From positions 2,679,501 through 2,743,500 of the forward strand of contig NC_014828.1 in the NCBI RefSeq assembly GCF_000178115.2: DNA of 64,000 bases, given 5' to 3'. Below are positions 1 to 64,000 of the stretch, one piece after another. The position numbers were made by a program, and so were the translations under genes. Origin of the DNA: Ethanoligenens harbinense YUAN-3 (GTDB taxonomy: Bacteria; Bacillota; Clostridia; Oscillospirales; Ethanoligenentaceae). The notes under the pieces are model-generated. The model was given only the letters and a program-made list of their open reading frames with translations. It was not told where the DNA came from and ran no database searches. Within the stretch, counting starts at the first letter, position 1, and every line of letters starts with the position of its first letter.

Positions 1-1566
1 GCAAAGCAGCCCGCGCGCCACCGCGTGCAGTCCCTCGCGGATCTTACGCTCAGTCACCGCGTCCACCGCGCTGGTGCAGTCGTCCAGGATAAGGATGTCC
101 GGTCGTCGCACCAGCGCACGCGCGATGGCAAGGCGCTGCTTCTGCCCACCCGAGAGATTCACGCCACCCTGACCAAGACGGGTCTCATAGCCCTCCGGCA
201 GGGCGGTGATAAAATCATGCGCCTGCGCCAGCTTTGCCCCCGCGCCGATCTCCTCCCTCGTGGCATGCTCATCGCCCCAGCGCAGGTTTTCGAGGATGGT
301 GCCGGTGAACAGTGTACTTTTCTGCGGCACCACGGCAATGCGCCGGCGCAACGCCGCCGCATCCGCCTGCCGCACATCCACACCGCAGACTTCCACCGTA
401 CCTTCCGCCGGGTCGTAGAACCGGGGGATGAGGTCCACCAGGCTGGTTTTTCCCGCGCCGGTGGACCCGATCAGGCCCACCGTCTGCCCGGCTGTGCAGG
501 CAAACGAGATATCCTGCAGCACTGGTCCGCCGCCGGGATAGGCAAACGTCACATGCGAAAAGCGCACTCGTGCTTCTTCCCCCAGCTCACGCGGGCGGGC
601 AGGCTCCCGCAGTACATCCTGCGCGTTCATCACTTCCCCGATGCGCTCCGCCGAGGCACGCGCACGTACAAACATGGTAAATACCATGAAAATCGTCATG
701 AGCGAGGTGGAAATCTGTGTCATATAATTAATGAACGCCATCACCTTGCCCACCTCGAGCGAACCGGCGTCAATCCGCCAGCCGCCCAGCCAAAGCACGG
801 CCACGATGCCCATGTTGACCACCATCATCACCGACGGACCGAACATCGCCATGGTGCGCATGGCGCGCGCCTGCGCGCCGCAAAGGGCCTCGTTTTCCCG
901 CGCAAAACGCGCCTGCTCATAATCGAACCGGTGAAATGATTTCACAACCCGCACACCGCCCAGATAAGCGCGCATGGCGCCGTTGACACCGTCCACCGCA
1001 CGCTGCACCCGCGCAAACAGCGGGTACCCCCGCCGCATGCCAAACACGACGATGACCGCCACACAGGGCACCACGAGCGCCAGCACCAGCGCACCTTGCG
1101 GGTCGAGCAGGCTAGCCATAACGACGCCGCCCACGCACAGGATGGGCGCCTTGATGAAAATGCGCATCAGCCCGTTGGAAAAGTTTTGCAGCTGGGTCAC
1201 GTCGTTGGTCAGGCGAGTAACCAGCGAAGCGGTATCAAACCGTGCCGCCGTTTCATAAGAAAGCGACTGGATCCTGGCGTAAAGGTCGGCACGCAGGTCG
1301 CCGCCAAACCGCTGCGACACACGGCTGGAGAGGTTGTTGCGCACCACGGCGCCCACGGCACCCAGCGCCGTCACCCCCAGCATGACGCCGCCCATGCGCA
1401 GCACAAACGCCATGTTCCGGTTGCGGATGCCCACGTCCACCACGCGCGACATCAGGGCGGGCTGGAACAGGTCGCACAGCGCCTCCAGCGTCAGAAAGCA
1501 GATCGAAATGACGAACAGCTTCCCGTAACGCCGGATGTATTTTTTTAAATAAGACACACCGCTCAT
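1..1566 (-). CDS. ABC transporter, fused permease/ATP-binding exporter (C-terminus outside window)
   Basis: Multidrug/lipid exporter of the MsbA/LmrA/BmrA type, working as a dimer in the cytoplasmic membrane. The reading frame is open to the left edge, so the last part of the ATPase is missing. About 522 codons are visible: an N-terminal six-helix membrane domain (roughly residues 1-310), then an ATPase with Walker A GSTGAGKTS, Q-loop, signature LSGGQKQR and Walker B ILILDD. The ATG at 1566 directly abuts an AAAAGGG; a GTG at 1557 would have better spacing, so the true start may be nine bases later. It is transcribed away from the zinc-ribbon gene at 1754 from its own promoter. Such exporters often come in heterodimeric pairs; a partner could lie beyond the left edge. 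The substrate cannot be told from sequence. Confidence 0.93.
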   Translation of the reverse strand, partial: MSGVSYLKKYIRRYGKLFVISICFLTLEALCDLFQPALMSRVVDVGIRNRNMAFVLRMGGVMLGVTALGAVGAVVRNNLSSRVSQRFGGDLRADLYARIQSLSYETAARFDTASLVTRLTNDVTQLQNFSNGLMRIFIKAPILCVGGVVMASLLDPQGALVLALVVPCVAVIVVFGMRRGYPLFARVQRAVDGVNGAMRAYLGGVRVVKSFHRFDYEQARFARENEALCGAQARAMRTMAMFGPSVMMVVNMGIVAVLWLGGWRIDAGSLEVGKVMAFINYMTQISTSLMTIFMVFTMFVRARASAERIGEVMNAQDVLREPARPRELGEEARVRFSHVTFAYPGGGPVLQDISFACTAGQTVGLIGSTGAGKTSLVDLIPRFYDPAEGTVEVCGVDVRQADAAALRRRIAVVPQKSTLFTGTILENLRWGDEHATREEIGAGAKLAQAHDFITALPEGYETRLGQGGVNLSGGQKQRLAIARALVRRPDILILDDCTSAVDAVTERKIREGLHAVARGLLC

Positions 1567-1591
1567 CCCTTTTATCAAACTCGGCACCCTC

Positions 1592-1620
1592 ATCATACTA
1601 AAAAAAAGGTGAACGGTCAA
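1592..1620 (-). promoter_or_regulatory. sigma-A promoter of the ABC exporter
   Basis: On the minus strand TTGACC (1620-1615), a 17-bp spacer containing a T8 run, then TATGAT (1597-1592), about 26 bases before the ATG at 1566. Confidence 0.65.
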
Positions 1621-1689
1621 CTTTTTTAACCGATTCGGAAAAAGGCCGCCCTGAACACCCCACCGCAAAAAGGGTTTTATCAAAAACAG

Positions 1690-1718
1690 TTCACATCCGG
1701 CGCATTCTGTATTAAAAT
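1690..1718 (+). promoter_or_regulatory. sigma-A promoter of the zinc-ribbon gene
   Basis: TTCACA (1690-1695), 17-bp spacer, TAAAAT (1713-1718), placed 36 bases before the ATG at 1754 and diverging from the ABC exporter promoter. Confidence 0.55.
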
Positions 1719-1753
1719 AGTAAAAAGAAACGAAACGGAAAGGAGGCGGACGA

Positions 1754-2197
1754 ATGGCGCGTTGTACCGCCTGTGGAACAGAGCTGCCCGCAGACGCCAT
1801 AGCCTGCCCCGCTTGCGGGAAGGAGGTGCGGGTGTGCATTGGTTCCACTGCAAACCCGGTGGAAACCGAGTTGTTTGAAGCACGCCTGCGCAGCGCCGAT
1901 CTGCCCTATCTGAAGCAGCCGCATCCGGGCGGGGGGCTGCTCGCCCTGCTGAACGGATTCTCCGCGCCGGGTGCGGATTTTTTCGTACCCGCCGCAACAT
2001 GCACAGAAGCCCGGCGCGCGCTGGGTTATGTGGATGACGCCGGCGCATCGCCCGCCGGCCCGGAAACGACTGTGGTCAGGCACGGCAGTTGGAAGACGCG
2101 AATCCTCGGGATTGTGATTGCCGCCGTGCTGCTGGCACTGTATTTTGGACTGGACGCGCTGCTATCTTTCATCCGGCACCTGTTCGGCGCCCCGTAA
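1754..2197 (+). CDS. zinc-ribbon / DUF2007-like membrane-anchored protein
   Basis: 147-residue protein of unknown role. An N-terminal zinc ribbon has two CxxC pairs (C4, C7, C18, C21). A central segment (about 28-85) resembles the DUF2007 'putative signal transducing' fold. A single C-terminal membrane helix lies at about 114-136. The start is set by AGGAGG at 1741-1746, seven bases before the ATG. The stop is followed closely by the DUF3810 gene, whose ribosome binding site begins about 20 bases later, so the two are probably co-transcribed. The DUF2007 assignment rests on overall pattern only. Confidence 0.75.
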   Translation: MARCTACGTELPADAIACPACGKEVRVCIGSTANPVETELFEARLRSADLPYLKQPHPGGGLLALLNGFSAPGADFFVPAATCTEARRALGYVDDAGASPAGPETTVVRHGSWKTRILGIVIAAVLLALYFGLDALLSFIRHLFGAP

Positions 2198-2229
2198 ACG
2201 CGCCCGAAAAACCACGGAGGAACCGGCTT

Positions 2230-3324
2230 TTGAAACATCGTGTGCGTACCATATTCGCCCTGCTGCTTACGCCCGCCGCGCTGGCCCTGCAATTTTGGGC
2301 CGCCCGGCACAGCGAGCTTGTGGAAACGGCCTACAGCAGGGGCATCTATCCCATCATTGCCTCCATTTTTTCCACTCTATTCGGCCTCATCCCCATATCG
2401 GTCGCCGAAGTGCTGCTGGCACTGGCGGCCATCGTCATCCTGTGCCGCTTTTTCTTCCGGCTCGTCCGCCTGCCCAAAACAGGCCCCATCGGCCTGTGGC
2501 ATGGCCTGCTCAAATTCGGCGCGTTCCTTTCGGTGCTGTTTTTCCTGTTCACCATCTGGCAGCTCAACTACCACCGGGAACCGCTCGCACAAAACCTGAA
2601 CTATAAGACCGGGACACCCAACAAAGCCGAACTGGTTGCCCTCACCACGCAGGAGGTGTCCGCCATCAACGCGCTTTGCCCGCTGCTGAGCTGGAACAAG
2701 CAGGGACATTCCTATGAAGCAGGCGGGTTCAACGCCGTGCGCGCGCGCGTGAACGACGCCTACGGCCGTCTGTCGGCCGCTGAAGACCCGTCCAACATGC
2801 TTCTGCCACGTATCTCCGCTTACCCCAAAGCCGTCTGGCCATCTGGGTTGCTGGCACATTTCGGCATCGAGGGCATCTACGTGCCGTTCACGTTTGAGCC
2901 CACGGTGGACACCGGATACCCTATGTTTCTGTGGCCGTTCGACGCCGCGCATGAATCGGCGCATCTCAAGGGCTTTGCACGCGAGGATGAGGCCAACTAC
3001 TGGGCCTATCTGGCCGACTGCGCGAGCCCCGACGTGTTCTTCCAGTATTCCGGGCACATGAACGCCCTGCTTTATCTGGCAAACGCGCTGGGCTCCACCG
3101 ATGTGAGCGCGCTGAGCGCGCAGCTCGAAAAGCTGGACACCCGCGCCAAGTCGGATATCAACAGCTACAACGCCTATGTTGCGAAAAATCAGGGGACGCT
3201 GAGCACGGCCGCAAGCAAAGTCAACGACAGCTACCTCAAAGTGCAGGGACAGCCGGGCGTGATGAGCTACGACGCGTTTGTCGACCTGCTGTGCGACCGC
3301 TACCGCACGCAGACGGGCGTCTGA
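2230..3324 (+). CDS. DUF3810 family membrane protein with HExxH-like motif
   Basis: 364-residue protein. I chose the TTG at 2230 because GGAGG (2216-2220) lies nine bases before it; the open frame upstream overlaps the previous gene. Three membrane helices occupy about residues 5-22, 40-75 and 92-112, followed by an extracytoplasmic domain. That domain carries HESAH at 241-245 and a downstream REDEAN (251-256), the hallmark of DUF3810 and suggestive of a metal-dependent peptidase-like active site. The substrate is unknown. It probably forms an operon with the preceding zinc-ribbon protein. Confidence 0.85.
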   Translation: MKHRVRTIFALLLTPAALALQFWAARHSELVETAYSRGIYPIIASIFSTLFGLIPISVAEVLLALAAIVILCRFFFRLVRLPKTGPIGLWHGLLKFGAFLSVLFFLFTIWQLNYHREPLAQNLNYKTGTPNKAELVALTTQEVSAINALCPLLSWNKQGHSYEAGGFNAVRARVNDAYGRLSAAEDPSNMLLPRISAYPKAVWPSGLLAHFGIEGIYVPFTFEPTVDTGYPMFLWPFDAAHESAHLKGFAREDEANYWAYLADCASPDVFFQYSGHMNALLYLANALGSTDVSALSAQLEKLDTRAKSDINSYNAYVAKNQGTLSTAASKVNDSYLKVQGQPGVMSYDAFVDLLCDRYRTQTGV

Positions 3325-3483
3325 CATATGGATTCGTCTTCGCCGGTATCTGACATCTTTCTCCCATCCGACCGTTTACAATGTGTCTTGAGCAGGACGG
3401 CGAACGGCTGCGTCCGTTCTCCAACGGACGGTTTCGTTCCTTGCGTCCGGGCCTGCAATGCATTGCAAGGGGGAGAACGGACC

Positions 3484-3777
3484 ATGGATCGAAAATCGGA
3501 CCTAAAGAAGGCACACGATGCGGAAATGCGCGAAGCCGCAAGCGGCGCGCCCCTGTGCATTCTCACCGCCGCACAGATACGCGCCGCACAGTCAAAATAT
3601 GCTTCGCTCTGCGCGGAATACCTGGCATGCAACGGCATTTATTCCGGCTTCCATGAGGCGGGCTTTGACGAAAAAGCCAGCCCGTTCGCAATGGCCGCCA
3701 CCATCGCGGCCGAAAACGTGCGCGCGGTGGGCGAACTGCTGGATATTCTGCACATCAGCCATCCGGATGCGCTCTGA
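3484..3777 (+). CDS. hypothetical protein, 97 residues
   Basis: I do not recognise the family. The frame extends upstream to 3328, but GGGGGAG at about 3469-3475 points to the ATG at 3484. The protein is soluble, alanine-rich and predicted mainly helical, with three cysteines (one each in the LCIL, LCAE and LACNG stretches) and no signal peptide. It is followed immediately by a strong intrinsic terminator, which supports it as a real gene end. No functional inference is possible. Confidence 0.6.
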   Translation: MDRKSDLKKAHDAEMREAASGAPLCILTAAQIRAAQSKYASLCAEYLACNGIYSGFHEAGFDEKASPFAMAATIAAENVRAVGELLDILHISHPDAL

Positions 3778-3803
3778 ACGACCGCCGACAACCCACGTCT
3801 TCA

Positions 3804-3831
3804 AAAGCCCGCCGTATCTGCGGCGGGCTTT
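3804..3831 (+). terminator. intrinsic terminator after the 97-residue hypothetical
   Basis: Perfect 11-bp stem, AAAGCCCGCCG at 3804-3814 with its complement at 3821-3831 and a six-base loop. The U-tail is short, being part of the stem. Confidence 0.7.
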
Positions 3832-3896
3832 GACGCGCCATAAAAAGTGACAGAACCGTGTCAAATTTATATAATGCTTTTAATCCCACTGGAATA

Positions 3897-3905
3897 TGCT
3901 ATAAT
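3897..3905 (+). promoter_or_regulatory. extended -10 promoter of the deacetylase operon
   Basis: TGCTATAAT at 3897-3905 is a consensus extended -10; the -35 region (CTTTTA at 3877) is weak. It precedes the polysaccharide deacetylase start by about 70 bases. Confidence 0.45.
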
Positions 3906-3975
3906 GAAAAAGGCCGTGAATGACAAGACATACAGAGAGAATACCTTTGCGAATTAAAGAGGGGAATCAGACAAT

Positions 3976-4896
3976 ATGAAGCCGTTGCAATCCATGAAAA
4001 AAATCAATTTTTTTCACCTGCTTTTCCTGCTTAGCATCGCGTTGGCGGCAGTCTTCTGCATCGTTTCGGTGGTGCAGAGCGCGCACCTGCAGCAGGTCGA
4101 ACACCAGCTTTCCTCCATGCGCGGGGAGACCTCGCGGGCAGACCATCTTCAGGACCAGTTGCAGGACCTCACCGCCAAATACGACGACCTTTCCAGCCGT
4201 ATGGCCATCCGGCAATCCTTTTCAGAGACTCACGCGTCCGACGGCACCAAGATCGCCTACCTCACATTCGACGACGGGCCATCCAAAAACACGTCTCAGC
4301 TCCTGCAAGCGCTCAAGCAGTCCAACGTGAAAGCCACCTTTTTCGTCATCGGGCTCAACTGCCAACAGTACCCGGATGCGGTAAAAAACGAGGCGGCCGG
4401 CGGACATGTGGTGGGCATCCACTCCTGGACGCATAAATATGAATACATATACGCCAACATGGACAATTTCAAGCAGGACTTCATGCAGCTGCACGACTAC
4501 CTGACACAGCAGTTGGGCTCGGAGCCCACCATCTGCCGGTTCCCAGGCGGCACCAACAACACCGTTTCCAAAAAATACACCAAAGAACCGATCATGCAGG
4601 AAGCTGTCAACTGGGTGGAAGGCATGGACATCCGCCCCATCGACTGGGATGCCGACGCGGGTGATGCGGAAACTCCCATCCCCACCAAGGATCAGATCGT
4701 GCAGCGCGTCCTCCGGGAGATCGGGCATAAAACCAATCCCGTTATCCTCATGCACGATTTCGGCAATCGCACCAGCACCATTGAAGCCGTGCCGCTGATC
4801 GTTCAGCAGTTGCAGGCACAAGGCTATACGTTCGGCACCCTTTCGGCCGCCACGCCGGCCACCCTCTTTAAGCCCGTCGTCACCGCAGCGTCATGA
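3976..4896 (+). CDS. membrane-anchored polysaccharide (peptidoglycan) deacetylase
   Basis: NodB-family metal-dependent deacetylase, 306 residues, probably removing acetyl groups from N-acetylglucosamine or N-acetylmuramic acid of the cell wall. A membrane anchor at about 10-35 is followed by a coiled-coil stalk (about 36-75). The NodB domain has FDDGPS (98-103, catalytic base and metal Asp), HSWTH (metal ligands), RFPGG and LMHDF motifs, all intact. GAGGGG at 3959-3964 supports the ATG. The last four bases overlap the start of the ComEA-like gene (ATGA), so the two are translationally coupled. Confidence 0.9.
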   Translation: MKPLQSMKKINFFHLLFLLSIALAAVFCIVSVVQSAHLQQVEHQLSSMRGETSRADHLQDQLQDLTAKYDDLSSRMAIRQSFSETHASDGTKIAYLTFDDGPSKNTSQLLQALKQSNVKATFFVIGLNCQQYPDAVKNEAAGGHVVGIHSWTHKYEYIYANMDNFKQDFMQLHDYLTQQLGSEPTICRFPGGTNNTVSKKYTKEPIMQEAVNWVEGMDIRPIDWDADAGDAETPIPTKDQIVQRVLREIGHKTNPVILMHDFGNRTSTIEAVPLIVQQLQAQGYTFGTLSAATPATLFKPVVTAAS

Positions 4897-5324
4897 AAAC
4901 CGGAAACCGCCGCTTTCTTGTTCTACTTTCGGTTCTGACCGCACTGTGCTGCATTGCTGTTGTGTTTATCAATTTCATGGGCATGCCCCCGTTTGAAAGC
5001 GCCGTGGCGGCCGCATCCGCTCCCGCGTCCTCCGGCACGTTTTCCTCCGGCGTGGCGGACACTTCCGCCTTTTCAGCCGTATCCACGGTACCCTCCTCCC
5101 GGGCAGCGGTTTCTGTCTCCGACGCGGCCGGCGCGCCAGTGGATATCAACACGGCAGACGCGAACACGCTCGCTTCCCTGCCGGGCATCGGGGACACGCT
5201 GGCTCAGCGCATCATCGACTACCGCAACGCACACGGCCCGTTTACCAGCACCGCCCAGCTCGACCAGGTCAAGGGCATTGGCGAAAAGAAAATGGCCGAA
5301 CTACAGGGACTGATTACGACATAG
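4893..5324 (+). CDS. ComEA-like helix-hairpin-helix protein
   Basis: 143-residue protein with an N-terminal membrane anchor (about 8-28), a low-complexity Ala/Ser-rich linker (about 35-80) and a C-terminal helix-hairpin-helix pair starting DINTADANTL and containing LPGIGDTLA and VKGIGEKKM. This is the DNA-binding half of the competence receptor ComEA. It lacks the SLBB domain found in longer ComEA proteins, and no comEB or comEC neighbour is present, so a role in DNA uptake is not certain. It overlaps the deacetylase gene by four bases. Confidence 0.8.
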   Translation: MKTGNRRFLVLLSVLTALCCIAVVFINFMGMPPFESAVAAASAPASSGTFSSGVADTSAFSAVSTVPSSRAAVSVSDAAGAPVDINTADANTLASLPGIGDTLAQRIIDYRNAHGPFTSTAQLDQVKGIGEKKMAELQGLITT

Positions 5325-5344
5325 ATCGAAACGAAAACCGCGAA

Positions 5345-5374
5345 GGGCATGCCGTTAGAACGGCGTGCCTTTTT
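5345..5374. terminator. terminator between convergent comEA-like and DNA polymerase IV genes
   Basis: Nine-bp stem (5346-5354 with 5361-5369, one G-T wobble) followed by TTTTTG on the plus strand. It overlaps the last codons of the opposing polymerase gene region, so it probably serves the rightward operon mainly. Confidence 0.7.
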
Positions 5375-6554
5375 GTTTTGAATCCAACAGCGCGGCCCGC
5401 TGGATGGTCTGCCGGCCGTATTTGGCGCGGATGCAGTCTACAGCCGCTTCCAGTCTTCCATCCTGCCGGACCGGGGCGGTCGGTCTTCCCAGCAGATCGG
5501 CAAAGGAAAGCTGCCGGTTTTCCTCCCCGCCAAACCCGGACAGCGTGACCCCCAGCAGGCGGACAGGCCGCCCGTTCCAATGCTTTTGGAACAGAACGCG
5601 GGCGGTTTCGTAGATCGGCACGGGCAGATCGGTGGCGGGGACGGACGCCTGCCGCGTCACCACGGAAAAATCGGCGTATTTGATGGCGATGTGCACGGTC
5701 GTGCCTTTTTTCCGATGCCGCCTGGCCCGCTCCCCCACGCTTTCGGAGAGAGCCAGCAACACCTTTGCCGCCTGCCCGCAGTCGGTCACATCCTCCGCCA
5801 GCGTGGTGGAACGTCCGATGGATTTCATCGCATCCTGCTGATGGGGCGTGACGGGGGACGAATCTTTCCCCAGCGCGTGAGCATAGAGTTCCACACCCCA
5901 TTTGCCGTACCGGGCCTTCAGCGTCTGCTCGCCGCAGTACACCAGATCGCCAACGGTCACGATTCCCCGGCTGGTGAGCTTTTCTTGCATCTTCCGCCCC
6001 ACACCGTACAGCTCGCCCACCGGCAACGGCCAGAGCTTTTGCCGGACTTCCGACGGCCAGAGCGCGGTGATGCCGCGCGGTTTTTTCATATCGGCGGCCA
6101 TTTTGGCAAGAAACTTGTTTTCGGAGATGCCGATGGAACAATCCAAACCGGTCTCCTCCCGGATCACCGCCATGATGCCGCCGGCCAGTTTGACCGGCTC
6201 CATTCCCGCAGGCAGGCATCCCGTCAGATCGAGCCACGCTTCGTCGATGCTGTTCCGCTCGAGCACAGGTGTGTAACGCTCCAGGATTGCCATCACGCTC
6301 CGGGAACACGCTGCATAATATGCGTGGTCGGGCGAAACAAGCCGGAGCGCGGGACAAAGCCGCTTGGCCTGGTAGGTGGTCATCGTGGTCCTCACGCCAT
6401 AGGCACGGGCGGCGTAATTGGCCGTGAGGATAATGCCGCTGCGCCGCTCCGGGTCGCCCGCCACGGCGGCCGGAACGTCCGCAAGCGATGAATCACGCAC
6501 AGTCTCGCACGAGATGAAGAAGGCGTTCATATCCACAAGAAAAACCAGTTTCAT
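5355..6554 (-). CDS. dinB: DNA polymerase IV (Y-family translesion polymerase)
   Basis: 399-residue Y-family polymerase that copies damaged DNA with low fidelity. The palm carries the first metal Asp in LVDMNAFF (residue 8) and the catalytic pair in SIDEAWLDL. A YxAR-like stretch, an HhH thumb segment (LYGVGRKMQEKL) and a little-finger domain complete it. The frame is open upstream to 6605, but AAAGGAG 9 bases before the ATG at 6554 fixes the start. It is convergent with the ComEA-like gene. No LexA (CGAAC-N4-GTTCG) box is visible upstream, so SOS control is not evident. Confidence 0.9.
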   Translation of the reverse strand: MKLVFLVDMNAFFISCETVRDSSLADVPAAVAGDPERRSGIILTANYAARAYGVRTTMTTYQAKRLCPALRLVSPDHAYYAACSRSVMAILERYTPVLERNSIDEAWLDLTGCLPAGMEPVKLAGGIMAVIREETGLDCSIGISENKFLAKMAADMKKPRGITALWPSEVRQKLWPLPVGELYGVGRKMQEKLTSRGIVTVGDLVYCGEQTLKARYGKWGVELYAHALGKDSSPVTPHQQDAMKSIGRSTTLAEDVTDCGQAAKVLLALSESVGERARRHRKKGTTVHIAIKYADFSVVTRQASVPATDLPVPIYETARVLFQKHWNGRPVRLLGVTLSGFGGEENRQLSFADLLGRPTAPVRQDGRLEAAVDCIRAKYGRQTIQRAALLDSKQKGTPF

Positions 6555-6603
6555 CGCAGCCACGGCTCCTTTCCGACGCAGGTCTGCCCGCTTCCCTACC
6601 TGC

Positions 6604-6632
6604 ATGATAACAAACCGCCCGGCATTCGTCTA
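6604..6632 (-). promoter_or_regulatory. possible promoter of DNA polymerase IV
   Basis: TAGACG (6632-6627), 17-bp spacer, TATCAT (6609-6604) on the minus strand, 50 bases before the ATG. The -35 is poor. Confidence 0.35.
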
Positions 6633-6751
6633 GAAAATGTCTGCAAAAAATGTCCTCCGCATAAGCGGAAGACATTTGCCTGATACCCACATGCATACAT
6701 CGCCCCGCCCGGTGTGAACGGAAAGCAGCGAGAGAAAACACAAAAGCAAAT

Positions 6752-6773
6752 GCGCCCGCAAAGCTGCGGGCGC
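6752..6773 (-). terminator. terminator hairpin after the 60-codon leftward frame
   Basis: Perfect 9-bp GC-rich stem (6752-6760 with 6765-6773), AAGC-side loop of four bases, followed on the minus strand by a T-rich tail (ATTTGCTTTTG). It begins four bases beyond a leftward stop codon. Confidence 0.6.
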
Positions 6774-6776
6774 GTC

Positions 6777-6959
6777 CTATTTACTGGGGCGGGTGGTCTT
6801 ATAGGATTTACGGCACAACCCCAGTGAAATCAAGGCTTCACAGGCAGTCGGCGAGCAGTATTTACGTTCAAAGTTAAAGAAATCAGCAGTGTTTTGAGGA
6901 CATTTTGTGAGCACGGAACGTTCTTTTGGTATTATTGAACAGCTTTTGCTTTTATTCAA
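6777..6959 (-). CDS. doubtful small protein or gene remnant, 60 residues
   Basis: I do not recognise it. The frame is Lys/Arg- and Cys-rich, starts with TTG behind a weak TTAGGG, and ends four bases before a good terminator hairpin, which is the only reason to list it. Base composition is lower in GC than its neighbours. It may be the C-terminal remnant of a lost gene rather than a working one. Confidence 0.25.
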   Translation of the reverse strand: MNKSKSCSIIPKERSVLTKCPQNTADFFNFERKYCSPTACEALISLGLCRKSYKTTRPSK

Positions 6960-7099
6960 TTTTACCCTAACTTGGTTGATGATGCAAGCAACACGTAATA
7001 CACTATCAAGGTGATATATAATATTTGCAATTTTAACAAATTTGTTTACCGATTTACTTTTAGCTTAAAGCGCCAGCTTGAGTGGAGAGGAACATGCAA

Positions 7100-7828
7100 A
7101 TGAGAAATCTATTGGAAAAGAAGCCCGTCTTGCACGCAATCCTGTGGATCATTCTTTACATTGCGGCAGTCAACGTGGGAGACATAGTATCGGGAACGAC
7201 AGGAATAACATGTTTGACAGGTGTGATTCTGATCGTCCTGTCGATCGTTCTGTTTCTTTATCTGAAGAAAACTCAGCGGCTTACGTACTACGGAATTTGC
7301 AAGGTCACCGCACAGGATGCTCGCAGAGCCTTGCTTTATATCCCACTGGCTGTGCTGGCGTTCATCCAGCTTCTTTCTGGAGTGCCCCGTACTACTACGC
7401 TGGCTGATGTTGCCGTTTCGTGCCTGTTAATGATCGGCACCGGCTTTATTGAAGAAGTGATTTTTAGAGGGCTCCTTTATCAAAGTATCGCGCAAAGACG
7501 GGGCATCGTCGCTGCAATCCCGATTTCCGGAATCACCTTTGGCCTTGGCCACATTGTCAACTTGCTGCGTGGGTATACATCCACGGTGCAAGCGGAGCAG
7601 ATTGTGACAGCCATCGTGATCGGGATTGCCCTTGCCATGCTGGTAGCAATCACTCGATCGATAATCCCGGGCATCCTATTCCATATCATGTTCAATATCA
7701 CCGGCACCATCACGGATACCAACGGTAATGCGCAAACCCGCCTGCTCATTGCCATTTTGGCAATCGGCGTGCTCTATACTGTCTGGCTGATCAAATTCCT
7801 TCCGAAGAAGAAAAAACAGCGCAAATGA
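7100..7828 (+). CDS. CPBP family intramembrane metalloprotease
   Basis: 242-residue integral membrane protein with about eight hydrophobic segments. Motif 1 EEVIFRG (glutamate pair and arginine) and a downstream motif with FGLGH match the CPBP (Abi/CAAX-processing-like, PF02517) glutamic/metallo endopeptidase family. Family members process prenylated or bacteriocin-like peptides or give self-immunity, but no bacteriocin gene is adjacent. GTG (7082) and ATG (7094) lie upstream in frame; GGAGAGG at 7084-7090 is nine bases from the ATG at 7100, which I prefer. Its GC content is lower than most neighbours, hinting at transfer. Confidence 0.85.
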   Translation: MRNLLEKKPVLHAILWIILYIAAVNVGDIVSGTTGITCLTGVILIVLSIVLFLYLKKTQRLTYYGICKVTAQDARRALLYIPLAVLAFIQLLSGVPRTTTLADVAVSCLLMIGTGFIEEVIFRGLLYQSIAQRRGIVAAIPISGITFGLGHIVNLLRGYTSTVQAEQIVTAIVIGIALAMLVAITRSIIPGILFHIMFNITGTITDTNGNAQTRLLIAILAIGVLYTVWLIKFLPKKKKQRK

Positions 7829-7932
7829 CATGACGCTTATTCATAGGATAAAAGTGCTATCACTCGCACCTCATTTGCAAGTGTTCTTAATAGGATTTGT
7901 ATCCCACGAACCTGCACAAACACAGGCACAAC

Positions 7933-7963
7933 AAAGCCCGACGATTTAAAATCGTCGGGCTTT
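7933..7963 (-). terminator. terminator of tRNA-Gly
   Basis: Perfect inverted repeat, 15 bases each side (7933-7947 with 7949-7963), starting four bases beyond the encoded CCA of the tRNA and ending in a T-run. Confidence 0.85.
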
Positions 7964-7966
7964 CGA

Positions 7967-8042
7967 TGGAGCGGATGACGGGGCTCGAACCCGCTACCTC
8001 CACCTTGGCAAGGTGGCGCTCTACCAGATGAGCTACATCCGC
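7967..8042 (-). tRNA. tRNA-Gly (anticodon GCC), copy 1
   Basis: 73-base cloverleaf (8042 to 7970) plus encoded CCA (7969-7967). Acceptor GCGGATG pairs with CATCCGC, the anticodon loop is TTGCCAA and the T-loop GGTTCGAGC. Identical to the copy at 9304-9379. It has its own promoter and terminator. Confidence 0.97.
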
Positions 8043-8087
8043 ATATCAACACGTTTTTGTGTATCCGCCGATCAAGCGGCGATATTT

Positions 8088-8116
8088 ATTATATACAAGC
8101 CCGGCAGCTTTGTCAA
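8088..8116 (-). promoter_or_regulatory. consensus sigma-A promoter of tRNA-Gly copy 1
   Basis: Minus-strand TTGACA (8116-8111), 17-bp spacer, TATAAT (8093-8088): a perfect match to consensus, 46 bases before the tRNA. Confidence 0.9.
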
Positions 8117-8139
8117 GGCTTTGTAAAAAATTGTGTCAA

Positions 8140-8793
8140 TCATCCCGGCACGACCGCGTCAATTACATGCGGCGCGCTTGCGCAATAAGGCGCCAGGCAG
8201 CAATGCGCGCACTCCGGCTGCCGGGCCTTGCACACGGCGCGCCCGTGCCAAACCAGCCGGTGACAGAACATGGAGGATTTTTCCGGCGCAATGAGCTCAC
8301 GCAGGCGCATCTCCACCCGCTTGGGATCTTTGGTATCCACCAGCCCCAACCGGTTGGAGATGCGGATGCAGTGTGTATCGGCCACGATGGCGGGCTGGCC
8401 GTAGATATCCCCCATGATGAGATTGGCTGTTTTACGCCCCACGCCGGGCAGCCTGACGAGCGCTTCCAGAGTATCTGGCACGCCGCCGCCGTATTCCGTC
8501 ACCAGTATCTGGCACATGCGCACGATGTCGCGCGCCTTGGTGTGATACAACCCGCAGGAATGGATAATGGATTCGATGTCCGCAATGTTCGCCCCGGCAA
8601 AATCCTCGGCCGTATGATAGCGCGCAAACAGGTCTTTGGTGACGATATTCACCCGCGCATCGGTGCATTGCGCGGAGAGACGGGTGGCGATCAGCAGTTG
8701 CAGCGCATCCCGGCTTTCCAGCGAACAGGCGGCATCCGGATATGCGGTTTCCAACGCCTGCACGATATAAGCGGCACGCTCTTTGATATCCAT
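8140..8793 (-). CDS. nth: endonuclease III (DNA glycosylase/AP lyase)
   Basis: 217-residue base-excision repair enzyme that removes oxidised pyrimidines and nicks abasic sites. The helix-hairpin-helix LPGVGRKTAN holds the catalytic Lys, the later VADTH holds the catalytic Asp, and the C-terminal C-x6-C-x2-C-x5-C (CKARQPECAHCCLAPYC) binds a [4Fe-4S] cluster. The frame is open back to 9024 through a tRNA gene, but AAAGGAG about nine bases before the ATG at 8793 sets the start. It sits between two tRNA transcription units and has its own promoter. Confidence 0.96.
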   Translation of the reverse strand: MDIKERAAYIVQALETAYPDAACSLESRDALQLLIATRLSAQCTDARVNIVTKDLFARYHTAEDFAGANIADIESIIHSCGLYHTKARDIVRMCQILVTEYGGGVPDTLEALVRLPGVGRKTANLIMGDIYGQPAIVADTHCIRISNRLGLVDTKDPKRVEMRLRELIAPEKSSMFCHRLVWHGRAVCKARQPECAHCCLAPYCASAPHVIDAVVPG

Positions 8794-8842
8794 AGGAAGC
8801 TGCTCCTTTCCGGGGCGGGATTCGACTAAAACCGTATCCTGT

Positions 8843-8871
8843 ATTATAACACGGATCGTCCGAAATGCCAA
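8843..8871 (-). promoter_or_regulatory. sigma-A promoter of nth
   Basis: TTGGCA (8871-8866), 17-bp spacer, TATAAT (8848-8843) on the minus strand, 50 bases before the nth start. Confidence 0.75.
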
Positions 8872-8936
8872 CGCCGGGCCCCGCCGGCTTTTGCCGCTCT
8901 GCGAAACCGATGCGAAAAGCTGGTCTTGCAAAAAAA

Positions 8937-8985
8937 GAGCAATCGCCCGGGCCAGCCGAAATCGACTTACCTGGGCGATTTGCTT
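8937..8985 (-). terminator. terminator of the tRNA operon
   Basis: Imperfect stem pairing AATCGCCC with GGGCGATT around an 18-24 base loop, directly beyond tRNA-Thr and before the nth promoter. Confidence 0.5.
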
Positions 8986-9061
8986 TGGAGCTGGTGATCG
9001 GACTCGAACCGATGACCTGCGCATTACGAATGCGCTGCTCTACCAACTGAGCCACACCAGC
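8986..9061 (-). tRNA. tRNA-Thr (anticodon CGT)
   Basis: 73-base cloverleaf (9061-8989) with encoded CCA (8988-8986). Acceptor GCTGGTG, anticodon loop TTCGTAA, T-loop GGTTCGAGT. Last gene of the tRNA operon. Confidence 0.96.
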
Positions 9062-9136
9062 AAATGCAGGACGATGCCCGCCCCCGGCCACACCCGCCGG
9101 GCATGCAGCCCGAACGGCTGCGCGCTGTGAATAAAA

Positions 9137-9211
9137 TGGAGGCGCCACCCGGAATCGGACCGGGGAATGAAGGTTTTGCAGACCTTTGCCTTACCGCTTG
9201 GCTATGGCGCC
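9137..9211 (-). tRNA. tRNA-Cys (anticodon GCA)
   Basis: 72-base cloverleaf (9211-9140) with encoded CCA (9139-9137). Acceptor GGCGCCA, anticodon loop CTGCAAA. It is 75 bases upstream of tRNA-Thr in the same transcription direction. Confidence 0.95.
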
Positions 9212-9303
9212 ATAAAAGAAAAAATCCCCCGAGTCGCTGCAAAAAGCGGCCGGGAGAAACACACGGGGTCTGTATCCCGCCGGCCTGCTGGCGGATAATC
9301 CGC

Positions 9304-9379
9304 TGGAGCGGATGACGGGGCTCGAACCCGCTACCTCCACCTTGGCAAGGTGGCGCTCTACCAGATGAGCTACATCCGC
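9304..9379 (-). tRNA. tRNA-Gly (anticodon GCC), copy 2
   Basis: 73-base cloverleaf (9379-9307) with encoded CCA. Identical to copy 1; the identity extends over 79 bases (9304-9382 and 7967-8045). Confidence 0.97.
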
Positions 9380-9384
9380 ATAAT

Positions 9385-9460
9385 TGGTGCCTCCGGGCGG
9401 AATCGAACCACCGACACGGGGATTTTCAGTCCCCTGCTCTACCGACTGAGCTACAGAGGC
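9385..9460 (-). tRNA. tRNA-Phe (anticodon GAA)
   Basis: 73-base cloverleaf (9460-9388) with encoded CCA. Acceptor GCCTCTG with a G-T pair, anticodon loop CTGAAAA. Confidence 0.96.
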
Positions 9461-9466
9461 ACACGA

Positions 9467-9543
9467 TGGCGACCCGAAGGGGGCTCGAACCCCTGACCTC
9501 TAGCGTGACAGGCTAGCGTTCTAACCAACTGAACTACCGGGCC
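9467..9543 (-). tRNA. tRNA-Asp (anticodon GTC)
   Basis: 74-base cloverleaf (9543-9470) with encoded CCA. Anticodon loop CTGTCAC. First gene of the Asp-Phe-Gly-Cys-Thr operon. Confidence 0.96.
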
Positions 9544-9608
9544 ATCTGTGACTTTTCCACCTCTGCGAGCTGAAAAACGAACCCGCAAAGAATGGGACAG
9601 CGCTATTT

Positions 9609-9637
9609 ATTATAATAGAATCCACTTCTCTTGTCAA
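9609..9637 (-). promoter_or_regulatory. consensus sigma-A promoter of the tRNA operon
   Basis: Minus-strand TTGACA (9637-9632), 17-bp spacer, TATAAT (9614-9609): perfect consensus, 66 bases before tRNA-Asp. Confidence 0.92.
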
Positions 9638-9702
9638 TATATTTTGCAATCATTTTTCACAAAATCAAAAAAGAACCTCCACGGTCATCGCCGCGGGCAG
9701 AC

Positions 9703-9739
9703 AAACCGCCCCCCGCAGAACATCTGCGGGGGGCGGTTT
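9703..9739 (-). terminator. terminator of spoVG
   Basis: Perfect 16-bp stem (9703-9718 with 9724-9739), five-base loop, ending in TTTGT on the minus strand; 12 bases beyond the spoVG stop. Confidence 0.85.
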
Positions 9740-9750
9740 GTTGGTTATGT

Positions 9751-10047
9751 TCAGCCGTTCATGGTCTCCACATGCGGCTCGGCATCGGCCTGGGCCACGG
9801 CCTCTTCATATTTCTCCAAGATGGCCGACTCGATCTGTGTGCGCGAATCGCTGGAGATCGGGTGCACAATATCCTGGAACCGGCCGTCTTCCGAGCGGCG
9901 GTTTGGCATGGCGACAAAAAGCCGCTCCACACCCTCGATGACCTTCAAATCATGCACGGCGAATTCCCCATCAAATATAATGGAAACGATCGCGCGCACC
10001 TTGCCTTCGGAAAAAAGTTTTCTGATTTTGATATCCGTGATGTTCAA
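9751..10047 (-). CDS. spoVG: septation / RNA-binding regulator SpoVG
   Basis: 98-residue SpoVG, a small nucleic-acid-binding regulator of septation and developmental genes in Firmicutes. The conserved core is present: KVRAIVSI, VHDLKVIEG, LFVAMPNRR and FQDIVHPI. Two TTG codons compete as start. AGGAGG (10061-10056) is only two bases from the first (10053) but eight from the second (10047), giving MNITDIKIRK, which aligns well with the N-terminus of known SpoVG. It is a monocistronic unit with its own terminator. Confidence 0.95.
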   Translation of the reverse strand: MNITDIKIRKLFSEGKVRAIVSIIFDGEFAVHDLKVIEGVERLFVAMPNRRSEDGRFQDIVHPISSDSRTQIESAILEKYEEAVAQADAEPHVETMNG

Positions 10048-10224
10048 CTGCAAGTCCTCCTAAAAATGTCGTCCGAAAAACGGCTCGATCCATGTAAAAG
10101 CATATAAGACGCAAACCGGGCGGTTCCCTGCCCATAGTGTGCGGCGAAAAACAACCGTTTATACATTTTTACCCAACAGAAGCGATTTGGCGGAAAAGTG
10201 GTTTATTTTTACCGGCAATGGTCG

Positions 10225-10230
10225 TATAAT
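10225..10230 (+). promoter_or_regulatory. possible -10 of murC
   Basis: TATAAT at 10225-10230; the sequence 17 bases upstream (TTTATT, 10202) is a poor -35. It is 72 bases before the murC start. Confidence 0.35.
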
Positions 10231-10301
10231 ATGCAGGAACTGTACGTGCTTTCCATGCACACAGCCCGCACGGTACAAGTTTGAGAGGAGTTAATCGAAA
10301 C

Positions 10302-11666
10302 GTGAACGAGAATATATTGGCGCATGTAAAACGTGTCCATTTTATTGGCATCGGTGGCTCGGGCATGAGCGCGCTGGCCGGCATCCTGCACCGGGAAGGG
10401 TTTTCCCTCACCGGCTCGGACAACAATGAATCCGACACGCTTGCGCAGATACGCAAGCTGGGCATCCCGGTGCAGATGGGCCACCGCCCCGAAAACATCG
10501 GCAACGCCGAAATGGTGGTCTACACCGCCGCCGTACATGAAGACAATCCGGAAATCCAGGCGGCGCGTGCGAAAAATCTGCCGCTGTTCAGCCGGGCGGA
10601 ACTGCTTGGCCTGCTCAGCCGGCATTATGCCGACACCTTCGCCGTTTCGGGCACACACGGCAAAACCACCACCACCAGCATGCTCACCCAGATCCTCATG
10701 ATGGCCGGGAAAGACCCCACCGCCGTCATCGGTGGAAAGCTGCCGTTCATCGGCGGCAGCAGCCGGATCGGGGCAACCGACCTGATGGTCTGTGAGGCCT
10801 GCGAATTCCAGGATTCGTTCCTGACCCTGCACCCGGCGGTCTCCGTTATCCTGAACATCGACAACGACCATCTTGAATACTTCAAGTCCATGGAAAACCT
10901 CATCGAACATTTCGCCCGCTTCGCCGCTCAGACCGGTAACGCGCTGATCTACAACGGAGACGATGCCAACACCCTGCGCGCCGTCCGCAATGCGTCAATT
11001 CACAAAATCACATTCGGTCTTGACCATGCAAACGACTATTCTGCGGACAATATCGGAGTGGTTGACCGGCACCTCACATTCGATCTTCTGCGCGGCGAGC
11101 AGACGATGGCACATATCACATTGAAGGTGCCCGGCAGGCATAACATCCTCAACGCACTGGCAGCCTGCGCCGCCGCCGCCTACGCGGGCGTGCCCGACGC
11201 CGTCATTGAAGAAGGACTCAACGCGTTTTCCGGCGCCGGACGGCGGTTTGAAGTGCTGGGCAGAACGGCAAACGGCACCACCGTTGCGGATGACTATGCC
11301 CACCATCCCACCGAGCTCTCCGCCACCCTGCGCGCCGCCAAGGATCTGGGCTATGCGGCCGTGTGGGCGGTGTTCCAGCCGTTTACCTTTTCACGCACCG
11401 CCATGCTGCTGGACGATTTTGCCGACGCCTTGCGCATCGCGGACAAGGTCGTGCTCTCGCCCATCATGGGCTCGCGCGAGGTCAACACCTACGGCATCCG
11501 CTCCGAGGACCTTGCGGCCAAAGTGCCGGGCAGCGTCTGTCTGCCGGATTTCGATGCCATCGCCGCCTATGTGTCCGAGCACGCCGGGCCTCACGACCTG
11601 GTGCTGACACTCGGCTGCGGCGACATCTACAAGGCAGCCAAGCGGATGCTGCGCGCATCGGCGTGA
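10302..11666 (+). CDS. murC: UDP-N-acetylmuramate--L-alanine ligase
   Basis: 454-residue cytoplasmic Mur ligase adding L-Ala to UDP-MurNAc in peptidoglycan synthesis. The N-terminal Rossmann motif is IGIGGSGMSALA (about 15-26), the ATP loop GTHGKTTTT is at 117-125, and the conserved NIDNDHLEY and DDYAHHPTE motifs follow. I place the start at the GTG at 10302, 11 bases after GGAG (10287-10290); the frame continues upstream to 10281 through the ribosome binding site itself. It stands alone, not in a dcw cluster. Confidence 0.97.
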   Translation: MNENILAHVKRVHFIGIGGSGMSALAGILHREGFSLTGSDNNESDTLAQIRKLGIPVQMGHRPENIGNAEMVVYTAAVHEDNPEIQAARAKNLPLFSRAELLGLLSRHYADTFAVSGTHGKTTTTSMLTQILMMAGKDPTAVIGGKLPFIGGSSRIGATDLMVCEACEFQDSFLTLHPAVSVILNIDNDHLEYFKSMENLIEHFARFAAQTGNALIYNGDDANTLRAVRNASIHKITFGLDHANDYSADNIGVVDRHLTFDLLRGEQTMAHITLKVPGRHNILNALAACAAAAYAGVPDAVIEEGLNAFSGAGRRFEVLGRTANGTTVADDYAHHPTELSATLRAAKDLGYAAVWAVFQPFTFSRTAMLLDDFADALRIADKVVLSPIMGSREVNTYGIRSEDLAAKVPGSVCLPDFDAIAAYVSEHAGPHDLVLTLGCGDIYKAAKRMLRASA

Positions 11667-11682
11667 CCCCTCCACCCTGCCT

Positions 11683-11711
11683 GCCCCCGGCTGTGAAGCC
11701 GGGGGCTTTTT
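11683..11711 (+). terminator. terminator of murC
   Basis: Perfect 10-bp GC-rich stem (11683-11692 with 11697-11706), GTGA loop, then TTTTT. Confidence 0.9.
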
Positions 11712-11727
11712 GGCGCGGCGGGAAAAC

Positions 11728-12504
11728 TCAGTTGCCCGTCGCGGGCCTCGGGATACCACAGAGGTCCCGGACCACTTCGCCAGCCAGAATGAGCCCCGCC
11801 GCCGCCGGCACAAACGCCGTGCTGCCTGGAATCTGCCGCCGGACCGTGCAGGTCCGCTTGGTGCCCTCGGGGCAAACGCAGTTGTATTTGCAACTGGTTT
11901 CCTCGTTTTCGCGCGGACGGATGGGAATCTCGCGGGAATAAACCACCTTGAGACGCGGCACGCCGCGGCGGCGCAGTTCGTGCCGCATCACCTTGCAGAG
12001 CGGGCAGACAGACGTTTCGTAAATGTCCGCCACCTCCAGTTTGGTGGGGTCGAGCTTGTTGGCGGCTCCCATGCAGCTGATGACCGGAATGCCCGCTTCC
12101 ATGGCGCGCGTAACCAGATCGAGCTTGGCGGAAACCGTATCCACCGCGTCGATGATGTAATCCCACCGTGTGTCGAACACGTCCGCGGCGGTCTGTTCGG
12201 TATAAAAAACCTTGCGCACGTCCACCCGCGCGCGGGGATTGATGTCCCGCGCGCGCGCGGCCATCACATCCGCCTTATACCGGCCCACCGTCTGGTGCGT
12301 CGCATGCAGCTGGCGGTTGATATTGGTCAGACAGATGCGGTCGTCGTCCACCAGCGTAAGCGATCCGACGGCGGAACGCGCCAGCGCTTCGACGACATAA
12401 GACCCCACGCCCCCGATGCCGAAAACCGCCACGTGCGCCGCGGCCAGCCGCTCCAGCGCCGGCTTTCCGATCAGCATCTCCGTCCTGGAAAATTCATTCA
12501 ACAT
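11728..12504 (-). CDS. tcdA: tRNA threonylcarbamoyladenosine dehydratase TcdA
   Basis: 258-residue E1-like (ThiF/MoeB superfamily) enzyme that cyclises t6A37 of tRNA to ct6A using ATP. The nucleotide fold GIGGVGSYVVEAL is at about 29-41, followed by LVDDDRI, NRQLHA and the DAVDTV/CMGAANKLDP segments typical of the CsdL/YgdL branch. A CPLC plus later cysteines may bind metal. Length matches the family. It is convergent with murC. Confidence 0.92.
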   Translation of the reverse strand: MLNEFSRTEMLIGKPALERLAAAHVAVFGIGGVGSYVVEALARSAVGSLTLVDDDRICLTNINRQLHATHQTVGRYKADVMAARARDINPRARVDVRKVFYTEQTAADVFDTRWDYIIDAVDTVSAKLDLVTRAMEAGIPVISCMGAANKLDPTKLEVADIYETSVCPLCKVMRHELRRRGVPRLKVVYSREIPIRPRENEETSCKYNCVCPEGTKRTCTVRRQIPGSTAFVPAAAGLILAGEVVRDLCGIPRPATGN

Positions 12505-12869
12505 ATGGTATCCTGTTTGCTTTTGCGCGAAAACCGGTGCAATAACGTTTGGTTCACCTCACATCATTATAGCATAAATATCCACCGAAAAAACAAGAGG
12601 GGACGCCGGTTGCAAAAAAAATATTTTGGCAATACGGTAAAAAGCCGGGACCCAAATAAGCAGGGCATTCGCACAAACGGCCGCCGCAAAGCCGCAAAAA
12701 AATATAGGCAGAATGCATATTCATTATACCGAGCCTGTTTTATTTTACAAGGAAAATTTCCTTTTTTTGTAGCTTTGTCACGTAATTGGTCGCAAAATAT
12801 CGAATTTTGTGCATAAAATTTATTTGATTTGAACACATTTCACCTTTTCTGCGAAATCCGGTGGAAAAA
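12505..12869. other. intergenic region without a recognisable gene
   Basis: A TATAAT lies at 12571-12566 on the minus strand with a poor -35, a likely tcdA promoter. The rest is AT-rich with several A/T runs. An 89-codon leftward frame (12836-12567) is Phe/Arg/Cys-rich with no ribosome binding site, and I regard it as chance. Confidence 0.5.
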
Positions 12870-14087
12870 TCAGAGCGGGCGTTTGACCCAGGTCTTCCCG
12901 CCGTCCGTAGTAACGAAAACCGCGTCTTTTTGCAAAACAAACCCATCGGAAAGGCTCACAAACTGGAGCTGCAGCGCATCGGCCGGCAGCGTGGCGCTCT
13001 CCACCCGCTTCCAGCCGCCCTGCGCCTGGAAACGATAGAGCACCGGTTTCCCGCCCGCGCGCGAAAGCGCATAGATCGTCTGCGCATCCGGCATGCTCAC
13101 GCTTTTGGCATCCAGCGGCAGGTCGGTGAGCAGTTCGGTCAGCTTGCCGGCCACCGAGCCGTCGGGCGAAAGGGTGTAAAAAACGTCACGCATGCGGGCA
13201 TCCGCCGTCTCGGTCTTTCCTTTTGCCCCGGCGGCCGGCGTGCCGTTCTGCACACTGAGCATGGCAACGCGCGCGTCGGCTGCCATGCGCACCGGCACAT
13301 ACGTGGGAACCACGTCGGTGAAGCGCGGGGAAAGGCCGCTGTCCTGTTCTTTCCACGTTTTGCCGCCGTCGGTCGTGGCCAGCATGAAAACCGGCGCCGC
13401 CGAACCATTGATAAACAGATAGGCATGCGAAGCATCGGCAAGCGCCAGAGTGTTCTGCCCGTTCGGCATGCGCAGGCTGTCCGCCTGCTTCGTAAAGCTG
13501 CGCGCGCCGTCTTTGGTGGCAAAAACAACGGATTCATGGCTTCCCGCCGCAGGGTCGCCCGCCAGGATAAGCAGGCCGTTTGAGCTGCTGGCCATGGAGA
13601 AACCGTCCACGCCGCGCGTAATGCCCTCCGCACTGAAATACGGCGCACCCGAAAGCGCGAGGTGCCGCCAGTTTTTCCCGCTGTCCGCCGTGGCATAGAC
13701 GGAGATGCCCGTCAGCGCTTCCTCGTCGTGGACAGCCTTGGCCAGCGCAAAGGCATGGGTAGCATCCAGAAAATCCGCTGCGCCGCCGTCATAAAACGGC
13801 GCGGCGGCATCCCAGCTTTTCCCGCCGTCCGTCGTGTGGAAGAGGTTCTGCCCGTCGCTGCGCCAGCCGTTCTGCGTATCCGCCATATACAGCGACAGGT
13901 CGGCTGTTTTCTGCCGCTCGGTGATCCAGTCGTTTGCCGTCTGCACAAAAGATTGCATATCCTCGTGCGTGGGCAGAACGGTTTTTGCGGTCGGCCGGCC
14001 CGCCTGCCGGACATACGCCGTGCCCACCCCCGCTGCGGCCGCCGCCAGCACGGCGGCGACCAGCAGCGCAATGTATTTTCCACGCAT
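12870..14087 (-). CDS. exported Ycf48-like beta-propeller (Asp-box/BNR repeats)
   Basis: 405-residue protein with an N-terminal membrane anchor or signal (about 5-25) and five Asp-box repeats: TTDGGKSW, TADSGKNW, TKDGARSF, TTDGGKTW and again TTDGGKTW near the C-terminus. The fold should be a seven-bladed-type propeller like Ycf48/HCF136 or sialidase-like BNR proteins. None of the sialidase catalytic residues are evident, so it is more likely a binding or assembly scaffold outside the membrane. GAAGGATG precedes the ATG. It is divergent from the oxidoreductase at 14243. Confidence 0.8.
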   Translation of the reverse strand: MRGKYIALLVAAVLAAAAAGVGTAYVRQAGRPTAKTVLPTHEDMQSFVQTANDWITERQKTADLSLYMADTQNGWRSDGQNLFHTTDGGKSWDAAAPFYDGGAADFLDATHAFALAKAVHDEEALTGISVYATADSGKNWRHLALSGAPYFSAEGITRGVDGFSMASSSNGLLILAGDPAAGSHESVVFATKDGARSFTKQADSLRMPNGQNTLALADASHAYLFINGSAAPVFMLATTDGGKTWKEQDSGLSPRFTDVVPTYVPVRMAADARVAMLSVQNGTPAAGAKGKTETADARMRDVFYTLSPDGSVAGKLTELLTDLPLDAKSVSMPDAQTIYALSRAGGKPVLYRFQAQGGWKRVESATLPADALQLQFVSLSDGFVLQKDAVFVTTDGGKTWVKRPL

Positions 14088-14242
14088 GGTTTCGACATCC
14101 TTCCGTCACTTCACCCGCCGCAAACACCTAAGCAAAGCGGGTGTTTCACTTTTTTCTGACATCAGTATTTTTGCCATTTTTGCGCATACTAATCACACAA
14201 ATCAGGAAACCGCCGGGAAAAACAGACGCGGGAGGGCGCAAA

Positions 14243-15805
14243 ATGGACAACCACACGCAATCGTATTGGGAAAAAACGGTCGGACGCACAGCGTATCCTG
14301 CTCTGGAGGCCGACGCCAAGGCCGACGTGCTGATCGTCGGCGGCGGCATCACCGGTGTGAGCTGCGCATACCATCTGGCCCGGGCGGGCGCTTCCGTGCT
14401 GCTGACGGAGGCGGACACACTGGGCTGCGGCACCACCGGGAAAAGCACCGGAAAGGTCAGCGCGCTGCATGACGTCTTTTACGGGCGGCTGAGCAAGCTA
14501 CCTGGAAAAACGACGGCTTCGCAGGTGGCGCGCACACAGCGCGAAGCGGTGGACTTTGTGAAGCAATTTGCGCTGAGCTGCGAACTGGACTGCGGCTTTG
14601 CCGAAAGCGACGCCTTCCTCTTCGCCCGCAGCGAAGAAGAACGGCAGGCTGTGGAGGACGAGTTTGAGGCCGTGCGCAAGGCGGGGCTGGACGCGCGCTT
14701 CCTCTTCCGGCCCGACTTTCCCCCGCAGGGCATCTGCGCCACCGTGATGTTCGGGCAGGCCGTCATCCACCCGCTGCGCTACCTGCAGGCATTGGCGGAT
14801 GCCGCCGTCAAGCAGGGCGCACAGCTTTGCGAGCAGACGCGCATCACGGATGTGGCTTCGGGAAAAATGGTGCGCGCGGTGTGCGAAAACGGCATGCGCA
14901 TTGCGGCGCGCCACTTAATCCTGGCGACGCAATACCCGCTGTGGGAACAATTCGATACCTATTTCACACGGCTTTATCCGCGCCGCAGCTACGGCGTGGC
15001 GGTGGAACCGGAAAACATCTGGCCGGCCGGCAGCTACATCAGCGCGGGCGGCCCGATTCGCTCCATCCGCACCGTGATCGAGGGCGGAAAAAAGATCCTG
15101 CTGGTGATGGGCGACGGACATACCACCGGGCGGGACGAACACGACTGGGACGGCGGGCGGCATTTCGAGGCCCTCACGGATTATGCACAAAAACTGGCGG
15201 GCCCCTACTCGCTGCTGGCGCGCTGGTCGGCGCAGGATTACCAGACACCGGACGGCATCCCCTACATTGGGCCGGTCGCGCCGCAGTCGAATATCTATGT
15301 GGCGACCGGCTTCAACAAATGGGGGCTTTCGAGCGGCACGCTTGCCGGCATCCTGCTCACCGACTGGATCACCGCCGGGAAAAGCGTGCGCGGCGCACCG
15401 TATGACCCCGCGCGCCTGCATCTGGCCGGTGCGGCCACGCTGACGGGCGAGCTTTCCGGACAGGTGGGCGCGCTGGTGCGATCCAAGCTGAAAAAACCGG
15501 GCCGAGCGGAAGATCTGAAGCCCGGAGAGGGCGGCGAGGTGCTGTTCAATGGGAAAAAGGCCGGGGCCTACCGCCATCCAGACGGCCGGCTGACCGTACT
15601 GGACATTACCTGCACCCATCTGGGCTGCACCCTCACCTGGAACGAAACCGAAAAAAGCTGGGACTGCCCCTGTCATGGCGGCCGCTTCACCGCCGAGGGC
15701 GAGCGGCTGGAGGGACCGCCGCCCAAAGGGCTGCACGTTTTTCTCCGCAGGCAGGACGGGCTGCCGGAAAGGGCCGACGTCCCTGATACGCGTCCGCATG
15801 GCTAA
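14243..15805 (+). CDS. FAD-dependent oxidoreductase with C-terminal Rieske domain
   Basis: 520 residues. The N-terminal DAO-type flavoprotein domain has the dinucleotide motif VGGGITG (32-38) and a C-terminal TGFNKWGLSSG substrate/FAD segment. A Rieske [2Fe-2S] domain follows, with CTHLGC (about 457-462) and CPCHGG (about 475-480) giving the two Cys-x-His ligand pairs. The architecture is that of B. subtilis YhfW. GGAGGG (14231-14236) supports the ATG at 14243. The substrate is unknown. The stop lies within the start region of the EAL gene (8-base overlap). Confidence 0.9.
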   Translation: MDNHTQSYWEKTVGRTAYPALEADAKADVLIVGGGITGVSCAYHLARAGASVLLTEADTLGCGTTGKSTGKVSALHDVFYGRLSKLPGKTTASQVARTQREAVDFVKQFALSCELDCGFAESDAFLFARSEEERQAVEDEFEAVRKAGLDARFLFRPDFPPQGICATVMFGQAVIHPLRYLQALADAAVKQGAQLCEQTRITDVASGKMVRAVCENGMRIAARHLILATQYPLWEQFDTYFTRLYPRRSYGVAVEPENIWPAGSYISAGGPIRSIRTVIEGGKKILLVMGDGHTTGRDEHDWDGGRHFEALTDYAQKLAGPYSLLARWSAQDYQTPDGIPYIGPVAPQSNIYVATGFNKWGLSSGTLAGILLTDWITAGKSVRGAPYDPARLHLAGAATLTGELSGQVGALVRSKLKKPGRAEDLKPGEGGEVLFNGKKAGAYRHPDGRLTVLDITCTHLGCTLTWNETEKSWDCPCHGGRFTAEGERLEGPPPKGLHVFLRRQDGLPERADVPDTRPHG

Positions 15806-16622
15806 GCGGGGCACCCCGGTGCCAACCGGCGCAGGCGTTTGCCCGGAGAACGTGGAAGCCCTGCTGCGTGACGCGCTGCAGAACGACCGCTTCACGCTTG
15901 CCTATCAGCCGCAGGTTGACCTGCAAACGGGTCAGCTGGACGGAGCGGAAGTCCTGCTTCGCTGGCTGCCGCCCACAGGCGCGCCGGTACTGCCGCCCGC
16001 GTTTATCCCCACCGCAGAAGCAACCGGGCTGATCCACCCCATCGGAGAATGGGTGCTGCGCACCGCCTGTGGGCAGACACACCGGTGGAATGCCAACAAC
16101 CGCCCGTTTCGACTGGCGGTCAATCTTTCGCCCAGGCAGTTCTCCCGCGCCGAGGAGATCGTCCTTGCCGCACTGCGCGAAACGGGACTGGACCCCGGGC
16201 GGCTGGAACTGGAGATCACCGAACAGAGCGTGGCGGAGGATCTCCCGGCGGCAGCCGGCGTCCTGCGTCGGCTGAACGCGCTGGGCGTGCGGCTCGCGCT
16301 GGACGATTTCGGGACCGGCTATTCCTCGTTGCAATATCTGGCGCGCCTGCCGGTGCACACACTGAAGATCGACCGCAGTTTCGTGGCCGGGATGATCCGC
16401 ACGGCCAAAGCGCGTATCATCGTCGAAAACATCATCCGGCTGGCGCACGGCCTTTCGATGCGTGTGGTGGCCGAGGGTGTGGAAACGCCCGGGCAGCGCG
16501 ATCTGCTGCGGCGGCAGGGATGCGATCTGGCGCAGGGTTTCCTCTATTCCCGCCCGCTGGCGGGGAAAAAACTGCGCATGCTGCTTACCCGGCCGGAGCC
16601 ATGCGTGCAAACCGCAGGTTGA
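15798..16622 (+). CDS. stand-alone EAL-domain c-di-GMP phosphodiesterase
   Basis: 274-residue cytoplasmic protein made almost entirely of an EAL domain. Catalytic and metal residues appear intact: EVLLRW (the EAL position), NLSPRQFS, ELEITEQS, the LDDFGTGYSS loop, LKIDRSFV and VAEGVET. It should therefore hydrolyse c-di-GMP. No GGDEF, PAS or membrane segment is attached. The ATG at 15798 overlaps the oxidoreductase stop by eight bases, indicating translational coupling, though no good Shine-Dalgarno sits at the usual spacing. In this motile organism it may help tune the swim/attach decision; that is inference. Confidence 0.9.
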   Translation: MAKRGTPVPTGAGVCPENVEALLRDALQNDRFTLAYQPQVDLQTGQLDGAEVLLRWLPPTGAPVLPPAFIPTAEATGLIHPIGEWVLRTACGQTHRWNANNRPFRLAVNLSPRQFSRAEEIVLAALRETGLDPGRLELEITEQSVAEDLPAAAGVLRRLNALGVRLALDDFGTGYSSLQYLARLPVHTLKIDRSFVAGMIRTAKARIIVENIIRLAHGLSMRVVAEGVETPGQRDLLRRQGCDLAQGFLYSRPLAGKKLRMLLTRPEPCVQTAG

Positions 16623-16625
16623 CCA

Positions 16626-16662
16626 AGGGCGCGGAAAGAGTGCTTCTTTCCGCGCTCTTTTT
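16626..16662 (+). terminator. terminator of the oxidoreductase-EAL operon
   Basis: 14-bp stem (16626-16639 with 16645-16658, one G-T), GTGCT loop, T-run to 16662. Confidence 0.85.
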
Positions 16663-16698
16663 ATTGTGGAATCCTGTTTATCCGACGGAACCGTCCCC

Positions 16699-16727
16699 TT
16701 GACAGCTTTCCGTTTCCATGATAAACT
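16699..16727 (+). promoter_or_regulatory. sigma-A promoter of rpsF-ssb-rpsR
   Basis: TTGACA (16699-16704), 17-bp spacer, TAAACT (16722-16727). Confidence 0.85.
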
Positions 16728-16740
16728 ATTTATTTGTCGG

Positions 16741-16800
16741 GTCGTCCGTCCTGTTTTTCTGCGGGACGGCGCCGCATCCTTGCCGCTCTATGCGGCCTTA
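16741..16800 (+). promoter_or_regulatory. structured leader of rpsF (candidate S6:S18-binding element)
   Basis: Two hairpins lie between promoter and start: CCGTCC (16746-16751) with GGACGG (16764-16769), and GCCGCAT (16771-16777) with ATGCGGC (16790-16796). Leaders of rpsF in many bacteria bind the S6:S18 complex for feedback. Position fits; I could not confirm the specific CCG-bulge consensus. Confidence 0.35.
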
Positions 16801-16822
16801 TGTCCAAAAGGAGGTGCTTTTC

Positions 16823-17110
16823 ATGGCAACCATCAGCAAGTACGAAAGCGTGATCATCTTCAAACCCAATCTGGGTGAAGAAGCGACCTCGGCGCTGCTT
16901 GAAAAATTCAAGACGCTGGTGTCCGAAAACGGCACGCTTGAAACGGTCGATGAATGGGGCAGACGCCGTCTGGCCTATCCCATCGAAGATGAAAACGAAG
17001 GCATTTACGTGCAGTTTCTTTTTTCATCCGACAACACTTTCCCGGCTGAATTGGATCGTCAGCTCAAGCTTAGCGACGGCGTGCTGCGCTCACTCATCGT
17101 GCGCAAATAA
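16823..17110 (+). CDS. rpsF: 30S ribosomal protein S6
   Basis: 95-residue S6, which binds 16S rRNA next to S18 in the platform of the small subunit. YESVIIFKP, WGRRRLAYPI and the C-terminal LRSLIVRK match the family. AGGAGG at 16809-16814 sets the ATG at 16823; the frame extends upstream through the leader without meaning. First gene of the conserved rpsF-ssb-rpsR operon. Confidence 0.98.
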   Translation: MATISKYESVIIFKPNLGEEATSALLEKFKTLVSENGTLETVDEWGRRRLAYPIEDENEGIYVQFLFSSDNTFPAELDRQLKLSDGVLRSLIVRK

Positions 17111-17125
17111 GGAGCGTGATTCTTT

Positions 17126-17569
17126 ATGTTGAATGTGGTGGCCCTCAATGGTCGGCTGACAGCCGACCCTGAACTTCGGCACACAAGCAACGATATCGCC
17201 GTCACGTCCTTCACCCTCGCGGTGGACCGCAGCTATTCCCGCTCCGGCACCGAACGGCAGACCGATTTCATCGATATTGTCTGCTGGCGGAACACGGCGG
17301 AGTTTGCGTCCAAATATTTTCACAAAGGTCAGCTCGTGGCGGTGGAGGGGTCTATCCAGACCCGCAGCTACACCGACCGGGAGGGCAACAAGCGTCGCGC
17401 GTTTGAAGTGGTGGCGAGCAACGTGCATTTTGCCGAGCCGCGCCGTGATTCCTACGGCAATCCGGGCAGCGGCCAGAGCGTGGGCACGCAGGGTGGCGCG
17501 CCCGCCATTGCAAGCGGCGACAACGGTGATTTTGTGGAAATTGCGGGAGACGACGATCTCCCGTTCTAA
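17126..17569 (+). CDS. ssb: single-stranded DNA-binding protein
   Basis: 147-residue SSB. The OB-fold (about 1-108) contains NVVALNGRLTADPELR, DFIDIVCWRNTAEF and the FEVVASNVHF strand. A Gly-rich linker leads to the acidic tip DDDLPF, which recruits replication and repair partners. AAGGAG (17109-17114) precedes the ATG. It lies 15 bases after rpsF. Confidence 0.97.
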   Translation: MLNVVALNGRLTADPELRHTSNDIAVTSFTLAVDRSYSRSGTERQTDFIDIVCWRNTAEFASKYFHKGQLVAVEGSIQTRSYTDREGNKRRAFEVVASNVHFAEPRRDSYGNPGSGQSVGTQGGAPAIASGDNGDFVEIAGDDDLPF

Positions 17570-17614
17570 TGCCGGATTGTATGAATCGGATCAACCAACA
17601 AAGGAGGCTGTACA

Positions 17615-17869
17615 ATGAGCAGAGAAGACAGAGAAGGCAGAGGAGACCGCCGCGGACGCAAAGGCCGCCGCAAGGTCTGCTCTTTCTGTGTGGATAAAGT
17701 CGAGTCCATCGATTACAAAGATATTGCCAAACTGCGTAAATATCTTTCCGAGCGGGCGAAAATCCTGCCCCGCCGTGTGACGGGCACCTGCGCGCACCAT
17801 CAGCGCGAGCTGACCATCGCCATCAAGCGGGCCCGGCATCTGGCGCTGCTGCCGTATGTGAGCGACTAA
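17615..17869 (+). CDS. rpsR: 30S ribosomal protein S18
   Basis: 84-residue S18 with a basic, charged N-terminus ([12 protein letters not shown]), CSFC, and the conserved [22 protein letters not shown] split by the family's typical pattern. AAAGGAGG at 17598-17605 precedes the ATG. Last gene of the operon, followed by a terminator. Confidence 0.98.
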
Positions 17870-17882
17870 ATCGGTTTTTGAT

Positions 17883-17919
17883 GATACGCCCCCGAAACGA
17901 ATCGTTTCGGGGGCGTATC
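17883..17919 (+). terminator. terminator of rpsF-ssb-rpsR
   Basis: Perfect 18-base inverted repeat (17883-17900 with 17902-17919). The poly-U tail is poor. Confidence 0.75.
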
Positions 17920-17935
17920 TGCATATGCAAGGAAA

Positions 17936-18076
17936 ATGAAGCAACTGTTCAAAGACGTCCAGCAGGAACACGAGGAAATGAAGCCTCTGCTGAACGAAAC
18001 ACGGGAGATCCTGCACGCTTTGCATAAAAACCAGCGGGAACGGGGCTCATCGTTTCACCCGGTCCAGACGTTTTGA
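17936..18076 (+). CDS. possible small protein, 46 residues
   Basis: Starts ATG after AAGGAAA, which is close to the start codon. The product is highly charged and helical (MKQLFKDVQQ then EHEEMKPLLNETREI), resembling a short amphipathic coiled coil, and has no recognisable family. It lies just after the rpsR terminator and runs convergent with the gene at 18091. Could be a remnant or a chance frame. Confidence 0.3.
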   Translation: MKQLFKDVQQEHEEMKPLLNETREILHALHKNQRERGSSFHPVQTF

Positions 18077-18090
18077 AAAGGCGGGCAGTC

Positions 18091-18756
18091 TCAAGACTTC
18101 AACAACAGCCCGAAAAGCAGACAGCAGAGAACAACCGACACCGCGATGACGCACAGCACCAGCGTGACATACGAAGCCGGGAAACGCCCGTTGTAGATGG
18201 CACCCAGACGGGAAGACCGGTAGACCGTCCGGAATGCCAGCACCCCTTTTTGCTGCGTCCCGTCGAGATACAGGCGATACCCGGTTTCGTCTCGTTCCTG
18301 GCGGTAAAACACCGCACCGTCCATCCACTGCCCCTGTGCCGGGCGGAGTTCCAGCGTAAAGCGCCTGCCCTTTGCATGCTCGACCGGCGTGAATGAGACC
18401 CGGACAAACCGGGATTTGTCCACATACGCCAGAGCGACGGTCTGCCGCGTTACGACACGGCCGGCATCATCCTGCAACTGCACCAGCACCGCCGCACCGG
18501 GCTGCGGACTGTCCGGTGTGATCTTGACGGCGATGCCGCAGAACGCGTCTTCGCGCACAATGAACGTCTGCCGGATGGCACCGATCCGGTTCGGCACCGT
18601 GATTTTGCTGAGGGCATATGGCGTTTCGATCCGTGTTTTTTGACGGGGCAGCTCATGGTAGAGCGCAAACAGCACCGCTGCCGCCAGCAACAGCGGCAAC
18701 AGCAGGGGCAAGAGCCGGGAAAGGCGCTCCGGCAGATACAAACGGGCTGTATGCAT
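18091..18756 (-). CDS. membrane protein with exported domain, last gene of the glycan operon
   Basis: 221 residues with a membrane helix near each end (about 15-33 and 195-218) and a roughly 150-residue extracytoplasmic beta-rich domain between. I recognise no named family. The topology resembles lectin-like or carbohydrate-binding accessory domains that accompany GT-C glycosyltransferases. The start at 18756 is chosen because GGAGAGGAAGA immediately precedes that ATG. It follows the GT-C gene in the same direction with overlapping ends if the longer frame is used, so the two are co-transcribed. Confidence 0.7.
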   Translation of the reverse strand: MHTARLYLPERLSRLLPLLLPLLLAAAVLFALYHELPRQKTRIETPYALSKITVPNRIGAIRQTFIVREDAFCGIAVKITPDSPQPGAAVLVQLQDDAGRVVTRQTVALAYVDKSRFVRVSFTPVEHAKGRRFTLELRPAQGQWMDGAVFYRQERDETGYRLYLDGTQQKGVLAFRTVYRSSRLGAIYNGRFPASYVTLVLCVIAVSVVLCCLLFGLLLKS

Positions 18757-18794
18757 TCTTCCTCTCCTCTCTCTCGCGCGAAAAACGGCTGCGG

Positions 18795-20093
18795 TCACTG
18801 CACGAAATAATAGCCAAACAGGCGCTGATAGACGCAGAACAGCTGCACCAAAACAAACCCCAAAGACACCAGCAGATAAAACCAGCGCTTCACCCGCCCG
18901 GCAAGCACTTTTTCAAACCCGAGAACCAGCAGGAGCACGATGGCCACCAGCCCCGGGTACATATACCGCCCCTGCGGCTGAAAATCACTGGTGAGCGAAT
19001 AATGGGCATGCAAAGCAAACGCCCCGAGCGCCACCAGCGGCAACATCAGAGCAAACGGGCGGTGAAACAGCGTGCGCCACCCCTGCCGGAGCTTCTCCAT
19101 GAACGCCGCGGAAAGACCGACAAACGCAAGTACATGCAGGCCGAAAATGCAAAGATAATAATCGGGGTTGATCGACAGGCTCATCGAACCGAACGTGGCC
19201 CAGAACGAGCGGAACGTTTCCAGCGGCCAGACGGTATCAAACAGCATATCCGCAAATCCGCGCAGATGGATGGTGGACGCCAGCCGCACCGACGGTTTAT
19301 CTTTACCCGTCGCCAGCCGCTCCGCGATGCGGTCGGTGGTGGAAAGGCCCAGCAGGTCACCGTGGTACAGCAGGCCGCTGCGGATGAAAAACCAGCCGCT
19401 CACCGCCGCCATAATGCCCACACAGAGCAACAGTTTGCCGTAGAACGCACGCGTCCCCCTCCCCCGGTAGGACAGCAGTACGATGACGAACGACGCCGCG
19501 ATCAGCAGATAGCCGTTGATATAGGTCAGCAGCATCACGCCCAGCACCACGCCCAGCCATGCCGTCGTTCGGATGCTCCAGTTGTCTTCCAAGCCTTTCA
19601 GCCAGAGAAACATCGTGGCCGCGCTGAGCATGACCATAAACGCATCCTGATTGGTGTAGGCGCAGATGAACGCGAACTGCGGGATAAACGCGAAAAACAG
19701 CGGAACAAACCGCCGGGTGATCATCTCGCGGAACAGCATGCCCGCAATACGGTGAACGAAGTAAACCGCCGCGACGCCCGCGCCGACCGAAACCATGCGC
19801 GAGACCAGATACGGCGCCGCGGAAATGCCCACGCCTTTGGCAAACATGCACAGCAGCGCGGAGAGAATATAGGAAAAAAACGGCATGGCGGCATAGGTCT
19901 GCCCGGCAGCATAGGAAAGGCGCGGATCGCCGGCCACCGGCAACGCATGGTAACGCAGGATGAAGTGTACGATATCAAAGCGCAGCGGCTCGTCCGGCCC
20001 CGCACCGAACGGCAGGATGAGCGCCCATGAGAAATACAGCACAAAAACGGCGGACAGCAAAACTGCAAGATAGACGCGGTCGTTTTTCTGCAT
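18795..20093 (-). CDS. GT-C fold membrane glycosyltransferase (GT39/DUF2142-like)
   Basis: 432-residue polytopic protein with about 11-12 membrane helices. The first extracytoplasmic loop contains FGAGPDEPLRFD, an acidic DE pair in the position used by GT-C enzymes such as ArnT or protein mannosyltransferases. It should transfer a sugar from an undecaprenyl-phosphate donor to an acceptor outside the membrane. The start is uncertain: the MQKND ATG at 20093 follows the aminotransferase stop by five bases; a GGAGG lies further upstream. Operon context (lipid-linked GT, flippase-like pair, aminotransferase) agrees with an Arn-like role. Confidence 0.8.
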   Translation of the reverse strand: MQKNDRVYLAVLLSAVFVLYFSWALILPFGAGPDEPLRFDIVHFILRYHALPVAGDPRLSYAAGQTYAAMPFFSYILSALLCMFAKGVGISAAPYLVSRMVSVGAGVAAVYFVHRIAGMLFREMITRRFVPLFFAFIPQFAFICAYTNQDAFMVMLSAATMFLWLKGLEDNWSIRTTAWLGVVLGVMLLTYINGYLLIAASFVIVLLSYRGRGTRAFYGKLLLCVGIMAAVSGWFFIRSGLLYHGDLLGLSTTDRIAERLATGKDKPSVRLASTIHLRGFADMLFDTVWPLETFRSFWATFGSMSLSINPDYYLCIFGLHVLAFVGLSAAFMEKLRQGWRTLFHRPFALMLPLVALGAFALHAHYSLTSDFQPQGRYMYPGLVAIVLLLVLGFEKVLAGRVKRWFYLLVSLGFVLVQLFCVYQRLFGYYFVQ

Positions 20094-20098
20094 CGCGT

Positions 20099-21277
20099 TC
20101 AAGCCAGAACCTCCCGGTCCGCGCTGCGCGTTTTGCAAACCGCGGTGTGTTGATAAAAGGCATGGACCGCGTCCACCACCGCCATCTGATCCGCGGCGCT
20201 GATCCCGAAATAGAGCGGCAGGCGGCAGATGCGTTCGCTTTCCCGGGTGGTGTAACGGTCTTCTCCGTGGAAGCGGCCGTATTTCCGGCCGGCCGTGGAG
20301 GAATGCAGCGGAATATAATGGAACACCGCGTCCACGTCATGCTCCTTGAGCCACGCGAGCAGATGGCTACGCTCCTCCAGATCACGGCATTTCAAGTAAA
20401 ACATATGGGCGTTGTGCGCGCATTCCGGCGGCACCACCGGCAGCTCGACGCACCCGGCCTCCGCCAGATCGGCAAGCGCCGCACGGTAAAACGCCCAAGC
20501 GCGCAGCCGGTCCTGAAAGATCATGTGCGCCTGCTCCAACTGGGCGAACAGATAGGCCGCATTGAGATCGCTGGGCAGATAGCTCGAACCGATGTCCACC
20601 CAGGTGTATTTGTCGATCTCCCCACGAAAAAAGCGGCTGCGGTCGGTGCCTTTTTCCCGGATGATCTCGGCGCGGGCGGACTGCTCCGCATCATCCAGCA
20701 GCAGCGCGCCGCCCTCCCCCATCGAGTAATTCTTCGTTTCGTGGAAACTGAACGCGCCAAACCGCCCAATGGTGCCCAGGAACCGCCCTTTGTACCGCGC
20801 AAGGAACCCGTGCGCCGCATCCTCCACCACCGTCAGCCCATGGCGGGCGGCAATGGCGCAGATGGTGTCCATCTCGCAGGCCACGCCCGCGTAATGCACC
20901 GCAACGATAGCGCGTGTTTTTTCGGTGACGGCATCCTCAATCAGCCGCTCGTCGATATTCAGCGTATCCGGCCGGATATCGACGAACACCGGCACCGCCC
21001 CCCGCAGCAAAAACGCATTGGCGGTGGAGACGAACGTATAGGACGGCATGATGACTTCGTCCCCGGGCCGGATGTCACAAAGCATGGCGGCCATCTCCAG
21101 CGCGTGCGTGCCGGAAGTGACCAACAGCGCACGCCGCACACCGAAGCGTTCCTGCATCCAGGCACTGCATTTGCGGGTGAATGAACCGTCGCCGCTGATC
21201 TTGTGGTTGACTTTGACCGCTTCGGCAATATAGTCCAATTCTTTGCCGACAAACGGGGGTACATTGAAAGAGATCAT
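20099..21277 (-). CDS. wecE: DegT/DnrJ/EryC1/StrS aminotransferase, WecE/RffA type
   Basis: 392-residue PLP enzyme. Strong resemblance to dTDP-4-amino-4,6-dideoxygalactose transaminase throughout: FNVPPFVGKELD, GDGSFTRKC, GDEVIMPSYTFVSTANAF, HYAGVACEMDTI, VVEDAAHG and YIPLHSS. The PLP lysine is in SFHETKNYS (K182) and the cofactor Asp in VEDAAH (D153). It converts a dTDP-4-keto-6-deoxy sugar to the 4-amino sugar using glutamate. No rmlA/rmlB homologue is in the window, so the precursor must be made elsewhere. Specificity is inferred from family only. Confidence 0.9.
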   Translation of the reverse strand: MISFNVPPFVGKELDYIAEAVKVNHKISGDGSFTRKCSAWMQERFGVRRALLVTSGTHALEMAAMLCDIRPGDEVIMPSYTFVSTANAFLLRGAVPVFVDIRPDTLNIDERLIEDAVTEKTRAIVAVHYAGVACEMDTICAIAARHGLTVVEDAAHGFLARYKGRFLGTIGRFGAFSFHETKNYSMGEGGALLLDDAEQSARAEIIREKGTDRSRFFRGEIDKYTWVDIGSSYLPSDLNAAYLFAQLEQAHMIFQDRLRAWAFYRAALADLAEAGCVELPVVPPECAHNAHMFYLKCRDLEERSHLLAWLKEHDVDAVFHYIPLHSSTAGRKYGRFHGEDRYTTRESERICRLPLYFGISAADQMAVVDAVHAFYQHTAVCKTRSADREVLA

Positions 21278-21315
21278 GATTTCCTCCGAAACACTGTCCT
21301 CCGACCACTGCGGGA

Positions 21316-21651
21316 TCAGAGATAAAAAATCAGCACGCCCGCCACGATGAGCAGATTGCCCGCCAGCTTGCGGCGGGTGATTTTTTCCCGAAAAAACAGG
21401 CGGCTGAGGACCAGCACAAACAGGTAACCCAAAGATTCGATCACCGGCGCGTTTTTGAACGCCAGCCCTTTAAACGCCGCGACCGTAAGCAGCGTGGAAC
21501 ACAGCAGCAGGGCGTAGGCGCCCAGCGTCCAGGGATTACAATATTCGGCCAGAAAGCCCCTGTGCGACCGGCCGGCCCCGGCCTTCAACAGCAACTGAGA
21601 AACCGACGCCACCGCCACCGACAGCACCAGCAGTGCAATATACCCGTTCAT
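21316..21651 (-). CDS. SMR/EamA-type half-transporter B
   Basis: 111-residue, four-helix protein of the small multidrug resistance/EamA fold, similar in size and pairing to the ArnE/ArnF subunits that flip undecaprenyl-phosphate-linked aminoarabinose. Its ATG overlaps the stop of the preceding half-transporter by four bases, so equal synthesis and heterodimer formation are likely. Substrate inferred from context: the lipid-linked sugar made by the GT2 of this operon. Confidence 0.8.
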   Translation of the reverse strand: MNGYIALLVLSVAVASVSQLLLKAGAGRSHRGFLAEYCNPWTLGAYALLLCSTLLTVAAFKGLAFKNAPVIESLGYLFVLVLSRLFFREKITRRKLAGNLLIVAGVLIFYL

Positions 21652-22028
21652 GCCTGTCCCTCTTGGTCGGTGTTCACCAGCAGCACGCCCGCAAAGATCA
21701 CGCCCACACCCAGCAGGTTGCGCAGAGTAATTTGTTCGCCGAACACCGCCGCCGAAATCAAAAGCCCCCAGAAAACCGCCACGCTCCGGTTGGCATAGGC
21801 GGTGGTTAGGCTCATGCGCTTAACAGCCTGCTGCCACAGCAGCGCGTAAGCGCCCAACAGCACCAGCTCGGCACCGTAATACAGGAAAAAGCCCGACGAA
21901 CCGAATGCGTGGCCGGACGCAAACTTCGCCGCTGCCGAAGCCGCCGCGTAGACCGCCACCACGCCCTGCAAAAACAGCAGAAGCACCCACCGCCTGCGGG
22001 GCAGCCGCTTTCCTTTCCGGCTGCTCAT
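21648..22028 (-). CDS. SMR/EamA-type half-transporter A
   Basis: 126-residue four-helix protein with a basic N-terminal tail (RKGKRLPRRR), which should hold the N-terminus inside. Contains the YANRSVAVFWGLLIS and LLGVGVIFAGVLL helices typical of EamA halves. The start overlaps the ATP-grasp stop by four bases (ATGA) and its end overlaps half-transporter B by four bases. Confidence 0.8.
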   Translation of the reverse strand: MSSRKGKRLPRRRWVLLLFLQGVVAVYAAASAAAKFASGHAFGSSGFFLYYGAELVLLGAYALLWQQAVKRMSLTTAYANRSVAVFWGLLISAAVFGEQITLRNLLGVGVIFAGVLLVNTDQEGQA

Positions 22029-23182
22029 TGCGGCACGGCCTGCGCAAAACCCAGCAGGGAGCGCAGGCGCACAAACCGCTCATCCGCGCACGCACCAAGA
22101 TAATAACCAAGGCGGTTGGAACTGTCAGTCACCGGCCGGCCGGCCGGCGGCTCGATGGCGCTCACCCGCCGCAGCACGTCCGGAGCCTCTTCCTGCATGA
22201 CGTGCAGGGTATCCAGATCAGCCTGCCCGAACAGGAAGCGCACGAATGCCGTCTGTGGAACCGAAACGGGCGTAAAGTCCGGCGCCTTTCCACAGGCGGC
22301 GTCCAGCGTCATCCGCAGGAAATCATGCCCGGTGGAGAGCCGCACCAAGTCGGAGCCGATGCAGTCGCCGCCCATCCGCGCACCCACCTCAATGAGCCGC
22401 ACCTCACCGGCCGACGTGACCTTGAACTCCGCGTGCGAAGCGCCGCAGGTGATTTCCAGCGCGTCCAGCGCGGCAAACACCGCATCCCGCACCGCGCCGG
22501 GTGGCACCGGCGCGGGCTGGACATGCCCGGTCTCTATGAAGTGGGGCGCGCCGGTGGTAAATTTCTGCGTCACTGCCAGCAGCCGGTGCCGTCCCCGGAA
22601 GGAGATGCTCTCGGCACTGTATTCGTCGCCCTCAATGTACTCTTCCACGATGGCCTTTTTCTCAAAGGAACAGCCAACGCACCGCGCGACCGCTTCCCGC
22701 AGGGTTGCCCGGTCTTCCACACGCGTCACACCGCGGCTGCCCGAACGGTCGGTCGGCTTGACGATGAGCGGGAACGGCGCATCCACTGCATCGCTCTCCG
22801 CCGGGGATGCCACCTCCCAAAAGCGAGGCGTGGGAATGCCCCGCTCCCGAAACCGCCGCCGCATACGGAACTTGTTGGTGGAAACCGCCGCGCAGGCCTC
22901 GCTGTTACCCGGCAGGCCAAGCCGGGCGGCCAGATAGCTCACGGTGGGCACAGCCAGGTCGGAGCCGATGGAAAACACGCCGTCCAGCCGAAGCGGGCGG
23001 CAGATCTCCAGGATGCGCTCCTTTTCGGTGATGCTTACCGGGTAGAAATGATTAGCCGTATCTTTTCCCACCGCGCCATCGGCCCACGCAAACACATGCG
23101 TGGTGTATCCAAGCGATTTGGCCAGCAGGATGGCTTGATTCTGGAAATCGTTTGCGCCGATGATGGCAACCGTATGCCCCAT
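22025..23182 (-). CDS. ATP-grasp ligase
   Basis: 385-residue ATP-grasp enzyme of the carboxylate-amine ligase type. A pre-ATP-grasp Rossmann-like domain (VAIIGANDFQNQA at the N-terminus) is followed by the grasp domain with PLIVKPTDRSGSRGV (ATP lysine and glycine loop), AIVEEYIEGDEYS, and LIEVGARMGGD carrying metal-binding Glu/Asn-equivalent residues. ATP-grasp members in polysaccharide loci often join a carboxylate to an amine. Here the WecE-made 4-amino sugar is a plausible amine; that is inference. The ATG at 23182 is preferred over an upstream frame that runs into the GT2 gene. Confidence 0.85.
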   Translation of the reverse strand: MGHTVAIIGANDFQNQAILLAKSLGYTTHVFAWADGAVGKDTANHFYPVSITEKERILEICRPLRLDGVFSIGSDLAVPTVSYLAARLGLPGNSEACAAVSTNKFRMRRRFRERGIPTPRFWEVASPAESDAVDAPFPLIVKPTDRSGSRGVTRVEDRATLREAVARCVGCSFEKKAIVEEYIEGDEYSAESISFRGRHRLLAVTQKFTTGAPHFIETGHVQPAPVPPGAVRDAVFAALDALEITCGASHAEFKVTSAGEVRLIEVGARMGGDCIGSDLVRLSTGHDFLRMTLDAACGKAPDFTPVSVPQTAFVRFLFGQADLDTLHVMQEEAPDVLRRVSAIEPPAGRPVTDSSNRLGYYLGACADERFVRLRSLLGFAQAVPQ

Positions 23183-23186
23183 CCCG

Positions 23187-24170
23187 TCAGACCCCCGCTG
23201 TGTTCTTCTGCGCGCAGACCCGCTCGGCGGCACCGGAACCGGTGGGCGGCTGGGGCTTGATGACATACTGCGGCGTCTGGTTCACACTCAGATAGATCCG
23301 ACCGATGTACTCGCCCAAAATGCCCACCGACAGCAGCTGCACGCCGCCGATGAACAGCATGATGACGATGGTGGAGGTCCAGCCCACCTGGATATCCTGC
23401 CCGGAGAGCTTGAGAATGAACAGCACCGCCGTCATCACAAACGCGCACAGCGCGATGACCGCCCCCGCAAACGACGCGATACGCAACGGCCTGACCGAAA
23501 AATTGGTGAACCCGTTCATCCAGAGCTGCACCAGTTTCACCAGCCCGTAGCCGGAGCGACCGGCGTGCCGGGCGGCGTGCCGGATGGGGATGCTGGCCAC
23601 GCTGCCGGTCACCAGCAGGAACAAGCCGGGCAGATAGGGGAACGGCTTGTCGTAGCGTTTGACCACATCCACCACATACCGCCTGGCAATAAAATAGCTG
23701 GAGGTATGGATATTGCACGGTTTGTTCAGAATAAACGTCTGCATCTGTTCGTTCAGCGCCGTGCCGAAATTGCGGAAAGCGCTGTGCTTTTTCTGCTCGT
23801 AATAACCGTAAACCACGTCGAAACCGCCGCTCTGCATGGTATGGTAAAGCTTCGGGAACTCCTCCGGCGGGGTCTGCAAATCGTCGTCCAGGCAGACCAC
23901 ATAGTCGCCGGTAATCTGGTTGAGCCCGGCCATCAGCGCGTTGGCCTGCCCGAAATTGCGCGCCAGCCGGAACGACCGCACATACGGCAGCTCCACCGCA
24001 AGCTGCCGGCAGACGGTATACACGCCGTCCCGGCTGCCGTCATCTACCAGCACGATCTCAAAATCCAGCGGCGTTTCCAATGCCTGTACGGCCGCCGCGA
24101 TGCGCCGGACCACCGACGCAATGGTGTCTTTGGAATTGTAGACCGGCACCAAAAACGATAGCTTTTCCAT
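23187..24170 (-). CDS. GT2 glycosyltransferase with two C-terminal membrane helices (ArnC/GtrB/DPM1-like)
   Basis: 327 residues. GT-A domain begins MEKLSFLVPVYN, with VLVDDGSRDG (about 40-49) and the metal-binding CLDDDLQTPP (DDD 95-97). Two long membrane helices (about 225-250 and 262-286) follow, as in ArnC, GtrB and dolichyl-phosphate mannose synthase-like enzymes that load a sugar onto undecaprenyl phosphate. The ATG at 24170 follows AAAAGGGG. First gene of the seven-gene operon. Confidence 0.88.
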   Translation of the reverse strand: MEKLSFLVPVYNSKDTIASVVRRIAAAVQALETPLDFEIVLVDDGSRDGVYTVCRQLAVELPYVRSFRLARNFGQANALMAGLNQITGDYVVCLDDDLQTPPEEFPKLYHTMQSGGFDVVYGYYEQKKHSAFRNFGTALNEQMQTFILNKPCNIHTSSYFIARRYVVDVVKRYDKPFPYLPGLFLLVTGSVASIPIRHAARHAGRSGYGLVKLVQLWMNGFTNFSVRPLRIASFAGAVIALCAFVMTAVLFILKLSGQDIQVGWTSTIVIMLFIGGVQLLSVGILGEYIGRIYLSVNQTPQYVIKPQPPTGSGAAERVCAQKNTAGV

Positions 24171-24266
24171 GCTTGCCCCTTTTCCTGTTTCTGTATGCAC
24201 CGGCGCGAGCGGGCGGAGAAACAAATATGAACAAAATGTTTCAAAAATATGAACAGCTCAACATTC

Positions 24267-24295
24267 AGTATATCGACCTCGCGAATACCTGTCAA
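24267..24295 (-). promoter_or_regulatory. sigma-A promoter of the seven-gene glycan operon
   Basis: Minus-strand TTGACA (24295-24290), 17-bp spacer, TATACT (24272-24267), about 97 bases before the GT2 start. Near-consensus. Confidence 0.85.
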
Positions 24296-24448
24296 TTCAA
24301 TATTTGACAGATTGATGTAAAATTTGTGTAAAAATGTAGCGTTTGTTACCTTTTCACCCGATTAAACCGTCTTTCCTATGTTCAAAACACGTCAAAACAG
24401 TACGAATCGCTTAATATTTTGACAAACGGCTTTTGTAAATCGCTTCCA

Positions 24449-24477
24449 TTGTCATCTGTTTTGCTTTGCGTTATGCT
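24449..24477 (+). promoter_or_regulatory. sigma-A promoter of the SGNH hydrolase
   Basis: TTGTCA (24449-24454), 17-bp spacer, TATGCT (24472-24477). Confidence 0.6.
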
Positions 24478-24531
24478 TAATGAGAAGACAATGCCCCTTT
24501 CCGTTCCAAATTCTGATGCAAACCGCGGGGA

Positions 24532-25791
24532 ATGTGTATGCAAACAAAAACCCACAAACAACTGTTCGCCTGTTTTCTGGCTGTTTTGCTGATTGTTTTC
24601 GCAGCCCTGCCGGCCGAAGCGAAAACGGCGGAAATCCGCTCGCCTGTCTACACCGCTCTGGGTGATTCCATTGCCAGCGGGTATAAGCTCAACCAAAGCA
24701 ACAACGGCTATGTCGGCCTGTTCGGGTCCTATCTGTCCGCCCAGACGACCAACCTGGCGCGCGTCGGGCTGGACAGCGCCGGCCTGCTCAAGCTGCTCAA
24801 CTCCGACCAGGCCACGGTTGACCAGGTGAAAAAATCCGATATCATCACCATTTCCATCGGTGGAAACGACCTGCTGCCCATCTTTTCCGCCCTCCAGCCA
24901 ACGTCGCCCACCTCGCTGGTCGCCGCCGTGCAGGCCATCAACGGCAACGCGATGCAGCAGAAATTCCAGAACGCCGTGACGCACTTCGGGCAGAACTGGG
25001 ACAAAATCATCGCGCAGATCAAAAAACTGGCCCCCCACGCGCAGATCATCGCCACCACACTGATCGACCCCTATGAGGGCATGGTCATCAGCGTGCCGGT
25101 CATCGCGCACTTCGACCTGGGCGGCTATGCCGACGGCTACATCAAACAGATCAACGCGGTCATCACCGGGCACGCGAAGTCCGGGCAATACGCCGTGGCA
25201 GATGCATACGGCCTGTTCATGCAGCACAAAACGGACAAGCTGACCAACGCCGACCTCGCCAAGCTCGATTTCGACCCGCATCCAAACGCGGCGGGGCACC
25301 GCCTGCTCTTTCAGGCGCATCAGGCCGTGGCTCTTGATTTTACGCAGGACGCGCTGGCTCTGAGCGGACCGTCGCGCATCGTCATCCCCGCCGACGGCAA
25401 AAGCAGCCACGCACAGTTCTCCGCGCAGCCGCTCCTCTCCTGCTTCACCACGGCGAACGCATCCGCTCAGACCGCCTACACAATGGAAGACCCCGGCGCC
25501 ACCGGTGCCGCCATCGACGTCTCCACCGGCACCTTATATGTGTACAAACCCGGCACCGTGAAGATCAAAGCCACGCTCACCACGGCCAACGGGAAACTGT
25601 CCGCGGAAACGATCCGGACCATCCGCGTGACCCAGGCGCTGGTTACACAGGCCGAGTGGAAACAATGGGCTGTGCCCGCCGGCATCGGGCTGGCCGTGCT
25701 GGCGGCCGTGTTGCTCATCCTGCTGCTCCCGCGGCGTAAAAAGCGCCGGCCGCACGACCTCCCGGCAGACAGAGAAAAAACCCCCGTTTGA
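24532..25791 (+). CDS. secreted SGNH/GDSL hydrolase with C-terminal membrane anchor
   Basis: 419 residues. Signal peptide (about 1-30, ending LPAEA), then an SGNH esterase domain with block I ALGDSIASG (Ser46), SIGGNDLL (Gly-Asn of the oxyanion hole, 110-113) and FDPHPN (D248, H250). A beta-rich, Big-like segment (about 275-375) leads to a membrane helix and a basic tail LPRRKKRRPH, which would leave the catalytic part tethered outside. Probably a carbohydrate or lipid esterase acting on the envelope. ATG at 24532 or 24538 are both possible; GGGG at 24527-24530 favours the second. Confidence 0.88.
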   Translation: MCMQTKTHKQLFACFLAVLLIVFAALPAEAKTAEIRSPVYTALGDSIASGYKLNQSNNGYVGLFGSYLSAQTTNLARVGLDSAGLLKLLNSDQATVDQVKKSDIITISIGGNDLLPIFSALQPTSPTSLVAAVQAINGNAMQQKFQNAVTHFGQNWDKIIAQIKKLAPHAQIIATTLIDPYEGMVISVPVIAHFDLGGYADGYIKQINAVITGHAKSGQYAVADAYGLFMQHKTDKLTNADLAKLDFDPHPNAAGHRLLFQAHQAVALDFTQDALALSGPSRIVIPADGKSSHAQFSAQPLLSCFTTANASAQTAYTMEDPGATGAAIDVSTGTLYVYKPGTVKIKATLTTANGKLSAETIRTIRVTQALVTQAEWKQWAVPAGIGLAVLAAVLLILLLPRRKKRRPHDLPADREKTPV

Positions 25792-25804
25792 AAAACGGGG
25801 GTTT
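25778..25804. terminator. bidirectional terminator between SGNH hydrolase and pepT
   Basis: 12-bp stem (25778-25789 with 25793-25804) flanked by A-run and T-run, usable from both sides. Confidence 0.85.
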
Positions 25805-25825
25805 TGGGCGATATATCCGGACCGG

Positions 25826-27040
25826 TTAAACCCGCAGCAGCCGCACCAGCACATCCACCATCCGATCCATGGACTGGATGGAAATGTATTCAAACCGGCC
25901 GTGGAAATGGTGGCCGCCGGTGGGCAGGTTGGGGCACGGCAGCCCCATGAACGAGAGACGCGCGCCGTCGGTACCGCCGCGGATGGGCACGACCATCGGC
26001 TCCACGCCCGCTTCCCGCATCGCCTGTTTGGCGTTTTCAATGAGGAACAGGAACGGCTCGACCTTCTCTTTCATATTGTAATAGCTGTCCCGCAGCGCGA
26101 CTTCGACCGTCCCGCCGCCGTACCGCTCGTTGAGGAAGGCCGCCGCTTGTTTGAAACCGGCCTTTTTGCGTTCAAATGTTTCCCGGTCATGGTCGCGAAC
26201 GATATAGTGCAGTTCCGCACGCTCCTCTGTACCGGACATCCGCGTGAGGTGGTGGAACCCTTCATACCCCTCGGTGCATTCCGGCAGCTCGTGGGGAGGC
26301 AGCAGCGCGTCAAACGCCATGCCGATGCGCAGGGCGTTTTTCATTTTGTTCTTGGCGCTGCCCGGGTGGATATTGACGCCGTGTACCGTCACATCCGCCG
26401 AGGCCGCGTTGAAATTCTCATATTCGATTTCACCGATGGCGCCACCGTCCACGGTATAGGCATAATCGGCGCCGAAGCCTTTCACATCGAACCGGTCGGC
26501 TCCGCGCCCGATCTCCTCGTCCGGCGTGAACGCGATCTGGATGGTGCCGTGCCTTGCGCCGCTCTCCCGCAGCGTTTCCACCGTGGTGAGGATTTCGGCA
26601 ATACCCGCCTTGTCGTCCGCACCGAGCAAGGTGGTGCCGTCAGTCACGATGAGGTCTTCCCCCACATGGTCCCTCAAGCTCTCGAACGCAGCCGCGCGCA
26701 GCACCACGCCTTTTTCTTCGTTCAATACGATGTCGCCGCCGTCATACGCGCGCACGATGCGCGGCTTCACACCCTCGTCGCTGGCCGCGTCGCTGGTGTC
26801 CATATGGGCAATGAGCCCCAGCACGGGCCGCTCTTCCGCACAGTTGGCGGGCAAGGTGCCGTACACATAGCCATATACATCCACGCGTGCGTTTTCCAGC
26901 CCCAAGCCGCACAGTTCATCCGCCAGCGCGTTTGCCAGCACCCGCTGCCCCTCGGTGCTGGGGCAGACGGAGGCGGGCGCCGCCTCGTCCGACGTGGTGG
27001 GGTATGCGACATACCGCAGCAGACGTTCATATGCTCTCAA
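25826..27040 (-). CDS. pepT: peptidase T (tripeptide aminopeptidase)
   Basis: 404-residue M20B di-zinc aminopeptidase. Metal and catalytic motifs are intact: LIAHMDTSD, GADDKAGIAE, FTPDEEIGRG, TVDGG and the C-terminal GGHHFHGRFEYI. The frame is open to a GTG at 27064, but AAAAGGAG lies nine bases before the TTG at 27040, giving MRAYERLLRY, a better match to known PepT starts. It degrades tripeptides in the cytoplasm. Confidence 0.95.
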   Translation of the reverse strand: MRAYERLLRYVAYPTTSDEAAPASVCPSTEGQRVLANALADELCGLGLENARVDVYGYVYGTLPANCAEERPVLGLIAHMDTSDAASDEGVKPRIVRAYDGGDIVLNEEKGVVLRAAAFESLRDHVGEDLIVTDGTTLLGADDKAGIAEILTTVETLRESGARHGTIQIAFTPDEEIGRGADRFDVKGFGADYAYTVDGGAIGEIEYENFNAASADVTVHGVNIHPGSAKNKMKNALRIGMAFDALLPPHELPECTEGYEGFHHLTRMSGTEERAELHYIVRDHDRETFERKKAGFKQAAAFLNERYGGGTVEVALRDSYYNMKEKVEPFLFLIENAKQAMREAGVEPMVVPIRGGTDGARLSFMGLPCPNLPTGGHHFHGRFEYISIQSMDRMVDVLVRLLRV

Positions 27041-27075
27041 GGCAATTTTCTCCTTTTCAGCCACTTGATACGCCT

Positions 27076-27104
27076 ATTATACCCCCCGCGCCGCCCATCC
27101 ACAA
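27076..27104 (-). promoter_or_regulatory. promoter of pepT
   Basis: TTGTGG (27104-27099), 17-bp spacer, TATAAT (27081-27076) on the minus strand, 36 bases before the TTG start. Confidence 0.55.
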
Positions 27105-27116
27105 CGGCAGTTCTGC

Positions 27117-27147
27117 AAAAAAAGGACGGGCCGCGTTTGCCCGTCCT
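27117..27147 (-). terminator. terminator of the CsbB-like glycosyltransferase
   Basis: Nine-bp stem (27123-27131 with 27139-27147) followed on the minus strand by a T-run (27122-27117). Confidence 0.85.
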
Positions 27148-27158
27148 CCCCTTGCCGT

Positions 27159-28214
27159 TCATTTCTCTACGCGGAACGGATACGGCGGCGAATGGGCATC
27201 GGTTTCACCCTCCACCCCGTCGGACTTTCCCGCCACACCGCCCTGACCGATCTCCACCCGGCCGGCCTGCGCGCGCAGGTATTCTTCAATGTGAAAACGT
27301 GGGCGGTGTTTGGTTTCGGCATAGATTTTGCCGATGTATTCACCCACGATGCCCAGCGCCAGCAACTGCAACCCGCCCAGGAACCAAATGGAGCAGACCA
27401 CGCTGCTCCACCCCGGCACGGCCCAGCCCGAAACATGCGCGGCCAGCACATAGAGAAACGCGACGATGCTGGCAAGCAGGATGCCGAGCCCCAGCCACGC
27501 GAGCAGGCGGATGGGCTTGACCGAAAAGGACGTGATGCCGTCGAACGCAAACGCCAGCATCTTGCCCAGCGGATACTTGGATTCGCCCGCCACACGCTCT
27601 TTGCGCTCGTAGGGCACGCAGGTGCTTTTGAAGCCGATAAGCGGCACGATGCCACGCAGAAACAGGTTGACCTCCCGATAGTCCGCCAGCGCGTCCAGCG
27701 CACGCTTGCTCATCAGGCGGTAATCCGCGTGGTTGAAGACCATCTCCACGCCCATGGCGCGCATGAATTTGTAAAAACCCTCCGCCGTGGTGCGTTTGAA
27801 AAACGTATCCTTTTCGCGGCTGGAACGCACGCCGTAGACGATGTCGCAGCCGCCCTCATACTCTTCCAGAAAGCGATCCACCACGTCGATGTCGTCCTGC
27901 AGGTCGGCGTCCATCGAAACGACCACATCCGCGCTTTCACGGGCAGTCATCAGCCCGGCCAAAAGCGCATTCTGATGCCCGCGGTTGTGCGAGAGCTTCA
28001 CGCCCGCGAACAGTGCGTCCGTCTTCACCAGTTCCTCGATCTTTTCCCATGTCCGGTCTTTAGAGCCGTCGTCCACAAACAGCACGCGGCTCTGAGACGC
28101 GGCGCGTCCGGCGGACTGCAGCGCCCGCATTTTTCGGTAGAGGATCTGCGCCGTGATCGGCAAAGCCTCTTCTTCATTGTAGCACGGAATCACAAAATAG
28201 ATGATATCGGCCAT
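27159..28214 (-). CDS. GT2 glycosyltransferase with two C-terminal membrane helices (CsbB/YkcC-like)
   Basis: 351 residues, same architecture as the GT2 at 23187 but a different subfamily: IPCYNEEEAL, VLFVDDGSKDRTWE, SMDADLQDD, then two membrane helices (about 230-255 and 268-292) and a hydrophilic tail. It should make an undecaprenyl-phosphate-linked sugar. The ATG at 28214 follows AAAGGGG. It is transcribed away from the two-component system at 28431. No GtrA-like flippase is adjacent. Confidence 0.85.
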   Translation of the reverse strand: MADIIYFVIPCYNEEEALPITAQILYRKMRALQSAGRAASQSRVLFVDDGSKDRTWEKIEELVKTDALFAGVKLSHNRGHQNALLAGLMTARESADVVVSMDADLQDDIDVVDRFLEEYEGGCDIVYGVRSSREKDTFFKRTTAEGFYKFMRAMGVEMVFNHADYRLMSKRALDALADYREVNLFLRGIVPLIGFKSTCVPYERKERVAGESKYPLGKMLAFAFDGITSFSVKPIRLLAWLGLGILLASIVAFLYVLAAHVSGWAVPGWSSVVCSIWFLGGLQLLALGIVGEYIGKIYAETKHRPRFHIEEYLRAQAGRVEIGQGGVAGKSDGVEGETDAHSPPYPFRVEK

Positions 28215-28389
28215 ATCAGGCAACCCCTTTCCCGCTCAACGCGGAATCGCTCGCCGTGCGATCTTTGGTGTTTCTGTCTGCAGTATACCGTTGTTATGTG
28301 ACAAAATCGTGAAGAGCGTCTGAACACTGCGCGAAAGGCGAAAAGACATGATTTTTTCAGTTTTTCACCACCCTGTCACACAGGTGCGG

Positions 28390-28395
28390 TATAAT
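28390..28395 (+). promoter_or_regulatory. -10 element of the two-component operon
   Basis: TATAAT at 28390-28395, 36 bases before the response-regulator ATG; no convincing -35, which may mean an activator is needed. Confidence 0.4.
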
Positions 28396-28430
28396 AAGCA
28401 CAGGAAACAACAGAAACAGGAGGCGCGGAG

Positions 28431-29111
28431 ATGTCCAAAATCCTGATCGTGGACGATGAAACAAACATACGCGCGGGTCTGCGCGAATATGCCGAATTCG
28501 AGGGGCACGAGGTGACCGAAGCCGGCGACGGCATGGAGGCGGTGACCATCTGCCGGGAACAGGATTTCGACGCCATCATCATGGATGTGATGATGCCGAA
28601 GCTCGACGGCTTTTCGGCGTGCAAGGAGATTCGCAAGACCAAAGACATCCCCGTGCTGATGCTCTCCGCACGCGGTGAAGAATACGACAAGCTGTTCGGG
28701 TTCGAGGTGGGGGTGGACGATTATGTCGTCAAACCCTTCTCGCCAAAAGAGGTGATGGCACGCCTCCGTGTCATCATCAGCCGCAACCGGCAGCACCTGC
28801 AAAACGGAGGCCCGATGCAGACCTTCCGCCACGACGGGCTGGTGGTGGACCTGGCCGGCCGCAGCGTGATGGTAGACGGCCAAAAGGCCGAGCTGACCCC
28901 CAAAGAGACCGACCTGCTTTTTTATCTGGTACAGAACCGCAACCTCGCGCTCTCCCGTGCGCAACTGTTGCAGGATGTGTGGGGCTACGACTTTTACGGC
29001 GATGACCGTACGGTAGACACTCATATCAAGATGCTGCGCAGCAGCCTGGGCAAATACAAGGACGCCATCGTCACGCTGCGCGGCGTGGGCTACAAATTTG
29101 AAGTGCATTGA
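28431..29111 (+). CDS. OmpR/PhoB-family response regulator
   Basis: 226 residues. Receiver domain with acidic pocket DDE (8-10), phospho-acceptor D52 (IIMDVMMP), S79 and K101 (VVKPF), then a winged-helix DNA-binding domain with the TVDTHIKMLRSSLG recognition region and GVGYKF end. AGGAGG precedes the ATG. The kinase gene follows 36 bases later. The target genes and signal are not evident; the divergent CsbB-like glycosyltransferase is a possible target. Confidence 0.94.
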   Translation: MSKILIVDDETNIRAGLREYAEFEGHEVTEAGDGMEAVTICREQDFDAIIMDVMMPKLDGFSACKEIRKTKDIPVLMLSARGEEYDKLFGFEVGVDDYVVKPFSPKEVMARLRVIISRNRQHLQNGGPMQTFRHDGLVVDLAGRSVMVDGQKAELTPKETDLLFYLVQNRNLALSRAQLLQDVWGYDFYGDDRTVDTHIKMLRSSLGKYKDAIVTLRGVGYKFEVH

Positions 29112-29147
29112 GACACAAGAGCGGGTTGCACCACGAAGGGAAACCGG

Positions 29148-30587
29148 ATGAAAAAGAGCAGACGGGCGCGCGCGCGCCGGCACATTGATCCAAAAGGGCT
29201 GCAGTTTAAGATTTGGCGGTATTTTGTGGCATTCGCCGCCATCATCATGGTGCTGCTCTGGCTGCTCCAGATCGTCTTCCTGCGCACCTATTACCAGAGC
29301 ATGAAGACTCTGGAGGTGCAGAAGATCGGCAACGACATCGCGGCCGCCTACGGCACCAGTTCGTTTGCCGACACGGTGTTCAAATATTCGTTCAATAACG
29401 GGTTGATGGTGCAGGTGCTGGATGAAAGCGGCCAGCCGCAGACCGACTGGCAGCAAAACGGCACGGGGGACAATCTCCACATGGGGCCGCCAGACCCCCT
29501 CGCGTTCGCCACCCTCACCTATCGCCTTTCCCAGAGCACGAGCGGCTGGGTAACGTACATCTCCGACGACAGCAGCCACCACGTCGGCGGGCAGACACTG
29601 ACCTACGGCGCCGTGCTCAAAAGCGGAAGCGGCAAGCGCTACCTGTACATCAACGCGCAGATTGCGCCGGTGGACTCCACCTCCGCTGTTTTGCAGACGC
29701 AGCTCATCATCATCACGGTGCTCTCGCTGCTGCTTTCGCTGGGTATCTCGCTGCTCATCGCGTCCAAGCTGGCCCGGCCCATCGTGCGCATGACCCAGGC
29801 GGCCGAAAAACTGGCCGGCGGCGATTTCGACGTGCAGTTCGAGTCGGGCAGCTACACCGAGATCAATCGGCTCGCGGCCGCGATGAACTATATGACCGGC
29901 GAGCTTTCCAAGACCGAGCAGCTGCGGCGCGACCTCATCGCCAACATTTCCCACGACCTGCGTACGCCGCTGACTATGGTAAAAATGTATGCCGAACTGA
30001 TCCGCGACGTATCGGGCGGTCAGACGGAAAAACGCACCGCGCACGCGCAGCTCATCATTGATGAGGCGGATCGGCTCAGCCTGCTCATCAAAGATATGCT
30101 CGACCTCTCTAAGATACAGGCCGGCACGGAATCCCTCAAACCCGTGACATTCGACCTCGGGGAAAAAGCCCGCGTCATCCTCACACGCTTTGCAGTGCTG
30201 GCGGAACGCAACGGATACCGCTTTTCATTGGACTGCGCGGGCGACACCGCCGTCACTGCGGACGAACGCAAAATCGAGCAGGTCATCTACAACCTGGTGG
30301 GCAACGCGGTCAACTACACCGGCGCGGACAAAACCGTCTCTCTGCGGGTGGCGCGGCAAAACGACGGTGTCTGCTTCTCGGTGACGGACACCGGCAAAGG
30401 CATTCCGCCCGAAAAATGCGCGCACATCTGGGAGCGCTATTATATGGCCAAGGAGACCACCCGCCACCGGGTGGTGGGCACCGGGCTGGGGCTTTCCATC
30501 GTCAAGGCCATTCTGGCAGCACACCATGCCCGATTTGGGGTGGAAAGCATTGTGGGAAAAGGCAGTACCTTCTGGTTCGTGCTGTAA
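29148..30587 (+). CDS. sensor histidine kinase
   Basis: 479 residues. Membrane helix 1 (about 24-46), an extracytoplasmic sensor of about 135 residues, membrane helix 2 (about 184-206), HAMP domain, dimerisation domain with phospho-acceptor H269 in NISHDLRTPL, and an ATPase domain with NLVGNAVNYT (N box), DTGKGIP and GTGLGLSI. Partner of the preceding response regulator. The sensor domain has no family I can name. Confidence 0.94.
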   Translation: MKKSRRARARRHIDPKGLQFKIWRYFVAFAAIIMVLLWLLQIVFLRTYYQSMKTLEVQKIGNDIAAAYGTSSFADTVFKYSFNNGLMVQVLDESGQPQTDWQQNGTGDNLHMGPPDPLAFATLTYRLSQSTSGWVTYISDDSSHHVGGQTLTYGAVLKSGSGKRYLYINAQIAPVDSTSAVLQTQLIIITVLSLLLSLGISLLIASKLARPIVRMTQAAEKLAGGDFDVQFESGSYTEINRLAAAMNYMTGELSKTEQLRRDLIANISHDLRTPLTMVKMYAELIRDVSGGQTEKRTAHAQLIIDEADRLSLLIKDMLDLSKIQAGTESLKPVTFDLGEKARVILTRFAVLAERNGYRFSLDCAGDTAVTADERKIEQVIYNLVGNAVNYTGADKTVSLRVARQNDGVCFSVTDTGKGIPPEKCAHIWERYYMAKETTRHRVVGTGLGLSIVKAILAAHHARFGVESIVGKGSTFWFVL

Positions 30588-30597
30588 GCCGCCGTGG

Positions 30598-30626
30598 TTG
30601 CCTTCCCTTTCTGCGTGTGGTACAAT
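30598..30626 (+). promoter_or_regulatory. promoter of the DUF6483 gene
   Basis: TTGCCT (30598-30603), 17-bp spacer, TACAAT (30621-30626), 51 bases before the GTG start. Confidence 0.6.
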
Positions 30627-30676
30627 ACACATAGTAAAGGGCCGCTCTTTACCGGGCGGTACAGGAGGCGACCCGT

Positions 30677-31036
30677 GTGTTCGAGAACGATTACTGGATG
30701 CGGCAGATTGAAGACATTACAAAGGCGTTGGGAAATATGCTGTTCGAAAAACAATCCGGCACGGTCGAGCTGTTCGATGAGCAGGGCGTGCTTTCCGAAA
30801 CGAGTTTTCTTTCCTACCGGCTCAACCGCATGATTGGGGACGGCCAGATCAACGAGGCGGAAAACCTGCTGTTTGATGCCATCGAGGAAGACCCGAAAAC
30901 CGGCTACCTCAAGGTGGCGCTTGATTTTTACGCCACGCTGGAAAAGCGCAGCGATGCGGAACTGACCGCCGCGGGCTTTTCCCGGGCGGAGATTCTTGAC
31001 GGCCTGCAAGCTGTGCAGAAAATCTACCAAAACTGA
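30677..31036 (+). CDS. DUF6483-like small acidic protein
   Basis: 119-residue soluble helical protein that looks like the DUF6483 family of Clostridia (FENDYWMRQIEDITKAL at the start). Function unknown. The start is a GTG, eight bases after AGGAGG (30663-30668). Apparently monocistronic, with its own promoter and a downstream hairpin. Confidence 0.75.
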   Translation: MFENDYWMRQIEDITKALGNMLFEKQSGTVELFDEQGVLSETSFLSYRLNRMIGDGQINEAENLLFDAIEEDPKTGYLKVALDFYATLEKRSDAELTAAGFSRAEILDGLQAVQKIYQN

Positions 31037-31207
31037 TGGTCCTCCCGCTCAATCCGGCATCTTTCCGGTTCATTTTTCGCCTTGCCGCTTTCTCGTTGTC
31101 GGCGGGCGGCAGTTTTCCTTTCTTGCTCTGACAGACCCAAACATTTCCTCGCAAATTTCGTCTCCCCTTTCATGGGAAAACAACATGAGCCATCATCCTG
31201 TGTGCAA

Positions 31208-31252
31208 AACCACCCTGCCCGCCCGAAAAGACGGCGGCAGGGTGGTTGGCTT
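31208..31252 (+). terminator. hairpin downstream of the DUF6483 gene
   Basis: 12-bp stem (31208-31219 with 31236-31247) with a 16-base loop and a short GGCTTT tail. It lies 170 bases after the stop. Confidence 0.5.
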
Positions 31253-31281
31253 TACAGCCCAAAACCTTTGCAAACAGAAAC

Positions 31282-31316
31282 AAACAGCGGCGACCGGTAA
31301 CCGGCCGCCGCTGTTT
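31282..31316 (-). terminator. terminator of tig-clpP-clpX
   Basis: 16-bp stem with one mismatch (31282-31297 with 31301-31316), T-rich on the minus-strand side, 19 bases beyond the clpX stop. Confidence 0.8.
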
Positions 31317-31334
31317 TCGTTTATAATAGGAGCC

Positions 31335-32645
31335 TTACGAAGCGTCTTCCCGTTTCTTGGGAGCAGGTTTTTTCGCGGGCAATGTCAGACGGGTGCTCTT
31401 TTTGTTCGGATCGCGCTCAACAGCCGGCTGCCCCGCTCCGGTGACACAATCGCCGGTGATAGTGATCTTGGCGATTGTTCCGTCGGAGGGCACGTCGAAC
31501 ATCACGGCGGTGAGCAGATCCTCCATGATGGCCCGCAGACCGCGCGCGCCCGTTTCGCGGGCGATGGCCTTGTCGGCGATGGCGTTAAGCGCCGATTCGT
31601 CGAACACCAACTGCACACCATCCATCTCAAACAATTTGATATACTGTTTAACGATGGCATTTTTCGGTTCCGTCAGGATGCGGATAAGTGCCTTGCGGTC
31701 AAGCGCATTGAGCGTGGTGATGACCGGGATACGGCCAACCAGCTCGGGAATGAGACCGAAATGCACCAGATCCTGCGGGATGGCGTTTTTGAAAATGTTG
31801 ATGCCAGCTTTTTCCTTTTTGCCGCGCACATCCGCACCGAACCCCAGCGCCTTGCTCACGGTCCGCTTTTCGATGATCTTGTCCAGGCCGTCGAACGCAC
31901 CGCCACAGATAAACAGGATGTCTTTGGTGTTGATCTGAATGAACTCCTGGTGCGGATATTTGCGCCCGCCCATGGGCGGTACATTCGACACCGTGCCCTC
32001 CAGAATTTTCAGCAGCGCCTGCTGCACGCCCTCGCCGCTGACATCGCGCGTAATGGACGGGTTCTCCGATTTGCGGGCGATCTTGTCGATCTCGTCGATG
32101 TAGATGATGCCGTGTTCGGCGCGCTCCACATCGTAGTCCGCAGCCTGGATGAGCCGCAGCAGGATGTTTTCCACATCCTCGCCCACATAGCCGGCTTCCG
32201 TCAGCGTGGTAGCATCTGCGATGGCGAACGGTACCTTCAGGATATGCGCCAGCGTCTGCGCCAGCATGGTTTTGCCCACGCCGGTGGGACCAAGCAACAG
32301 GATGTTGCTCTTCTGCAGGTCCACGTCGGACGTTTCGCCGTAATAGATGCGTTTGTAATGGTTATAGACAGCCACCGAGAGGGCAACTTTCGCGTCTTCC
32401 TGCCCGACCACGTACTGATCGAGGATCTCATTGATCTCTTTGGGGCGGGGCAGGGTGATTGCGGTGTCGTCACCGGTGATCTGTGGATGGGCAATGACGT
32501 TTTCATCCTCAAGAATGCTCAGACAAAGCTCGACACATTCGTTGCAGATATAAACGCCGGGCCCTGCAATCAGCCGCTTGACCTGCTCCTGCGTTTTGCC
32601 GCAGAAGGAGCATTTCAGCACTCTTCTGTCATCAAACTTTGCCAT
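31335..32645 (-). CDS. clpX: ATP-dependent Clp protease ATP-binding subunit ClpX
   Basis: 436-residue AAA+ unfoldase that feeds substrates to ClpP. N-terminal zinc-binding domain with C12, C15, C34 and C37, Walker A GPTGVGKT, Walker [11 protein letters not shown], the GYVGEDVEN pore loop and a [13 protein letters not shown]-region segment. The C-terminus ends in a basic, proline-rich tail ([12 protein letters not shown]). It lies 12 bases after clpP in the tig-clpP-clpX order common in bacteria. Confidence 0.98.
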
Positions 32646-32657
32646 AAAGCACCTGCC

Positions 32658-33242
32658 TTATCTCTTGGTAATGACCTTGTCCACCAGGCCGTAAGCCACG
32701 GCTTCTTCCGCAGTCAGGAAATTATCGCGTTCGGTATCGCGTTCGATTTCTTCGACCGGCTTGCCGGTGAACCCGGAATACAGTTCGTTCATACGTTTGC
32801 GGATGCGAATGATATGCTCGGCCGCGATTTTGATGTCGCTGGCCTGCCCCTGCGCGCCGCCCGACGGCTGATGGATCATGATCTCGCTGTTGGGCAGGAC
32901 AAAACGCTTGCCTTTCGTGCCGGCCGCCAGCAGGAACGAACCCATGCTGGCCGCCATGCCGATGCAGATGGTGGATACGTCGCACTTCACATACTGCATG
33001 GTGTCGAAGATGGCCATGCCGGAGGTGATGGATCCGCCCGGGCTGTTGATGTAAAGCTGGATGTCCTTATCGGGATCCTGGCCTTCAAGGAACAGAAGCT
33101 GCGCGACCACGAGGCTGGCGGTCACATCGTTGACCTGATCGGAAAGCATGATAATGCGGTCGTTGAGCAGCCGGGAGAAAATATCGTAGGAGCGCTCGCC
33201 TCGGCTGGTCTGTTCGATTACATAAGGTACGAGATTTGACAT
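32658..33242 (-). CDS. clpP: ATP-dependent Clp protease proteolytic subunit
   Basis: 194-residue serine peptidase forming the tetradecameric chamber. The catalytic triad is visible: S99 (MAASMGS), H124 (IMIHQP) and D173. Length is normal, and the YINSPGGSI oxyanion loop is present. Between trigger factor and clpX in one leftward operon. Confidence 0.98.
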
Positions 33243-33350
33243 TTCACAACAACTCCTTTACGGGTCGTCTGCTTGTTGGTTCCATATCGCCGAACCAGTC
33301 GGCACAAAAGGCGGCCTTGCGGCGCCCGGAAATATGCAAAGTCCTCAGGG

Positions 33351-34694
33351 TTACGCTTCTTCCGCGTGGTCATGGTCATGGTCGTGGTGCTGATGCTTGG
33401 GGTTGACGCCCTCCACCTCGGTGATCTCGGCGGAATTTTTGACCAGATCGATCGCACGGTTGATCTTGATGTCCCCCGTGATGGATTCCCGGTCGATGGC
33501 GGCTTTGATACGCTCGACTTCGGCCTTGTATTCTTCCGCCAACCGGCTGTATTCGGCTTCGATGTCCTCATCGGTGACGGTGAGGTTTTCCATCTGCCCG
33601 ATTTTTTCAAGCGCGAGCCGCAGTTTCACCTGGTGCTCCGCCTGTTCGCGGAACGTCTGGCGGAATTTCTCCATTTCCATACCCGCATACTGAAGGTAGG
33701 TCTGGAGGTTGAGGCCCTGTGACTGGAGCCGGTAATCGAAATCCTGCACATAGCTGTCGATGGAGCGTTCGAACATCACGTCGGGGATCTCGGCTTTCAG
33801 ACCTTCGACCACCTGATCGAGCAACTCTTCCTCGGCGTCGTTCTGCGCATGTTCGTCCTTGTGCTCCTGGATATGCTTGCGCACATCGTCTTTGTACGCC
33901 TCAAGGGTATCGAACTCGCTGACATCCTTGGCGAACTCATCGTCCAACTCCGGCAACTCGCGCTTTTTGATCTCGTTGAGCTTCACTTTGAAGACCGCCG
34001 GTTTGCCCGCCAGTTCCTCGGCCTGGTATTTCTCAGGGAACGTGACGTTCACATCGAACTCCTCGCCGGTTGTGTGGCCGACGATCTGGTCCTCGAAACC
34101 GGGGATAAACTGGCCGGAGCCCAGTTCCAGATCCTGCCCCACGGCTTTGCCGCCTTCAAACGGCACGCCATCCACGAAGCCCTCGAAATTGATGTTGGCG
34201 ATATCGCCTTTTTCGGCCGCGCGATCCTCCAGCGTGATGACGCGGGCATTGCGCTCGCGCACGCGGTTCAGTTCATTCTCCACATCCGCGTCGGTTGCTT
34301 TTTCAATATATTTTGTAGCCTTCAGGCCCTTATATGCGCCGATCTCCGCTTCGGGCTTCACCGTGACGGTGGCCTTGAACGTGAAGCCTTCGCCGTCCAC
34401 CTTGTCGATCTTGATGTCGGCACGATCCACCGGCTCAAGGCCGGCTTCTTTCACGGCTTCGTCATAGGCCAACGGGTACAGCGCGTTGATGGCGTCTTCA
34501 TAAAACACACCTTCGCCGTACAGCTTTTCGATCACGGAGCGCGGCGCATGCCCTTTGCGGAAACCGGGCACGTTCATCTTCGCCACGTTTTTCCGGTAGG
34601 CTTTCTGCACGGCCTCTTGAAATGTATCCTTTTCAACGGCTATTTCAAGCTCATATTGATTGGTAGCAACTTTATTCGAATTGGTGAGACTCAT
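33351..34694 (-). CDS. tig: trigger factor (ribosome-associated chaperone), His-rich tail
   Basis: 447 residues. Ribosome-binding N-domain with the GFRKGHAPR signature, FKBP-like prolyl isomerase domain around DIANINFEGFVDG, and a long helical C-domain. The last dozen or so residues, NPKHQHHDHDHDHAEEA, form a His/Asp-rich tail that could bind metal; this is unusual for trigger factor but known in other FKBPs such as SlyD. AGGAGG precedes the ATG at 34694; the upstream frame is not used. Confidence 0.97.
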   Translation of the reverse strand: MSLTNSNKVATNQYELEIAVEKDTFQEAVQKAYRKNVAKMNVPGFRKGHAPRSVIEKLYGEGVFYEDAINALYPLAYDEAVKEAGLEPVDRADIKIDKVDGEGFTFKATVTVKPEAEIGAYKGLKATKYIEKATDADVENELNRVRERNARVITLEDRAAEKGDIANINFEGFVDGVPFEGGKAVGQDLELGSGQFIPGFEDQIVGHTTGEEFDVNVTFPEKYQAEELAGKPAVFKVKLNEIKKRELPELDDEFAKDVSEFDTLEAYKDDVRKHIQEHKDEHAQNDAEEELLDQVVEGLKAEIPDVMFERSIDSYVQDFDYRLQSQGLNLQTYLQYAGMEMEKFRQTFREQAEHQVKLRLALEKIGQMENLTVTDEDIEAEYSRLAEEYKAEVERIKAAIDRESITGDIKINRAIDLVKNSAEITEVEGVNPKHQHHDHDHDHAEEA

Positions 34695-34730
34695 CCGACA
34701 TCCTCCTATATTTGACTGCTTATCTTGGCT

Positions 34731-34736
34731 ATTATA
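34731..34736 (-). promoter_or_regulatory. -10 element of tig-clpP-clpX
   Basis: Minus-strand TATAAT (34736-34731), with GTGGCA 18 bases upstream as a partial -35. No CtsR or CIRCE operator is visible. Confidence 0.5.
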
Positions 34737-34970
34737 GCACAACAGCAGCTGGGTTGCCACTATTTTTCGGTTTTTGCCCCTGAAAATTTTCCATGACCAG
34801 AGGGTACTTCATTATAATCCTTTTTGCGTATTTATTCAACTGTCTCAAGTCACAAATTCTACTAATTTTGTACGCTTTATCGTTCACCGTGCCGGCTGGC
34901 CCGTTTGACTTTCAACACGCTCGTGCTCATGCCATGGCGTCGGAGGGCGGGAAGACTGCTGAACCCACGC

Positions 34971-35002
34971 AAAAAATGCCCGGCGCGGCAGGCGACGGGC
35001 AT
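34971..35002 (-). terminator. terminator of the gerA operon
   Basis: Stem ATGCCCG (35002-34996) with CGGGCAT (34982-34976) followed by TTTTTT on the minus strand, 36 bases beyond the gerC stop. Confidence 0.75.
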
Positions 35003-35037
35003 CATCCGGTTCATGCTCTGCCCGACGGTCGCGGCAC

Positions 35038-36330
35038 TCAGGCATGCAGCGTAAAGGTGGACGATACATTGAGGATGGGCTTGAGGTCCTGGCCGGACAT
35101 CGGCCAGGTGTTCATCATGCCGCGCCACTGATCCGGCCGGAAACGGAAATAGTTGGTGCCGATGCGGAAAATGTCGGACTTTCCTCCGTAGAACGCCACG
35201 TCCAGCGCGCTTTGCACCTCGTGCCGGACCTGGCTGTTCTGCAAATCGACAATGGTTTTCTGGAATGCGGGGGAAGTTACATCCACACTGCCGTTCTGCA
35301 CATCCACAAGCGCCGTTCGGAACGAGATATCAAATGTATACGTCTTGGGCTGCACGGTCAGGCTGGAAGAGTTGCCCTTGATTTCCACGCCGACTTTCAG
35401 ACCGTTGGGCAGCGTCAGCGTGAGGACGCCCCCCACGGCGCCGCTGCGTGTCCATAAAAAGCCGCGCGTCTGGTTCGGCGTCATGAAGGTGGCAAACTGT
35501 GCGTCTTTGTTGAAAACGGCGGTGCGCTCAACCTCCAGCACTTCTTTGTTCTGCATGTCCTGCGACGATCCGCCCCCCGAACTGCTCGACCCACCTCCGC
35601 CGCCTCCGGAGCTGCCGTCCGACGAGGAGGTGGAACCGCCGCCCGACGAGGAGGATGTGCCGCCGGAAGAAGAACTCGAGCTGCTTTTACCGGGGTTGGC
35701 TCCCGGAGAACTGGTGGAACCGCCGAAAACATTGCCGCTTGGATTATAGGTGCGGTGGATAATGGTGGGCATAAAAATCGCGTCGCTTTTGGTCGCCACC
35801 CGTTCGACCAGCTCGCCGAGCTGCATATCCATGATCTTGGAGTTGTAGGTCTCGTTCATGGCCACGCGCTCCAGATACTTCGCCGTAATAACGCCGTTCG
35901 GGTTTTTGGCCGTCAGAATATCCGCCGCGCGGCCTTCCGCCATGAACACGCGCTGCCCCATGCGCAACTCATGGTTTCGCGAGAAAAAGTCCAAAATGGG
36001 CGAAAGGCCTTTGCGGCAAACGGCCGAACCCAGTATCAGGGCGCGCTCGTTGGAATAATACAGCCTTTTGCCGGACTGCACGGTGGCATTGCGGGAGCAG
36101 TCGAACAGGTTTGCACCGCTTGTCTGCAAGATATCCACGTCTTCGCCGCCCGTCTGCGTCTGGGACTGGAAGATCTGAAAGGTCACCTGATACTCCCCGT
36201 TCGGCAGCAGGTCCACCCCAAGGCCTTCAATGATATCCATGTCCTTCAGTTCCCTGGATTCCGTGCAACCGGTCATGACAACCAGAGCCGCACACAGAAG
36301 CAGAACCGCTGCGGCCTTAAGCCATTTCAT
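35038..36330 (-). CDS. gerC: Ger(x)C-family spore germination lipoprotein
   Basis: 430-residue C-subunit of a GerA-type nutrient germinant receptor. A lipobox LVVMTGC gives a lipoprotein. The GerC core follows (RELKDMDIIEGLGVD, ERALILG, RVFMAEGRAADIL) and the C-terminal domain is complete. Between the two halves is an about 60-residue almost pure Ser/Gly insert (encoded around 35560-35735), absent from typical GerC. It overlaps gerB by 14 bases. In spores it would sit on the outer face of the inner membrane. Confidence 0.93.
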   Translation of the reverse strand: MKWLKAAAVLLLCAALVVMTGCTESRELKDMDIIEGLGVDLLPNGEYQVTFQIFQSQTQTGGEDVDILQTSGANLFDCSRNATVQSGKRLYYSNERALILGSAVCRKGLSPILDFFSRNHELRMGQRVFMAEGRAADILTAKNPNGVITAKYLERVAMNETYNSKIMDMQLGELVERVATKSDAIFMPTIIHRTYNPSGNVFGGSTSSPGANPGKSSSSSSSGGTSSSSGGGSTSSSDGSSGGGGGGSSSSGGGSSQDMQNKEVLEVERTAVFNKDAQFATFMTPNQTRGFLWTRSGAVGGVLTLTLPNGLKVGVEIKGNSSSLTVQPKTYTFDISFRTALVDVQNGSVDVTSPAFQKTIVDLQNSQVRHEVQSALDVAFYGGKSDIFRIGTNYFRFRPDQWRGMMNTWPMSGQDLKPILNVSSTFTLHA

Positions 36331-37432
36331 GCGCCGTCCCCTTTCCCCGCACGATCCGGTCCCCGATCAGCAGGATCAGCGGCAGCACGATCATGCCCAT
36401 CAGATTCGCGCCCGTAAAAAACCAGTTTAAGGCGTACTGGGTGGCTATGTTATCATAATTCTGCAAGAAAAAAGTTGCCGCTGAATCCAAGATACCGACA
36501 AGGATCACGATAACCTTGCGGTGTTTACGCAGCCCGATTTTTTCCAGGCATTGTATCTGAAAGTACAGAAACAACGATACGGTCAGCACCATGTTCAGCA
36601 TCCACGGCATGCTGTACAGTGGGTCGAGCCTGTCAAATACGCTGACGGTGGACTGCGCCGCGAGATATTCGAGAGGGAAAAACTGCCTGGCGCCAAAAGG
36701 CCCCAGCACAGCAATGCACAGCACATAAAGCACAACCATCAGAACAAGCATGAGCAGGTTCCACTTGGCAAATACCTTACCCAGCTTAATACTGCTTTTG
36801 AAAAACGAGGCACAGAACGCCAGATAGATAATGCCTACATTCCCGTTGAACTGCGCAATCAGTTCGTTTACAAAGATGCCGGGGCCGTTAAAAAACAGCG
36901 GCAGCAAAAAGCGCGGCCCTATCGATGGCCGAATGGACGGGATCAACGTGCAGACAAGCAAAACCATGATGCCCGCATAGAACGCAAAAACGATGGTGCC
37001 AAACCGCACAATGCTTTCGAACCCTTTGGCGGCGATATAAACCGTGATCGCCAGAAGCGGCAGCAGGATCGCGTAAACTTTTGCCTCCTCAAGCACCGTG
37101 TCGTTGATATAGTAGCGGGTCGTCATCTGCGTAACAATGTTGCTCCATCCAAATAACAGAAAATAGAACGTCGCGGTCACGATCCCGGCCCCGCGCCCAA
37201 AGATATTGGTCGCGCATTCCACCAGATCCTTCCCCCTATGCCGCTTGAGCAGAGCAAGCAGCGGGAGAGCGGTGAGCAGATTGAGCAAAAAAGCGGCCAG
37301 CAGAGCCGGGAGAACATCCTGTATCGAACGCCCCGCATGCAGGGAAATAAGATGCACCGTGGAAAACAAGATGCGGGTAACGGCAAGCGTGACAATGACC
37401 TGGCCGGGCGAAACATAACTTTGCTTCTCCAT
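36317..37432 (-). CDS. gerB: GerB-type spore germination permease subunit
   Basis: 371-residue amino-acid-permease-like protein (endospore germination permease family) with about ten membrane helices, the germinant-sensing B-subunit. Starts MEKQSYVSPGQVIVTLAVTR, in line with the family. The ATG at 37432 is 13 bases after the gerA stop. Upstream in-frame codons overlap gerA and are not used. Confidence 0.94.
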   Translation of the reverse strand: MEKQSYVSPGQVIVTLAVTRILFSTVHLISLHAGRSIQDVLPALLAAFLLNLLTALPLLALLKRHRGKDLVECATNIFGRGAGIVTATFYFLLFGWSNIVTQMTTRYYINDTVLEEAKVYAILLPLLAITVYIAAKGFESIVRFGTIVFAFYAGIMVLLVCTLIPSIRPSIGPRFLLPLFFNGPGIFVNELIAQFNGNVGIIYLAFCASFFKSSIKLGKVFAKWNLLMLVLMVVLYVLCIAVLGPFGARQFFPLEYLAAQSTVSVFDRLDPLYSMPWMLNMVLTVSLFLYFQIQCLEKIGLRKHRKVIVILVGILDSAATFFLQNYDNIATQYALNWFFTGANLMGMIVLPLILLIGDRIVRGKGTAHEMA

Positions 37433-37445
37433 CTCATATCCCCTA

Positions 37446-38981
37446 CTATTCCATATTCGAGCCTTTGAAGTTCTGCGTCCGGTATGTTTTGTTGTTGAGC
37501 ACTTTCCACGGCGCACGGAAAACAACATCGCGCTGGGCAAACAGGTCAAACGGGGCAATCGCCGACAGATATGGCGCATCGTACGACTTGATGCTACACA
37601 TCATCACCATAAAAAAAGAAAAACCGATCACGATCCCGTAGAAACCGGCCATGCCAGCCAACAGAATATACGCAAACCGCATAATAACACCAGGCTCGTA
37701 CAGCGTGGGAACCACCAACGAAGTCGTTGCCGTGAGCGCGACGATGATGACCATCGGCGCGCCGATCAGCCCCGCCGAAACCGCCGCCTGCCCGATCAGA
37801 AACGCGCCCACGATGTTGAGGGCGGAGCCAAGCTGCCGGGGCGCGCGCAGGCCCGCTTCCCGCAGCGACTCATAGATCACCTGCATCAAAAACGCCTCGA
37901 AGGTCAACGCAAACGGCGTGTTCTGCTCGGCCTGCGCCAGCGTGAACAAAAGCTGTGTGGGCAGCAGTTCCTGATGGAAACTGCCGATCGCCACATACAT
38001 ACCCGGCAGAAAAACCGAAATATAAAATGAGATGTATTTGAGCACCCTCGTGAAGGTCCCATAATAAAAGCTGGTCGCATAGTCATCCACACTGGTGAAA
38101 TTGTCCACAAACAAATGCGGAACAAAAAGGGCCATCGGCGTGCCGTCCACCATGATGCCCACGCGCCCCTCATTGAGCTTGGCGCAGAGCGTATCCGGCC
38201 GCTCGGTGTACCCCACCGTGGAAAACAGAGTCAGCTTTTCTTCAAAAAAAGGCTGGATCATGCCGGATTCCAGCACGACGTCCATATCGAGTTCCCGCAG
38301 GCGCTTGCGTACCGTTTCCAGCGTCGTGTCGGCCACCGTGCCTTTGACATACGCCAGGCAAACCTCCGTTTTGCTGCTCTCGCCCAAAACATAGGTTTCA
38401 AATTTGAGATTCGACGTCTTCATCCGCCTGCGCATCATCATGATGTTGATGCGCAGCGCTTCCACAAACCCCTCGCGCGACCCGCGAAGCAGGCGGTCGC
38501 GGTTTGGCTCGTCGATCCCGCGTATTTTAAAACCCTGCAGGCCGAACACCATGGCCTTGGCGTAGCCGTCGATAAGCAGGGCGGCAAAGCCCGACATCAT
38601 CAGCCACTCCACTTCTTCCAGACTGAACACCTCATGCTGGTCTGCGGAAGACAGCACGCAGTCGCGCACCCACGCGTAAAACGGCTCCCCTTCCGTAACC
38701 CCCTTGGGTCTTCTCGCCTGCGAAAGCGGAACGAGCACGGCTTCGGACAACACCATTTTATCCACCATGTTATCAATATACATCAACTGGCACTGATGCC
38801 CGCAAAATGTCAGCTCTTTATGCACATAGTCGGCCGTATCGGCCAGCCTGCCGTTGAAATACACCATGTTATCGGTCAGCGAGGCACTGATGGGCGTATA
38901 AGCCGCGGGCTGATCGCCGAGCCCTCTCGACGCCTTGACCTTGCGCCAGATGTTGATTTTGGTCCACCATTCCTTGATCAT
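37446..38981 (-). CDS. gerA: GerA-type spore germination protein (A subunit)
   Basis: About 511 residues with soluble N-terminal domains (SLTDNMVYFNGRLAD, VLSEAVLVP, GREGF-like SREGFVEALR) and a C-terminal block of about five or six membrane helices. The A-subunit of the receptor, now thought to form the ion channel. The frame runs to an ATG at 39056, but that start has no ribosome binding site and would overlap a sigma-G-like promoter; the ATG at 38981 (MIKEWWTKIN) has AAAGGCGGACGGA before it and I prefer it. Confidence 0.92.
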   Translation of the reverse strand: MIKEWWTKINIWRKVKASRGLGDQPAAYTPISASLTDNMVYFNGRLADTADYVHKELTFCGHQCQLMYIDNMVDKMVLSEAVLVPLSQARRPKGVTEGEPFYAWVRDCVLSSADQHEVFSLEEVEWLMMSGFAALLIDGYAKAMVFGLQGFKIRGIDEPNRDRLLRGSREGFVEALRINIMMMRRRMKTSNLKFETYVLGESSKTEVCLAYVKGTVADTTLETVRKRLRELDMDVVLESGMIQPFFEEKLTLFSTVGYTERPDTLCAKLNEGRVGIMVDGTPMALFVPHLFVDNFTSVDDYATSFYYGTFTRVLKYISFYISVFLPGMYVAIGSFHQELLPTQLLFTLAQAEQNTPFALTFEAFLMQVIYESLREAGLRAPRQLGSALNIVGAFLIGQAAVSAGLIGAPMVIIVALTATTSLVVPTLYEPGVIMRFAYILLAGMAGFYGIVIGFSFFMVMMCSIKSYDAPYLSAIAPFDLFAQRDVVFRAPWKVLNNKTYRTQNFKGSNME

Positions 38982-39025
38982 TCCGTCCGCCTTTCCGGCG
39001 ATCGATCGCCAGCCGTTCTCACTGA

Positions 39026-39055
39026 TGGTATAACCATCCAAAAAGGTTTTATACA
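39026..39055 (-). promoter_or_regulatory. candidate sigma-G promoter of gerA-gerB-gerC
   Basis: Minus-strand TGTATA (39055-39050), 17-bp spacer, TATACCA (39032-39026); compared with TGAATA and CATACTA these match 5 of 6 and 5 of 7. gerA operons are forespore (sigma-G) genes in Bacillus. Confidence 0.4.
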
Positions 39056-39087
39056 TTGCGGGCGGACGGGAACATCTCGCAAAAGCA

Positions 39088-39120
39088 CAGGCCGGCTCCC
39101 CTTTTCGGGAAGCCGGCCTG
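39088..39120 (-). terminator. terminator of glyS
   Basis: 13-bp stem with one mismatch (39088-39100 with 39107-39119), then TGCTTTTG on the minus strand, about 60 bases beyond the stop. Confidence 0.75.
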
Positions 39121-39181
39121 CCTTGCTCCGGCCTGCGCGGCCGGAATATTTTATAAAACGCTCACGAACGACGCGTTCGCG

Positions 39182-40561
39182 TCAAAACTCCAGATGGTCC
39201 AGCACGTACTGCTTGACGGCGCCGATGGAAATGCGTTCCTGTTTCATGGAATCGCGGTCGCGCACGGTCACGCAGCCGTCGTTCTGGGAGTCAAAATCAT
39301 AGGTGATGCAGAACGGCGTGCCGATCTCATCCTGCCTGCGGTAGCGCTTGCCGATGGAACCGGCATCGTCGTACTCTGTGGGAAACGATTTACTGAGCTC
39401 CGAATAGACCAGCAGCGCGGCATCGCCCAGCTTTTTGGAAAGCGGCAGCACGGCAGCCTTATACGGTGCCAGCGCCGGGTGCAGATGCAACACGGTGCGC
39501 ACGTCTTTTTCGCCCACGGCCTCCTCGTCATAGGCGTTGATGAGAAAGGCCAGCGCCACGCGGTCGGCGCCCAGAGAAGGCTCGATGACATACGGCACAT
39601 ACCGTTCGTTGGTCTCCGGGTCAAAATAATCCAGATCCTTGCCGCTCTGGCGGATATGCGCGTTCAGGTCGTAATCCGTACGGTCGGCAATGCCCCAAAG
39701 TTCGCCCCAGCCAAATGGGAAGCGAAACTCGATGTCGGTCGTCGCTTTGGAATAAAAGCTCAGCTCCTCCGCCTCGTGATCGCGCAGGCGAATGCCGTCT
39801 TCCGTCAGCCCCAAGGCGAGCAGCCAGTTTTTGCAGGTATCTTTCCAATAATAGAACCACTCGAGGTCGGTACCCGGTTTGCAGAAAAATTCCAGTTCCA
39901 TCTGCTCGAACTCACGGGTGCGGAACGTGAAGTTTCCCGGCGTGATCTCGTTGCGGAATGATTTGCCGATCTGCCCGATGCCGAACGGTACTTTCCGCCG
40001 GGTGGTACGCTGCACGTTCAAAAAGTTGACGAAGATGCCCTGCGCCGTTTCGGGGCGCAGATAGATCTGCGCTTTGGCGTCTTCGGTAACGCCCTGGTAG
40101 GTGCGGAACATGAGATTGAAGCTGCGGATATCGGTGAAATGGACCGACCCGCAAACCGGGCACTTGATGCCGTGCTGCTCAATGTATTCCTGCATCTGCT
40201 CAAAGCTCCAGCCGTTTGGGGAAACTCCGGCGGCGTCTTCAATCAGCTTATCCGCGCGGTGCCTTGTCTTGCAGTCTTTGCAGTCCATCAGCGGATCGGA
40301 AAAATTGCCGACATGGCCGGTCGCGACCCAGACCTGCGGGTTCATGAGGATGGCGCTGTCCAGCCCCACGTTGTAAGGGGATTCCTGAATGAATTTTTTC
40401 CACCACGCGCGCTTGACGTTGTTTTTGAACTCCACGCCCAACGGGCCGTAATCCCATGTGTTTGCCAGGCCGCCATAGATTTCCGAACCCGGATAGATGT
40501 AGCCCCTGCCCTTGCAGAGCGCCACGATTTTCTCCATGCTTTTCTCGCTGTTTGCCAGCAT
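39182..40561 (-). CDS. glyS: glycyl-tRNA synthetase (alpha2 class II type)
   Basis: 459-residue single-chain GlyRS. Catalytic motifs include [11 protein letters not shown], the zinc-like [16 protein letters not shown] insertion with a matching [38 protein letters not shown] split across motif 2, and [10 protein letters not shown] (motif 3). The ATG at 40561 follows GGAGGC. It is not the alpha/beta two-subunit type (glyQ-glyS). The leader is short and shows no T-box, unlike many Firmicute tRNA-synthetase genes. Confidence 0.97.
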
Positions 40562-40627
40562 CCTGATGCCTCCAAAAAAAATGTGGGCCGCCAAAGCCGC
40601 CCCGTTTCCTGCCATATTCCGTAAATC

Positions 40628-40660
40628 AAACCGGCAGCGGCCAGATCGTCCCGCCGGTTT
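40628..40660 (-). other. hairpin in the glyS leader
   Basis: AAACCGGC (40628-40635) can pair with GCCGGTTT (40653-40660), and a T8 run lies directly before the Shine-Dalgarno. It may terminate motAB read-through or attenuate glyS; neither is shown. Confidence 0.35.
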
Positions 40661-40673
40661 CCGCTCAATTTAT

Positions 40674-40702
40674 AGTTTAGCAACCAGCCGCCGCAAAGTC
40701 AA
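40674..40702 (-). promoter_or_regulatory. sigma-A promoter of glyS
   Basis: TTGACT (40702-40697), 17-bp spacer, TAAACT (40679-40674), just beyond the motB stop. Confidence 0.7.
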
Positions 40703-40709
40703 GGAGTTC

Positions 40710-41489
40710 CTATTTGCCCACGGCGGATTCCAACTGTGTCACGTCGATGACCTGGTCTGCCGTCAGGTTGGAAAGACTCTTGTAGATGGTGATGACCACC
40801 CGGCGGTTTTTCGCCTTATTGGCGGGAGTATCGTTGGGTGCCACCGGCACCGTATCTCCCCGCCCCATGGCGGCGATCTTGGCCGCATCGAGGCCCCTGC
40901 CGATCAGCGCGCGCTCCACATTGTCCGCCCTGGCCGAGCTGAGCTCGATGTTATCCTGAAACTGCGCGTTGTGGATGGGATCGGAGTCCGTGTGCCCCTC
41001 CACGATGATGAGCGCATAATTCACCTGCTTGAGCGCGTCCCCGATCCGAAGCACCAGATCCTGCCCGGGCTGGTTCATCACGGCCGAACCCGGCGTATAG
41101 AGCGTGTTGTCCTTGAGCGTGATGACCAGACCCTTGGAGGTGGAAGAAAGATCCACATTCTTTTGCAAGCCTGCCTGCGCCACCAGTTTGGTCACCTGAT
41201 CGTACAGACTGGACCAGTCCTGCACCTGCGAGATGACCTCCGACGTTGTGGAAGTATTGCTCATAGTAATATTGGTGCTGTTCGTATTCTGGGAGACCGG
41301 GCTCTGCTGCACCGCCTGCTGCGAGGCATTGAACCCTTTTCGGATGGCTTCCGCAACCTGCGAGGCCTTCTGCACGTCGGTCTTGCTCATGGCATAGAGG
41401 ATGATAAACAGGATCAGCAGCAGGTTCATCAGGTCGGAATACGGCAGCAGCCATCGCTCCGAATTGTCTTTTTCAGGCGGTCTTTTCAT
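40710..41489 (-). CDS. motB: flagellar motor stator protein MotB
   Basis: 259 residues. One membrane helix near the N-terminus carries the proton- or sodium-binding Asp (D19 in LPYSDLMNLLL). A Ser/Thr/Asn-rich plug/linker follows, then an OmpA-like peptidoglycan-binding domain with VEGHTDSDP, NIELSSARADNV and RGDTVPV. It lies 33 bases after motA and completes the stator. Confidence 0.95.
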   Translation of the reverse strand: MKRPPEKDNSERWLLPYSDLMNLLLILFIILYAMSKTDVQKASQVAEAIRKGFNASQQAVQQSPVSQNTNSTNITMSNTSTTSEVISQVQDWSSLYDQVTKLVAQAGLQKNVDLSSTSKGLVITLKDNTLYTPGSAVMNQPGQDLVLRIGDALKQVNYALIIVEGHTDSDPIHNAQFQDNIELSSARADNVERALIGRGLDAAKIAAMGRGDTVPVAPNDTPANKAKNRRVVITIYKSLSNLTADQVIDVTQLESAVGK

Positions 41490-41522
41490 GAAACGTTCTC
41501 CTTAGAAACGCGGCGCGCGGGG

Positions 41523-42323
41523 TCAGGCTTCCGTACCGGCCGGCCGTTCCGCCCCTTTGGCCTGGCCCTTTTTACCGATCTCGCCCACTTTGGCATTCAG
41601 CCTGTCCCGCAGGCGGGCGGCCGGCTCACCGGCCTGAATCGCCATCAGTCCCTCCATCACGATCTCCTGGTGCTCCGCCTCGTGCATGGCGGTCACTTTC
41701 ATCTGGTTGCCAAGCGGCAGCCAGATGAGGTTACCGATGCCCACGCCGTACATCGTGGCAATGAACGCGCCGGCGATCTCGGTACCGATCTTGCTGGTGT
41801 CGCTGCCCATATGCCCCAGCACCGTCGTCATGCCCATAACGGTGCCGAGCACGCCCATGGTGGGCGATGTGCCGCCCATGCCTTCCATCACTTTGGCCGC
41901 GTCTTCCACGTTCTTGAAGTTGGCCTCGATCTCATTGTTGAGCAATTGTTTGAGAAACTCCGGGTCCGCACCGTCGGCAATGTAGCCCAGCCCTTTTTTG
42001 ATGAACGGGTCCTTGATTTTGTCTGCCTCGCTTTCCAGCGAAAGCAGCCCGTCGCGCCGCGCCTTGTTGGCGATCTCACACATCATGTCAATGAGCTTCG
42101 GGTAATCGTGCTTTTTCTGAAACATCATGGTTTTGAACGCGCCGGGGATGCGTTTGATGTTGGCGATGGGGAAACTGATGAATGCCGAGCCAATGGTGCC
42201 CCCGACCACGATCATGAACGCCGGGAGCTTCAGCAGATTGGTCAGCACACCGCCTTCCTGGGTAAACCCCATCAGAACGCCGCCGAACGCAACAACAAGA
42301 CCTATAATCAATGTGATGTTCAT
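41523..42323 (-). CDS. motA: flagellar motor stator protein MotA
   Basis: 266 residues with four membrane helices, the MotA/TolQ/ExbB signature around GMGGTSPTMGVLGTVMG in helix 3 and a cytoplasmic loop of charged residues (FKTMMFQKKHDYPKL). GGGAGC precedes the ATG at 42323. C-terminal tail is basic and extends past the family core. Confidence 0.95.
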   Translation of the reverse strand: MNITLIIGLVVAFGGVLMGFTQEGGVLTNLLKLPAFMIVVGGTIGSAFISFPIANIKRIPGAFKTMMFQKKHDYPKLIDMMCEIANKARRDGLLSLESEADKIKDPFIKKGLGYIADGADPEFLKQLLNNEIEANFKNVEDAAKVMEGMGGTSPTMGVLGTVMGMTTVLGHMGSDTSKIGTEIAGAFIATMYGVGIGNLIWLPLGNQMKVTAMHEAEHQEIVMEGLMAIQAGEPAARLRDRLNAKVGEIGKKGQAKGAERPAGTEA

Positions 42324-42391
42324 AAAAAGCTCCCATCCGCCGCTTCGCACCGGCCGGCGGCCGGAAAAAACGTCATGGCGGCGCATACACG

Positions 42392-42421
42392 ATTCTATTC
42401 TTTAAAACACAAGCCGGACAA
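42392..42421 (-). promoter_or_regulatory. possible promoter of motA-motB
   Basis: TTGTCC (42421-42416), 18-bp spacer, TAGAAT (42397-42392) on the minus strand. No sigma-D match is seen here. Confidence 0.4.
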
Positions 42422-42452
42422 ACGGGGCCGACGGCACGGCGCCCGCGTTGTT

Positions 42453-42800
42453 TCAGCGTTTCCGGTCCATCAACTGACCCTGCGACAGATCGAACCGGCT
42501 GTTCTGGTAGAGAAGCAGGTTTTTGGACTTGGCCTCGTACGCGCCGATGTCTTTGCGGTACCGCTCCAAAAGCGCCTGCGTGTCGGCCAGCACCTGCCTG
42601 TCCAGCTCCGCGGCGCGCGCGAGCAGCTTTTTCTGCGCCGGCATGAGAGCCACGCCCGGCCCGCACAGCCGCTCCAGGCATTGCCGACGGGTCTCCAGCG
42701 TCTGGGCAATCTCCTCCATATTTTCGCCGCGCACAGCCTGCACGAGCTGCTCGGTCATTTTAAGCACCAGTTCGCAATCCTGATTTTTCATATATTCCAT
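42453..42800 (-). CDS. FliT-like flagellar chaperone
   Basis: 115-residue helical protein directly downstream of fliS, where the FliD export chaperone FliT lies in Bacillus and enterics. Sequence similarity to FliT/FlgN is weak by eye; the assignment rests on size, helical heptad-like character and position. The last gene before motA. Confidence 0.65.
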   Translation of the reverse strand: MEYMKNQDCELVLKMTEQLVQAVRGENMEEIAQTLETRRQCLERLCGPGVALMPAQKKLLARAAELDRQVLADTQALLERYRKDIGAYEAKSKNLLLYQNSRFDLSQGQLMDRKR

Positions 42801-42820
42801 CCCCGCACGGACCGGCCGGA

Positions 42821-43201
42821 CTATGCCTGTATCTTCTTGTAATTTTTAACGGCCTGCGTCCATGTGTCCCGCAGTTCGTCCAGCATACCGGCCACGGTTT
42901 TCAGCGCCGTCTTGTCGCCGGAGAGGTTGGCCTTAAACAGTTTTTTCTGCATGTAGCCGTATAAGGTGTGCAGTTGTCCGGCGATTTCGTACTGCATATC
43001 CAGCGCGCCGTCCAGCCCGGCCAGGATCTTCTGGGCTTTCAGAATGCTGCTGTTCGCCTGTTCAAAGTTCTTTTCGTCGAGATAGAGCTGCGCACGCTTG
43101 ATGGAAGCGGCCGCATCCCCATAGCAACGGCCCACCAGCTCATATTTGCTGCTGGTGTCCAGCGCCTGGTTCTTATAATACTGATATGGATTGAACGTCA
43201 T
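42821..43201 (-). CDS. fliS: flagellin export chaperone FliS
   Basis: 126 residues, starting MTFNPYQYYKNQAL, the classic FliS opening (Y-Q-Y). Four-helix chaperone that binds the flagellin C-terminus and prevents early polymerisation. GGAG precedes the ATG at 43201, which lies just inside the end of the fliD gene region. Confidence 0.94.
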   Translation of the reverse strand: MTFNPYQYYKNQALDTSSKYELVGRCYGDAAASIKRAQLYLDEKNFEQANSSILKAQKILAGLDGALDMQYEIAGQLHTLYGYMQKKLFKANLSGDKTALKTVAGMLDELRDTWTQAVKNYKKIQA

Positions 43202-43205
43202 CTTC

Positions 43206-45431
43206 TCAACTCCCACTGCTGCTTCCGGACAAGGAGGATAAAATCCCGCTCTGCGAATTCATCTGCGCCATGAACGATTCCAATGTGGAAAACTTCGCGT
43301 ACAGCGCGTTTTTCTTGTCGGTCATTTTCTGGTTCAGATCGGTGATCTGGTTGTTCACATCGGTGATCTGGTCGTAGATGGAATTGAGCTGATCGCCGTC
43401 GCCCGAGTCGCCAAGCAACGAGACCAGCTTGCCCTGCACGCCGGGCGTGCTGCCGGTCTGCGTGAAATCGCTGACGATGTCCTGCAGACGGTAGGCAAGC
43501 CCTTCCGCGTTTTTGCGGTAGGTCTGCCGGTTCTCGGTGACATTGCCGGATTTTACGGTTTGGGTGTCGTTGATGACATACGGTGTGGAGGACTGCATGG
43601 TGAACAGATCCTGCACTTCCTGCGGATGGCTCTGCAGCATGCTCACAAGCGTGTCGGTGCTGCCGTTGTCAAATACCAGCTGGCCGGGCGTGGTATCGTC
43701 CGTGCCGGTGTCGTCGGTGCTTTCGCGGATGCCCAGGTCCGCCAGCGAGATGGTCGTGCCGTCGGATGTGGTGACGGATTGGTTCACCATGTCGCGCAGT
43801 TCATTTTCCAGGTCGTTGAGGGTGTCGTCATTGAACAGCACGCCCGCCGAAGCTTTGGCGTTCCAGTCGGAAATCTGGGTATCGCTCATATCGGCTTTCT
43901 GCGCATCGGTCAGAGGCTGATAATCCGAATCCGGTTTGGTGTTGGTGTAGGTGGTGATGGTGGAGAGCAGCGTGTTGTACGCCGTCACAAAATTCTGGAT
44001 GTTTTTGACAGCCGTGCTGGTATCCTGCGTAAAGCTGATGTTCGCCGTCTGCGGTGATGAACCGCTGACGCTGCCGTTGATGGTGTAGTTGACATTGTCC
44101 AGCGTAAACGAGTTGGAGCTGCGCGTCATCCGCGTGGTGCCGCCGTCGATCGAAAAGACGGCGTCCTGCCCCGCCGTGGCAAGGGGTTTGCCCGAACTAT
44201 CGTTTTGAGAAGCCAGCGCACTCGTAGACTGGCCGCTGGCCTGGCTGCCCGAAAACCCAAGCGCCTCCAGAAACGCCGTGCTGATATCATCGCCGGAAGA
44301 TGGCGTGGAGGACAGGGCCGCGCCGGTGCCCAGCGAAAAATTGTGGGCACCGCCGGGACTCGTGGCAGACGCGGTGATCGCGCCCGTTGTGGAGGAATAA
44401 GACAGTGTGGCGCCCGTGTTGGCGGAATTGATCTTCGAGAGCGCGGTGAAAATGCTGTCGCTGCCGTTCAGCGCCACCGTCTGGCCGTTGATGGTCACAT
44501 TGTACTTGGCGGAGCTGTCCAGTGTCACGTTTTCGTTCTGGGCCAGCACCTGTGCCACCGTGAGGTTGCGGTTGAGCCAGTTGCTCTGGGAACTGCTGGT
44601 GCCCAACAGGGCATACAGCCCGCTGGTATCGCTGGTAGGGTTGCCGCTCGAATCTGTGGAAGAAATACCGGACACCGTGAACGATGTGCCGTAGGCAACG
44701 GAACCGCTGCCGCCCGTATAGGTGCCGGCGGAAAAAACAACCTCACCGCTGGTGGAATCCTGGGAGAGCACCACTTTTGCGCTGTTGGTGGCGGACGTGT
44801 CGGACGACCACCCGAACGCAGAATTGATATTGCTCTGCAGGGCGCTGATGAGGCTGCTTGTATCCGTAATGCCAGACACCTGCGCGGCGGTCAGCTTGAT
44901 GGTCTCGGACGTACCGTCCACCGTCAGGGTAAATCCATCGTTCTCCAGTGCCGAAAGACTGGATGCCGAAGTCGGCGCCGCGGACGCCAGCCCGGCGACG
45001 GTCTGGCTCGCCGTTGAACTGCTGATGGACGCTACTGCGGCATTCTGATATACGGTGATGCTACTTGCGGTGCCGGAGGCCCCCTGTTGGGCCACCGCCG
45101 TCACGGCCGCGTTGTCGCTTGAGGCCGTGTAGGTCTGGAGCGCGTTGTTTGCCGTGAGGCTGCTCGAACCCGAAAGCGCCAGGTAGGTGCTGTTGAACGT
45201 ATTCAGCGCGGTCACGACCGCCTGATAATCCGTCTGTTTCCATTGCAGGGTCTGTTTTTGCTGATCGGCCTTGTCGATCTCTCCCTGCACGTCGGTGGTC
45301 AGGCCCGAAACGATGCTATCCACATCCAGCCCGGAAGCAAGCCCAAAGATGTGCCCGTTATAGATACTCTGGGTACTGGAACTTGAGCTGGAACTGCTGC
45401 TCGAAGATGTCAAACTGGAAATAGAAGACAT
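43206..45431 (-). CDS. fliD: flagellar filament cap protein FliD
   Basis: 741 residues, longer than B. subtilis FliD (about 500). The N-terminus has a run of about eleven serines, then IFGLASGLDVDSIVSGL, a conserved FliD segment. The C-terminal coiled coil (TDVNNQITDLNQKMTDKKNALYAKF, split by the family pattern) is typical. The long Ser/Thr/Ala-rich middle would be the surface-exposed cap domains. Overlaps the fliS start region; probably transcribed from the flaG sigma-D promoter. Confidence 0.93.
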   Translation of the reverse strand: MSSISSLTSSSSSSSSSSSTQSIYNGHIFGLASGLDVDSIVSGLTTDVQGEIDKADQQKQTLQWKQTDYQAVVTALNTFNSTYLALSGSSSLTANNALQTYTASSDNAAVTAVAQQGASGTASSITVYQNAAVASISSSTASQTVAGLASAAPTSASSLSALENDGFTLTVDGTSETIKLTAAQVSGITDTSSLISALQSNINSAFGWSSDTSATNSAKVVLSQDSTSGEVVFSAGTYTGGSGSVAYGTSFTVSGISSTDSSGNPTSDTSGLYALLGTSSSQSNWLNRNLTVAQVLAQNENVTLDSSAKYNVTINGQTVALNGSDSIFTALSKINSANTGATLSYSSTTGAITASATSPGGAHNFSLGTGAALSSTPSSGDDISTAFLEALGFSGSQASGQSTSALASQNDSSGKPLATAGQDAVFSIDGGTTRMTRSSNSFTLDNVNYTINGSVSGSSPQTANISFTQDTSTAVKNIQNFVTAYNTLLSTITTYTNTKPDSDYQPLTDAQKADMSDTQISDWNAKASAGVLFNDDTLNDLENELRDMVNQSVTTSDGTTISLADLGIRESTDDTGTDDTTPGQLVFDNGSTDTLVSMLQSHPQEVQDLFTMQSSTPYVINDTQTVKSGNVTENRQTYRKNAEGLAYRLQDIVSDFTQTGSTPGVQGKLVSLLGDSGDGDQLNSIYDQITDVNNQITDLNQKMTDKKNALYAKFSTLESFMAQMNSQSGILSSLSGSSSGS

Positions 45432-45551
45432 GCCCTCACTCCTTTCCCGGCGGGAACGCCCGCCTCACACAGTCGAACCGAAACGGCACGCGCCCGCCAC
45501 AGCGCCAAAACCGGCCCTCGTTTCCGGAGGTTTCTGAAAAAGAAACCTCCG

Positions 45552-45932
45552 TCAGATCTTCTGATCCAGCCGACCGCTGACGGCTTTCTGCATTTCATCC
45601 ACCAGCCGGATCATTTTCTCCGACGGGATCTCGTCAAGCACTTTGCCGGTGTCCGAATCCACAATCTGAAGGATGACGGCACGCGGCTGCTCCAGGATGG
45701 CGTATTGGATGTGACGTTGGTTCTGCTGTGCAGAGCGGTTGAGCTGATCGAGCTGTTCCTCGATCCGCTTGGACGCGCGCCGCCCCGCATTGTTGTGGCT
45801 GCCGGCCCCATTCCCATCCGTATTGCTCTTTTTCTGCCCATACACATCAGTGTTTACAGCGGGAACTCCGGAAACGACCGGCTGCTGCGGAACCTCCGGG
45901 ACCTGAGGGGGACGGATGTTGTCGATCTGCAT
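45552..45932 (-). CDS. flaG: FlaG/YvyC family flagellar protein
   Basis: 126 residues. A disordered N-terminal half (Pro/Asn/Gly-rich) precedes the conserved FlaG region ILQIVDSDTGKVLDEIPSEKMIRLVDEM. Found next to fliD in most Firmicutes; affects filament length. AAAGGAGG precedes the ATG at 45932; an earlier in-frame start lies within the ribosome binding site. Confidence 0.9.
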   Translation of the reverse strand: MQIDNIRPPQVPEVPQQPVVSGVPAVNTDVYGQKKSNTDGNGAGSHNNAGRRASKRIEEQLDQLNRSAQQNQRHIQYAILEQPRAVILQIVDSDTGKVLDEIPSEKMIRLVDEMQKAVSGRLDQKI

Positions 45933-45965
45933 GACGAGACCTCCTTTCAAACGGTATTGTATTGT

Positions 45966-45992
45966 ATATCGTCTGAAACGGAGGAACCTTTA
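45966..45992 (-). promoter_or_regulatory. sigma-D promoter of flaG-fliD-fliS-fliT
   Basis: Minus-strand TAAA (45992-45989), 15-bp spacer, GACGATAT (45973-45966). One mismatch to the sigma-D -10 consensus GCCGATAT. Confidence 0.75.
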
Positions 45993-46030
45993 GTATACCG
46001 AAGAGGTTCTCTCCGGAATCCTTTTCCGGC

Positions 46031-47044
46031 TCATCCATGCAGAAAGCGCAGCAGTTCATCCGCCACCGCGGAAAGCGGCGCCTGCTTTGCCACAGCACCG
46101 AGATTGTAGGCCACCATGGGCATGCCGTATACCACACAGCTTTTTTCATCCTGCCCGATGGTATAGGCGCCCTTTTCACGCATGTGCAAAAGCCCCTTTG
46201 CACCGTCGCCGCCCATGCCGGTGAGGATGATGCCCACTGCCTGCTTGCCGGCCGTTTCCGCCACCGAATCGAACAGCACATCCACCGACGGCGCGTGCCC
46301 GTTCACCCGTTCGCCCTCGAGCACACGCACCGCATAGCCGCCCTTGTCTTTCACCAGCCGCATCTGGAAGCCGCCGGGCGCGATGAGGGCTTTGCCCGGC
46401 AGTACGGCGTCTCCGTTTTTAGCCTCCGCCACTTCCAGCTTGCAGATGTTGTTCAGCCGCTCGGCATACATGCGGGTGAACACGGGCGGCATATGCTGCA
46501 CGATCACGATGCCCGGCAGGCCGCGCGGTAAATCGCGCAATACGGCCAAGATCGCCTCCGTGCCCCCTGTGGAGGCGCCGATGGCAATGACCCGGCCCGC
46601 TGTCTGCCCGGCTGCGGGCGGCCCGCTTTTTTTGTAACGGCCCACCTTGGCGGTGGACGCAATCTTGATCTTGATGATCATCTGCTGGATGAACGCCTGC
46701 ATGCTGCCGCCCTGCGACACATCCGGCTTGGCCACAAAGTCCACCGCGCCCGCGTCCAGCGCGTCGAAGATCGTTGCGTTTGCGCTGCTCACCAGCACCG
46801 CCGGAAGCGGGTGCTCCGCCATGATCTGGTGCAGGAACTCCACGCCGCTCATGCGCGGCATCTCGATATCCAGCGTCATCACGTCCGGTTCCAACTGCAG
46901 GATGCGCTCGCGCGCGGTGAAGGCATCCTGCGCCGTACCCACCACCTCGATGACCGGATCCTGCGAGAGCCCGCGCACCAGCACTTCACGGAAAACGATG
47001 GAATCATCCACGACCAGAACACGGATCCTATGCTTGATCTCCAT
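46031..47044 (-). CDS. cheB: chemotaxis protein-glutamate methylesterase CheB
   Basis: 337 residues. Receiver domain with phospho-acceptor D59 (MTLDIEMPRMSG), linker, and a C-terminal methylesterase/deamidase with catalytic S158 (GASTGG), His in IVQHMPPVF and Asp in GMGGDGAKG. Resets methyl-accepting receptors together with CheR. The ATG at 47044 overlaps the end of cheR closely; the longer upstream frame lies in cheR. Confidence 0.96.
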   Translation of the reverse strand: MEIKHRIRVLVVDDSIVFREVLVRGLSQDPVIEVVGTAQDAFTARERILQLEPDVMTLDIEMPRMSGVEFLHQIMAEHPLPAVLVSSANATIFDALDAGAVDFVAKPDVSQGGSMQAFIQQMIIKIKIASTAKVGRYKKSGPPAAGQTAGRVIAIGASTGGTEAILAVLRDLPRGLPGIVIVQHMPPVFTRMYAERLNNICKLEVAEAKNGDAVLPGKALIAPGGFQMRLVKDKGGYAVRVLEGERVNGHAPSVDVLFDSVAETAGKQAVGIILTGMGGDGAKGLLHMREKGAYTIGQDEKSCVVYGMPMVAYNLGAVAKQAPLSAVADELLRFLHG

Positions 47045-47049
47045 GTTGT

Positions 47050-47859
47050 TCACCCTTTCCGATAAACCGCGGGCATGACATACTGGAACGGGGTTGCGCC
47101 CCGTTCGACGGATTCCGAATGCCCGATGAAGAGATAGCCTCCGTCTTCCAGACATTGATAAAATTTATTGACCAGCGCGGTCTTGGTTTCCCGCTCGAAA
47201 TAGATCATGACATTGCGGCAGAAGATGGCGTGGAACTTGCGGCGGAACGGGAAAAGCGGCGTCATGAGGTTGAACGGCTTGAACTCCACCTGCCGCCGGA
47301 TCTCCTCTTTCACGCGCATGCCACCGTCCGCTTTCTCAAAATACCGCATCTTCCACAGGGCAGGCATGTTCGCCACCGATTCTTCGGAATAAACGCCCTC
47401 TTTGGCAATGCTCATGGCCCGCTCCGAGATATCCGTTGCCAGCAGCTGCGTGTTCCAGGTCGGCAGCTTTCCGGCATACCGGTCCCGCAGAACCATTTGC
47501 AGCGTATAAGGCTCCTCGCCGGTGGAGCAGCCCGCGCACCAGACACGCACGTCCCGCCCTTTTTCCACCGATTCGATATAGGGCAGAACCGTGTCACGGA
47601 AAAAATCAAAATGTCCCGATTCCCGCATGAAGTATGTATGATTGGTGGTCAGGCGGTTGATCAGCGTGGTCATCTCACGGCCGGTGGGATCGCGGAAAAC
47701 CGTATTCAGATAGGTGTGGAAATCCCCCAGGCCGCGTTCCAGAATCAAATTGCTGAGCCGCCCCTCAATCAGCACCTTCTTTTGGGACAGATTGATGCCG
47801 TAATGCTGTTTGATATAGGCGGTAAGCCGTTCAAAATCCGCCTGTCCGATCGTGAGCAA
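47050..47859 (-). CDS. cheR: chemotaxis protein methyltransferase CheR
   Basis: 269 residues. N-terminal helical domain and SAM-dependent methyltransferase domain with WCAGCSTGEEPYT (SAM motif), LATDIS, and CRNVMIYF. The start is TTG at 47859, eight bases after AGGAGG. No TPR or pentapeptide-binding extension. Methylates receptor glutamates. Confidence 0.96.
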   Translation of the reverse strand: MLTIGQADFERLTAYIKQHYGINLSQKKVLIEGRLSNLILERGLGDFHTYLNTVFRDPTGREMTTLINRLTTNHTYFMRESGHFDFFRDTVLPYIESVEKGRDVRVWCAGCSTGEEPYTLQMVLRDRYAGKLPTWNTQLLATDISERAMSIAKEGVYSEESVANMPALWKMRYFEKADGGMRVKEEIRRQVEFKPFNLMTPLFPFRRKFHAIFCRNVMIYFERETKTALVNKFYQCLEDGGYLFIGHSESVERGATPFQYVMPAVYRKG

Positions 47860-47951
47860 ACCAGATCCTCCTCATCGACCGCCGGTCTGCGGCAGCCTTT
47901 CCGTAATGCTGACAAAAAGCCCGGCCTGGCCGGGCCAACGGTATACGCGGT

Positions 47952-48452
47952 TTATTGCGCCGCGCTGCTGATGGTCTCCATATCTTCGTTGGAAACGAGT
48001 TTCCGGCAGTCCAGCAGCAGGACAACGGCGGCGCCCACCTTACCGATCCCTTTGATATACCGATTCTGGAAACCGGTCTTGTAGCTTGGCGGCGGCACCA
48101 CGTTCTCGTCCCCCACCGTAACAACCTCGGCAACGCTGTCCACGATCAGGCCGATGGAGATGTCTTCAATGTCGATGACGATGATGCAGGTCCGGTCGTT
48201 ATAGGGAATGGGTTCTTTTTTGAATTTCAGGCGGATGTCGATGACTGGAATGACCTGGCCACGCAGATTGATGATACCCTTTACATAATCGGGCACCTCC
48301 GGCACGAAGGTGACGGGCTGGATGCCGATGATCTCGGTTACAAAACGGATCTCGATGCCAAACGTCTCCCTGTCCAGCTCAAAGGTGAGATATTTTCCGC
48401 GCTGGGTATCTTCTTCCCCCGCGACGGCCATCTGCTTTTCCGTGTTTTCCAT
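47952..48452 (-). CDS. cheW: chemotaxis coupling protein CheW
   Basis: 166 residues of the double SH3-like CheW fold, with YLTFELDRETFGIEI, VPEVPDYVKGIINLRGQVIPVID and the C-terminal VVLLLDCRKL. It links receptors to CheA. Between cheA and cheR in one leftward operon. Confidence 0.96.
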   Translation of the reverse strand: MENTEKQMAVAGEEDTQRGKYLTFELDRETFGIEIRFVTEIIGIQPVTFVPEVPDYVKGIINLRGQVIPVIDIRLKFKKEPIPYNDRTCIIVIDIEDISIGLIVDSVAEVVTVGDENVVPPPSYKTGFQNRYIKGIGKVGAAVVLLLDCRKLVSNEDMETISSAAQ

Positions 48453-48492
48453 CTTGCATACTCCTTTTATGGTGTAGACCGGTTCCGCGGCG

Positions 48493-50616
48493 TCAGCCGA
48501 TCACCCGGTCGATCAACCCTTTTGCGTTGAGAATCAGGCTGATGCTGCCGTCCCCCAGTATGGTGCAGCCCTCGATACCGGAATCTCTCGTGTGGCATTT
48601 GATGAGGTATTGCGGCAGCGGCTTGACCACCACCTGCTGTTCGCCCAGCAATTCGTCCGCAAACAGGCAGGCGGCCCGGTTTTCGCCTTCCACCATGATG
48701 AGAATGCCCTTGTGGAGCCGGTCGACCTTCGGCTCGATGCCGAACAGACGGTGCAGGCGGATGATGGGGTAGACATTACCGCGGATCATGATCATCTCGT
48801 TGTTGTCGTTGTCGTACAGGATGCTGTCTTCCTTCGGCCGAAATGACTCTTTGATGGAGACCGTGGGCAACGTGAAAATGTTGCCGCCCACCGAAAGCTC
48901 CATGGCGTCCGCGATGGCAAGTGTGAGTGGGATGATGATGGTCATGGTGGTGCCTTCGCCCTTGATGCTCTTGATGGAAATGCTGCCGCCCACTTCCTCA
49001 ATGTTCTGCTTAACCACATCCATGCCGACGCCGCGGCCGGAAAACTCGGTGACCTTGTCGTTGGTGGAGAAGCCGGGTAACATGATGAGTGAAAAGATCT
49101 CGCGGTCGGTCATATCGCCAACCGGTTTGGTGAGCAAGCCGTTTTCCGCGGCTTTTTTCAGGATCTTGTCCTTGTCCATACCGCCGCCGTCGTCCGAGAC
49201 GGAGATCTTGACATCGCCGCCCGCATTGTGTGCGGAGAGCGTGATGCGCGCTTTGCGCGGCTTGCCGGACCGGAGGCGCTCCTCCTCCGCTTCCACACCG
49301 TGGTCCATGGCGTTGCGGATCAGGTGCATCAGCGGGTCGGAGAGATGGTCGATAATGTTTTTATCCACCTCGGTTTCCTCTCCCACTGTAACGAACTCGA
49401 CATCCTTGCTTAATTTATGGCTCATGTCGCGCACGATGCGCTGCATCTTGCGGAACGTGCCGCCGATGGGCACCATGCGGACGGACATAACGATATCCTG
49501 CAACTCGTCGGTCAGCTTGCGGAGCTGGCGCGCCGCTTTATGGAAATTCTCCAGTTCAAGCCCCGCGAGGTCGGGGTTCTTGGTCACCATGGACTCGGAA
49601 ATGACCAGCTCGCCCACCAGATCCATCAGCATGTCCAGCTTGCCGACATTGACGCTGATGAGGTTGAGCTTGGTGGCTTTCGGCGCCTCGGCAGGCGACG
49701 CGGACGGCTGCTTCTCCAGCTTCTGAAGCGCCGCGCCCTGCTCTTTGGCCGGTGCAGGCTGTGCGGCGGGCTGTTGCGCCGGGGTCTCTTCGGCAGGCGG
49801 CGCAGGCGGTGTCGCCACCTCGTCGTCATAGGCGTCCACCGGCGTCAGCTCATAAGATTTCAGATACAGCGACTCGTCGAACAGGGAACGCATTCGTTCT
49901 TCGGGCTCGGCGGTGGAAAAGAAGATGTCAAACCCCTTCTGGAGGATCGTTTCCGACGGCGTGCCAAGCAGGTCGGTCGGGTTGGTGTAAAGTTCCACCG
50001 TATACTCGGTTAGATTGCGCACAATATTGAACGCGCGCAGATTTTCCATCTGCCCGCCTTCTTCGAACACCAGATGTGCGGTGTATTTGCGTGCGCCTTT
50101 CTGCCCGTCTCCGGTCTGCGCGCCGGCGGCCGGCTCCGCAGCAAGGGCCGGTGTTTCTTCGGCGGCAGGCGCGGCCGGAGCATGCCCGGCGGGCGCTTCG
50201 CCGGAGGCCTCACCGGAAATGTATTGCAGGAACTCCTTGATACCCTGCTCGATTGCGGACGCGTCGCCGTCGGGCTGCTGCCCGCTTTCCAGCTTGGACA
50301 CCTCCGCCTTGATGAAGTCGGAAGCCGGAAGCACCAGATCGCAGACCGCCGAGATATCCAGCGACTCCGGGTGGTTCTCGCGTATATAGAAAAACAGATC
50401 TTCCACCGCATGGGCCAGCGTGGAAATATTCTGAAACGCCATCATGGCTGAAGACCCCTTGATGGTGTGCATGATGCGGAAAATCTCATTGATGTGCTCC
50501 GTGGAAAGCGAACCGCTCCTTTCCGTTTCCAGCATGATCTCTTCCAGCTGGTCGAGCAGTTGGTTTTCCTCATAGACATACATTTCCAGCATGGAGCCCA
50601 TTCCGTTATCGTCCAT
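48493..50616 (-). CDS. cheA: chemotaxis histidine kinase CheA
   Basis: 707 residues. P1 phosphotransfer domain with H50 (FRIMHTIKGSS), an Ala/Pro-rich linker, a P2-like CheY-binding domain (about 180-275), dimerisation domain P3, ATPase P4 with HLIRNAMDHG, DDGGGMD and GRGVGMDVV, and a C-terminal CheW-like P5. All catalytic elements are intact. Its partner CheY is not encoded in this window. It lies 50 bases after the glycosyltransferase-TPR gene with no terminator between. Confidence 0.97.
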   Translation of the reverse strand: MDDNGMGSMLEMYVYEENQLLDQLEEIMLETERSGSLSTEHINEIFRIMHTIKGSSAMMAFQNISTLAHAVEDLFFYIRENHPESLDISAVCDLVLPASDFIKAEVSKLESGQQPDGDASAIEQGIKEFLQYISGEASGEAPAGHAPAAPAAEETPALAAEPAAGAQTGDGQKGARKYTAHLVFEEGGQMENLRAFNIVRNLTEYTVELYTNPTDLLGTPSETILQKGFDIFFSTAEPEERMRSLFDESLYLKSYELTPVDAYDDEVATPPAPPAEETPAQQPAAQPAPAKEQGAALQKLEKQPSASPAEAPKATKLNLISVNVGKLDMLMDLVGELVISESMVTKNPDLAGLELENFHKAARQLRKLTDELQDIVMSVRMVPIGGTFRKMQRIVRDMSHKLSKDVEFVTVGEETEVDKNIIDHLSDPLMHLIRNAMDHGVEAEEERLRSGKPRKARITLSAHNAGGDVKISVSDDGGGMDKDKILKKAAENGLLTKPVGDMTDREIFSLIMLPGFSTNDKVTEFSGRGVGMDVVKQNIEEVGGSISIKSIKGEGTTMTIIIPLTLAIADAMELSVGGNIFTLPTVSIKESFRPKEDSILYDNDNNEMIMIRGNVYPIIRLHRLFGIEPKVDRLHKGILIMVEGENRAACLFADELLGEQQVVVKPLPQYLIKCHTRDSGIEGCTILGDGSISLILNAKGLIDRVIG

Positions 50617-50666
50617 CGTTTATCCCCCAGCTATTTTCCTTGCATGGTCTCGCATATCAACCCGCT

Positions 50667-52907
50667 TCAGGCTGGCATGGAGACCAGCGCCGCCCGGATC
50701 TGTTCGCGCAGCGCTTCGTCGCCGCACCGTTCCAGTGCCTGTTCGTAATATATTTTGGAGCATTTTTTCAGCCCCATGCGGCTGTAGATATCCCCGGCGT
50801 TATACAGCAGATCCGCATCGTCCGGGAAACGCAGAAGACCCGCCCGCACGATAAGGGCCGCGCGTTCATCCTGCCCGAGGTAATAGGCGGTGACCGCCGC
50901 CATGGAATACCACGGTGCATCCGGCTCGGCAAGATCGCGCAGAACAGCCAGCGCCGCCTGTGCGGTGTGAAAATCGCCCCGCTCCAGATGAGCGGCCACC
51001 CGTGCCTGCTCCGCCGCCATATCCGGCTGCTTATCCGCCCGGAAAGCCCGCAGGCGCTTTTCCGCTGATTCCAGCATGCCATCCGCCGCCGGGCCATCCG
51101 CCCCCTGCGCTTTTGCCAACCGAAGCAGGTCCTCCGCCTCGCCCATGCGGCCCAAGCGACAGGTGTAATATCCGCGCAGGAACACGGTCTCCGGCGAAAG
51201 CGGCGCGGCCTCCACGGCAGCCAGCGCGGCGGAATACGCAAATGATTTTTCGAGCTGCTCCGCAAAAGCCTGGGCAAGCCCGGTTCCCAACTGCTCCGCC
51301 GCAGTGCGGGCAATCTGCGCGGACAGCGCGCCGCCTCGCAGACGGTCGGCTTCCACCACCAGACTGGCGATCTGTGGAATATCGTCCTCGGCCACCGGCG
51401 CGTCGGCCACGCCCAGCGCCGCCTGCTGGCAGGGCGGTGCGACCGATTTGGCGTGCTCCAGCGCGTCCGCGTTCTGCGCAAGCACGGCGCAGAGCAGCGC
51501 GCGCATGGCCGAGTCCTTGTTCTTTGCTCCCACCGCATTGAGGTAAAAAAAGTTGGATGCGCCCAGATAATCGCCGTTGCCCGCCTGAATAAAACCGGAC
51601 AGAGTGGCGTCGATGTCCTTTGCCCCCTGCCTGTCCCGCATATAGGCATAACCGAATGTGGCGGGCTTAGACATATAGTACATCATGACGGCGCCCAGCA
51701 TCTGCGGCTTGACGGCGTCATCCAGCGACAGGAAAAAATCCTGCGCGAACGCATCGGCATGCAGGTCGCCCATCGGCTTGACAATGGCCAGCATGCGCAG
51801 CATGGCGGCATTGTTCTTTGCATGGCGCGACAGATCGGCAAACAGATCCAGCGCACCCACCGCATCACCCAGCGCCCACTTGCACAATCCGCGGAAATAA
51901 TCGATGCGCTCCATCTCCGCACCGACAGAGTCGCAGTCCGCGCCATCATAGACAGCGGAGCGTTTCACCGCGCGGTCGAACTGCTCGAGCGCCTGCGCAA
52001 ACATTCTCCGGCGATAATCGTACCGCGCACGGGCATAGGCAGCGTCGGGATAGCCGGGAAAATCCCGCTCCAGCATGGAAATCCATTCGTCCAGCTCTTC
52101 CAGCGGACCTTCTTCCTTTTCCAGGCTGTTGATGCTGTTGATGTATGGCTTGGCTTCCAGCCCCAGCATACGTACGCCGGTTTTCCTCCTGCCCTCCAGA
52201 TAGGCGCGCGCTTCGGCGCGTGTTTCCTCGTGGCGGTTCATGCCCGAATAACAGTCGCACATATAGGCATGCAGCGCCGCTTCCCGCGTCGGTTCCGGGT
52301 GCGTTTCCAGTTCCTTTTGCAGCAGACGCAGGTTGCGCGCCAGCTTCCCCTCAAACCGATCGGAGGAATAGCCGGTATGATAATAGAAAAACTGCAGTTT
52401 GGGAACGGTGGCGATTTCCAGCCCCTGCGGTGAAAAAATGCTCTCGTGAATGGGAAAACGGTAGCGCAGGCCGGCGCGGAAAATGCGGATGACTCCTACC
52501 TCGCTTTTCTGCCGGCCGCTGGCATCGTCGAGGTTCACCTCACGGGCCATCACGCAGTTTTTCCCTTTGCGCTCGGCGTTTTCGATCACCCGGCGCACCT
52601 GTGTGCCGCAGTTTTCGCTGAAATACTGGTCGGCATCGAGGCAAATGATCCAGTCGCCCGATGCGGCCTCTATTGCAAAGTTTTTGGCAGCGGAGAAATC
52701 ATCGCACCAATCAAAATGCAGCACCGTCGCGCCGCATTCTTCGGCAATGCGCACGGTGTCGTCGGTGGAGCCGGTATCCACCACAATGATCTCGTCAACA
52801 AACTCTTTATAACTGTTTATGCAACGGGCAATGTTTTTCGCCTCGTTTTTTGCAATGGTGCAGGCGGAGATCTTCACGTCCCCTTTTTTACGGGTATAGG
52901 CCTTCAT
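50667..52907 (-). CDS. GT2 glycosyltransferase with TPR-like repeats, candidate flagellin glycosyltransferase
   Basis: 746 residues. N-terminal GT-A domain of the SunS/TPR-GT2 family: ISACTIAKNEAKNIARC, IIVVDTGSTDDTV, DWIICLDADQYF (DAD 91-93). The remaining about 480 residues are helical repeats with TPR character (for example AYARARYDYRRRMFAQALEQ split by the A-Y-A-Y spacing, and LLYNAGDIYSRMGL near the end). No membrane segment, so cytoplasmic. It lies between flagellin and cheA and is the likely source of O-glycans on flagellin Ser/Thr; acceptor is inference from position. The ATG at 52907 follows AAGAGGTGA. Confidence 0.85.
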   Translation of the reverse strand: MKAYTRKKGDVKISACTIAKNEAKNIARCINSYKEFVDEIIVVDTGSTDDTVRIAEECGATVLHFDWCDDFSAAKNFAIEAASGDWIICLDADQYFSENCGTQVRRVIENAERKGKNCVMAREVNLDDASGRQKSEVGVIRIFRAGLRYRFPIHESIFSPQGLEIATVPKLQFFYYHTGYSSDRFEGKLARNLRLLQKELETHPEPTREAALHAYMCDCYSGMNRHEETRAEARAYLEGRRKTGVRMLGLEAKPYINSINSLEKEEGPLEELDEWISMLERDFPGYPDAAYARARYDYRRRMFAQALEQFDRAVKRSAVYDGADCDSVGAEMERIDYFRGLCKWALGDAVGALDLFADLSRHAKNNAAMLRMLAIVKPMGDLHADAFAQDFFLSLDDAVKPQMLGAVMMYYMSKPATFGYAYMRDRQGAKDIDATLSGFIQAGNGDYLGASNFFYLNAVGAKNKDSAMRALLCAVLAQNADALEHAKSVAPPCQQAALGVADAPVAEDDIPQIASLVVEADRLRGGALSAQIARTAAEQLGTGLAQAFAEQLEKSFAYSAALAAVEAAPLSPETVFLRGYYTCRLGRMGEAEDLLRLAKAQGADGPAADGMLESAEKRLRAFRADKQPDMAAEQARVAAHLERGDFHTAQAALAVLRDLAEPDAPWYSMAAVTAYYLGQDERAALIVRAGLLRFPDDADLLYNAGDIYSRMGLKKCSKIYYEQALERCGDEALREQIRAALVSMPA

Positions 52908-52936
52908 GCACTCACCTCTTAAAACCATGATAGCAT

Positions 52937-52945
52937 ATTTTGCCG
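52937..52945 (-). promoter_or_regulatory. possible extended -10 promoter of the glycosyltransferase-che operon
   Basis: Minus-strand sequence TGCTATCAT lies about 25-35 bases before the start; the -35 is poor. The coordinates are approximate to a few bases. Confidence 0.3.
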
Positions 52946-52997
52946 AAAACATACAGCCCAAGCGCGTGCATTTTCGACACTTTTCCGCAAAAATGCC

Positions 52998-53025
52998 AAA
53001 AGGCGGGGCTTTCGCCCCGCCTTTT
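52998..53025 (-). terminator. terminator of flagellin
   Basis: Perfect 12-bp stem (52998-53009 with 53014-53025), four-base loop, T-run on both strands; 19 bases beyond the hag stop. Confidence 0.92.
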
Positions 53026-53043
53026 GAAAAGGGAAAACCGAAC

Positions 53044-54816
53044 TTATGATTTGAGGAGGGAGAGCATGCCCTGCGGCAGCTGGTTGGCCTGCGCGAGCAT
53101 GGCCTGCGCGGACTGCACCAGGATATTGTTCTTGGTGTAGTTCATCATTTCCTGCGCGACGTCGGTGTCGGTCAGGGTAGACTGCGCGGCGGTCAGGTTC
53201 TGGCTCTCGATGTCCAGCGTATCGCCCGCATAGGTGAAGCGGTTCTGATAGGCGCCCATCTTGGAACGCAGCTTGGAAACCGTGTCGATGGCGGTCTGGA
53301 TGGTGTTGATGGCGTTCGAGCCGGTAAGAGAAAGCGCCGTGGCGGCTTCGCCCACGCCGGTGCCCACACCCAGAGCGGAAACACTGACGGCATCCAGATA
53401 CGAGGTGCTTTCGGTCACATTGATCTTGCCCGTAGTCGAATTTGTAGTCAACTGGCCACCGGTAACGGATCCGGTAAACGTGGCGGTTTCACCATTCGTG
53501 TCTTTCACAACCTGCCCGTTGACATCGGTGAGCGTGAAGGTGGTATTGGTACCGCTGCCCGCGATATTCGCGGTATAAGTTGCCGTGCCCAGTGTCACAC
53601 TTGCAGTTTTGCCGCCAACATTCAAGCCTGTTGCGGAAAGCTTCTTACTTGCATCCGCCGTACCGGTAAAGACCAACTTGCTGCCGCTGCTGTCTTTTAC
53701 CACATTGCCATCCGCATCCGTCAATGTGAAATAAACGTTCCCAGCAGAAGCCGTCTGCATAACCGTGGTCGCACTGGAATCTGAATAGAGGGAAGCCGTA
53801 TAAGCTACGCCATTGATTGTCACAGTGGCGGTAGCCGGATCAGCTCCTGCTGTGCCATCTGTTGTGTCGGTAGCTGCTATGTTAGTGCCGCCGGTGGTTG
53901 TCTGAGAGCCAACAAGCGTGACCGCTGTCGCCGAAACCGCCGTGCCGGCCGTGCCGCCCTGCACACCGGTCAGGTCATAGTTGATGGTGGTTGCGGTGAT
54001 GTTGCCCGCCGTAAAGAGCGCGGAGTTGGCAATGGAATAGGTGGTGGTGCCGTTCGCAGTCGTGGCGCTGACCGCCGCGGTGAAAGCGGTGGTAACAGCA
54101 GTCGACATGACCTGATTGCCGTCGGAATCCTTAAACGTGGCATAGATGGAACCGTCGGAAGCGGTGTTCAGTGTGACCGCATAGGTATCGGTGCCGGAAG
54201 AAGTGGAAACAAAGTACTGGTAGCCGTCCGCCGCGTCGCCGGAAAGCGTGGTGCTGCCCGTGGCGCTTGTGGCGGCAGAAGCGGAAACCAGCGTGGAAGT
54301 GGTGACGACGGTGCCGCCCAGCGTGAGGTTGATGGTCTGGCCGGAATCGGCGCCGATCTGGATCTGGAGGCCGCTGTTGGAGAACAGGCCCTCGCTGTCG
54401 GTCTGGCCGAACACGTTTTTGGTGTTGTAGGTGGTCTGGTCGGAAATGCGGTTGATCTCCTGCGCCAGCGCGTTGGCCTGATCCTGCAGGTTGCTCTTAT
54501 CGGTGTCGTTCTGGGTGTCGTTCTGCGCCTGCACGGCGAGGGTACGCATCTTCTGCAGGATGTCCTGCACGTTGCCGAGCGCGCCCTCGGAGGTCTGGAT
54601 GAGGGAGTTGCCGTTGGAAACGTTCTCCTGCGCCTGATTCAAACCGTTGATCTGGGCCTGCATCTTCTGCGAGATGGCAAGACCGGAAGCATCGTCCGCG
54701 GCTTTGTTGATTTTGGAACCGGTGGACAGTTTCTGCAGGGAATCCTGCACGGCTGAGGTGTTTTTCTGCAGGTTGCTCAGGGTGTTGAGCGCTGCAATGT
54801 TGTGGTTGATGACCAT
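53044..54816 (-). CDS. hag: flagellin, large with expanded variable region
   Basis: 590 residues. Conserved N-terminal D0/D1 (MVINHNIAALNTL, DDASGLAISQKMQAQI, GALGNVQDILQKMR) and C-terminal D1/D0 (AINTIQTAID, NRFTYAGDTLDIESQN, ending LPQGMLSLLKS). Between about residues 165 and 490 is a Thr/Ala/Gly-rich region with at least two similar Ig-like modules; B. subtilis Hag (304 residues) lacks this. AAGGAGG precedes the ATG at 54816. Transcription from a sigma-D promoter and translation under CsrA hairpin control are both supported by leader sequence. It is monocistronic. Confidence 0.96.
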   Translation of the reverse strand: MVINHNIAALNTLSNLQKNTSAVQDSLQKLSTGSKINKAADDASGLAISQKMQAQINGLNQAQENVSNGNSLIQTSEGALGNVQDILQKMRTLAVQAQNDTQNDTDKSNLQDQANALAQEINRISDQTTYNTKNVFGQTDSEGLFSNSGLQIQIGADSGQTINLTLGGTVVTTSTLVSASAATSATGSTTLSGDAADGYQYFVSTSSGTDTYAVTLNTASDGSIYATFKDSDGNQVMSTAVTTAFTAAVSATTANGTTTYSIANSALFTAGNITATTINYDLTGVQGGTAGTAVSATAVTLVGSQTTTGGTNIAATDTTDGTAGADPATATVTINGVAYTASLYSDSSATTVMQTASAGNVYFTLTDADGNVVKDSSGSKLVFTGTADASKKLSATGLNVGGKTASVTLGTATYTANIAGSGTNTTFTLTDVNGQVVKDTNGETATFTGSVTGGQLTTNSTTGKINVTESTSYLDAVSVSALGVGTGVGEAATALSLTGSNAINTIQTAIDTVSKLRSKMGAYQNRFTYAGDTLDIESQNLTAAQSTLTDTDVAQEMMNYTKNNILVQSAQAMLAQANQLPQGMLSLLKS

Positions 54817-54821
54817 AATTC

Positions 54822-54858
54822 TTCCTCCTTGATGATGAAAGGGAAATCCTTTTCCCTT
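54822..54858 (-). promoter_or_regulatory. CsrA-binding hairpin and Shine-Dalgarno in the hag leader
   Basis: AAGGGAAA (54858-54851 read on the minus strand) pairs with TTTCCCTT (54846-54839), closing an AGGA loop; the GGA-in-loop is the CsrA signature. The Shine-Dalgarno AAGGAGGAA (54830-54822) holds the second GGA, so CsrA could bridge both and block ribosomes, as in B. subtilis hag. Confidence 0.75.
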
Positions 54859-54891
54859 GCCTTTCGGCATTGTTTTTGAGCTTCACTCTAT

Positions 54892-54918
54892 GTATCGGCG
54901 CTTAAATTCGGCACTTTA
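54892..54918 (-). promoter_or_regulatory. sigma-D promoter of hag
   Basis: Minus-strand TAAA (54918-54915), 15-bp spacer, GCCGATAC (54899-54892), an almost exact match to TAAA-N15-GCCGATAT, about 75 bases before the hag ATG. Confidence 0.92.
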
Positions 54919-54936
54919 GCGCTTTTTAGAAAAAAT

Positions 54937-55194
54937 TTAGGACGGTTTTCCTTCCGGGGGCAGCGAAGAGATATCCCCCAGCGCCGCGGCCAGGCTTTGC
55001 AGATCGGCCGACACGCCGGCAGCTTCGCGGTTGAAATCGGTCGCCTCCTGCAGCAGCTCCTTGCGCAGCACGGGCAGCGCGCGCGGCGCCGCAATGCCGA
55101 TCTTCACCTTATCCCCCTGCTGCTCGAGCACTGTGATCTCGATCTCATCGCCAATCAGAAACGATTCTCCCTTTTTGCGGGTGATGACCAACAT
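54937..55194 (-). CDS. csrA: carbon storage regulator CsrA
   Basis: 85 residues. Conserved core MLVITRKKGESFLIGDEIEI, then VKIGIAAPRALPVLRKEL. RNA-binding translational repressor; here it probably represses hag. It starts one base after the fliW stop (TGAGATG), implying coupled translation. The C-terminal about 25 residues extend beyond the usual 60-75-residue length. Confidence 0.95.
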   Translation of the reverse strand: MLVITRKKGESFLIGDEIEITVLEQQGDKVKIGIAAPRALPVLRKELLQEATDFNREAAGVSADLQSLAAALGDISSLPPEGKPS

Positions 55195-55195
55195 C

Positions 55196-55636
55196 TCAAA
55201 CGCCCTCCCTTGCCGGGAGATAATACCGCATGGGATAGCGGTCGTCTTCCAGAATGATCTGCACCCCCAGCCGCGCCGTGGAATTGACCGCCACCGGGCA
55301 CTTCAGGTTGAGAAACAGCCGGCCACCCGCCTGCGGCAGGTTGGCGATGACCAAATACCGTGGGCTTTCCTGCGCGCCGAGCGCCAGCGCGGCCCCGGCT
55401 CCTGTGGGGACGGGCGGGCAATAATCCCGGAAAAGCGCCGCCGCATCCAGCACGGCAAAGCAAACGCCCCGGTCTGTGGCGCTTTGCAGCCACATAAAGG
55501 GATTCTGCGGGTTCCTCCGATCTTTCAACAATGCAAAAAGCCTGTGCGTCTCAAATCCGTACAGGCCCTGCGGAAAACGGAACAACTCCTGTTCGGCCAC
55601 TTCTACCGGGCCGGATTCTTTTGTATCAATCTGCAT
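55196..55636 (-). CDS. fliW: flagellar assembly factor FliW
   Basis: 146 residues, ELFRFPQGLYGFETHRLFAL and a beta-rich core typical of FliW. It binds CsrA to relieve repression and also binds flagellin, so free flagellin releases CsrA. Ends one base before the csrA ATG. The middle contains an Ala/Gly-rich stretch (PTGAGAALALGAQ) not conserved in the family. Confidence 0.93.
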   Translation of the reverse strand: MQIDTKESGPVEVAEQELFRFPQGLYGFETHRLFALLKDRRNPQNPFMWLQSATDRGVCFAVLDAAALFRDYCPPVPTGAGAALALGAQESPRYLVIANLPQAGGRLFLNLKCPVAVNSTARLGVQIILEDDRYPMRYYLPAREGV

Positions 55637-55687
55637 ACATCTCTCCTGCGGGCGCGGGCCCGCTCATCCACGCAACCGGCGGCGCGC

Positions 55688-56245
55688 TCACGCCTGCGCC
55701 GAGAAGTGCAGCTCCGGCTGCTGTGCCATCCAGATGGAAATCTGCGCCGGGCGATCCTCGGAGATAGACGCGCTCTGATGAATCGTCCACTGGATATGCG
55801 TCTGATCCGGCTGGATTGAATAGGAAAACACATTGTCCGTAAAGGATATTTGCGGCGGCGCAGAGGGCACGAAACGCAGGCCATAGGTCGGCATAGCCGG
55901 CACTGCCTGCTCCAGCGCATGCCGGGCGATCGCGTTTTTGTTGCGCGCCATCGAGCGGTAGACTCGCCCCATCTCGTTATATTGGCGGGCGGCTTCATCC
56001 ACAGCCTGCTTCCCCCGCTGTGCGAAATCGCTTACCAGTTGAGCAACGGTCTCGTGCCCTTCTTCCGATTTGGCCTCGGTGGCATCGACGGAAAGCCGTG
56101 GATGCTCTGCCTGCACCGAAACGCTCCCTTTTTCTTTGGTGATTTCCATAGAAGCCGCGGGCATACGGGTATCCAGCCGAAGGTTCTGCGCCTGCATGTC
56201 CAGACGCGCCGGACTCGCCTGGATGGTCAGGCGGAACACGTCCAT
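55688..56245 (-). CDS. DUF6470 family protein (YviE-like)
   Basis: 185 residues in the exact position of B. subtilis yviE, between flgL and fliW. Conserved opening LTIQASPARLDM and the helical ARQYNEMGRVYRSMA segment. No signal peptide. Function unknown; flagellar context is conserved in Firmicutes. 14-15 bases separate it from flgL. Confidence 0.85.
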   Translation of the reverse strand: MDVFRLTIQASPARLDMQAQNLRLDTRMPAASMEITKEKGSVSVQAEHPRLSVDATEAKSEEGHETVAQLVSDFAQRGKQAVDEAARQYNEMGRVYRSMARNKNAIARHALEQAVPAMPTYGLRFVPSAPPQISFTDNVFSYSIQPDQTHIQWTIHQSASISEDRPAQISIWMAQQPELHFSAQA

Positions 56246-56259
56246 TTTGCGTCACCCGC

Positions 56260-57570
56260 TTATTTGAGATATTCCGTCAGATTGTTCTGCAGGATGGAAT
56301 TGCTGATGGCCAGCGTGGCCTGATACGCCATCAGGTGCAGCGAATATTGGGTATAAGCCGTGGTGGTGTCCACATCCTCCACGTTGGAAAGGCGCTGCGT
56401 CGCGTTTGTGTTATCCGCGCTGTATTTATTGGAAAGGAACGTGAGCATGTTCTGCTTGGCGCCCAGGACGGCATTGGTAAGCGACGCGGCATCCATCGAC
56501 TGGGTGTTCAGCGTCTGAGAGGCGCTCACCGTGCTCGTGTCGTCGTTGTTCAGCGCCGTCGCCGTTGCCCCGAAATTGTCATAGACATTCTGGCTGCCGG
56601 AAGCGGTAACGTTCTGCAATAAAAAGCTGAGCGGGTCGGTGGATGCCTCAAACGCCGTACCCGCCGCCACGTTGCCGGAAGAATCCATCTGCGTGCCGTA
56701 TCCGAGATCGACCGGATAGGAACGCGTCATCGCGCTGTTTTCCGTGCTGTAATAGGCCAGGTCGTTCACGGTGGTCGAAGATGTCTGCGCGCTGTCGTTG
56801 ATTTTTGCCACCGGAATGTATTTGCCTGTGCCCGGCGTCTGATACAGCAGCTTGCCTTCGATATCGGATTCCGAAAGAGCGGCGGACACCGTTGCATTAC
56901 CGGAGCCATCTATCGTAACGTCCACAACGGGCGCTACCGTCAGAGCGGACGAGGCCGCCCCAAGCGCCGTGGAGCCATCGGCGGAATCCGCCGTTATCGC
57001 TGCTTCCGCCGCCGACTGCTTATCCGCCGCGGTACCCGTCGTGCCGTTATAAGCGGTCTCATACACGTTTTTATACGCCGTCACATAATTGGAATACGCC
57101 GTGTAATCGCTTTCCGAGCCTGCCTTGAACGGCGGGTTGCCGGAGGCGCTGCCGCCGAACACATATTGCCCGGTAGACGATGTGGAGTTGAGCGCACTGA
57201 GGATCTCCGTCTGGTCATATTGCAGATTGGTGGCCAGCGTGGAGTTGTTGACGCTGCTGTCGGTGCCGGAGTTGGCCGCGGCATTGAGCGTGGTGTTGGC
57301 ACTCTGCAAAATGCTGTAGTAGGTCTTATTCACCGTGGACTCCGTATCCGTCAGCCACGCCTGCGTGTTCGTGATGTTTTTCTGGTAGCGCTCGATGGTG
57401 TTCAACTGCCCGTTGGCGGCGATCATCTCCGCGGCATCCACCGGGTCCTGCGACGCACGGGAATACATCTGGCCGGAGGAAAGCTTCTGGGTGTCGTCGG
57501 ACACCCTTTCCACGTTCTGGTTGAGCTGGTTGGCATATTGGCCCATAATCATGGAATTGGTAATGCGCAT
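56260..57570 (-). CDS. flgL: flagellar hook-associated protein 3 (FlgL)
   Basis: 436 residues, longer than B. subtilis FlgL (about 300). Flagellin-like N-terminus MRITNSMIMGQYANQLNQN and C-terminal coiled coil (LSNVEDVDTTTAYTQ). The extra length is a Ser/Thr/Ala-rich insertion in the middle. Forms the hook-filament junction with FlgK. Confidence 0.95.
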   Translation of the reverse strand: MRITNSMIMGQYANQLNQNVERVSDDTQKLSSGQMYSRASQDPVDAAEMIAANGQLNTIERYQKNITNTQAWLTDTESTVNKTYYSILQSANTTLNAAANSGTDSSVNNSTLATNLQYDQTEILSALNSTSSTGQYVFGGSASGNPPFKAGSESDYTAYSNYVTAYKNVYETAYNGTTGTAADKQSAAEAAITADSADGSTALGAASSALTVAPVVDVTIDGSGNATVSAALSESDIEGKLLYQTPGTGKYIPVAKINDSAQTSSTTVNDLAYYSTENSAMTRSYPVDLGYGTQMDSSGNVAAGTAFEASTDPLSFLLQNVTASGSQNVYDNFGATATALNNDDTSTVSASQTLNTQSMDAASLTNAVLGAKQNMLTFLSNKYSADNTNATQRLSNVEDVDTTTAYTQYSLHLMAYQATLAISNSILQNNLTEYLK

Positions 57571-57592
57571 GTCCTGCTCCTTTCAAACACCT

Positions 57593-59239
57593 TTACTGCG
57601 CCATCGACAGCAGCGTGCCCATCATGTCGTTGATGGTCGTGATGACCCGTGCGCTCGCGCCGTACATCTGCTGGAATTTCATCAAGTTCACCGTTTCCTC
57701 GTCGATCGACACGCTGGAAACGGACTGCCGCTGTGTGTCCAGATCGTTTTTCTGGATCTGGTAGTTGCCTGCCATCGTGGTATCGTCGTTGATGACATTG
57801 GCAATCTTATTCGAGAACGTCGCCGCATAGGACGCCATCGTTCCGTCGGTGTACAAGGTCTTGTGCGCGGACGTATCGTAGGAGGAGACCTGCGCGCTGC
57901 CCAAGGCATTGAGAAATGCCTGCGCATAGGTGCCCACGCTGGTGCCGGTGTAATTGTCACCAAAGAGCGTGTCATCCTTGTTCCATGCATCGCTCAGCGA
58001 GATGGTCGCGGCCGCGTCGGTCGCCACATACGCCGCGGACGCGGTGGGGTCCGACCAGCCCGTGGTATCCGGATATGTCGGAGTCGGCGGGGTCCCGGAG
58101 CCATAGGTGAGCATCTGCGCGCCGCCGCCGCTTGAGGTCGACGTGCTGTTCATGATATCCGCAAACGACTGCGCAAAATCGTTGAGGTGCTCTTTCAGAT
58201 AATGCACGCCCACGTCGCCGTAGCTGCCGGTGCCGCTGCCGTCGCCGTTGAGGATGGCCAGGTAGCCGTTGACCGAGCCGCCGCCAACGGACAAGGTGTT
58301 CCCGCTCCAGCCGGTGCCGGTATTCGTCGCATACGTCGTGCTCTGGTTGTTGGAATCGGATGCGTCCCAGGTAACGGCGGTGGTGGAAAGCCCGCTCGCA
58401 TCCGTCGGGCCGTCGGTAACCACCTTGAGCGTGTGGACAATGTTGTTGCCGTCCACCAGCATGGCGCCGCTGCCCGAGGCAAGGTCGTTTTCCATCTGGA
58501 CGGTCACGCTTCCGTCCGACTGCTCCGTCGCCGAGATGTCCAGATAGCCCGAGAGTTTGTCCAACAGTTGGTTGCGCTGATCACGCAGGTCATTGGCGGG
58601 CTGGCCGCCCACCTCCATGCTCACGATCTGCGTGTTCAGCGTGGAGATGTTTTGGAGAATGCCGTTGATACCGCCACTTTGCGTATCGCCGCTCACCACA
58701 ACGTTGAGGGCGCTCTGTTCCTGTGATTCGAACGTGGTTAGGCTGGAATAGGCCGTCCGGATCTTCGTGACAAGATTTTCCGCATCCGTCTTGATGGTGA
58801 CAGGCAGGCTGCTGGACGCGGGGGACGACTGATAGGAACCGATGTCGTTGATGAGGGTGTTGAGCTGGCCGCTCAGGCCCTGGAGCGTGTCGTTGCCGGA
58901 AGTGGACACCTCATTGAAAATATCCTCTACCTGCCCCAGATCGTTCTGCCGCTGCTCATAGTCGCTGTACTGCGCATTCGCAGTGCGGTAACGCACGTCC
59001 AGAAACCCATCACGCGCCTGCGTGATCTGATTGCTGTTCACGCCGTTGCCCACAAACGGCACCACCGGCTTCCACTGGTAGGCCCCCGTGTTGACGTTTA
59101 CCGCCTGCAGATCGACCATCTGCCTGGAATAGCCGTCTGTCGCGGCGTTGGAGATATTGTGTGCCGTCACGCCAAGCGCAGTCTGCGATGCGGAAAGCCC
59201 GGAAAGGGCGGTGTTCAGCCCTGTATTCAAAGACGCCAT
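57593..59239 (-). CDS. flgK: flagellar hook-associated protein 1 (FlgK)
   Basis: 548 residues. N-terminus with ASLNTGLNTALSGLSASQTAL and the rod/hook signature HNISNAATDGYSRQ; C-terminal EETVNLMKFQQMYGASARVIT. AAGGAG precedes the ATG at 59239; the upstream extension overlaps flgN and is not used. Junction protein between hook and filament. Confidence 0.96.
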   Translation of the reverse strand: MASLNTGLNTALSGLSASQTALGVTAHNISNAATDGYSRQMVDLQAVNVNTGAYQWKPVVPFVGNGVNSNQITQARDGFLDVRYRTANAQYSDYEQRQNDLGQVEDIFNEVSTSGNDTLQGLSGQLNTLINDIGSYQSSPASSSLPVTIKTDAENLVTKIRTAYSSLTTFESQEQSALNVVVSGDTQSGGINGILQNISTLNTQIVSMEVGGQPANDLRDQRNQLLDKLSGYLDISATEQSDGSVTVQMENDLASGSGAMLVDGNNIVHTLKVVTDGPTDASGLSTTAVTWDASDSNNQSTTYATNTGTGWSGNTLSVGGGSVNGYLAILNGDGSGTGSYGDVGVHYLKEHLNDFAQSFADIMNSTSTSSGGGAQMLTYGSGTPPTPTYPDTTGWSDPTASAAYVATDAAATISLSDAWNKDDTLFGDNYTGTSVGTYAQAFLNALGSAQVSSYDTSAHKTLYTDGTMASYAATFSNKIANVINDDTTMAGNYQIQKNDLDTQRQSVSSVSIDEETVNLMKFQQMYGASARVITTINDMMGTLLSMAQ

Positions 59240-59261
59240 ATGTAAACTCCTTCGGCAGCCG

Positions 59262-59741
59262 TTATATTTTCTGATCAATAAACGCGCGGGAGGCGGTTTT
59301 CCGGGCCTCCGCGCCCTGGCTGGTATACAGCGCCTGCGGCTTTTGCATGGTCTTCACCAGATGGTCATATTGCGCAAAGCAGGCGGCGGCGATGGCATGA
59401 TTCTTCTCATTCGCGCGCTGCAGTGCCTGTGCGGCCGCATGCAGCGTTTCCCGGCGGCGGGACAGCGTCTCGGTCCTGTCCGGCGCCTGCCCGATCACGT
59501 CCCGCAGCGTTTTCCCCGCCACGCCGCTTTTTCCCAGCAGGCACTGCTGCCCTTCCTGTACGGCCCGCAACCGCAGCACCAGAGGCTGCTCGGTGTTGAC
59601 GATGGCACCCAGCGCCGCGATGTTGCCCACCTGAAGCGCCGGTGTCTTCAGCAGCGCCTGTTCCAGCAGGGCACGCACGATCTGCTCTTCTTTTTCCAAA
59701 GCCGCTTCCAGTTCTTCCGTCCACGAAGGCACGCGCGCCAC
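59262..59741 (-). CDS. flgN: flagellar chaperone FlgN
   Basis: About 159 residues, Glu/Ala-rich and helical, export chaperone for FlgK and FlgL. Start is GTG: at 59741 it is too close to AGGGGG, at 59732 the spacing is better, so the real N-terminus may be VPSWTEEL. Lies four bases after flgM and 22 before flgK. Confidence 0.88.
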   Translation of the reverse strand: MARVPSWTEELEAALEKEEQIVRALLEQALLKTPALQVGNIAALGAIVNTEQPLVLRLRAVQEGQQCLLGKSGVAGKTLRDVIGQAPDRTETLSRRRETLHAAAQALQRANEKNHAIAAACFAQYDHLVKTMQKPQALYTSQGAEARKTASRAFIDQKI

Positions 59742-59744
59742 CCC

Positions 59745-60059
59745 CTATGCTTTCCGGTCGATCCGTGCGCCAAGGATGCCCGCCGCGACATCTTCCGCGG
59801 GGACACTGTAGGTGCCGTCCTGCACCTGCTTTTTGATGGCGGCGATTCGCTCCGCCCGCCCGCCTGCATCGGACGCGTCCGTGATCTGCCCGGCAAGGCG
59901 CGACGTCGCCTGCTTGTCGGCAGCCTCCGCCGAGATCTCCACACGGTCCACACTGCCGGCCTGCGCCGGTTCAGTCGCCACCTGCGCGGGCTTCGTATCC
60001 TTTTCCTCTTTGGAAAAAGACGCATAGACCTGATGCGGCTGAAATCCATCTATTTTCAT
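59745..60059 (-). CDS. flgM: anti-sigma-D factor FlgM
   Basis: 104 residues. N-terminal disordered part, then DRVEISAEAADKQA and a C-terminal helix RAERIAAIKKQVQDGTYSVPAEDVAAGIL, the FliA/SigD-binding signature. AAGGGTGG precedes the ATG at 60059. It holds sigma-D inactive until export. First gene of the flgM-flgN-flgK-flgL-DUF6470-fliW-csrA operon. Confidence 0.95.
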   Translation of the reverse strand: MKIDGFQPHQVYASFSKEEKDTKPAQVATEPAQAGSVDRVEISAEAADKQATSRLAGQITDASDAGGRAERIAAIKKQVQDGTYSVPAEDVAAGILGARIDRKA

Positions 60060-60138
60060 CTGTGCCACCACCCTTAAAGCCGAACCGGCTGTTCAAACTC
60101 CGCACGGACCGTCCACAAGCCCGTTCTCTCAACTATAT

Positions 60139-60165
60139 ATATCGGCCCGCATCTGCAAACATTGA
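60139..60165 (-). promoter_or_regulatory. sigma-D promoter of the flgM operon
   Basis: Minus-strand TCAA (60165-60162), 15-bp spacer, GCCGATAT (60146-60139). Exact -10 match and 3 of 4 at -35. Confidence 0.8.
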
Positions 60166-60196
60166 GTGCGCGCACACGATTTCTTTGAAAAAATCA

Positions 60197-60901
60197 TTAG
60201 TGCAGATCGTTGACATAAGACTCGATCTGGTCGGCGGTGGACACCACCCGCGCGTTCATCTGGAACCCGCGCTGCGTTACAATCATGTTACCCATTTCGC
60301 TGCTCAGGTCCACATTCGACGTTTCATACGCGCCCTGCAAGACGCCCTCGTCGGAGACCTGCGCCGCACCGGACGACGCGCTCGCCGCAAACAGGCTGCC
60401 GCCCAGCGCCGTCAGGTTCTGAGGGAAAGCAAATGCGAACACGCCGGGCTGGGTCTGCGGCACGCCGTTCTGCACCGCGATGGCGTTGCCCTGCGCGTCC
60501 AGCACCGTGCGGCCCTGTGCATCCACCAGCACGGCGGCGCCGTTCTCCGGCTGCGCAGTGAACGTACCATCCCGCGTGTAGGAAACCACTCCCTGCGCGT
60601 CGCGTACCGCGAAAAAGCCCTCGCCCCGGGGCGCAAAATTCAGCAGCGAGCCCGTCTGAACAAATGAACCGGCCGAAGCGTCCGCCACGACGGCATCCAC
60701 ACCCGCGCCGCTGCCCTCCAGCTCGTTCGCGTAGGACGGATTTTCCGGACGCACCATGGAATCGTACAGCAGGTCGCTGAAATCCGTATCCCGCTGCACA
60801 TAGCCCGCGGTATTCACATTGGCGATATCGTTCGCTATCACGTCCATCGCCGTCTGCCTGGAGCGCAGGCTGGCCGCGCCGCCAAAAAACGCCTGTATCA
60901 T
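60197..60901 (-). CDS. flhP: flagellar hook-basal body protein, FlhP-like (FlgG/FlgF family)
   Basis: 234-residue rod/hook family protein. N-terminal ANDIANVNTAGYVQRD (ND-type rod signature), a central GEGFFAVRDAQG, and the C-terminal SNVDLSSEMGNMIVTQRGFQMNARV. Two such genes in tandem correspond to B. subtilis flhO-flhP. Lies 24 bases after flhO and just upstream of the flgM sigma-D promoter. Confidence 0.88.
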   Translation of the reverse strand: MIQAFFGGAASLRSRQTAMDVIANDIANVNTAGYVQRDTDFSDLLYDSMVRPENPSYANELEGSGAGVDAVVADASAGSFVQTGSLLNFAPRGEGFFAVRDAQGVVSYTRDGTFTAQPENGAAVLVDAQGRTVLDAQGNAIAVQNGVPQTQPGVFAFAFPQNLTALGGSLFAASASSGAAQVSDEGVLQGAYETSNVDLSSEMGNMIVTQRGFQMNARVVSTADQIESYVNDLH

Positions 60902-60925
60902 GGAAACATCCTCCCCTGTTCCGGC

Positions 60926-61645
60926 TTAACGCAGGGAACCCACCTGCGTGACCAGCTTATCCAGCGTATCCGTGCCCGTGTTGTAAGCCTGCTGGCAGGA
61001 CTGAAACGCACGGCTGGCCTCCATCAGTCCGGTCATGTCGGTCACGGTGTTCACGTTCGATTTTTCCACATAACCCTGCAGCAAAACTGAGCCTGTGGCC
61101 CCCTGCGCACCGGTCAGATCGAAAAAGCCGTCGGTGCGCTTGGCGGCCGTGCCGGTGTAAAGCGGGACGGTGCCGGTCTGCCCGGCGTCGTTGGTATAGG
61201 CGCCGTTGGCCGCGAGCCGGAACCCCGCCGCCGAAATCGGCGCGCCGGTGCTGTCCAGCAGGCGCTGGCCGGACGGCAGCGCCAGATAACCCGATGCATC
61301 CGGCGCGAAATCGCCTTCACGGGTATAAAGCGTCTGCCCGCCCGGCGCGGCAACGGCAAAGAATCCGCCGCCGTTGACGGCGATGTTGTATGAGCTGCCC
61401 GTCTGTTGCAGCTCACCCTGCGAGAGGTCGGTCTCCACGCCGCTCACATGCACGCCGGCGTTGAGCGTGCCGACCGGTACGGCGTCCGTGGTGCGCAGCG
61501 CCAGCTCCTCATCGAAACTGCGCAGCGTGGCCGTATCGCTTTTGAAGCCCTGCGAATCGGCGTTATCCAGATTATTGCCCATCACGTTGATACGATCGGA
61601 CTGTGCGATCATGCCGGAAGCGGCCGAAAAAATCCCTCGGATCAT
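60926..61645 (-). CDS. flhO: flagellar hook-basal body protein, FlhO-like (FlgG/FlgF family)
   Basis: 239 residues with the rod-protein N-terminus (NVMGNNLDNADSQGFKSD), NGGGFFAVAAPGG, and C-terminal EKSNVNTVTDMTGLMEASRAFQ. Paralogue of the downstream gene. Distal-rod or hook-base component. 28 bases after fliA. Confidence 0.88.
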   Translation of the reverse strand: MIRGIFSAASGMIAQSDRINVMGNNLDNADSQGFKSDTATLRSFDEELALRTTDAVPVGTLNAGVHVSGVETDLSQGELQQTGSSYNIAVNGGGFFAVAAPGGQTLYTREGDFAPDASGYLALPSGQRLLDSTGAPISAAGFRLAANGAYTNDAGQTGTVPLYTGTAAKRTDGFFDLTGAQGATGSVLLQGYVEKSNVNTVTDMTGLMEASRAFQSCQQAYNTGTDTLDKLVTQVGSLR

Positions 61646-61673
61646 CGTTTCACCCCATTTTGCGGTTGCGGTT

Positions 61674-62420
61674 TTATGTACGGATATAGGCGCCCATGGC
61701 CGCTTTCATCCGGCCTACGGCGCGCGAATGAATCTGTGACACGCGCGACTCCGTCACGCCGATCACCTCGCTGATCTCCCGGAGCGTAAGGTCTTCATAA
61801 TAATACAGTGTGATAACCAGACGGTCACGCTCGGGCAGGTCCTCCACCGCCTTGGTAAGCACCTCGAGCAGTTCGCTTTCCTGCAGAGCATTCTCGGGGG
61901 AATCGTCCCCCGCCATGTCCCGTGCGGCGTCACGCAGCATCTCTTCGAACGAAATGACGTTGAACCGCTCCATACTCGCGCGCGTTTTGGCCAGCACACG
62001 GTCGGGCACGCCCAGGCGTTCGCAGAGCTCACTGTCCGACGGGCGGCGCCCCAAAGACGAAGCCAGCTCGCTCTCGGCGCTTTCCATTTCCAAAACCCGC
62101 TTGCGCACGCCGCGGGGCACCCAATCGCTGCGCCGCACAAAATCCAGAATCTCCCCGCGGATGCGGTAAGTGGCAAATGTGGAGAACTGCACACCCTTAT
62201 CGCTGTCGAACTTCTCGATAGCCTTGATGAGACCGATGGTGCCGCAGCTGGTCAGGTCGTCGCTTTCGGCATAGCTGCCGCTCACCGACATCACCCGGTG
62301 CACGATGGCGCGCACCAGCCAGCCGTAGTGCAGCACCAGCCGGTTGCGCGCTTCCCGGCTGCGCGTTTCGCGGTAGACCTGCCAAAGCGGCTCGCTTTCT
62401 TCCTGTGTCGTTTCGCTCAC
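61674..62420 (-). CDS. fliA: RNA polymerase sigma factor for motility (FliA/SigD/WhiG)
   Basis: 248 residues. Region 2 with DDLTSCGTIGLIKAIEKFD and FSTFATYRIRGEILDFVR, region 3 around RGVRKRVLEME, and region 4 with DLPERDRLVITLYYYEDLTLREISEVIGVTESRVSQIH pieces (helix-turn-helix). This is the factor expected to read the three sigma-D promoters in the window. It lies 36 bases after flhA with no flhF or flhG between. Confidence 0.96.
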   Translation of the reverse strand: MSETTQEESEPLWQVYRETRSREARNRLVLHYGWLVRAIVHRVMSVSGSYAESDDLTSCGTIGLIKAIEKFDSDKGVQFSTFATYRIRGEILDFVRRSDWVPRGVRKRVLEMESAESELASSLGRRPSDSELCERLGVPDRVLAKTRASMERFNVISFEEMLRDAARDMAGDDSPENALQESELLEVLTKAVEDLPERDRLVITLYYYEDLTLREISEVIGVTESRVSQIHSRAVGRMKAAMGAYIRT

Positions 62421-62456
62421 GTCTTCACCACCTCACAGCCGCCTGCGATGCGTTCG

Positions 62457-64000
62457 TCAGGCCGCCACGGCGCCGAGCGCCTGCAATTTGACATCATTTT
62501 CTAACTCATTATAACTGATAACCGCCAGATCCGGCAATGCCTGTTCGGTCAATCGCTTGAGATACAGGCGGGTCTGGGGCGCGGCCAGCACCACCGGCTC
62601 AATGCCCGCGTCGCCGCACCGGCCCACCAGGGCGGTGAGGTTGTCGATGATGGCCTGCGCCTTGTCCGGCTCGATGGCCAGGTAGGCGCCGCTGTCGGTC
62701 TGGCGCACGCTCTGGTTGATGAGCTGCTCCACCTGCGGGTCCACCGTGATGACCTGCAGCTCGCCATGCGGCGCATACCGGTGCGAAATGGTGCGCCGCA
62801 GCCCCTGCCTTGCGAATTCGGAAAGCAGATCGGCATCCTTGATCTTGGGAGCGTGGTCGGCCAGCGTTTCCAGTATGCCCACCATGTCGCGGATGGGAAC
62901 GGATTCGCGCAGGAGGTTCTGCAGCACTTTCTGCAGCTCGCCCACGGTGAGCTTATTCGGAATGAGTTCCTCCACCAGGGAGGCGTTGTTCTTCTTGACG
63001 GTGTCGAGCAGCGCGTTGACCTCTTTGCGCCCGAGCATCTCCCATGCATGGCGGCGGATGATCTCGGAAAGATGGGTCATCATAACGGCCGCCGGGTCGA
63101 TTACCGTATAGCCTTTCAGCTCCGCCTCACTGCGCTTTTCGGGCGAGATCCAGCGCGCCTTGAGACCGAACGCGGGCTCCACGGTGTCCACGCCGTCCAC
63201 GTCGAACGTGTCCGCCGAGGGGTTCATGATGAGCAGGCTGCCCGCCAGCAGCTCGCCCCGCGCCACCTCCTCGCCGCGAATCTTGATCACATACGTGTTG
63301 TTACCGAGCTGGATGTTGTCACGCATCCGCACGCTGGGAATGACCATGCCGGTATCCAGCGCGAACTGCTTGCGGAACATGACCACCTTGTCCACAAACG
63401 TGCCGCCCTGCGATTCATCCACCAGCGGGATGAGACTGTAGCCAAACTCCATCTCGATAGTCTCGACCTCAAGATACTGGTAGACGTTTTCCGGATTCTG
63501 AAGTTTTTTCAGCTCGGCGTCGGCCGCGGGCACCGCCGCTGCCGCGGCAGCGGCGGCCGGCGCCATGGCGGCGCGCTTCTGCCGCCTGTCCACCACAAAG
63601 CTGAGGACGATGAACAGCGCGCCCTCCAGGAACAGCACCGGCGCGGGAAAACCGGGCAGAAACATGATGAACAGCAGCACGCCCCCGGTGATGCGCAGCA
63701 CCAGCGGGCGGGAAAGCAGTTGGGAGGCGAGGTCCTGGCTGATGTTGGCGTCCGAGGCGGCGCGGGTGACGATGAGACCGGTGGCCACCGAGATGAGCAG
63801 CGCCGGCAACTGGGCCAGCAGCCCCTCGCCGATGGTCGCCTGCGTGTAGGTGGTGAGCACCTTCTGAATATCCTCCCCGGCCACCAGCCCGGAGATAACG
63901 CCGCCCACGATGTTGATGATGACGATGAGGATGGCAACGGTGGCATCGCCCTTGACGAACTTGGAGGCGCCGTCCATCGAACCATAGAAATCCGCTTCGC
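62457..64000 (-). CDS. flhA: flagellar export gate protein FlhA (N-terminus outside window)
   Basis: About 514 codons, open to the right edge. Visible are the last membrane helices (IVIINIVGGVISG, LPALLISVATGLIVTR, PLVLRITGGVLLFIMF), a linker with eight consecutive alanines, and the cytoplasmic FlhA-C domains (LEVETIEMEFGYSLIPLV, PSADTFDVDGVDTVEPAFG, HLSEIIRRHAWEMLGRKEV). The FLIPNKL-like motif EELIPNKLTVGELQ and QVITVDP near the end match. Central gate of the flagellar type III export apparatus. Confidence 0.97.
   Translation of the reverse strand, partial: EADFYGSMDGASKFVKGDATVAILIVIINIVGGVISGLVAGEDIQKVLTTYTQATIGEGLLAQLPALLISVATGLIVTRAASDANISQDLASQLLSRPLVLRITGGVLLFIMFLPGFPAPVLFLEGALFIVLSFVVDRRQKRAAMAPAAAAAAAAVPAADAELKKLQNPENVYQYLEVETIEMEFGYSLIPLVDESQGGTFVDKVVMFRKQFALDTGMVIPSVRMRDNIQLGNNTYVIKIRGEEVARGELLAGSLLIMNPSADTFDVDGVDTVEPAFGLKARWISPEKRSEAELKGYTVIDPAAVMMTHLSEIIRRHAWEMLGRKEVNALLDTVKKNNASLVEELIPNKLTVGELQKVLQNLLRESVPIRDMVGILETLADHAPKIKDADLLSEFARQGLRRTISHRYAPHGELQVITVDPQVEQLINQSVRQTDSGAYLAIEPDKAQAIIDNLTALVGRCGDAGIEPVVLAAPQTRLYLKRLTEQALPDLAVISYNELENDVKLQALGAVAA

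Follow-up and report, generated by a model that had tools for sequence, protein, structure and literature searches.

A predicted undecaprenyl-phosphate glycosylation operon with an ATP-grasp ligase for an N-capped amino sugar in Ethanoligenens harbinense YUAN-3

Which surface glycan would require a sugar aminotransferase, an ATP-grasp ligase and lipid-linked glycosyl transfer from one operon, in an organism whose genome yields no match to LpxC (the control was positive in 4 of 14 genomes) and which thus fits the expectation of a cell without lipid A? The genes in question occupy positions 18091-24170 of the window, by which we mean the whole 64,000-nucleotide stretch of Ethanoligenens harbinense YUAN-3 DNA analyzed. 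We lean toward the view that they encode extracytoplasmic glycosylation by way of undecaprenyl phosphate (Und-P), the sugar being a 4-amino-4,6-dideoxyhexose, most likely Fuc4N, with a capped amino group. The original prediction left the ATP-grasp gene and gene 7 without a role and named one for each of the other five genes; the ligase is the most informative gene of the operon.

The layout agrees with what had been predicted, namely seven leftward ORFs, all on the minus strand, behind one near-consensus promoter, TTGACA-17-TATACT. The scan returned 5 promoter-like sites where shuffled sequence gives 2.5 +/- 1.8, so that what counts is solely how well this promoter matches and where it lies. 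The Pfam domains of genes 1-6 are, in order, Glycos_transf_2, ATP-grasp_4, EamA, EamA, DegT_DnrJ_EryC1 and PMT_2 (Table 1). Overlaps of about 4 bases, anticipated for the middle of the operon, take the form of ATGA at the ATP-grasp/SMR1 and SMR1/SMR2 junctions, and gaps of 4 and 38 bases separate the GT2 stop from the ATP-grasp ATG and SMR2 from WecE, respectively. WecE and the GT-C gene share a TTGA overlap if the TTG start is used, and gene 7 follows with a GTGA overlap if it starts at GTG 18798 or after a 38-base gap if it starts at ATG 18756. The inverted repeat, a possible terminator, sits between the convergent ends of the operon and rpsR (plus strand); no T-run follows it on either strand, and the terminator scan did not report it.

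Table 1 Features of the operon and its flanks
Feature	Positions	Strand	Basis
Sigma-70-type promoter, TTGACA-17-TATACT, 96 bases upstream of GT2 ATG	24267..24295	-	Consensus match only, 11/12
Gene 1, predicted GT2 polyprenyl-phosphate sugar transferase, ArnC/GtrB-like, 327 aa	23187..24170	-	Pfam, NCBIfam, structures
Gene 2, ATP-grasp carboxylate-amine ligase, L-amino-acid-ligase-like, 385 aa	22025..23182	-	Pfam, profile vs solved structures
Gene 3, SMR/EamA subunit 1, ArnE-like, putative flippase subunit, 126 aa	21648..22028	-	Pfam, NCBIfam
Gene 4, SMR/EamA subunit 2, putative flippase subunit, 111 aa	21316..21651	-	Pfam, NCBIfam
Gene 5, WecE, dTDP-4-oxo-6-deoxyglucose 4-transaminase, 392 aa, PLP lysine K182	20099..21277	-	NCBIfam and structures
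Gene 6, GT-C integral-membrane transferase, PMT_2, ~435 aa, start TTG 20102 or ATG 20093	18795..20102	-	Pfam, model
Gene 7, TM helix, beta-rich domain, TM helix, 221 aa (235 aa if GTG 18798)	18091..18756	-	
Perfect inverted repeat, 17-bp arms, 3-base loop	17883..17919	.	Computed

Genes 1 and 6 would open and close the lipid-linked part of the pathway. The GT2 protein (Glycos_transf_2, 2.3e-30) aligns over residues 2-305 with ArnC as its closest solved structure (9hwj, 4.4e-49), followed by the glycosyltransferase sll0501 (5ekp, 3.9e-38), which we take to be GtrB. This is in agreement with the predicted ArnC/GtrB likeness and points to a polyprenyl-phosphate sugar transferase of the type used in Und-P glycosylation. 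The GT-C protein carries a PMT_2 domain (3.2e-08); neither it nor gene 7 has an NCBIfam match, and its single sequence retrieves nothing from the PDB at E<=1. A model built from 18 sequences (pLDDT 84.9, pTM 0.88; the fragment at one of the 18 loci, L097, was dropped from alignment and model) nevertheless keeps it among GT-C enzymes, as predicted: all 20 Foldseek matches at E<=0.001 belong to this class, including ArnT (5f15, 5ezm; Z 22.5). The P-D-E motif is invariant in 5 aligned sequences but not in the alignment of 18 rows, four of which start past it, and the loop with this acidic motif probably lies outside the membrane.

Our first guess for the acceptor is a cell-wall polysaccharide. 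A protein acceptor, such as flagellin, pilin or an S-layer protein O-glycosylated as in Pgf or C. difficile flagellin systems, seems to us the less probable choice, with perhaps a minor share of the likelihood. In its favor, the GT2 protein matches the PgfS model NF047588 with 168.1 bits (cut-off 500 missed), the GT-C model reaches its highest structural Z, 24.1, with the protein O-mannosyltransferase Pmt4, and the aminoacylated Fuc3N of C. difficile, in the accounts considered below, sits on flagellin; pilB/pilC/pilin-like ORFs, named by eye, follow the cassette at one locus (L058). The GT-C fold, however, is no predictor of acceptor, the Pmt, ALG12, OST and ArnT rows all falling at Z 22 to 24.1, and the operon holds no surface-protein gene. 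A family with the appearance of a polysaccharide-export ABC ATPase, again by eye, is found in 15 of the 80 best of the 427 ligase loci described below.

The intervening membrane step is assigned to genes 3 and 4, which would act as a heteromeric flippase. The ArnE-ArnF-like pair that had been predicted is upheld weakly with respect to family (EamA at 1.7e-07 and 8e-08 for subunits 1 and 2), and not with respect to curated cut-offs, since ArnE reaches 33.5 bits (cut-off 92) and ArnF 23.5 bits (cut-off 99). ArnC at 191 bits (cut-off 529) likewise falls short for the GT2 protein, yet ArnC, ArnE and ArnF are the best-matching NCBIfam families of GT2, SMR1 and SMR2. When the window's SMR1 was scanned together with 22 of the 49 relatives found, all 23 sequences matched the ArnE model at E<=0.001; of 24 SMR2 sequences (23 of 60 found, plus the window's), 9 match TIGR03340, 7 ArnE and 6 ArnF. 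Profiles of subunits 1 and 2 match EmrE chains weakly (0.03 and 0.0033). EmrE-type exporters have an acidic residue, Glu14 in EmrE, within membrane helix 1; positions 9-33 of both window subunits contain no acidic residue, and in the alignments of these same sequences one occurs somewhere in this range in 9/23 and 14/24, respectively, none being invariant. SMR proteins have been proposed as exporters of other lipid-linked sugars in the parts of PMC11127046 and PMC7389260 consulted.

The identity of the sugar is suggested by gene 5. The predicted WecE-type aminotransferase is confirmed by TIGR02379 (607.2 bits, cut-off 434.85) and NF008687 (606.5 bits, cut-off 375), by nearest solved structures that are WecE-type (6blg, 1.4e-160; 4piw, 1.3e-157) and by the presence of the expected PLP lysine, and it is the only WecE over cut-off in the genome. 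An ArnB identity was rejected at 206.7 bits (NF008658, cut-off 631). With WecE in place of ArnB, the nucleotide sugar is therefore dTDP-linked by family, and the predicted product is dTDP-Fuc4N. The precursor enzymes, for which a search elsewhere in the genome had been proposed, are indeed encoded there, RmlB at 484.8 and RmlA at 479.9 bits, both above cut-off, with RmlC-like and RmlD-like ORFs (named by eye) between them. RmlB-looking and RmlA-looking families were also seen by eye in 28 and 15, respectively, of the best 80 of 427 ligase loci.

The ligase would supply the N-cap. It contains ATP-grasp_4 (1.4e-20, Pfam), and K104, K142, E180, E252, E265 and R269 are invariant in an alignment of seven sequences that includes the window's; a pair of acidic residues spaced 13 apart, with an Arg four after the second, are common to the ligase, BL00235 and BacD. 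Its profile matches best the L-amino acid ligase BL00235 (3vot, 2e-41), with BacD at 9.2e-24; L-amino acid ligases or BacD make up 5 of the best 7 solved-structure matches, the best included, and the second-best is titled phosphoribosylglycinamide synthetase (2.3e-39). We infer that the enzyme amidates the 4-amino group, in place of formylation by ArnA or acetylation by WecD; no match to WecD was found in the host genome. Alternatively, it could cap the amine with formate, a hydroxy acid or another non-amino acid, replacing the ArnA formyltransferase in an otherwise identical pathway. We regard this as unlikely, though somewhat less so because NCBIfam does not tell PurT-type enzymes and amino acid ligases apart: the BacD and the formate-dependent PurT-type formyltransferase models score alike (27.7 and 26.6 bits), amino acid ligases are not singled out as the family of gene 2, and the best model, NF002563 (argininosuccinate lyase, 151.6 bits, cut-off 625), is matched in its first third. 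Consistent with a formyl cap, ArnC, to which the GT2 protein is closest among solved structures, takes its name from a formamido sugar, and Pfam and NCBIfam detect no formyltransferase domain in the seven genes. The solved-structure matches argue for an amino acid instead, as does the L-amino acid ligase domain LAL_C2 on one (L080), though not the other (L072), of two distant ATP-grasp proteins scanned from WecE loci.

The comparison across genomes bears on whether ligase and aminotransferase belong together. There are 427 places in GTDB contigs that encode a ligase relative; the set examined consists of the best 80 of these and is hence tilted to close relatives. WecE is present in 73 of the 80 and a GT2 in 69 (many only 24-32% identical to the window's GT2, and some on the opposite strand). 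The two SMR genes are found together at 60 of the loci and a GT-C relative was detected at 18, and no locus yielded a gene 7. A close ligase occurs in 9 of 391 genomes, the window's included, and all nine have WecE, which overall is found in 34 of the 391 (p is about 1e-10 and becomes 1e-9 when the window's genome is omitted; neither value corrects for relatedness). A tenth, distant ligase (316 bits) occurs in a genome (G092) without WecE at E<=1e-100, with an aminotransferase-like ORF beside it. A search for the GT-C protein in the window's own family matched one of four genomes, the window's own. The expectation of co-conservation thus holds for genes 1-5, in part for gene 6 and not for gene 7, and most of the gene set, gene 7 excepted, is therefore together by more than chance.

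The slot beside wecE appears to be exchangeable. Within 6 kb of WecE at 33 loci (of 34, the window's own being excluded), ATP-grasp is present at 13, a GNAT or hexapeptide protein at 9, both at 0 and neither at 11, an exclusion with p 0.004 when relatedness is ignored; the value is optimistic because a single genus (g42) contributes five of the seven GNAT loci. Four loci (L053, L054, L056, L077) in which the only ATP-grasp-family signal comes from the epimerase half of a fusion protein were scored as lacking ATP-grasp, and a GNAT about 6.5 kb from WecE in a nonulosonate-like cluster (L057) was left uncounted. Ligase and GNAT occur together at 2 of the best 80 of 427 ligase loci. These counts bear on a further reading, in which the ligase makes a dipeptide or other small amide and the genes are grouped merely through a role in the envelope. 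BacD-type ligases make dipeptides, and in two of the nine genomes the ligase is apart from WecE, on a separate contig (G244) or at a distance of ~53 kb (G352, in which a GNAT adjoins WecE), and its neighbors there include a GT2 of another kind and no SMR pair. This reading is nonetheless improbable in view of WecE in all nine close-ligase genomes, of the exchange with acetyltransferases and of a genetic precedent in C. difficile, as far as the source extracts describe it. A role of the SMR/EamA pair in exporting drugs or metabolites, unconnected to glycosylation, would accommodate the weak EmrE matches and the Ebr and Qac models matched by some SMR relatives, and it is very unlikely given the linkage of the pair to the ligase and the predominance of ArnE among subunit 1 relatives.

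Gene 7 stands apart. It has no Pfam family above cut-off and matches the N-terminal part of a 668-aa DUF2142 protein (3e-64 for that family) at 8.3e-9, with 3.1e-8 in the reverse search and 5e-10 pairwise. In one other genome, a domain similar to gene 7 forms part of a DUF2142 protein. Matches at E<=1 occur in 46 of 391 genomes, only one of which (G329), besides the window's own, falls below 0.005; the reverse search at E<=1e-6 matched 1 of 245 genomes, the window's own, the query's genome evidently being outside the sample. The GT-C profile matches the DUF2142 protein with a probability of 81% over 295 columns, which is suggestive only. The single-sequence model of gene 7 has a pLDDT of 57.7, its best PDB match (CD22, E 0.15) is not meaningful, and phmmer against the six-frame ORFs of L051-L164 and the window returned only itself. 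A pattern search hinted at a similar domain in ~880-aa proteins of L065 and L066, for which we make no claim in view of the weak profile comparison (probability 8%, E 0.0041).

In the pathway we favor, with an amino acid as the cap, RmlA and RmlB would provide dTDP-4-oxo-6-deoxyglucose, WecE would aminate C4, and the ligase would form an amide by coupling a carboxylate, most probably from an amino acid, to the 4-amino group. The ArnC-like GT2 would then, probably after capping, transfer the sugar to Und-P, the SMR heteropair would flip the product, and the GT-C transferase would place the sugar on a surface acceptor, with gene 7 perhaps serving as a detached outer domain. More tentatively, and with rather less than even confidence, we suggest that Clostridia and some other gut bacteria display amino acids on their surface by an undescribed route, in which a 4-amino 6-deoxy sugar, aminoacylated by the ligase while dTDP- or Und-P-linked, is flipped on Und-P by an SMR heteropair and attached to a wall polymer, a swappable capping module (ligase, GNAT or hexapeptide) setting the charge. 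Among the open-licence PMC papers listed by our searches (at most 20 for each), no title or abstract opening gave a description of this gene set, and none was listed for Fuc4N with an ATP-grasp enzyme.

If this is right, many gut Clostridia bear an aminoacylated dideoxy amino sugar on their surface; WecE and ligase occur together, among the best 80 of 427 loci, for example in Blautia caecimuris, Faecalicatena contorta, Hespellia stercorisuis and Longicatena caecimuris. Surface charge, phage adsorption, cationic-peptide sensitivity and host recognition could be altered, and the amine cap could be predicted from the module beside wecE. Such surface effects are established for L-Ara4N on lipid A and D-alanine on teichoic acids, and the proposed route would be a sugar-borne counterpart of D-alanylation in bringing aminoacyl groups onto the envelope.

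A distinct decoration with a 4-amino sugar, as originally proposed, is supported in its lipid-linked GT2/SMR/GT-C pathway, its RmlA/RmlB supply and the missing LpxC, and not in its mirroring of arnB-arnC-arnEF-arnT. In common with Arn, which places L-Ara4N on lipid A, are a PLP aminotransferase for a 4-amino sugar, an ArnC-like GT2, two SMR-type subunits and a GT-C transferase of ArnT fold. Unlike Arn, the operon has WecE instead of ArnB, a dTDP-6-deoxy sugar by family and an ATP-grasp ligase; ArnA, correctly predicted to be missing, and ArnD have no formyltransferase or deacetylase domain to represent them among the seven genes. The label arn operon was accordingly discarded, the ArnB, ArnC, ArnE and ArnF cut-offs being missed. 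With wecE/wecD of enterobacterial common antigen the operon shares WecE over cut-off, and it differs in having a ligase for the acetyltransferase and, presumably, a single-sugar Und-P route. Streptococcus mutans Pgf shares the below-cut-off likeness of GT2 to PgfS and differs from the operon, which has an aminotransferase, a ligase and an SMR pair.

In C. difficile type B flagellin, according to the portions of PMC5207246 and PMC5207245 consulted, N-3 of Fuc3N is acylated by glycine and a PF13535 ATP-grasp gene is needed for the terminal peptidylamido-sugar; the authors favor another gene for sugar acylation and place the ATP-grasp in the peptidyl part. Both systems thus combine a sugar aminotransferase with a PF13535 ATP-grasp gene and, for our operon putatively, an amino acid on a sugar amine, whereas the C. 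difficile system has FdtB-like 3-amination, a FemAB-like acyltransferase, a flagellin acceptor and, in those portions, no SMR/GT-C genes. Three-component systems are known in Gram-positives, for example for Listeria and Bacillus teichoic acids and as GtrA/GtrB/GtrX (PMC8035078, PMC7389260, as far as consulted), and the consulted main text of PMC8035078 does not mention SMR, ArnE or EamA. Shared with these are an Und-P-sugar synthase and a GT-C transferase, here predicted from sequence and fold, and the putative counterpart of their small flippase is the SMR pair; an EamA/SMR pair in place of GtrA/GtcA, the in-operon aminotransferase and ligase, and gene 7 set the operon apart, and we would place it among the three-component Und-P glycosylation systems as a new variant.

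Judged from sequence, the seven-gene operon is real, mostly conserved and functionally coherent, and it is predicted to be a previously unrecorded variant among multi-component Und-P glycosylation systems, in which ordinary parts come together in an uncommon assembly. Among the papers listed by full-text literature searches, none describes the present gene set. Most junctions are abutting stop and start codons or 4-base overlaps, and downstream lie convergent genes that by eye resemble rpsF-ssb-rpsR. The upstream flank holds two further ORFs, both listed in the table.

Features of the operon and its flanks
Feature	Position	Strand	Basis
Seven ORFs	24170 to 18091	leftward	ORF listing
Promoter-like site TTGACA-17-TATACT	96 bases ahead of first ORF (GT2)	operon strand	consensus match
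Perfect inverted repeat, 17-bp arms, between operon end and convergent genes	17883-17919		computed
419-aa divergent ORF immediately upstream; secreted SGNH-type hydrolase look, C-terminal membrane anchor	24532-25791	+	by eye
Another GT2, ~3 kb upstream	27159-28223	-	Glycos_transf_2 1.2e-22

The top solved relatives of the GT2 (gene 1) are ArnC (4.4e-49, residues 2-305) and sll0501 (3.9e-38). Gene 2 encodes a ligase of Pfam family ATP-grasp_4, whose profile lies nearest to the L-amino acid ligase BL00235 among solved structures (2e-41), followed by an entry titled "phosphoribosylglycinamide synthetase" (2.3e-39) and then BacD (9.2e-24); no NCBIfam model scores over its cut-off, and BacD and PurT-type models score alike. 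Genes 3 and 4 are small EamA/SMR proteins with ArnE and ArnF as best curated families, both scoring far under the cut-offs, and gene 5 is a WecE over the curated cut-off. The GT-C assignment of gene 6 in the original prediction is borne out by a good structural model (pLDDT 84.9), for which every one of the 20 structures matched by Foldseek at E<=0.001 is a GT-C transferase; VIA-align superimposes it on Pmt4 (Z 24.1, rmsd 4.0, 378 aligned) and on ArnT (Z 22.5, rmsd 4.3, 346 aligned). Gene 7, modeled weakly as two helices and a beta-rich domain, has no curated family in Pfam or NCBIfam. Over its middle portion it aligns with the N-terminal region of a 668-aa protein encoded in a genome of the same class (E 8.3e-9 forward, 3.1e-8 in the reverse search, 5e-10 pairwise). 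The remainder of that protein is DUF2142 (3e-64), a membrane family that compares with gene 6 at an hhalign probability of only 81%. On this single fused example, genes 6 and 7 may possibly be one transferase in two separated halves.

In the class-wide sample of 391 genomes, WecE is found at E<=1e-100 in 34, 31 of them over cut-off. Among 33 WecE-anchored loci, the window's own left out, six have a close ligase, all with a GT2 nearby, four with the SMR pair and three with a related GT-C; L058 and L059 hold all six core genes, and the sequence of L055 stops just past WecE. The ligase itself was confirmed at 427 places. Co-occurrence of the seven families, the check originally suggested, stood in the best 80 of these for WecE (73), GT2 (69) and both SMR genes (60), fell to 18 for a recognisable GT-C, and failed for gene 7 (0); the 41 sufficiently flanked loci give 38, 36, 31, 9 and 0, respectively. 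Genome-wide, the ligase profile reaches E<=1e-90 in 10/391 genomes, and WecE is present in all nine with a ligase of at least 562.9 bits (chance p ~1e-10, relatedness ignored). In two of these nine the ligase is apart from WecE, with another GT2 type; the distant ligase of genome G092 has as neighbours an ORF with 25% identity to WecE and, by eye, a phosphoglycosyltransferase-like ORF. WecE and ligase lie at most 2.2 kb apart in the spirochaete Treponema ruminis (62% and 53% identity to those of the window), the sequences suggesting transfer between gut bacteria, and WecE, ligase, GT2 and GT-C occur together in a record titled Candidatus Saccharibacteria, which could be transfer or mis-binning.

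Which enzyme would cap the 4-amino group of the sugar was approached through the neighbours of WecE. Within 6 kb of it, 13/33 loci have an ATP-grasp (six close, seven distant), seven have a GNAT and two have a hexapeptide protein; no locus combines an ATP-grasp with a GNAT or hexapeptide protein, and 11 have none of the three. This mutual exclusion is the pattern expected if all three share one 4-amino target. A GNAT accompanies the ligase in 2 of the best 80 ligase loci. Domain scans covered two of the seven distant ATP-grasps: that of L080 carries LAL_C2, and that of L072 is fused to an epimerase and is without LAL_C2. According to PMC5207246 and PMC5207245, the terminal sugar of C. difficile type B flagellin, in which N-3 of Fuc3N is acylated by the glycine of a taurinyl-Ala-Gly unit, depends on a PF13535 ATP-grasp gene located close to one for an FdtB-like aminotransferase; for the acylation step itself, the authors favour a different gene. 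A different clostridial sugar cluster, listed in PMC4000134, includes an ATP-grasp amino acyl ligase, and PMC12342839 predicts Fuc4N in a C. butyricum capsule. Seven WecE-like loci (L078, L080, L081, L083, L067, L074 and L075) stand next to ABC transporter genes that look NitT/TauT-type by eye, the first four also with ATP-grasp and GT2; two neighbour proteins scanned among such loci are Sulf_transp (PF04143), and the loci seem to represent a distinct amino-sugar system linked to sulfur or sulfonates.

RmlA and RmlB, which the original prediction suggested looking for elsewhere in the genome (3,008,576 bases, single contig), both exceed their cut-offs and map to 1.675-1.680 Mb, so the cell is expected to have a supply of a dTDP-4-oxo sugar. 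The stretch between the two genes carries RmlD- and RmlC-like ORFs, and next to it are an ABC-exporter-like pair of polysaccharide-exporter look and an 883-aa glycosyltransferase-like ORF (all by eye); this region (L084:4583-13374) probably specifies a rhamnose polysaccharide and is one candidate for the acceptor pathway. The genome has one LytR-CpsA-Psr protein over cut-off. It has no LpxC match, so lipid A would not be anticipated; WecD likewise matched nothing, so that no WecD-type acetylase was found.

In the proposed pathway, RmlAB would supply the precursor, WecE would aminate it, the ligase would cap the amine, the GT2 would load the sugar onto Und-P, the SMR pair would flip it, and the GT-C with gene 7 would transfer it. 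Families recurring near the best 80 of 427 ligase loci, named by eye, are RmlB-like (28/80), RmlA-like (15/80) and export ABC ATPase-like (15/80), which points to a cell-wall polysaccharide as the putative acceptor. The main rival is a protein acceptor, possible in the L058 genome, where pilB/pilC/pilin-like ORFs (L058:10034-12764, by eye) lie shortly past the cassette.

In Arn, the amine is formylated by ArnA before ArnC acts, and the cap is then removed by ArnD. The likeness of the operon to Arn is functional; its cap, however, would come from the ligase, and whereas Arn has ArnD, the operon has no deacylase. The cap would therefore stay on, leaving an aminoacyl sugar rather than a bare amine as the final group, which weakens the simple analogy with arnB-arnC-arnEF-arnT originally drawn. 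Membership of Arn is rejected: WecE is over its cut-off, ArnE and ArnF score far under theirs, and the operon lacks a deacylase. What stands of the analogy is the functional parallel, a GT2 nearest to ArnC among solved structures and a GT-C fold whose matches include ArnT.
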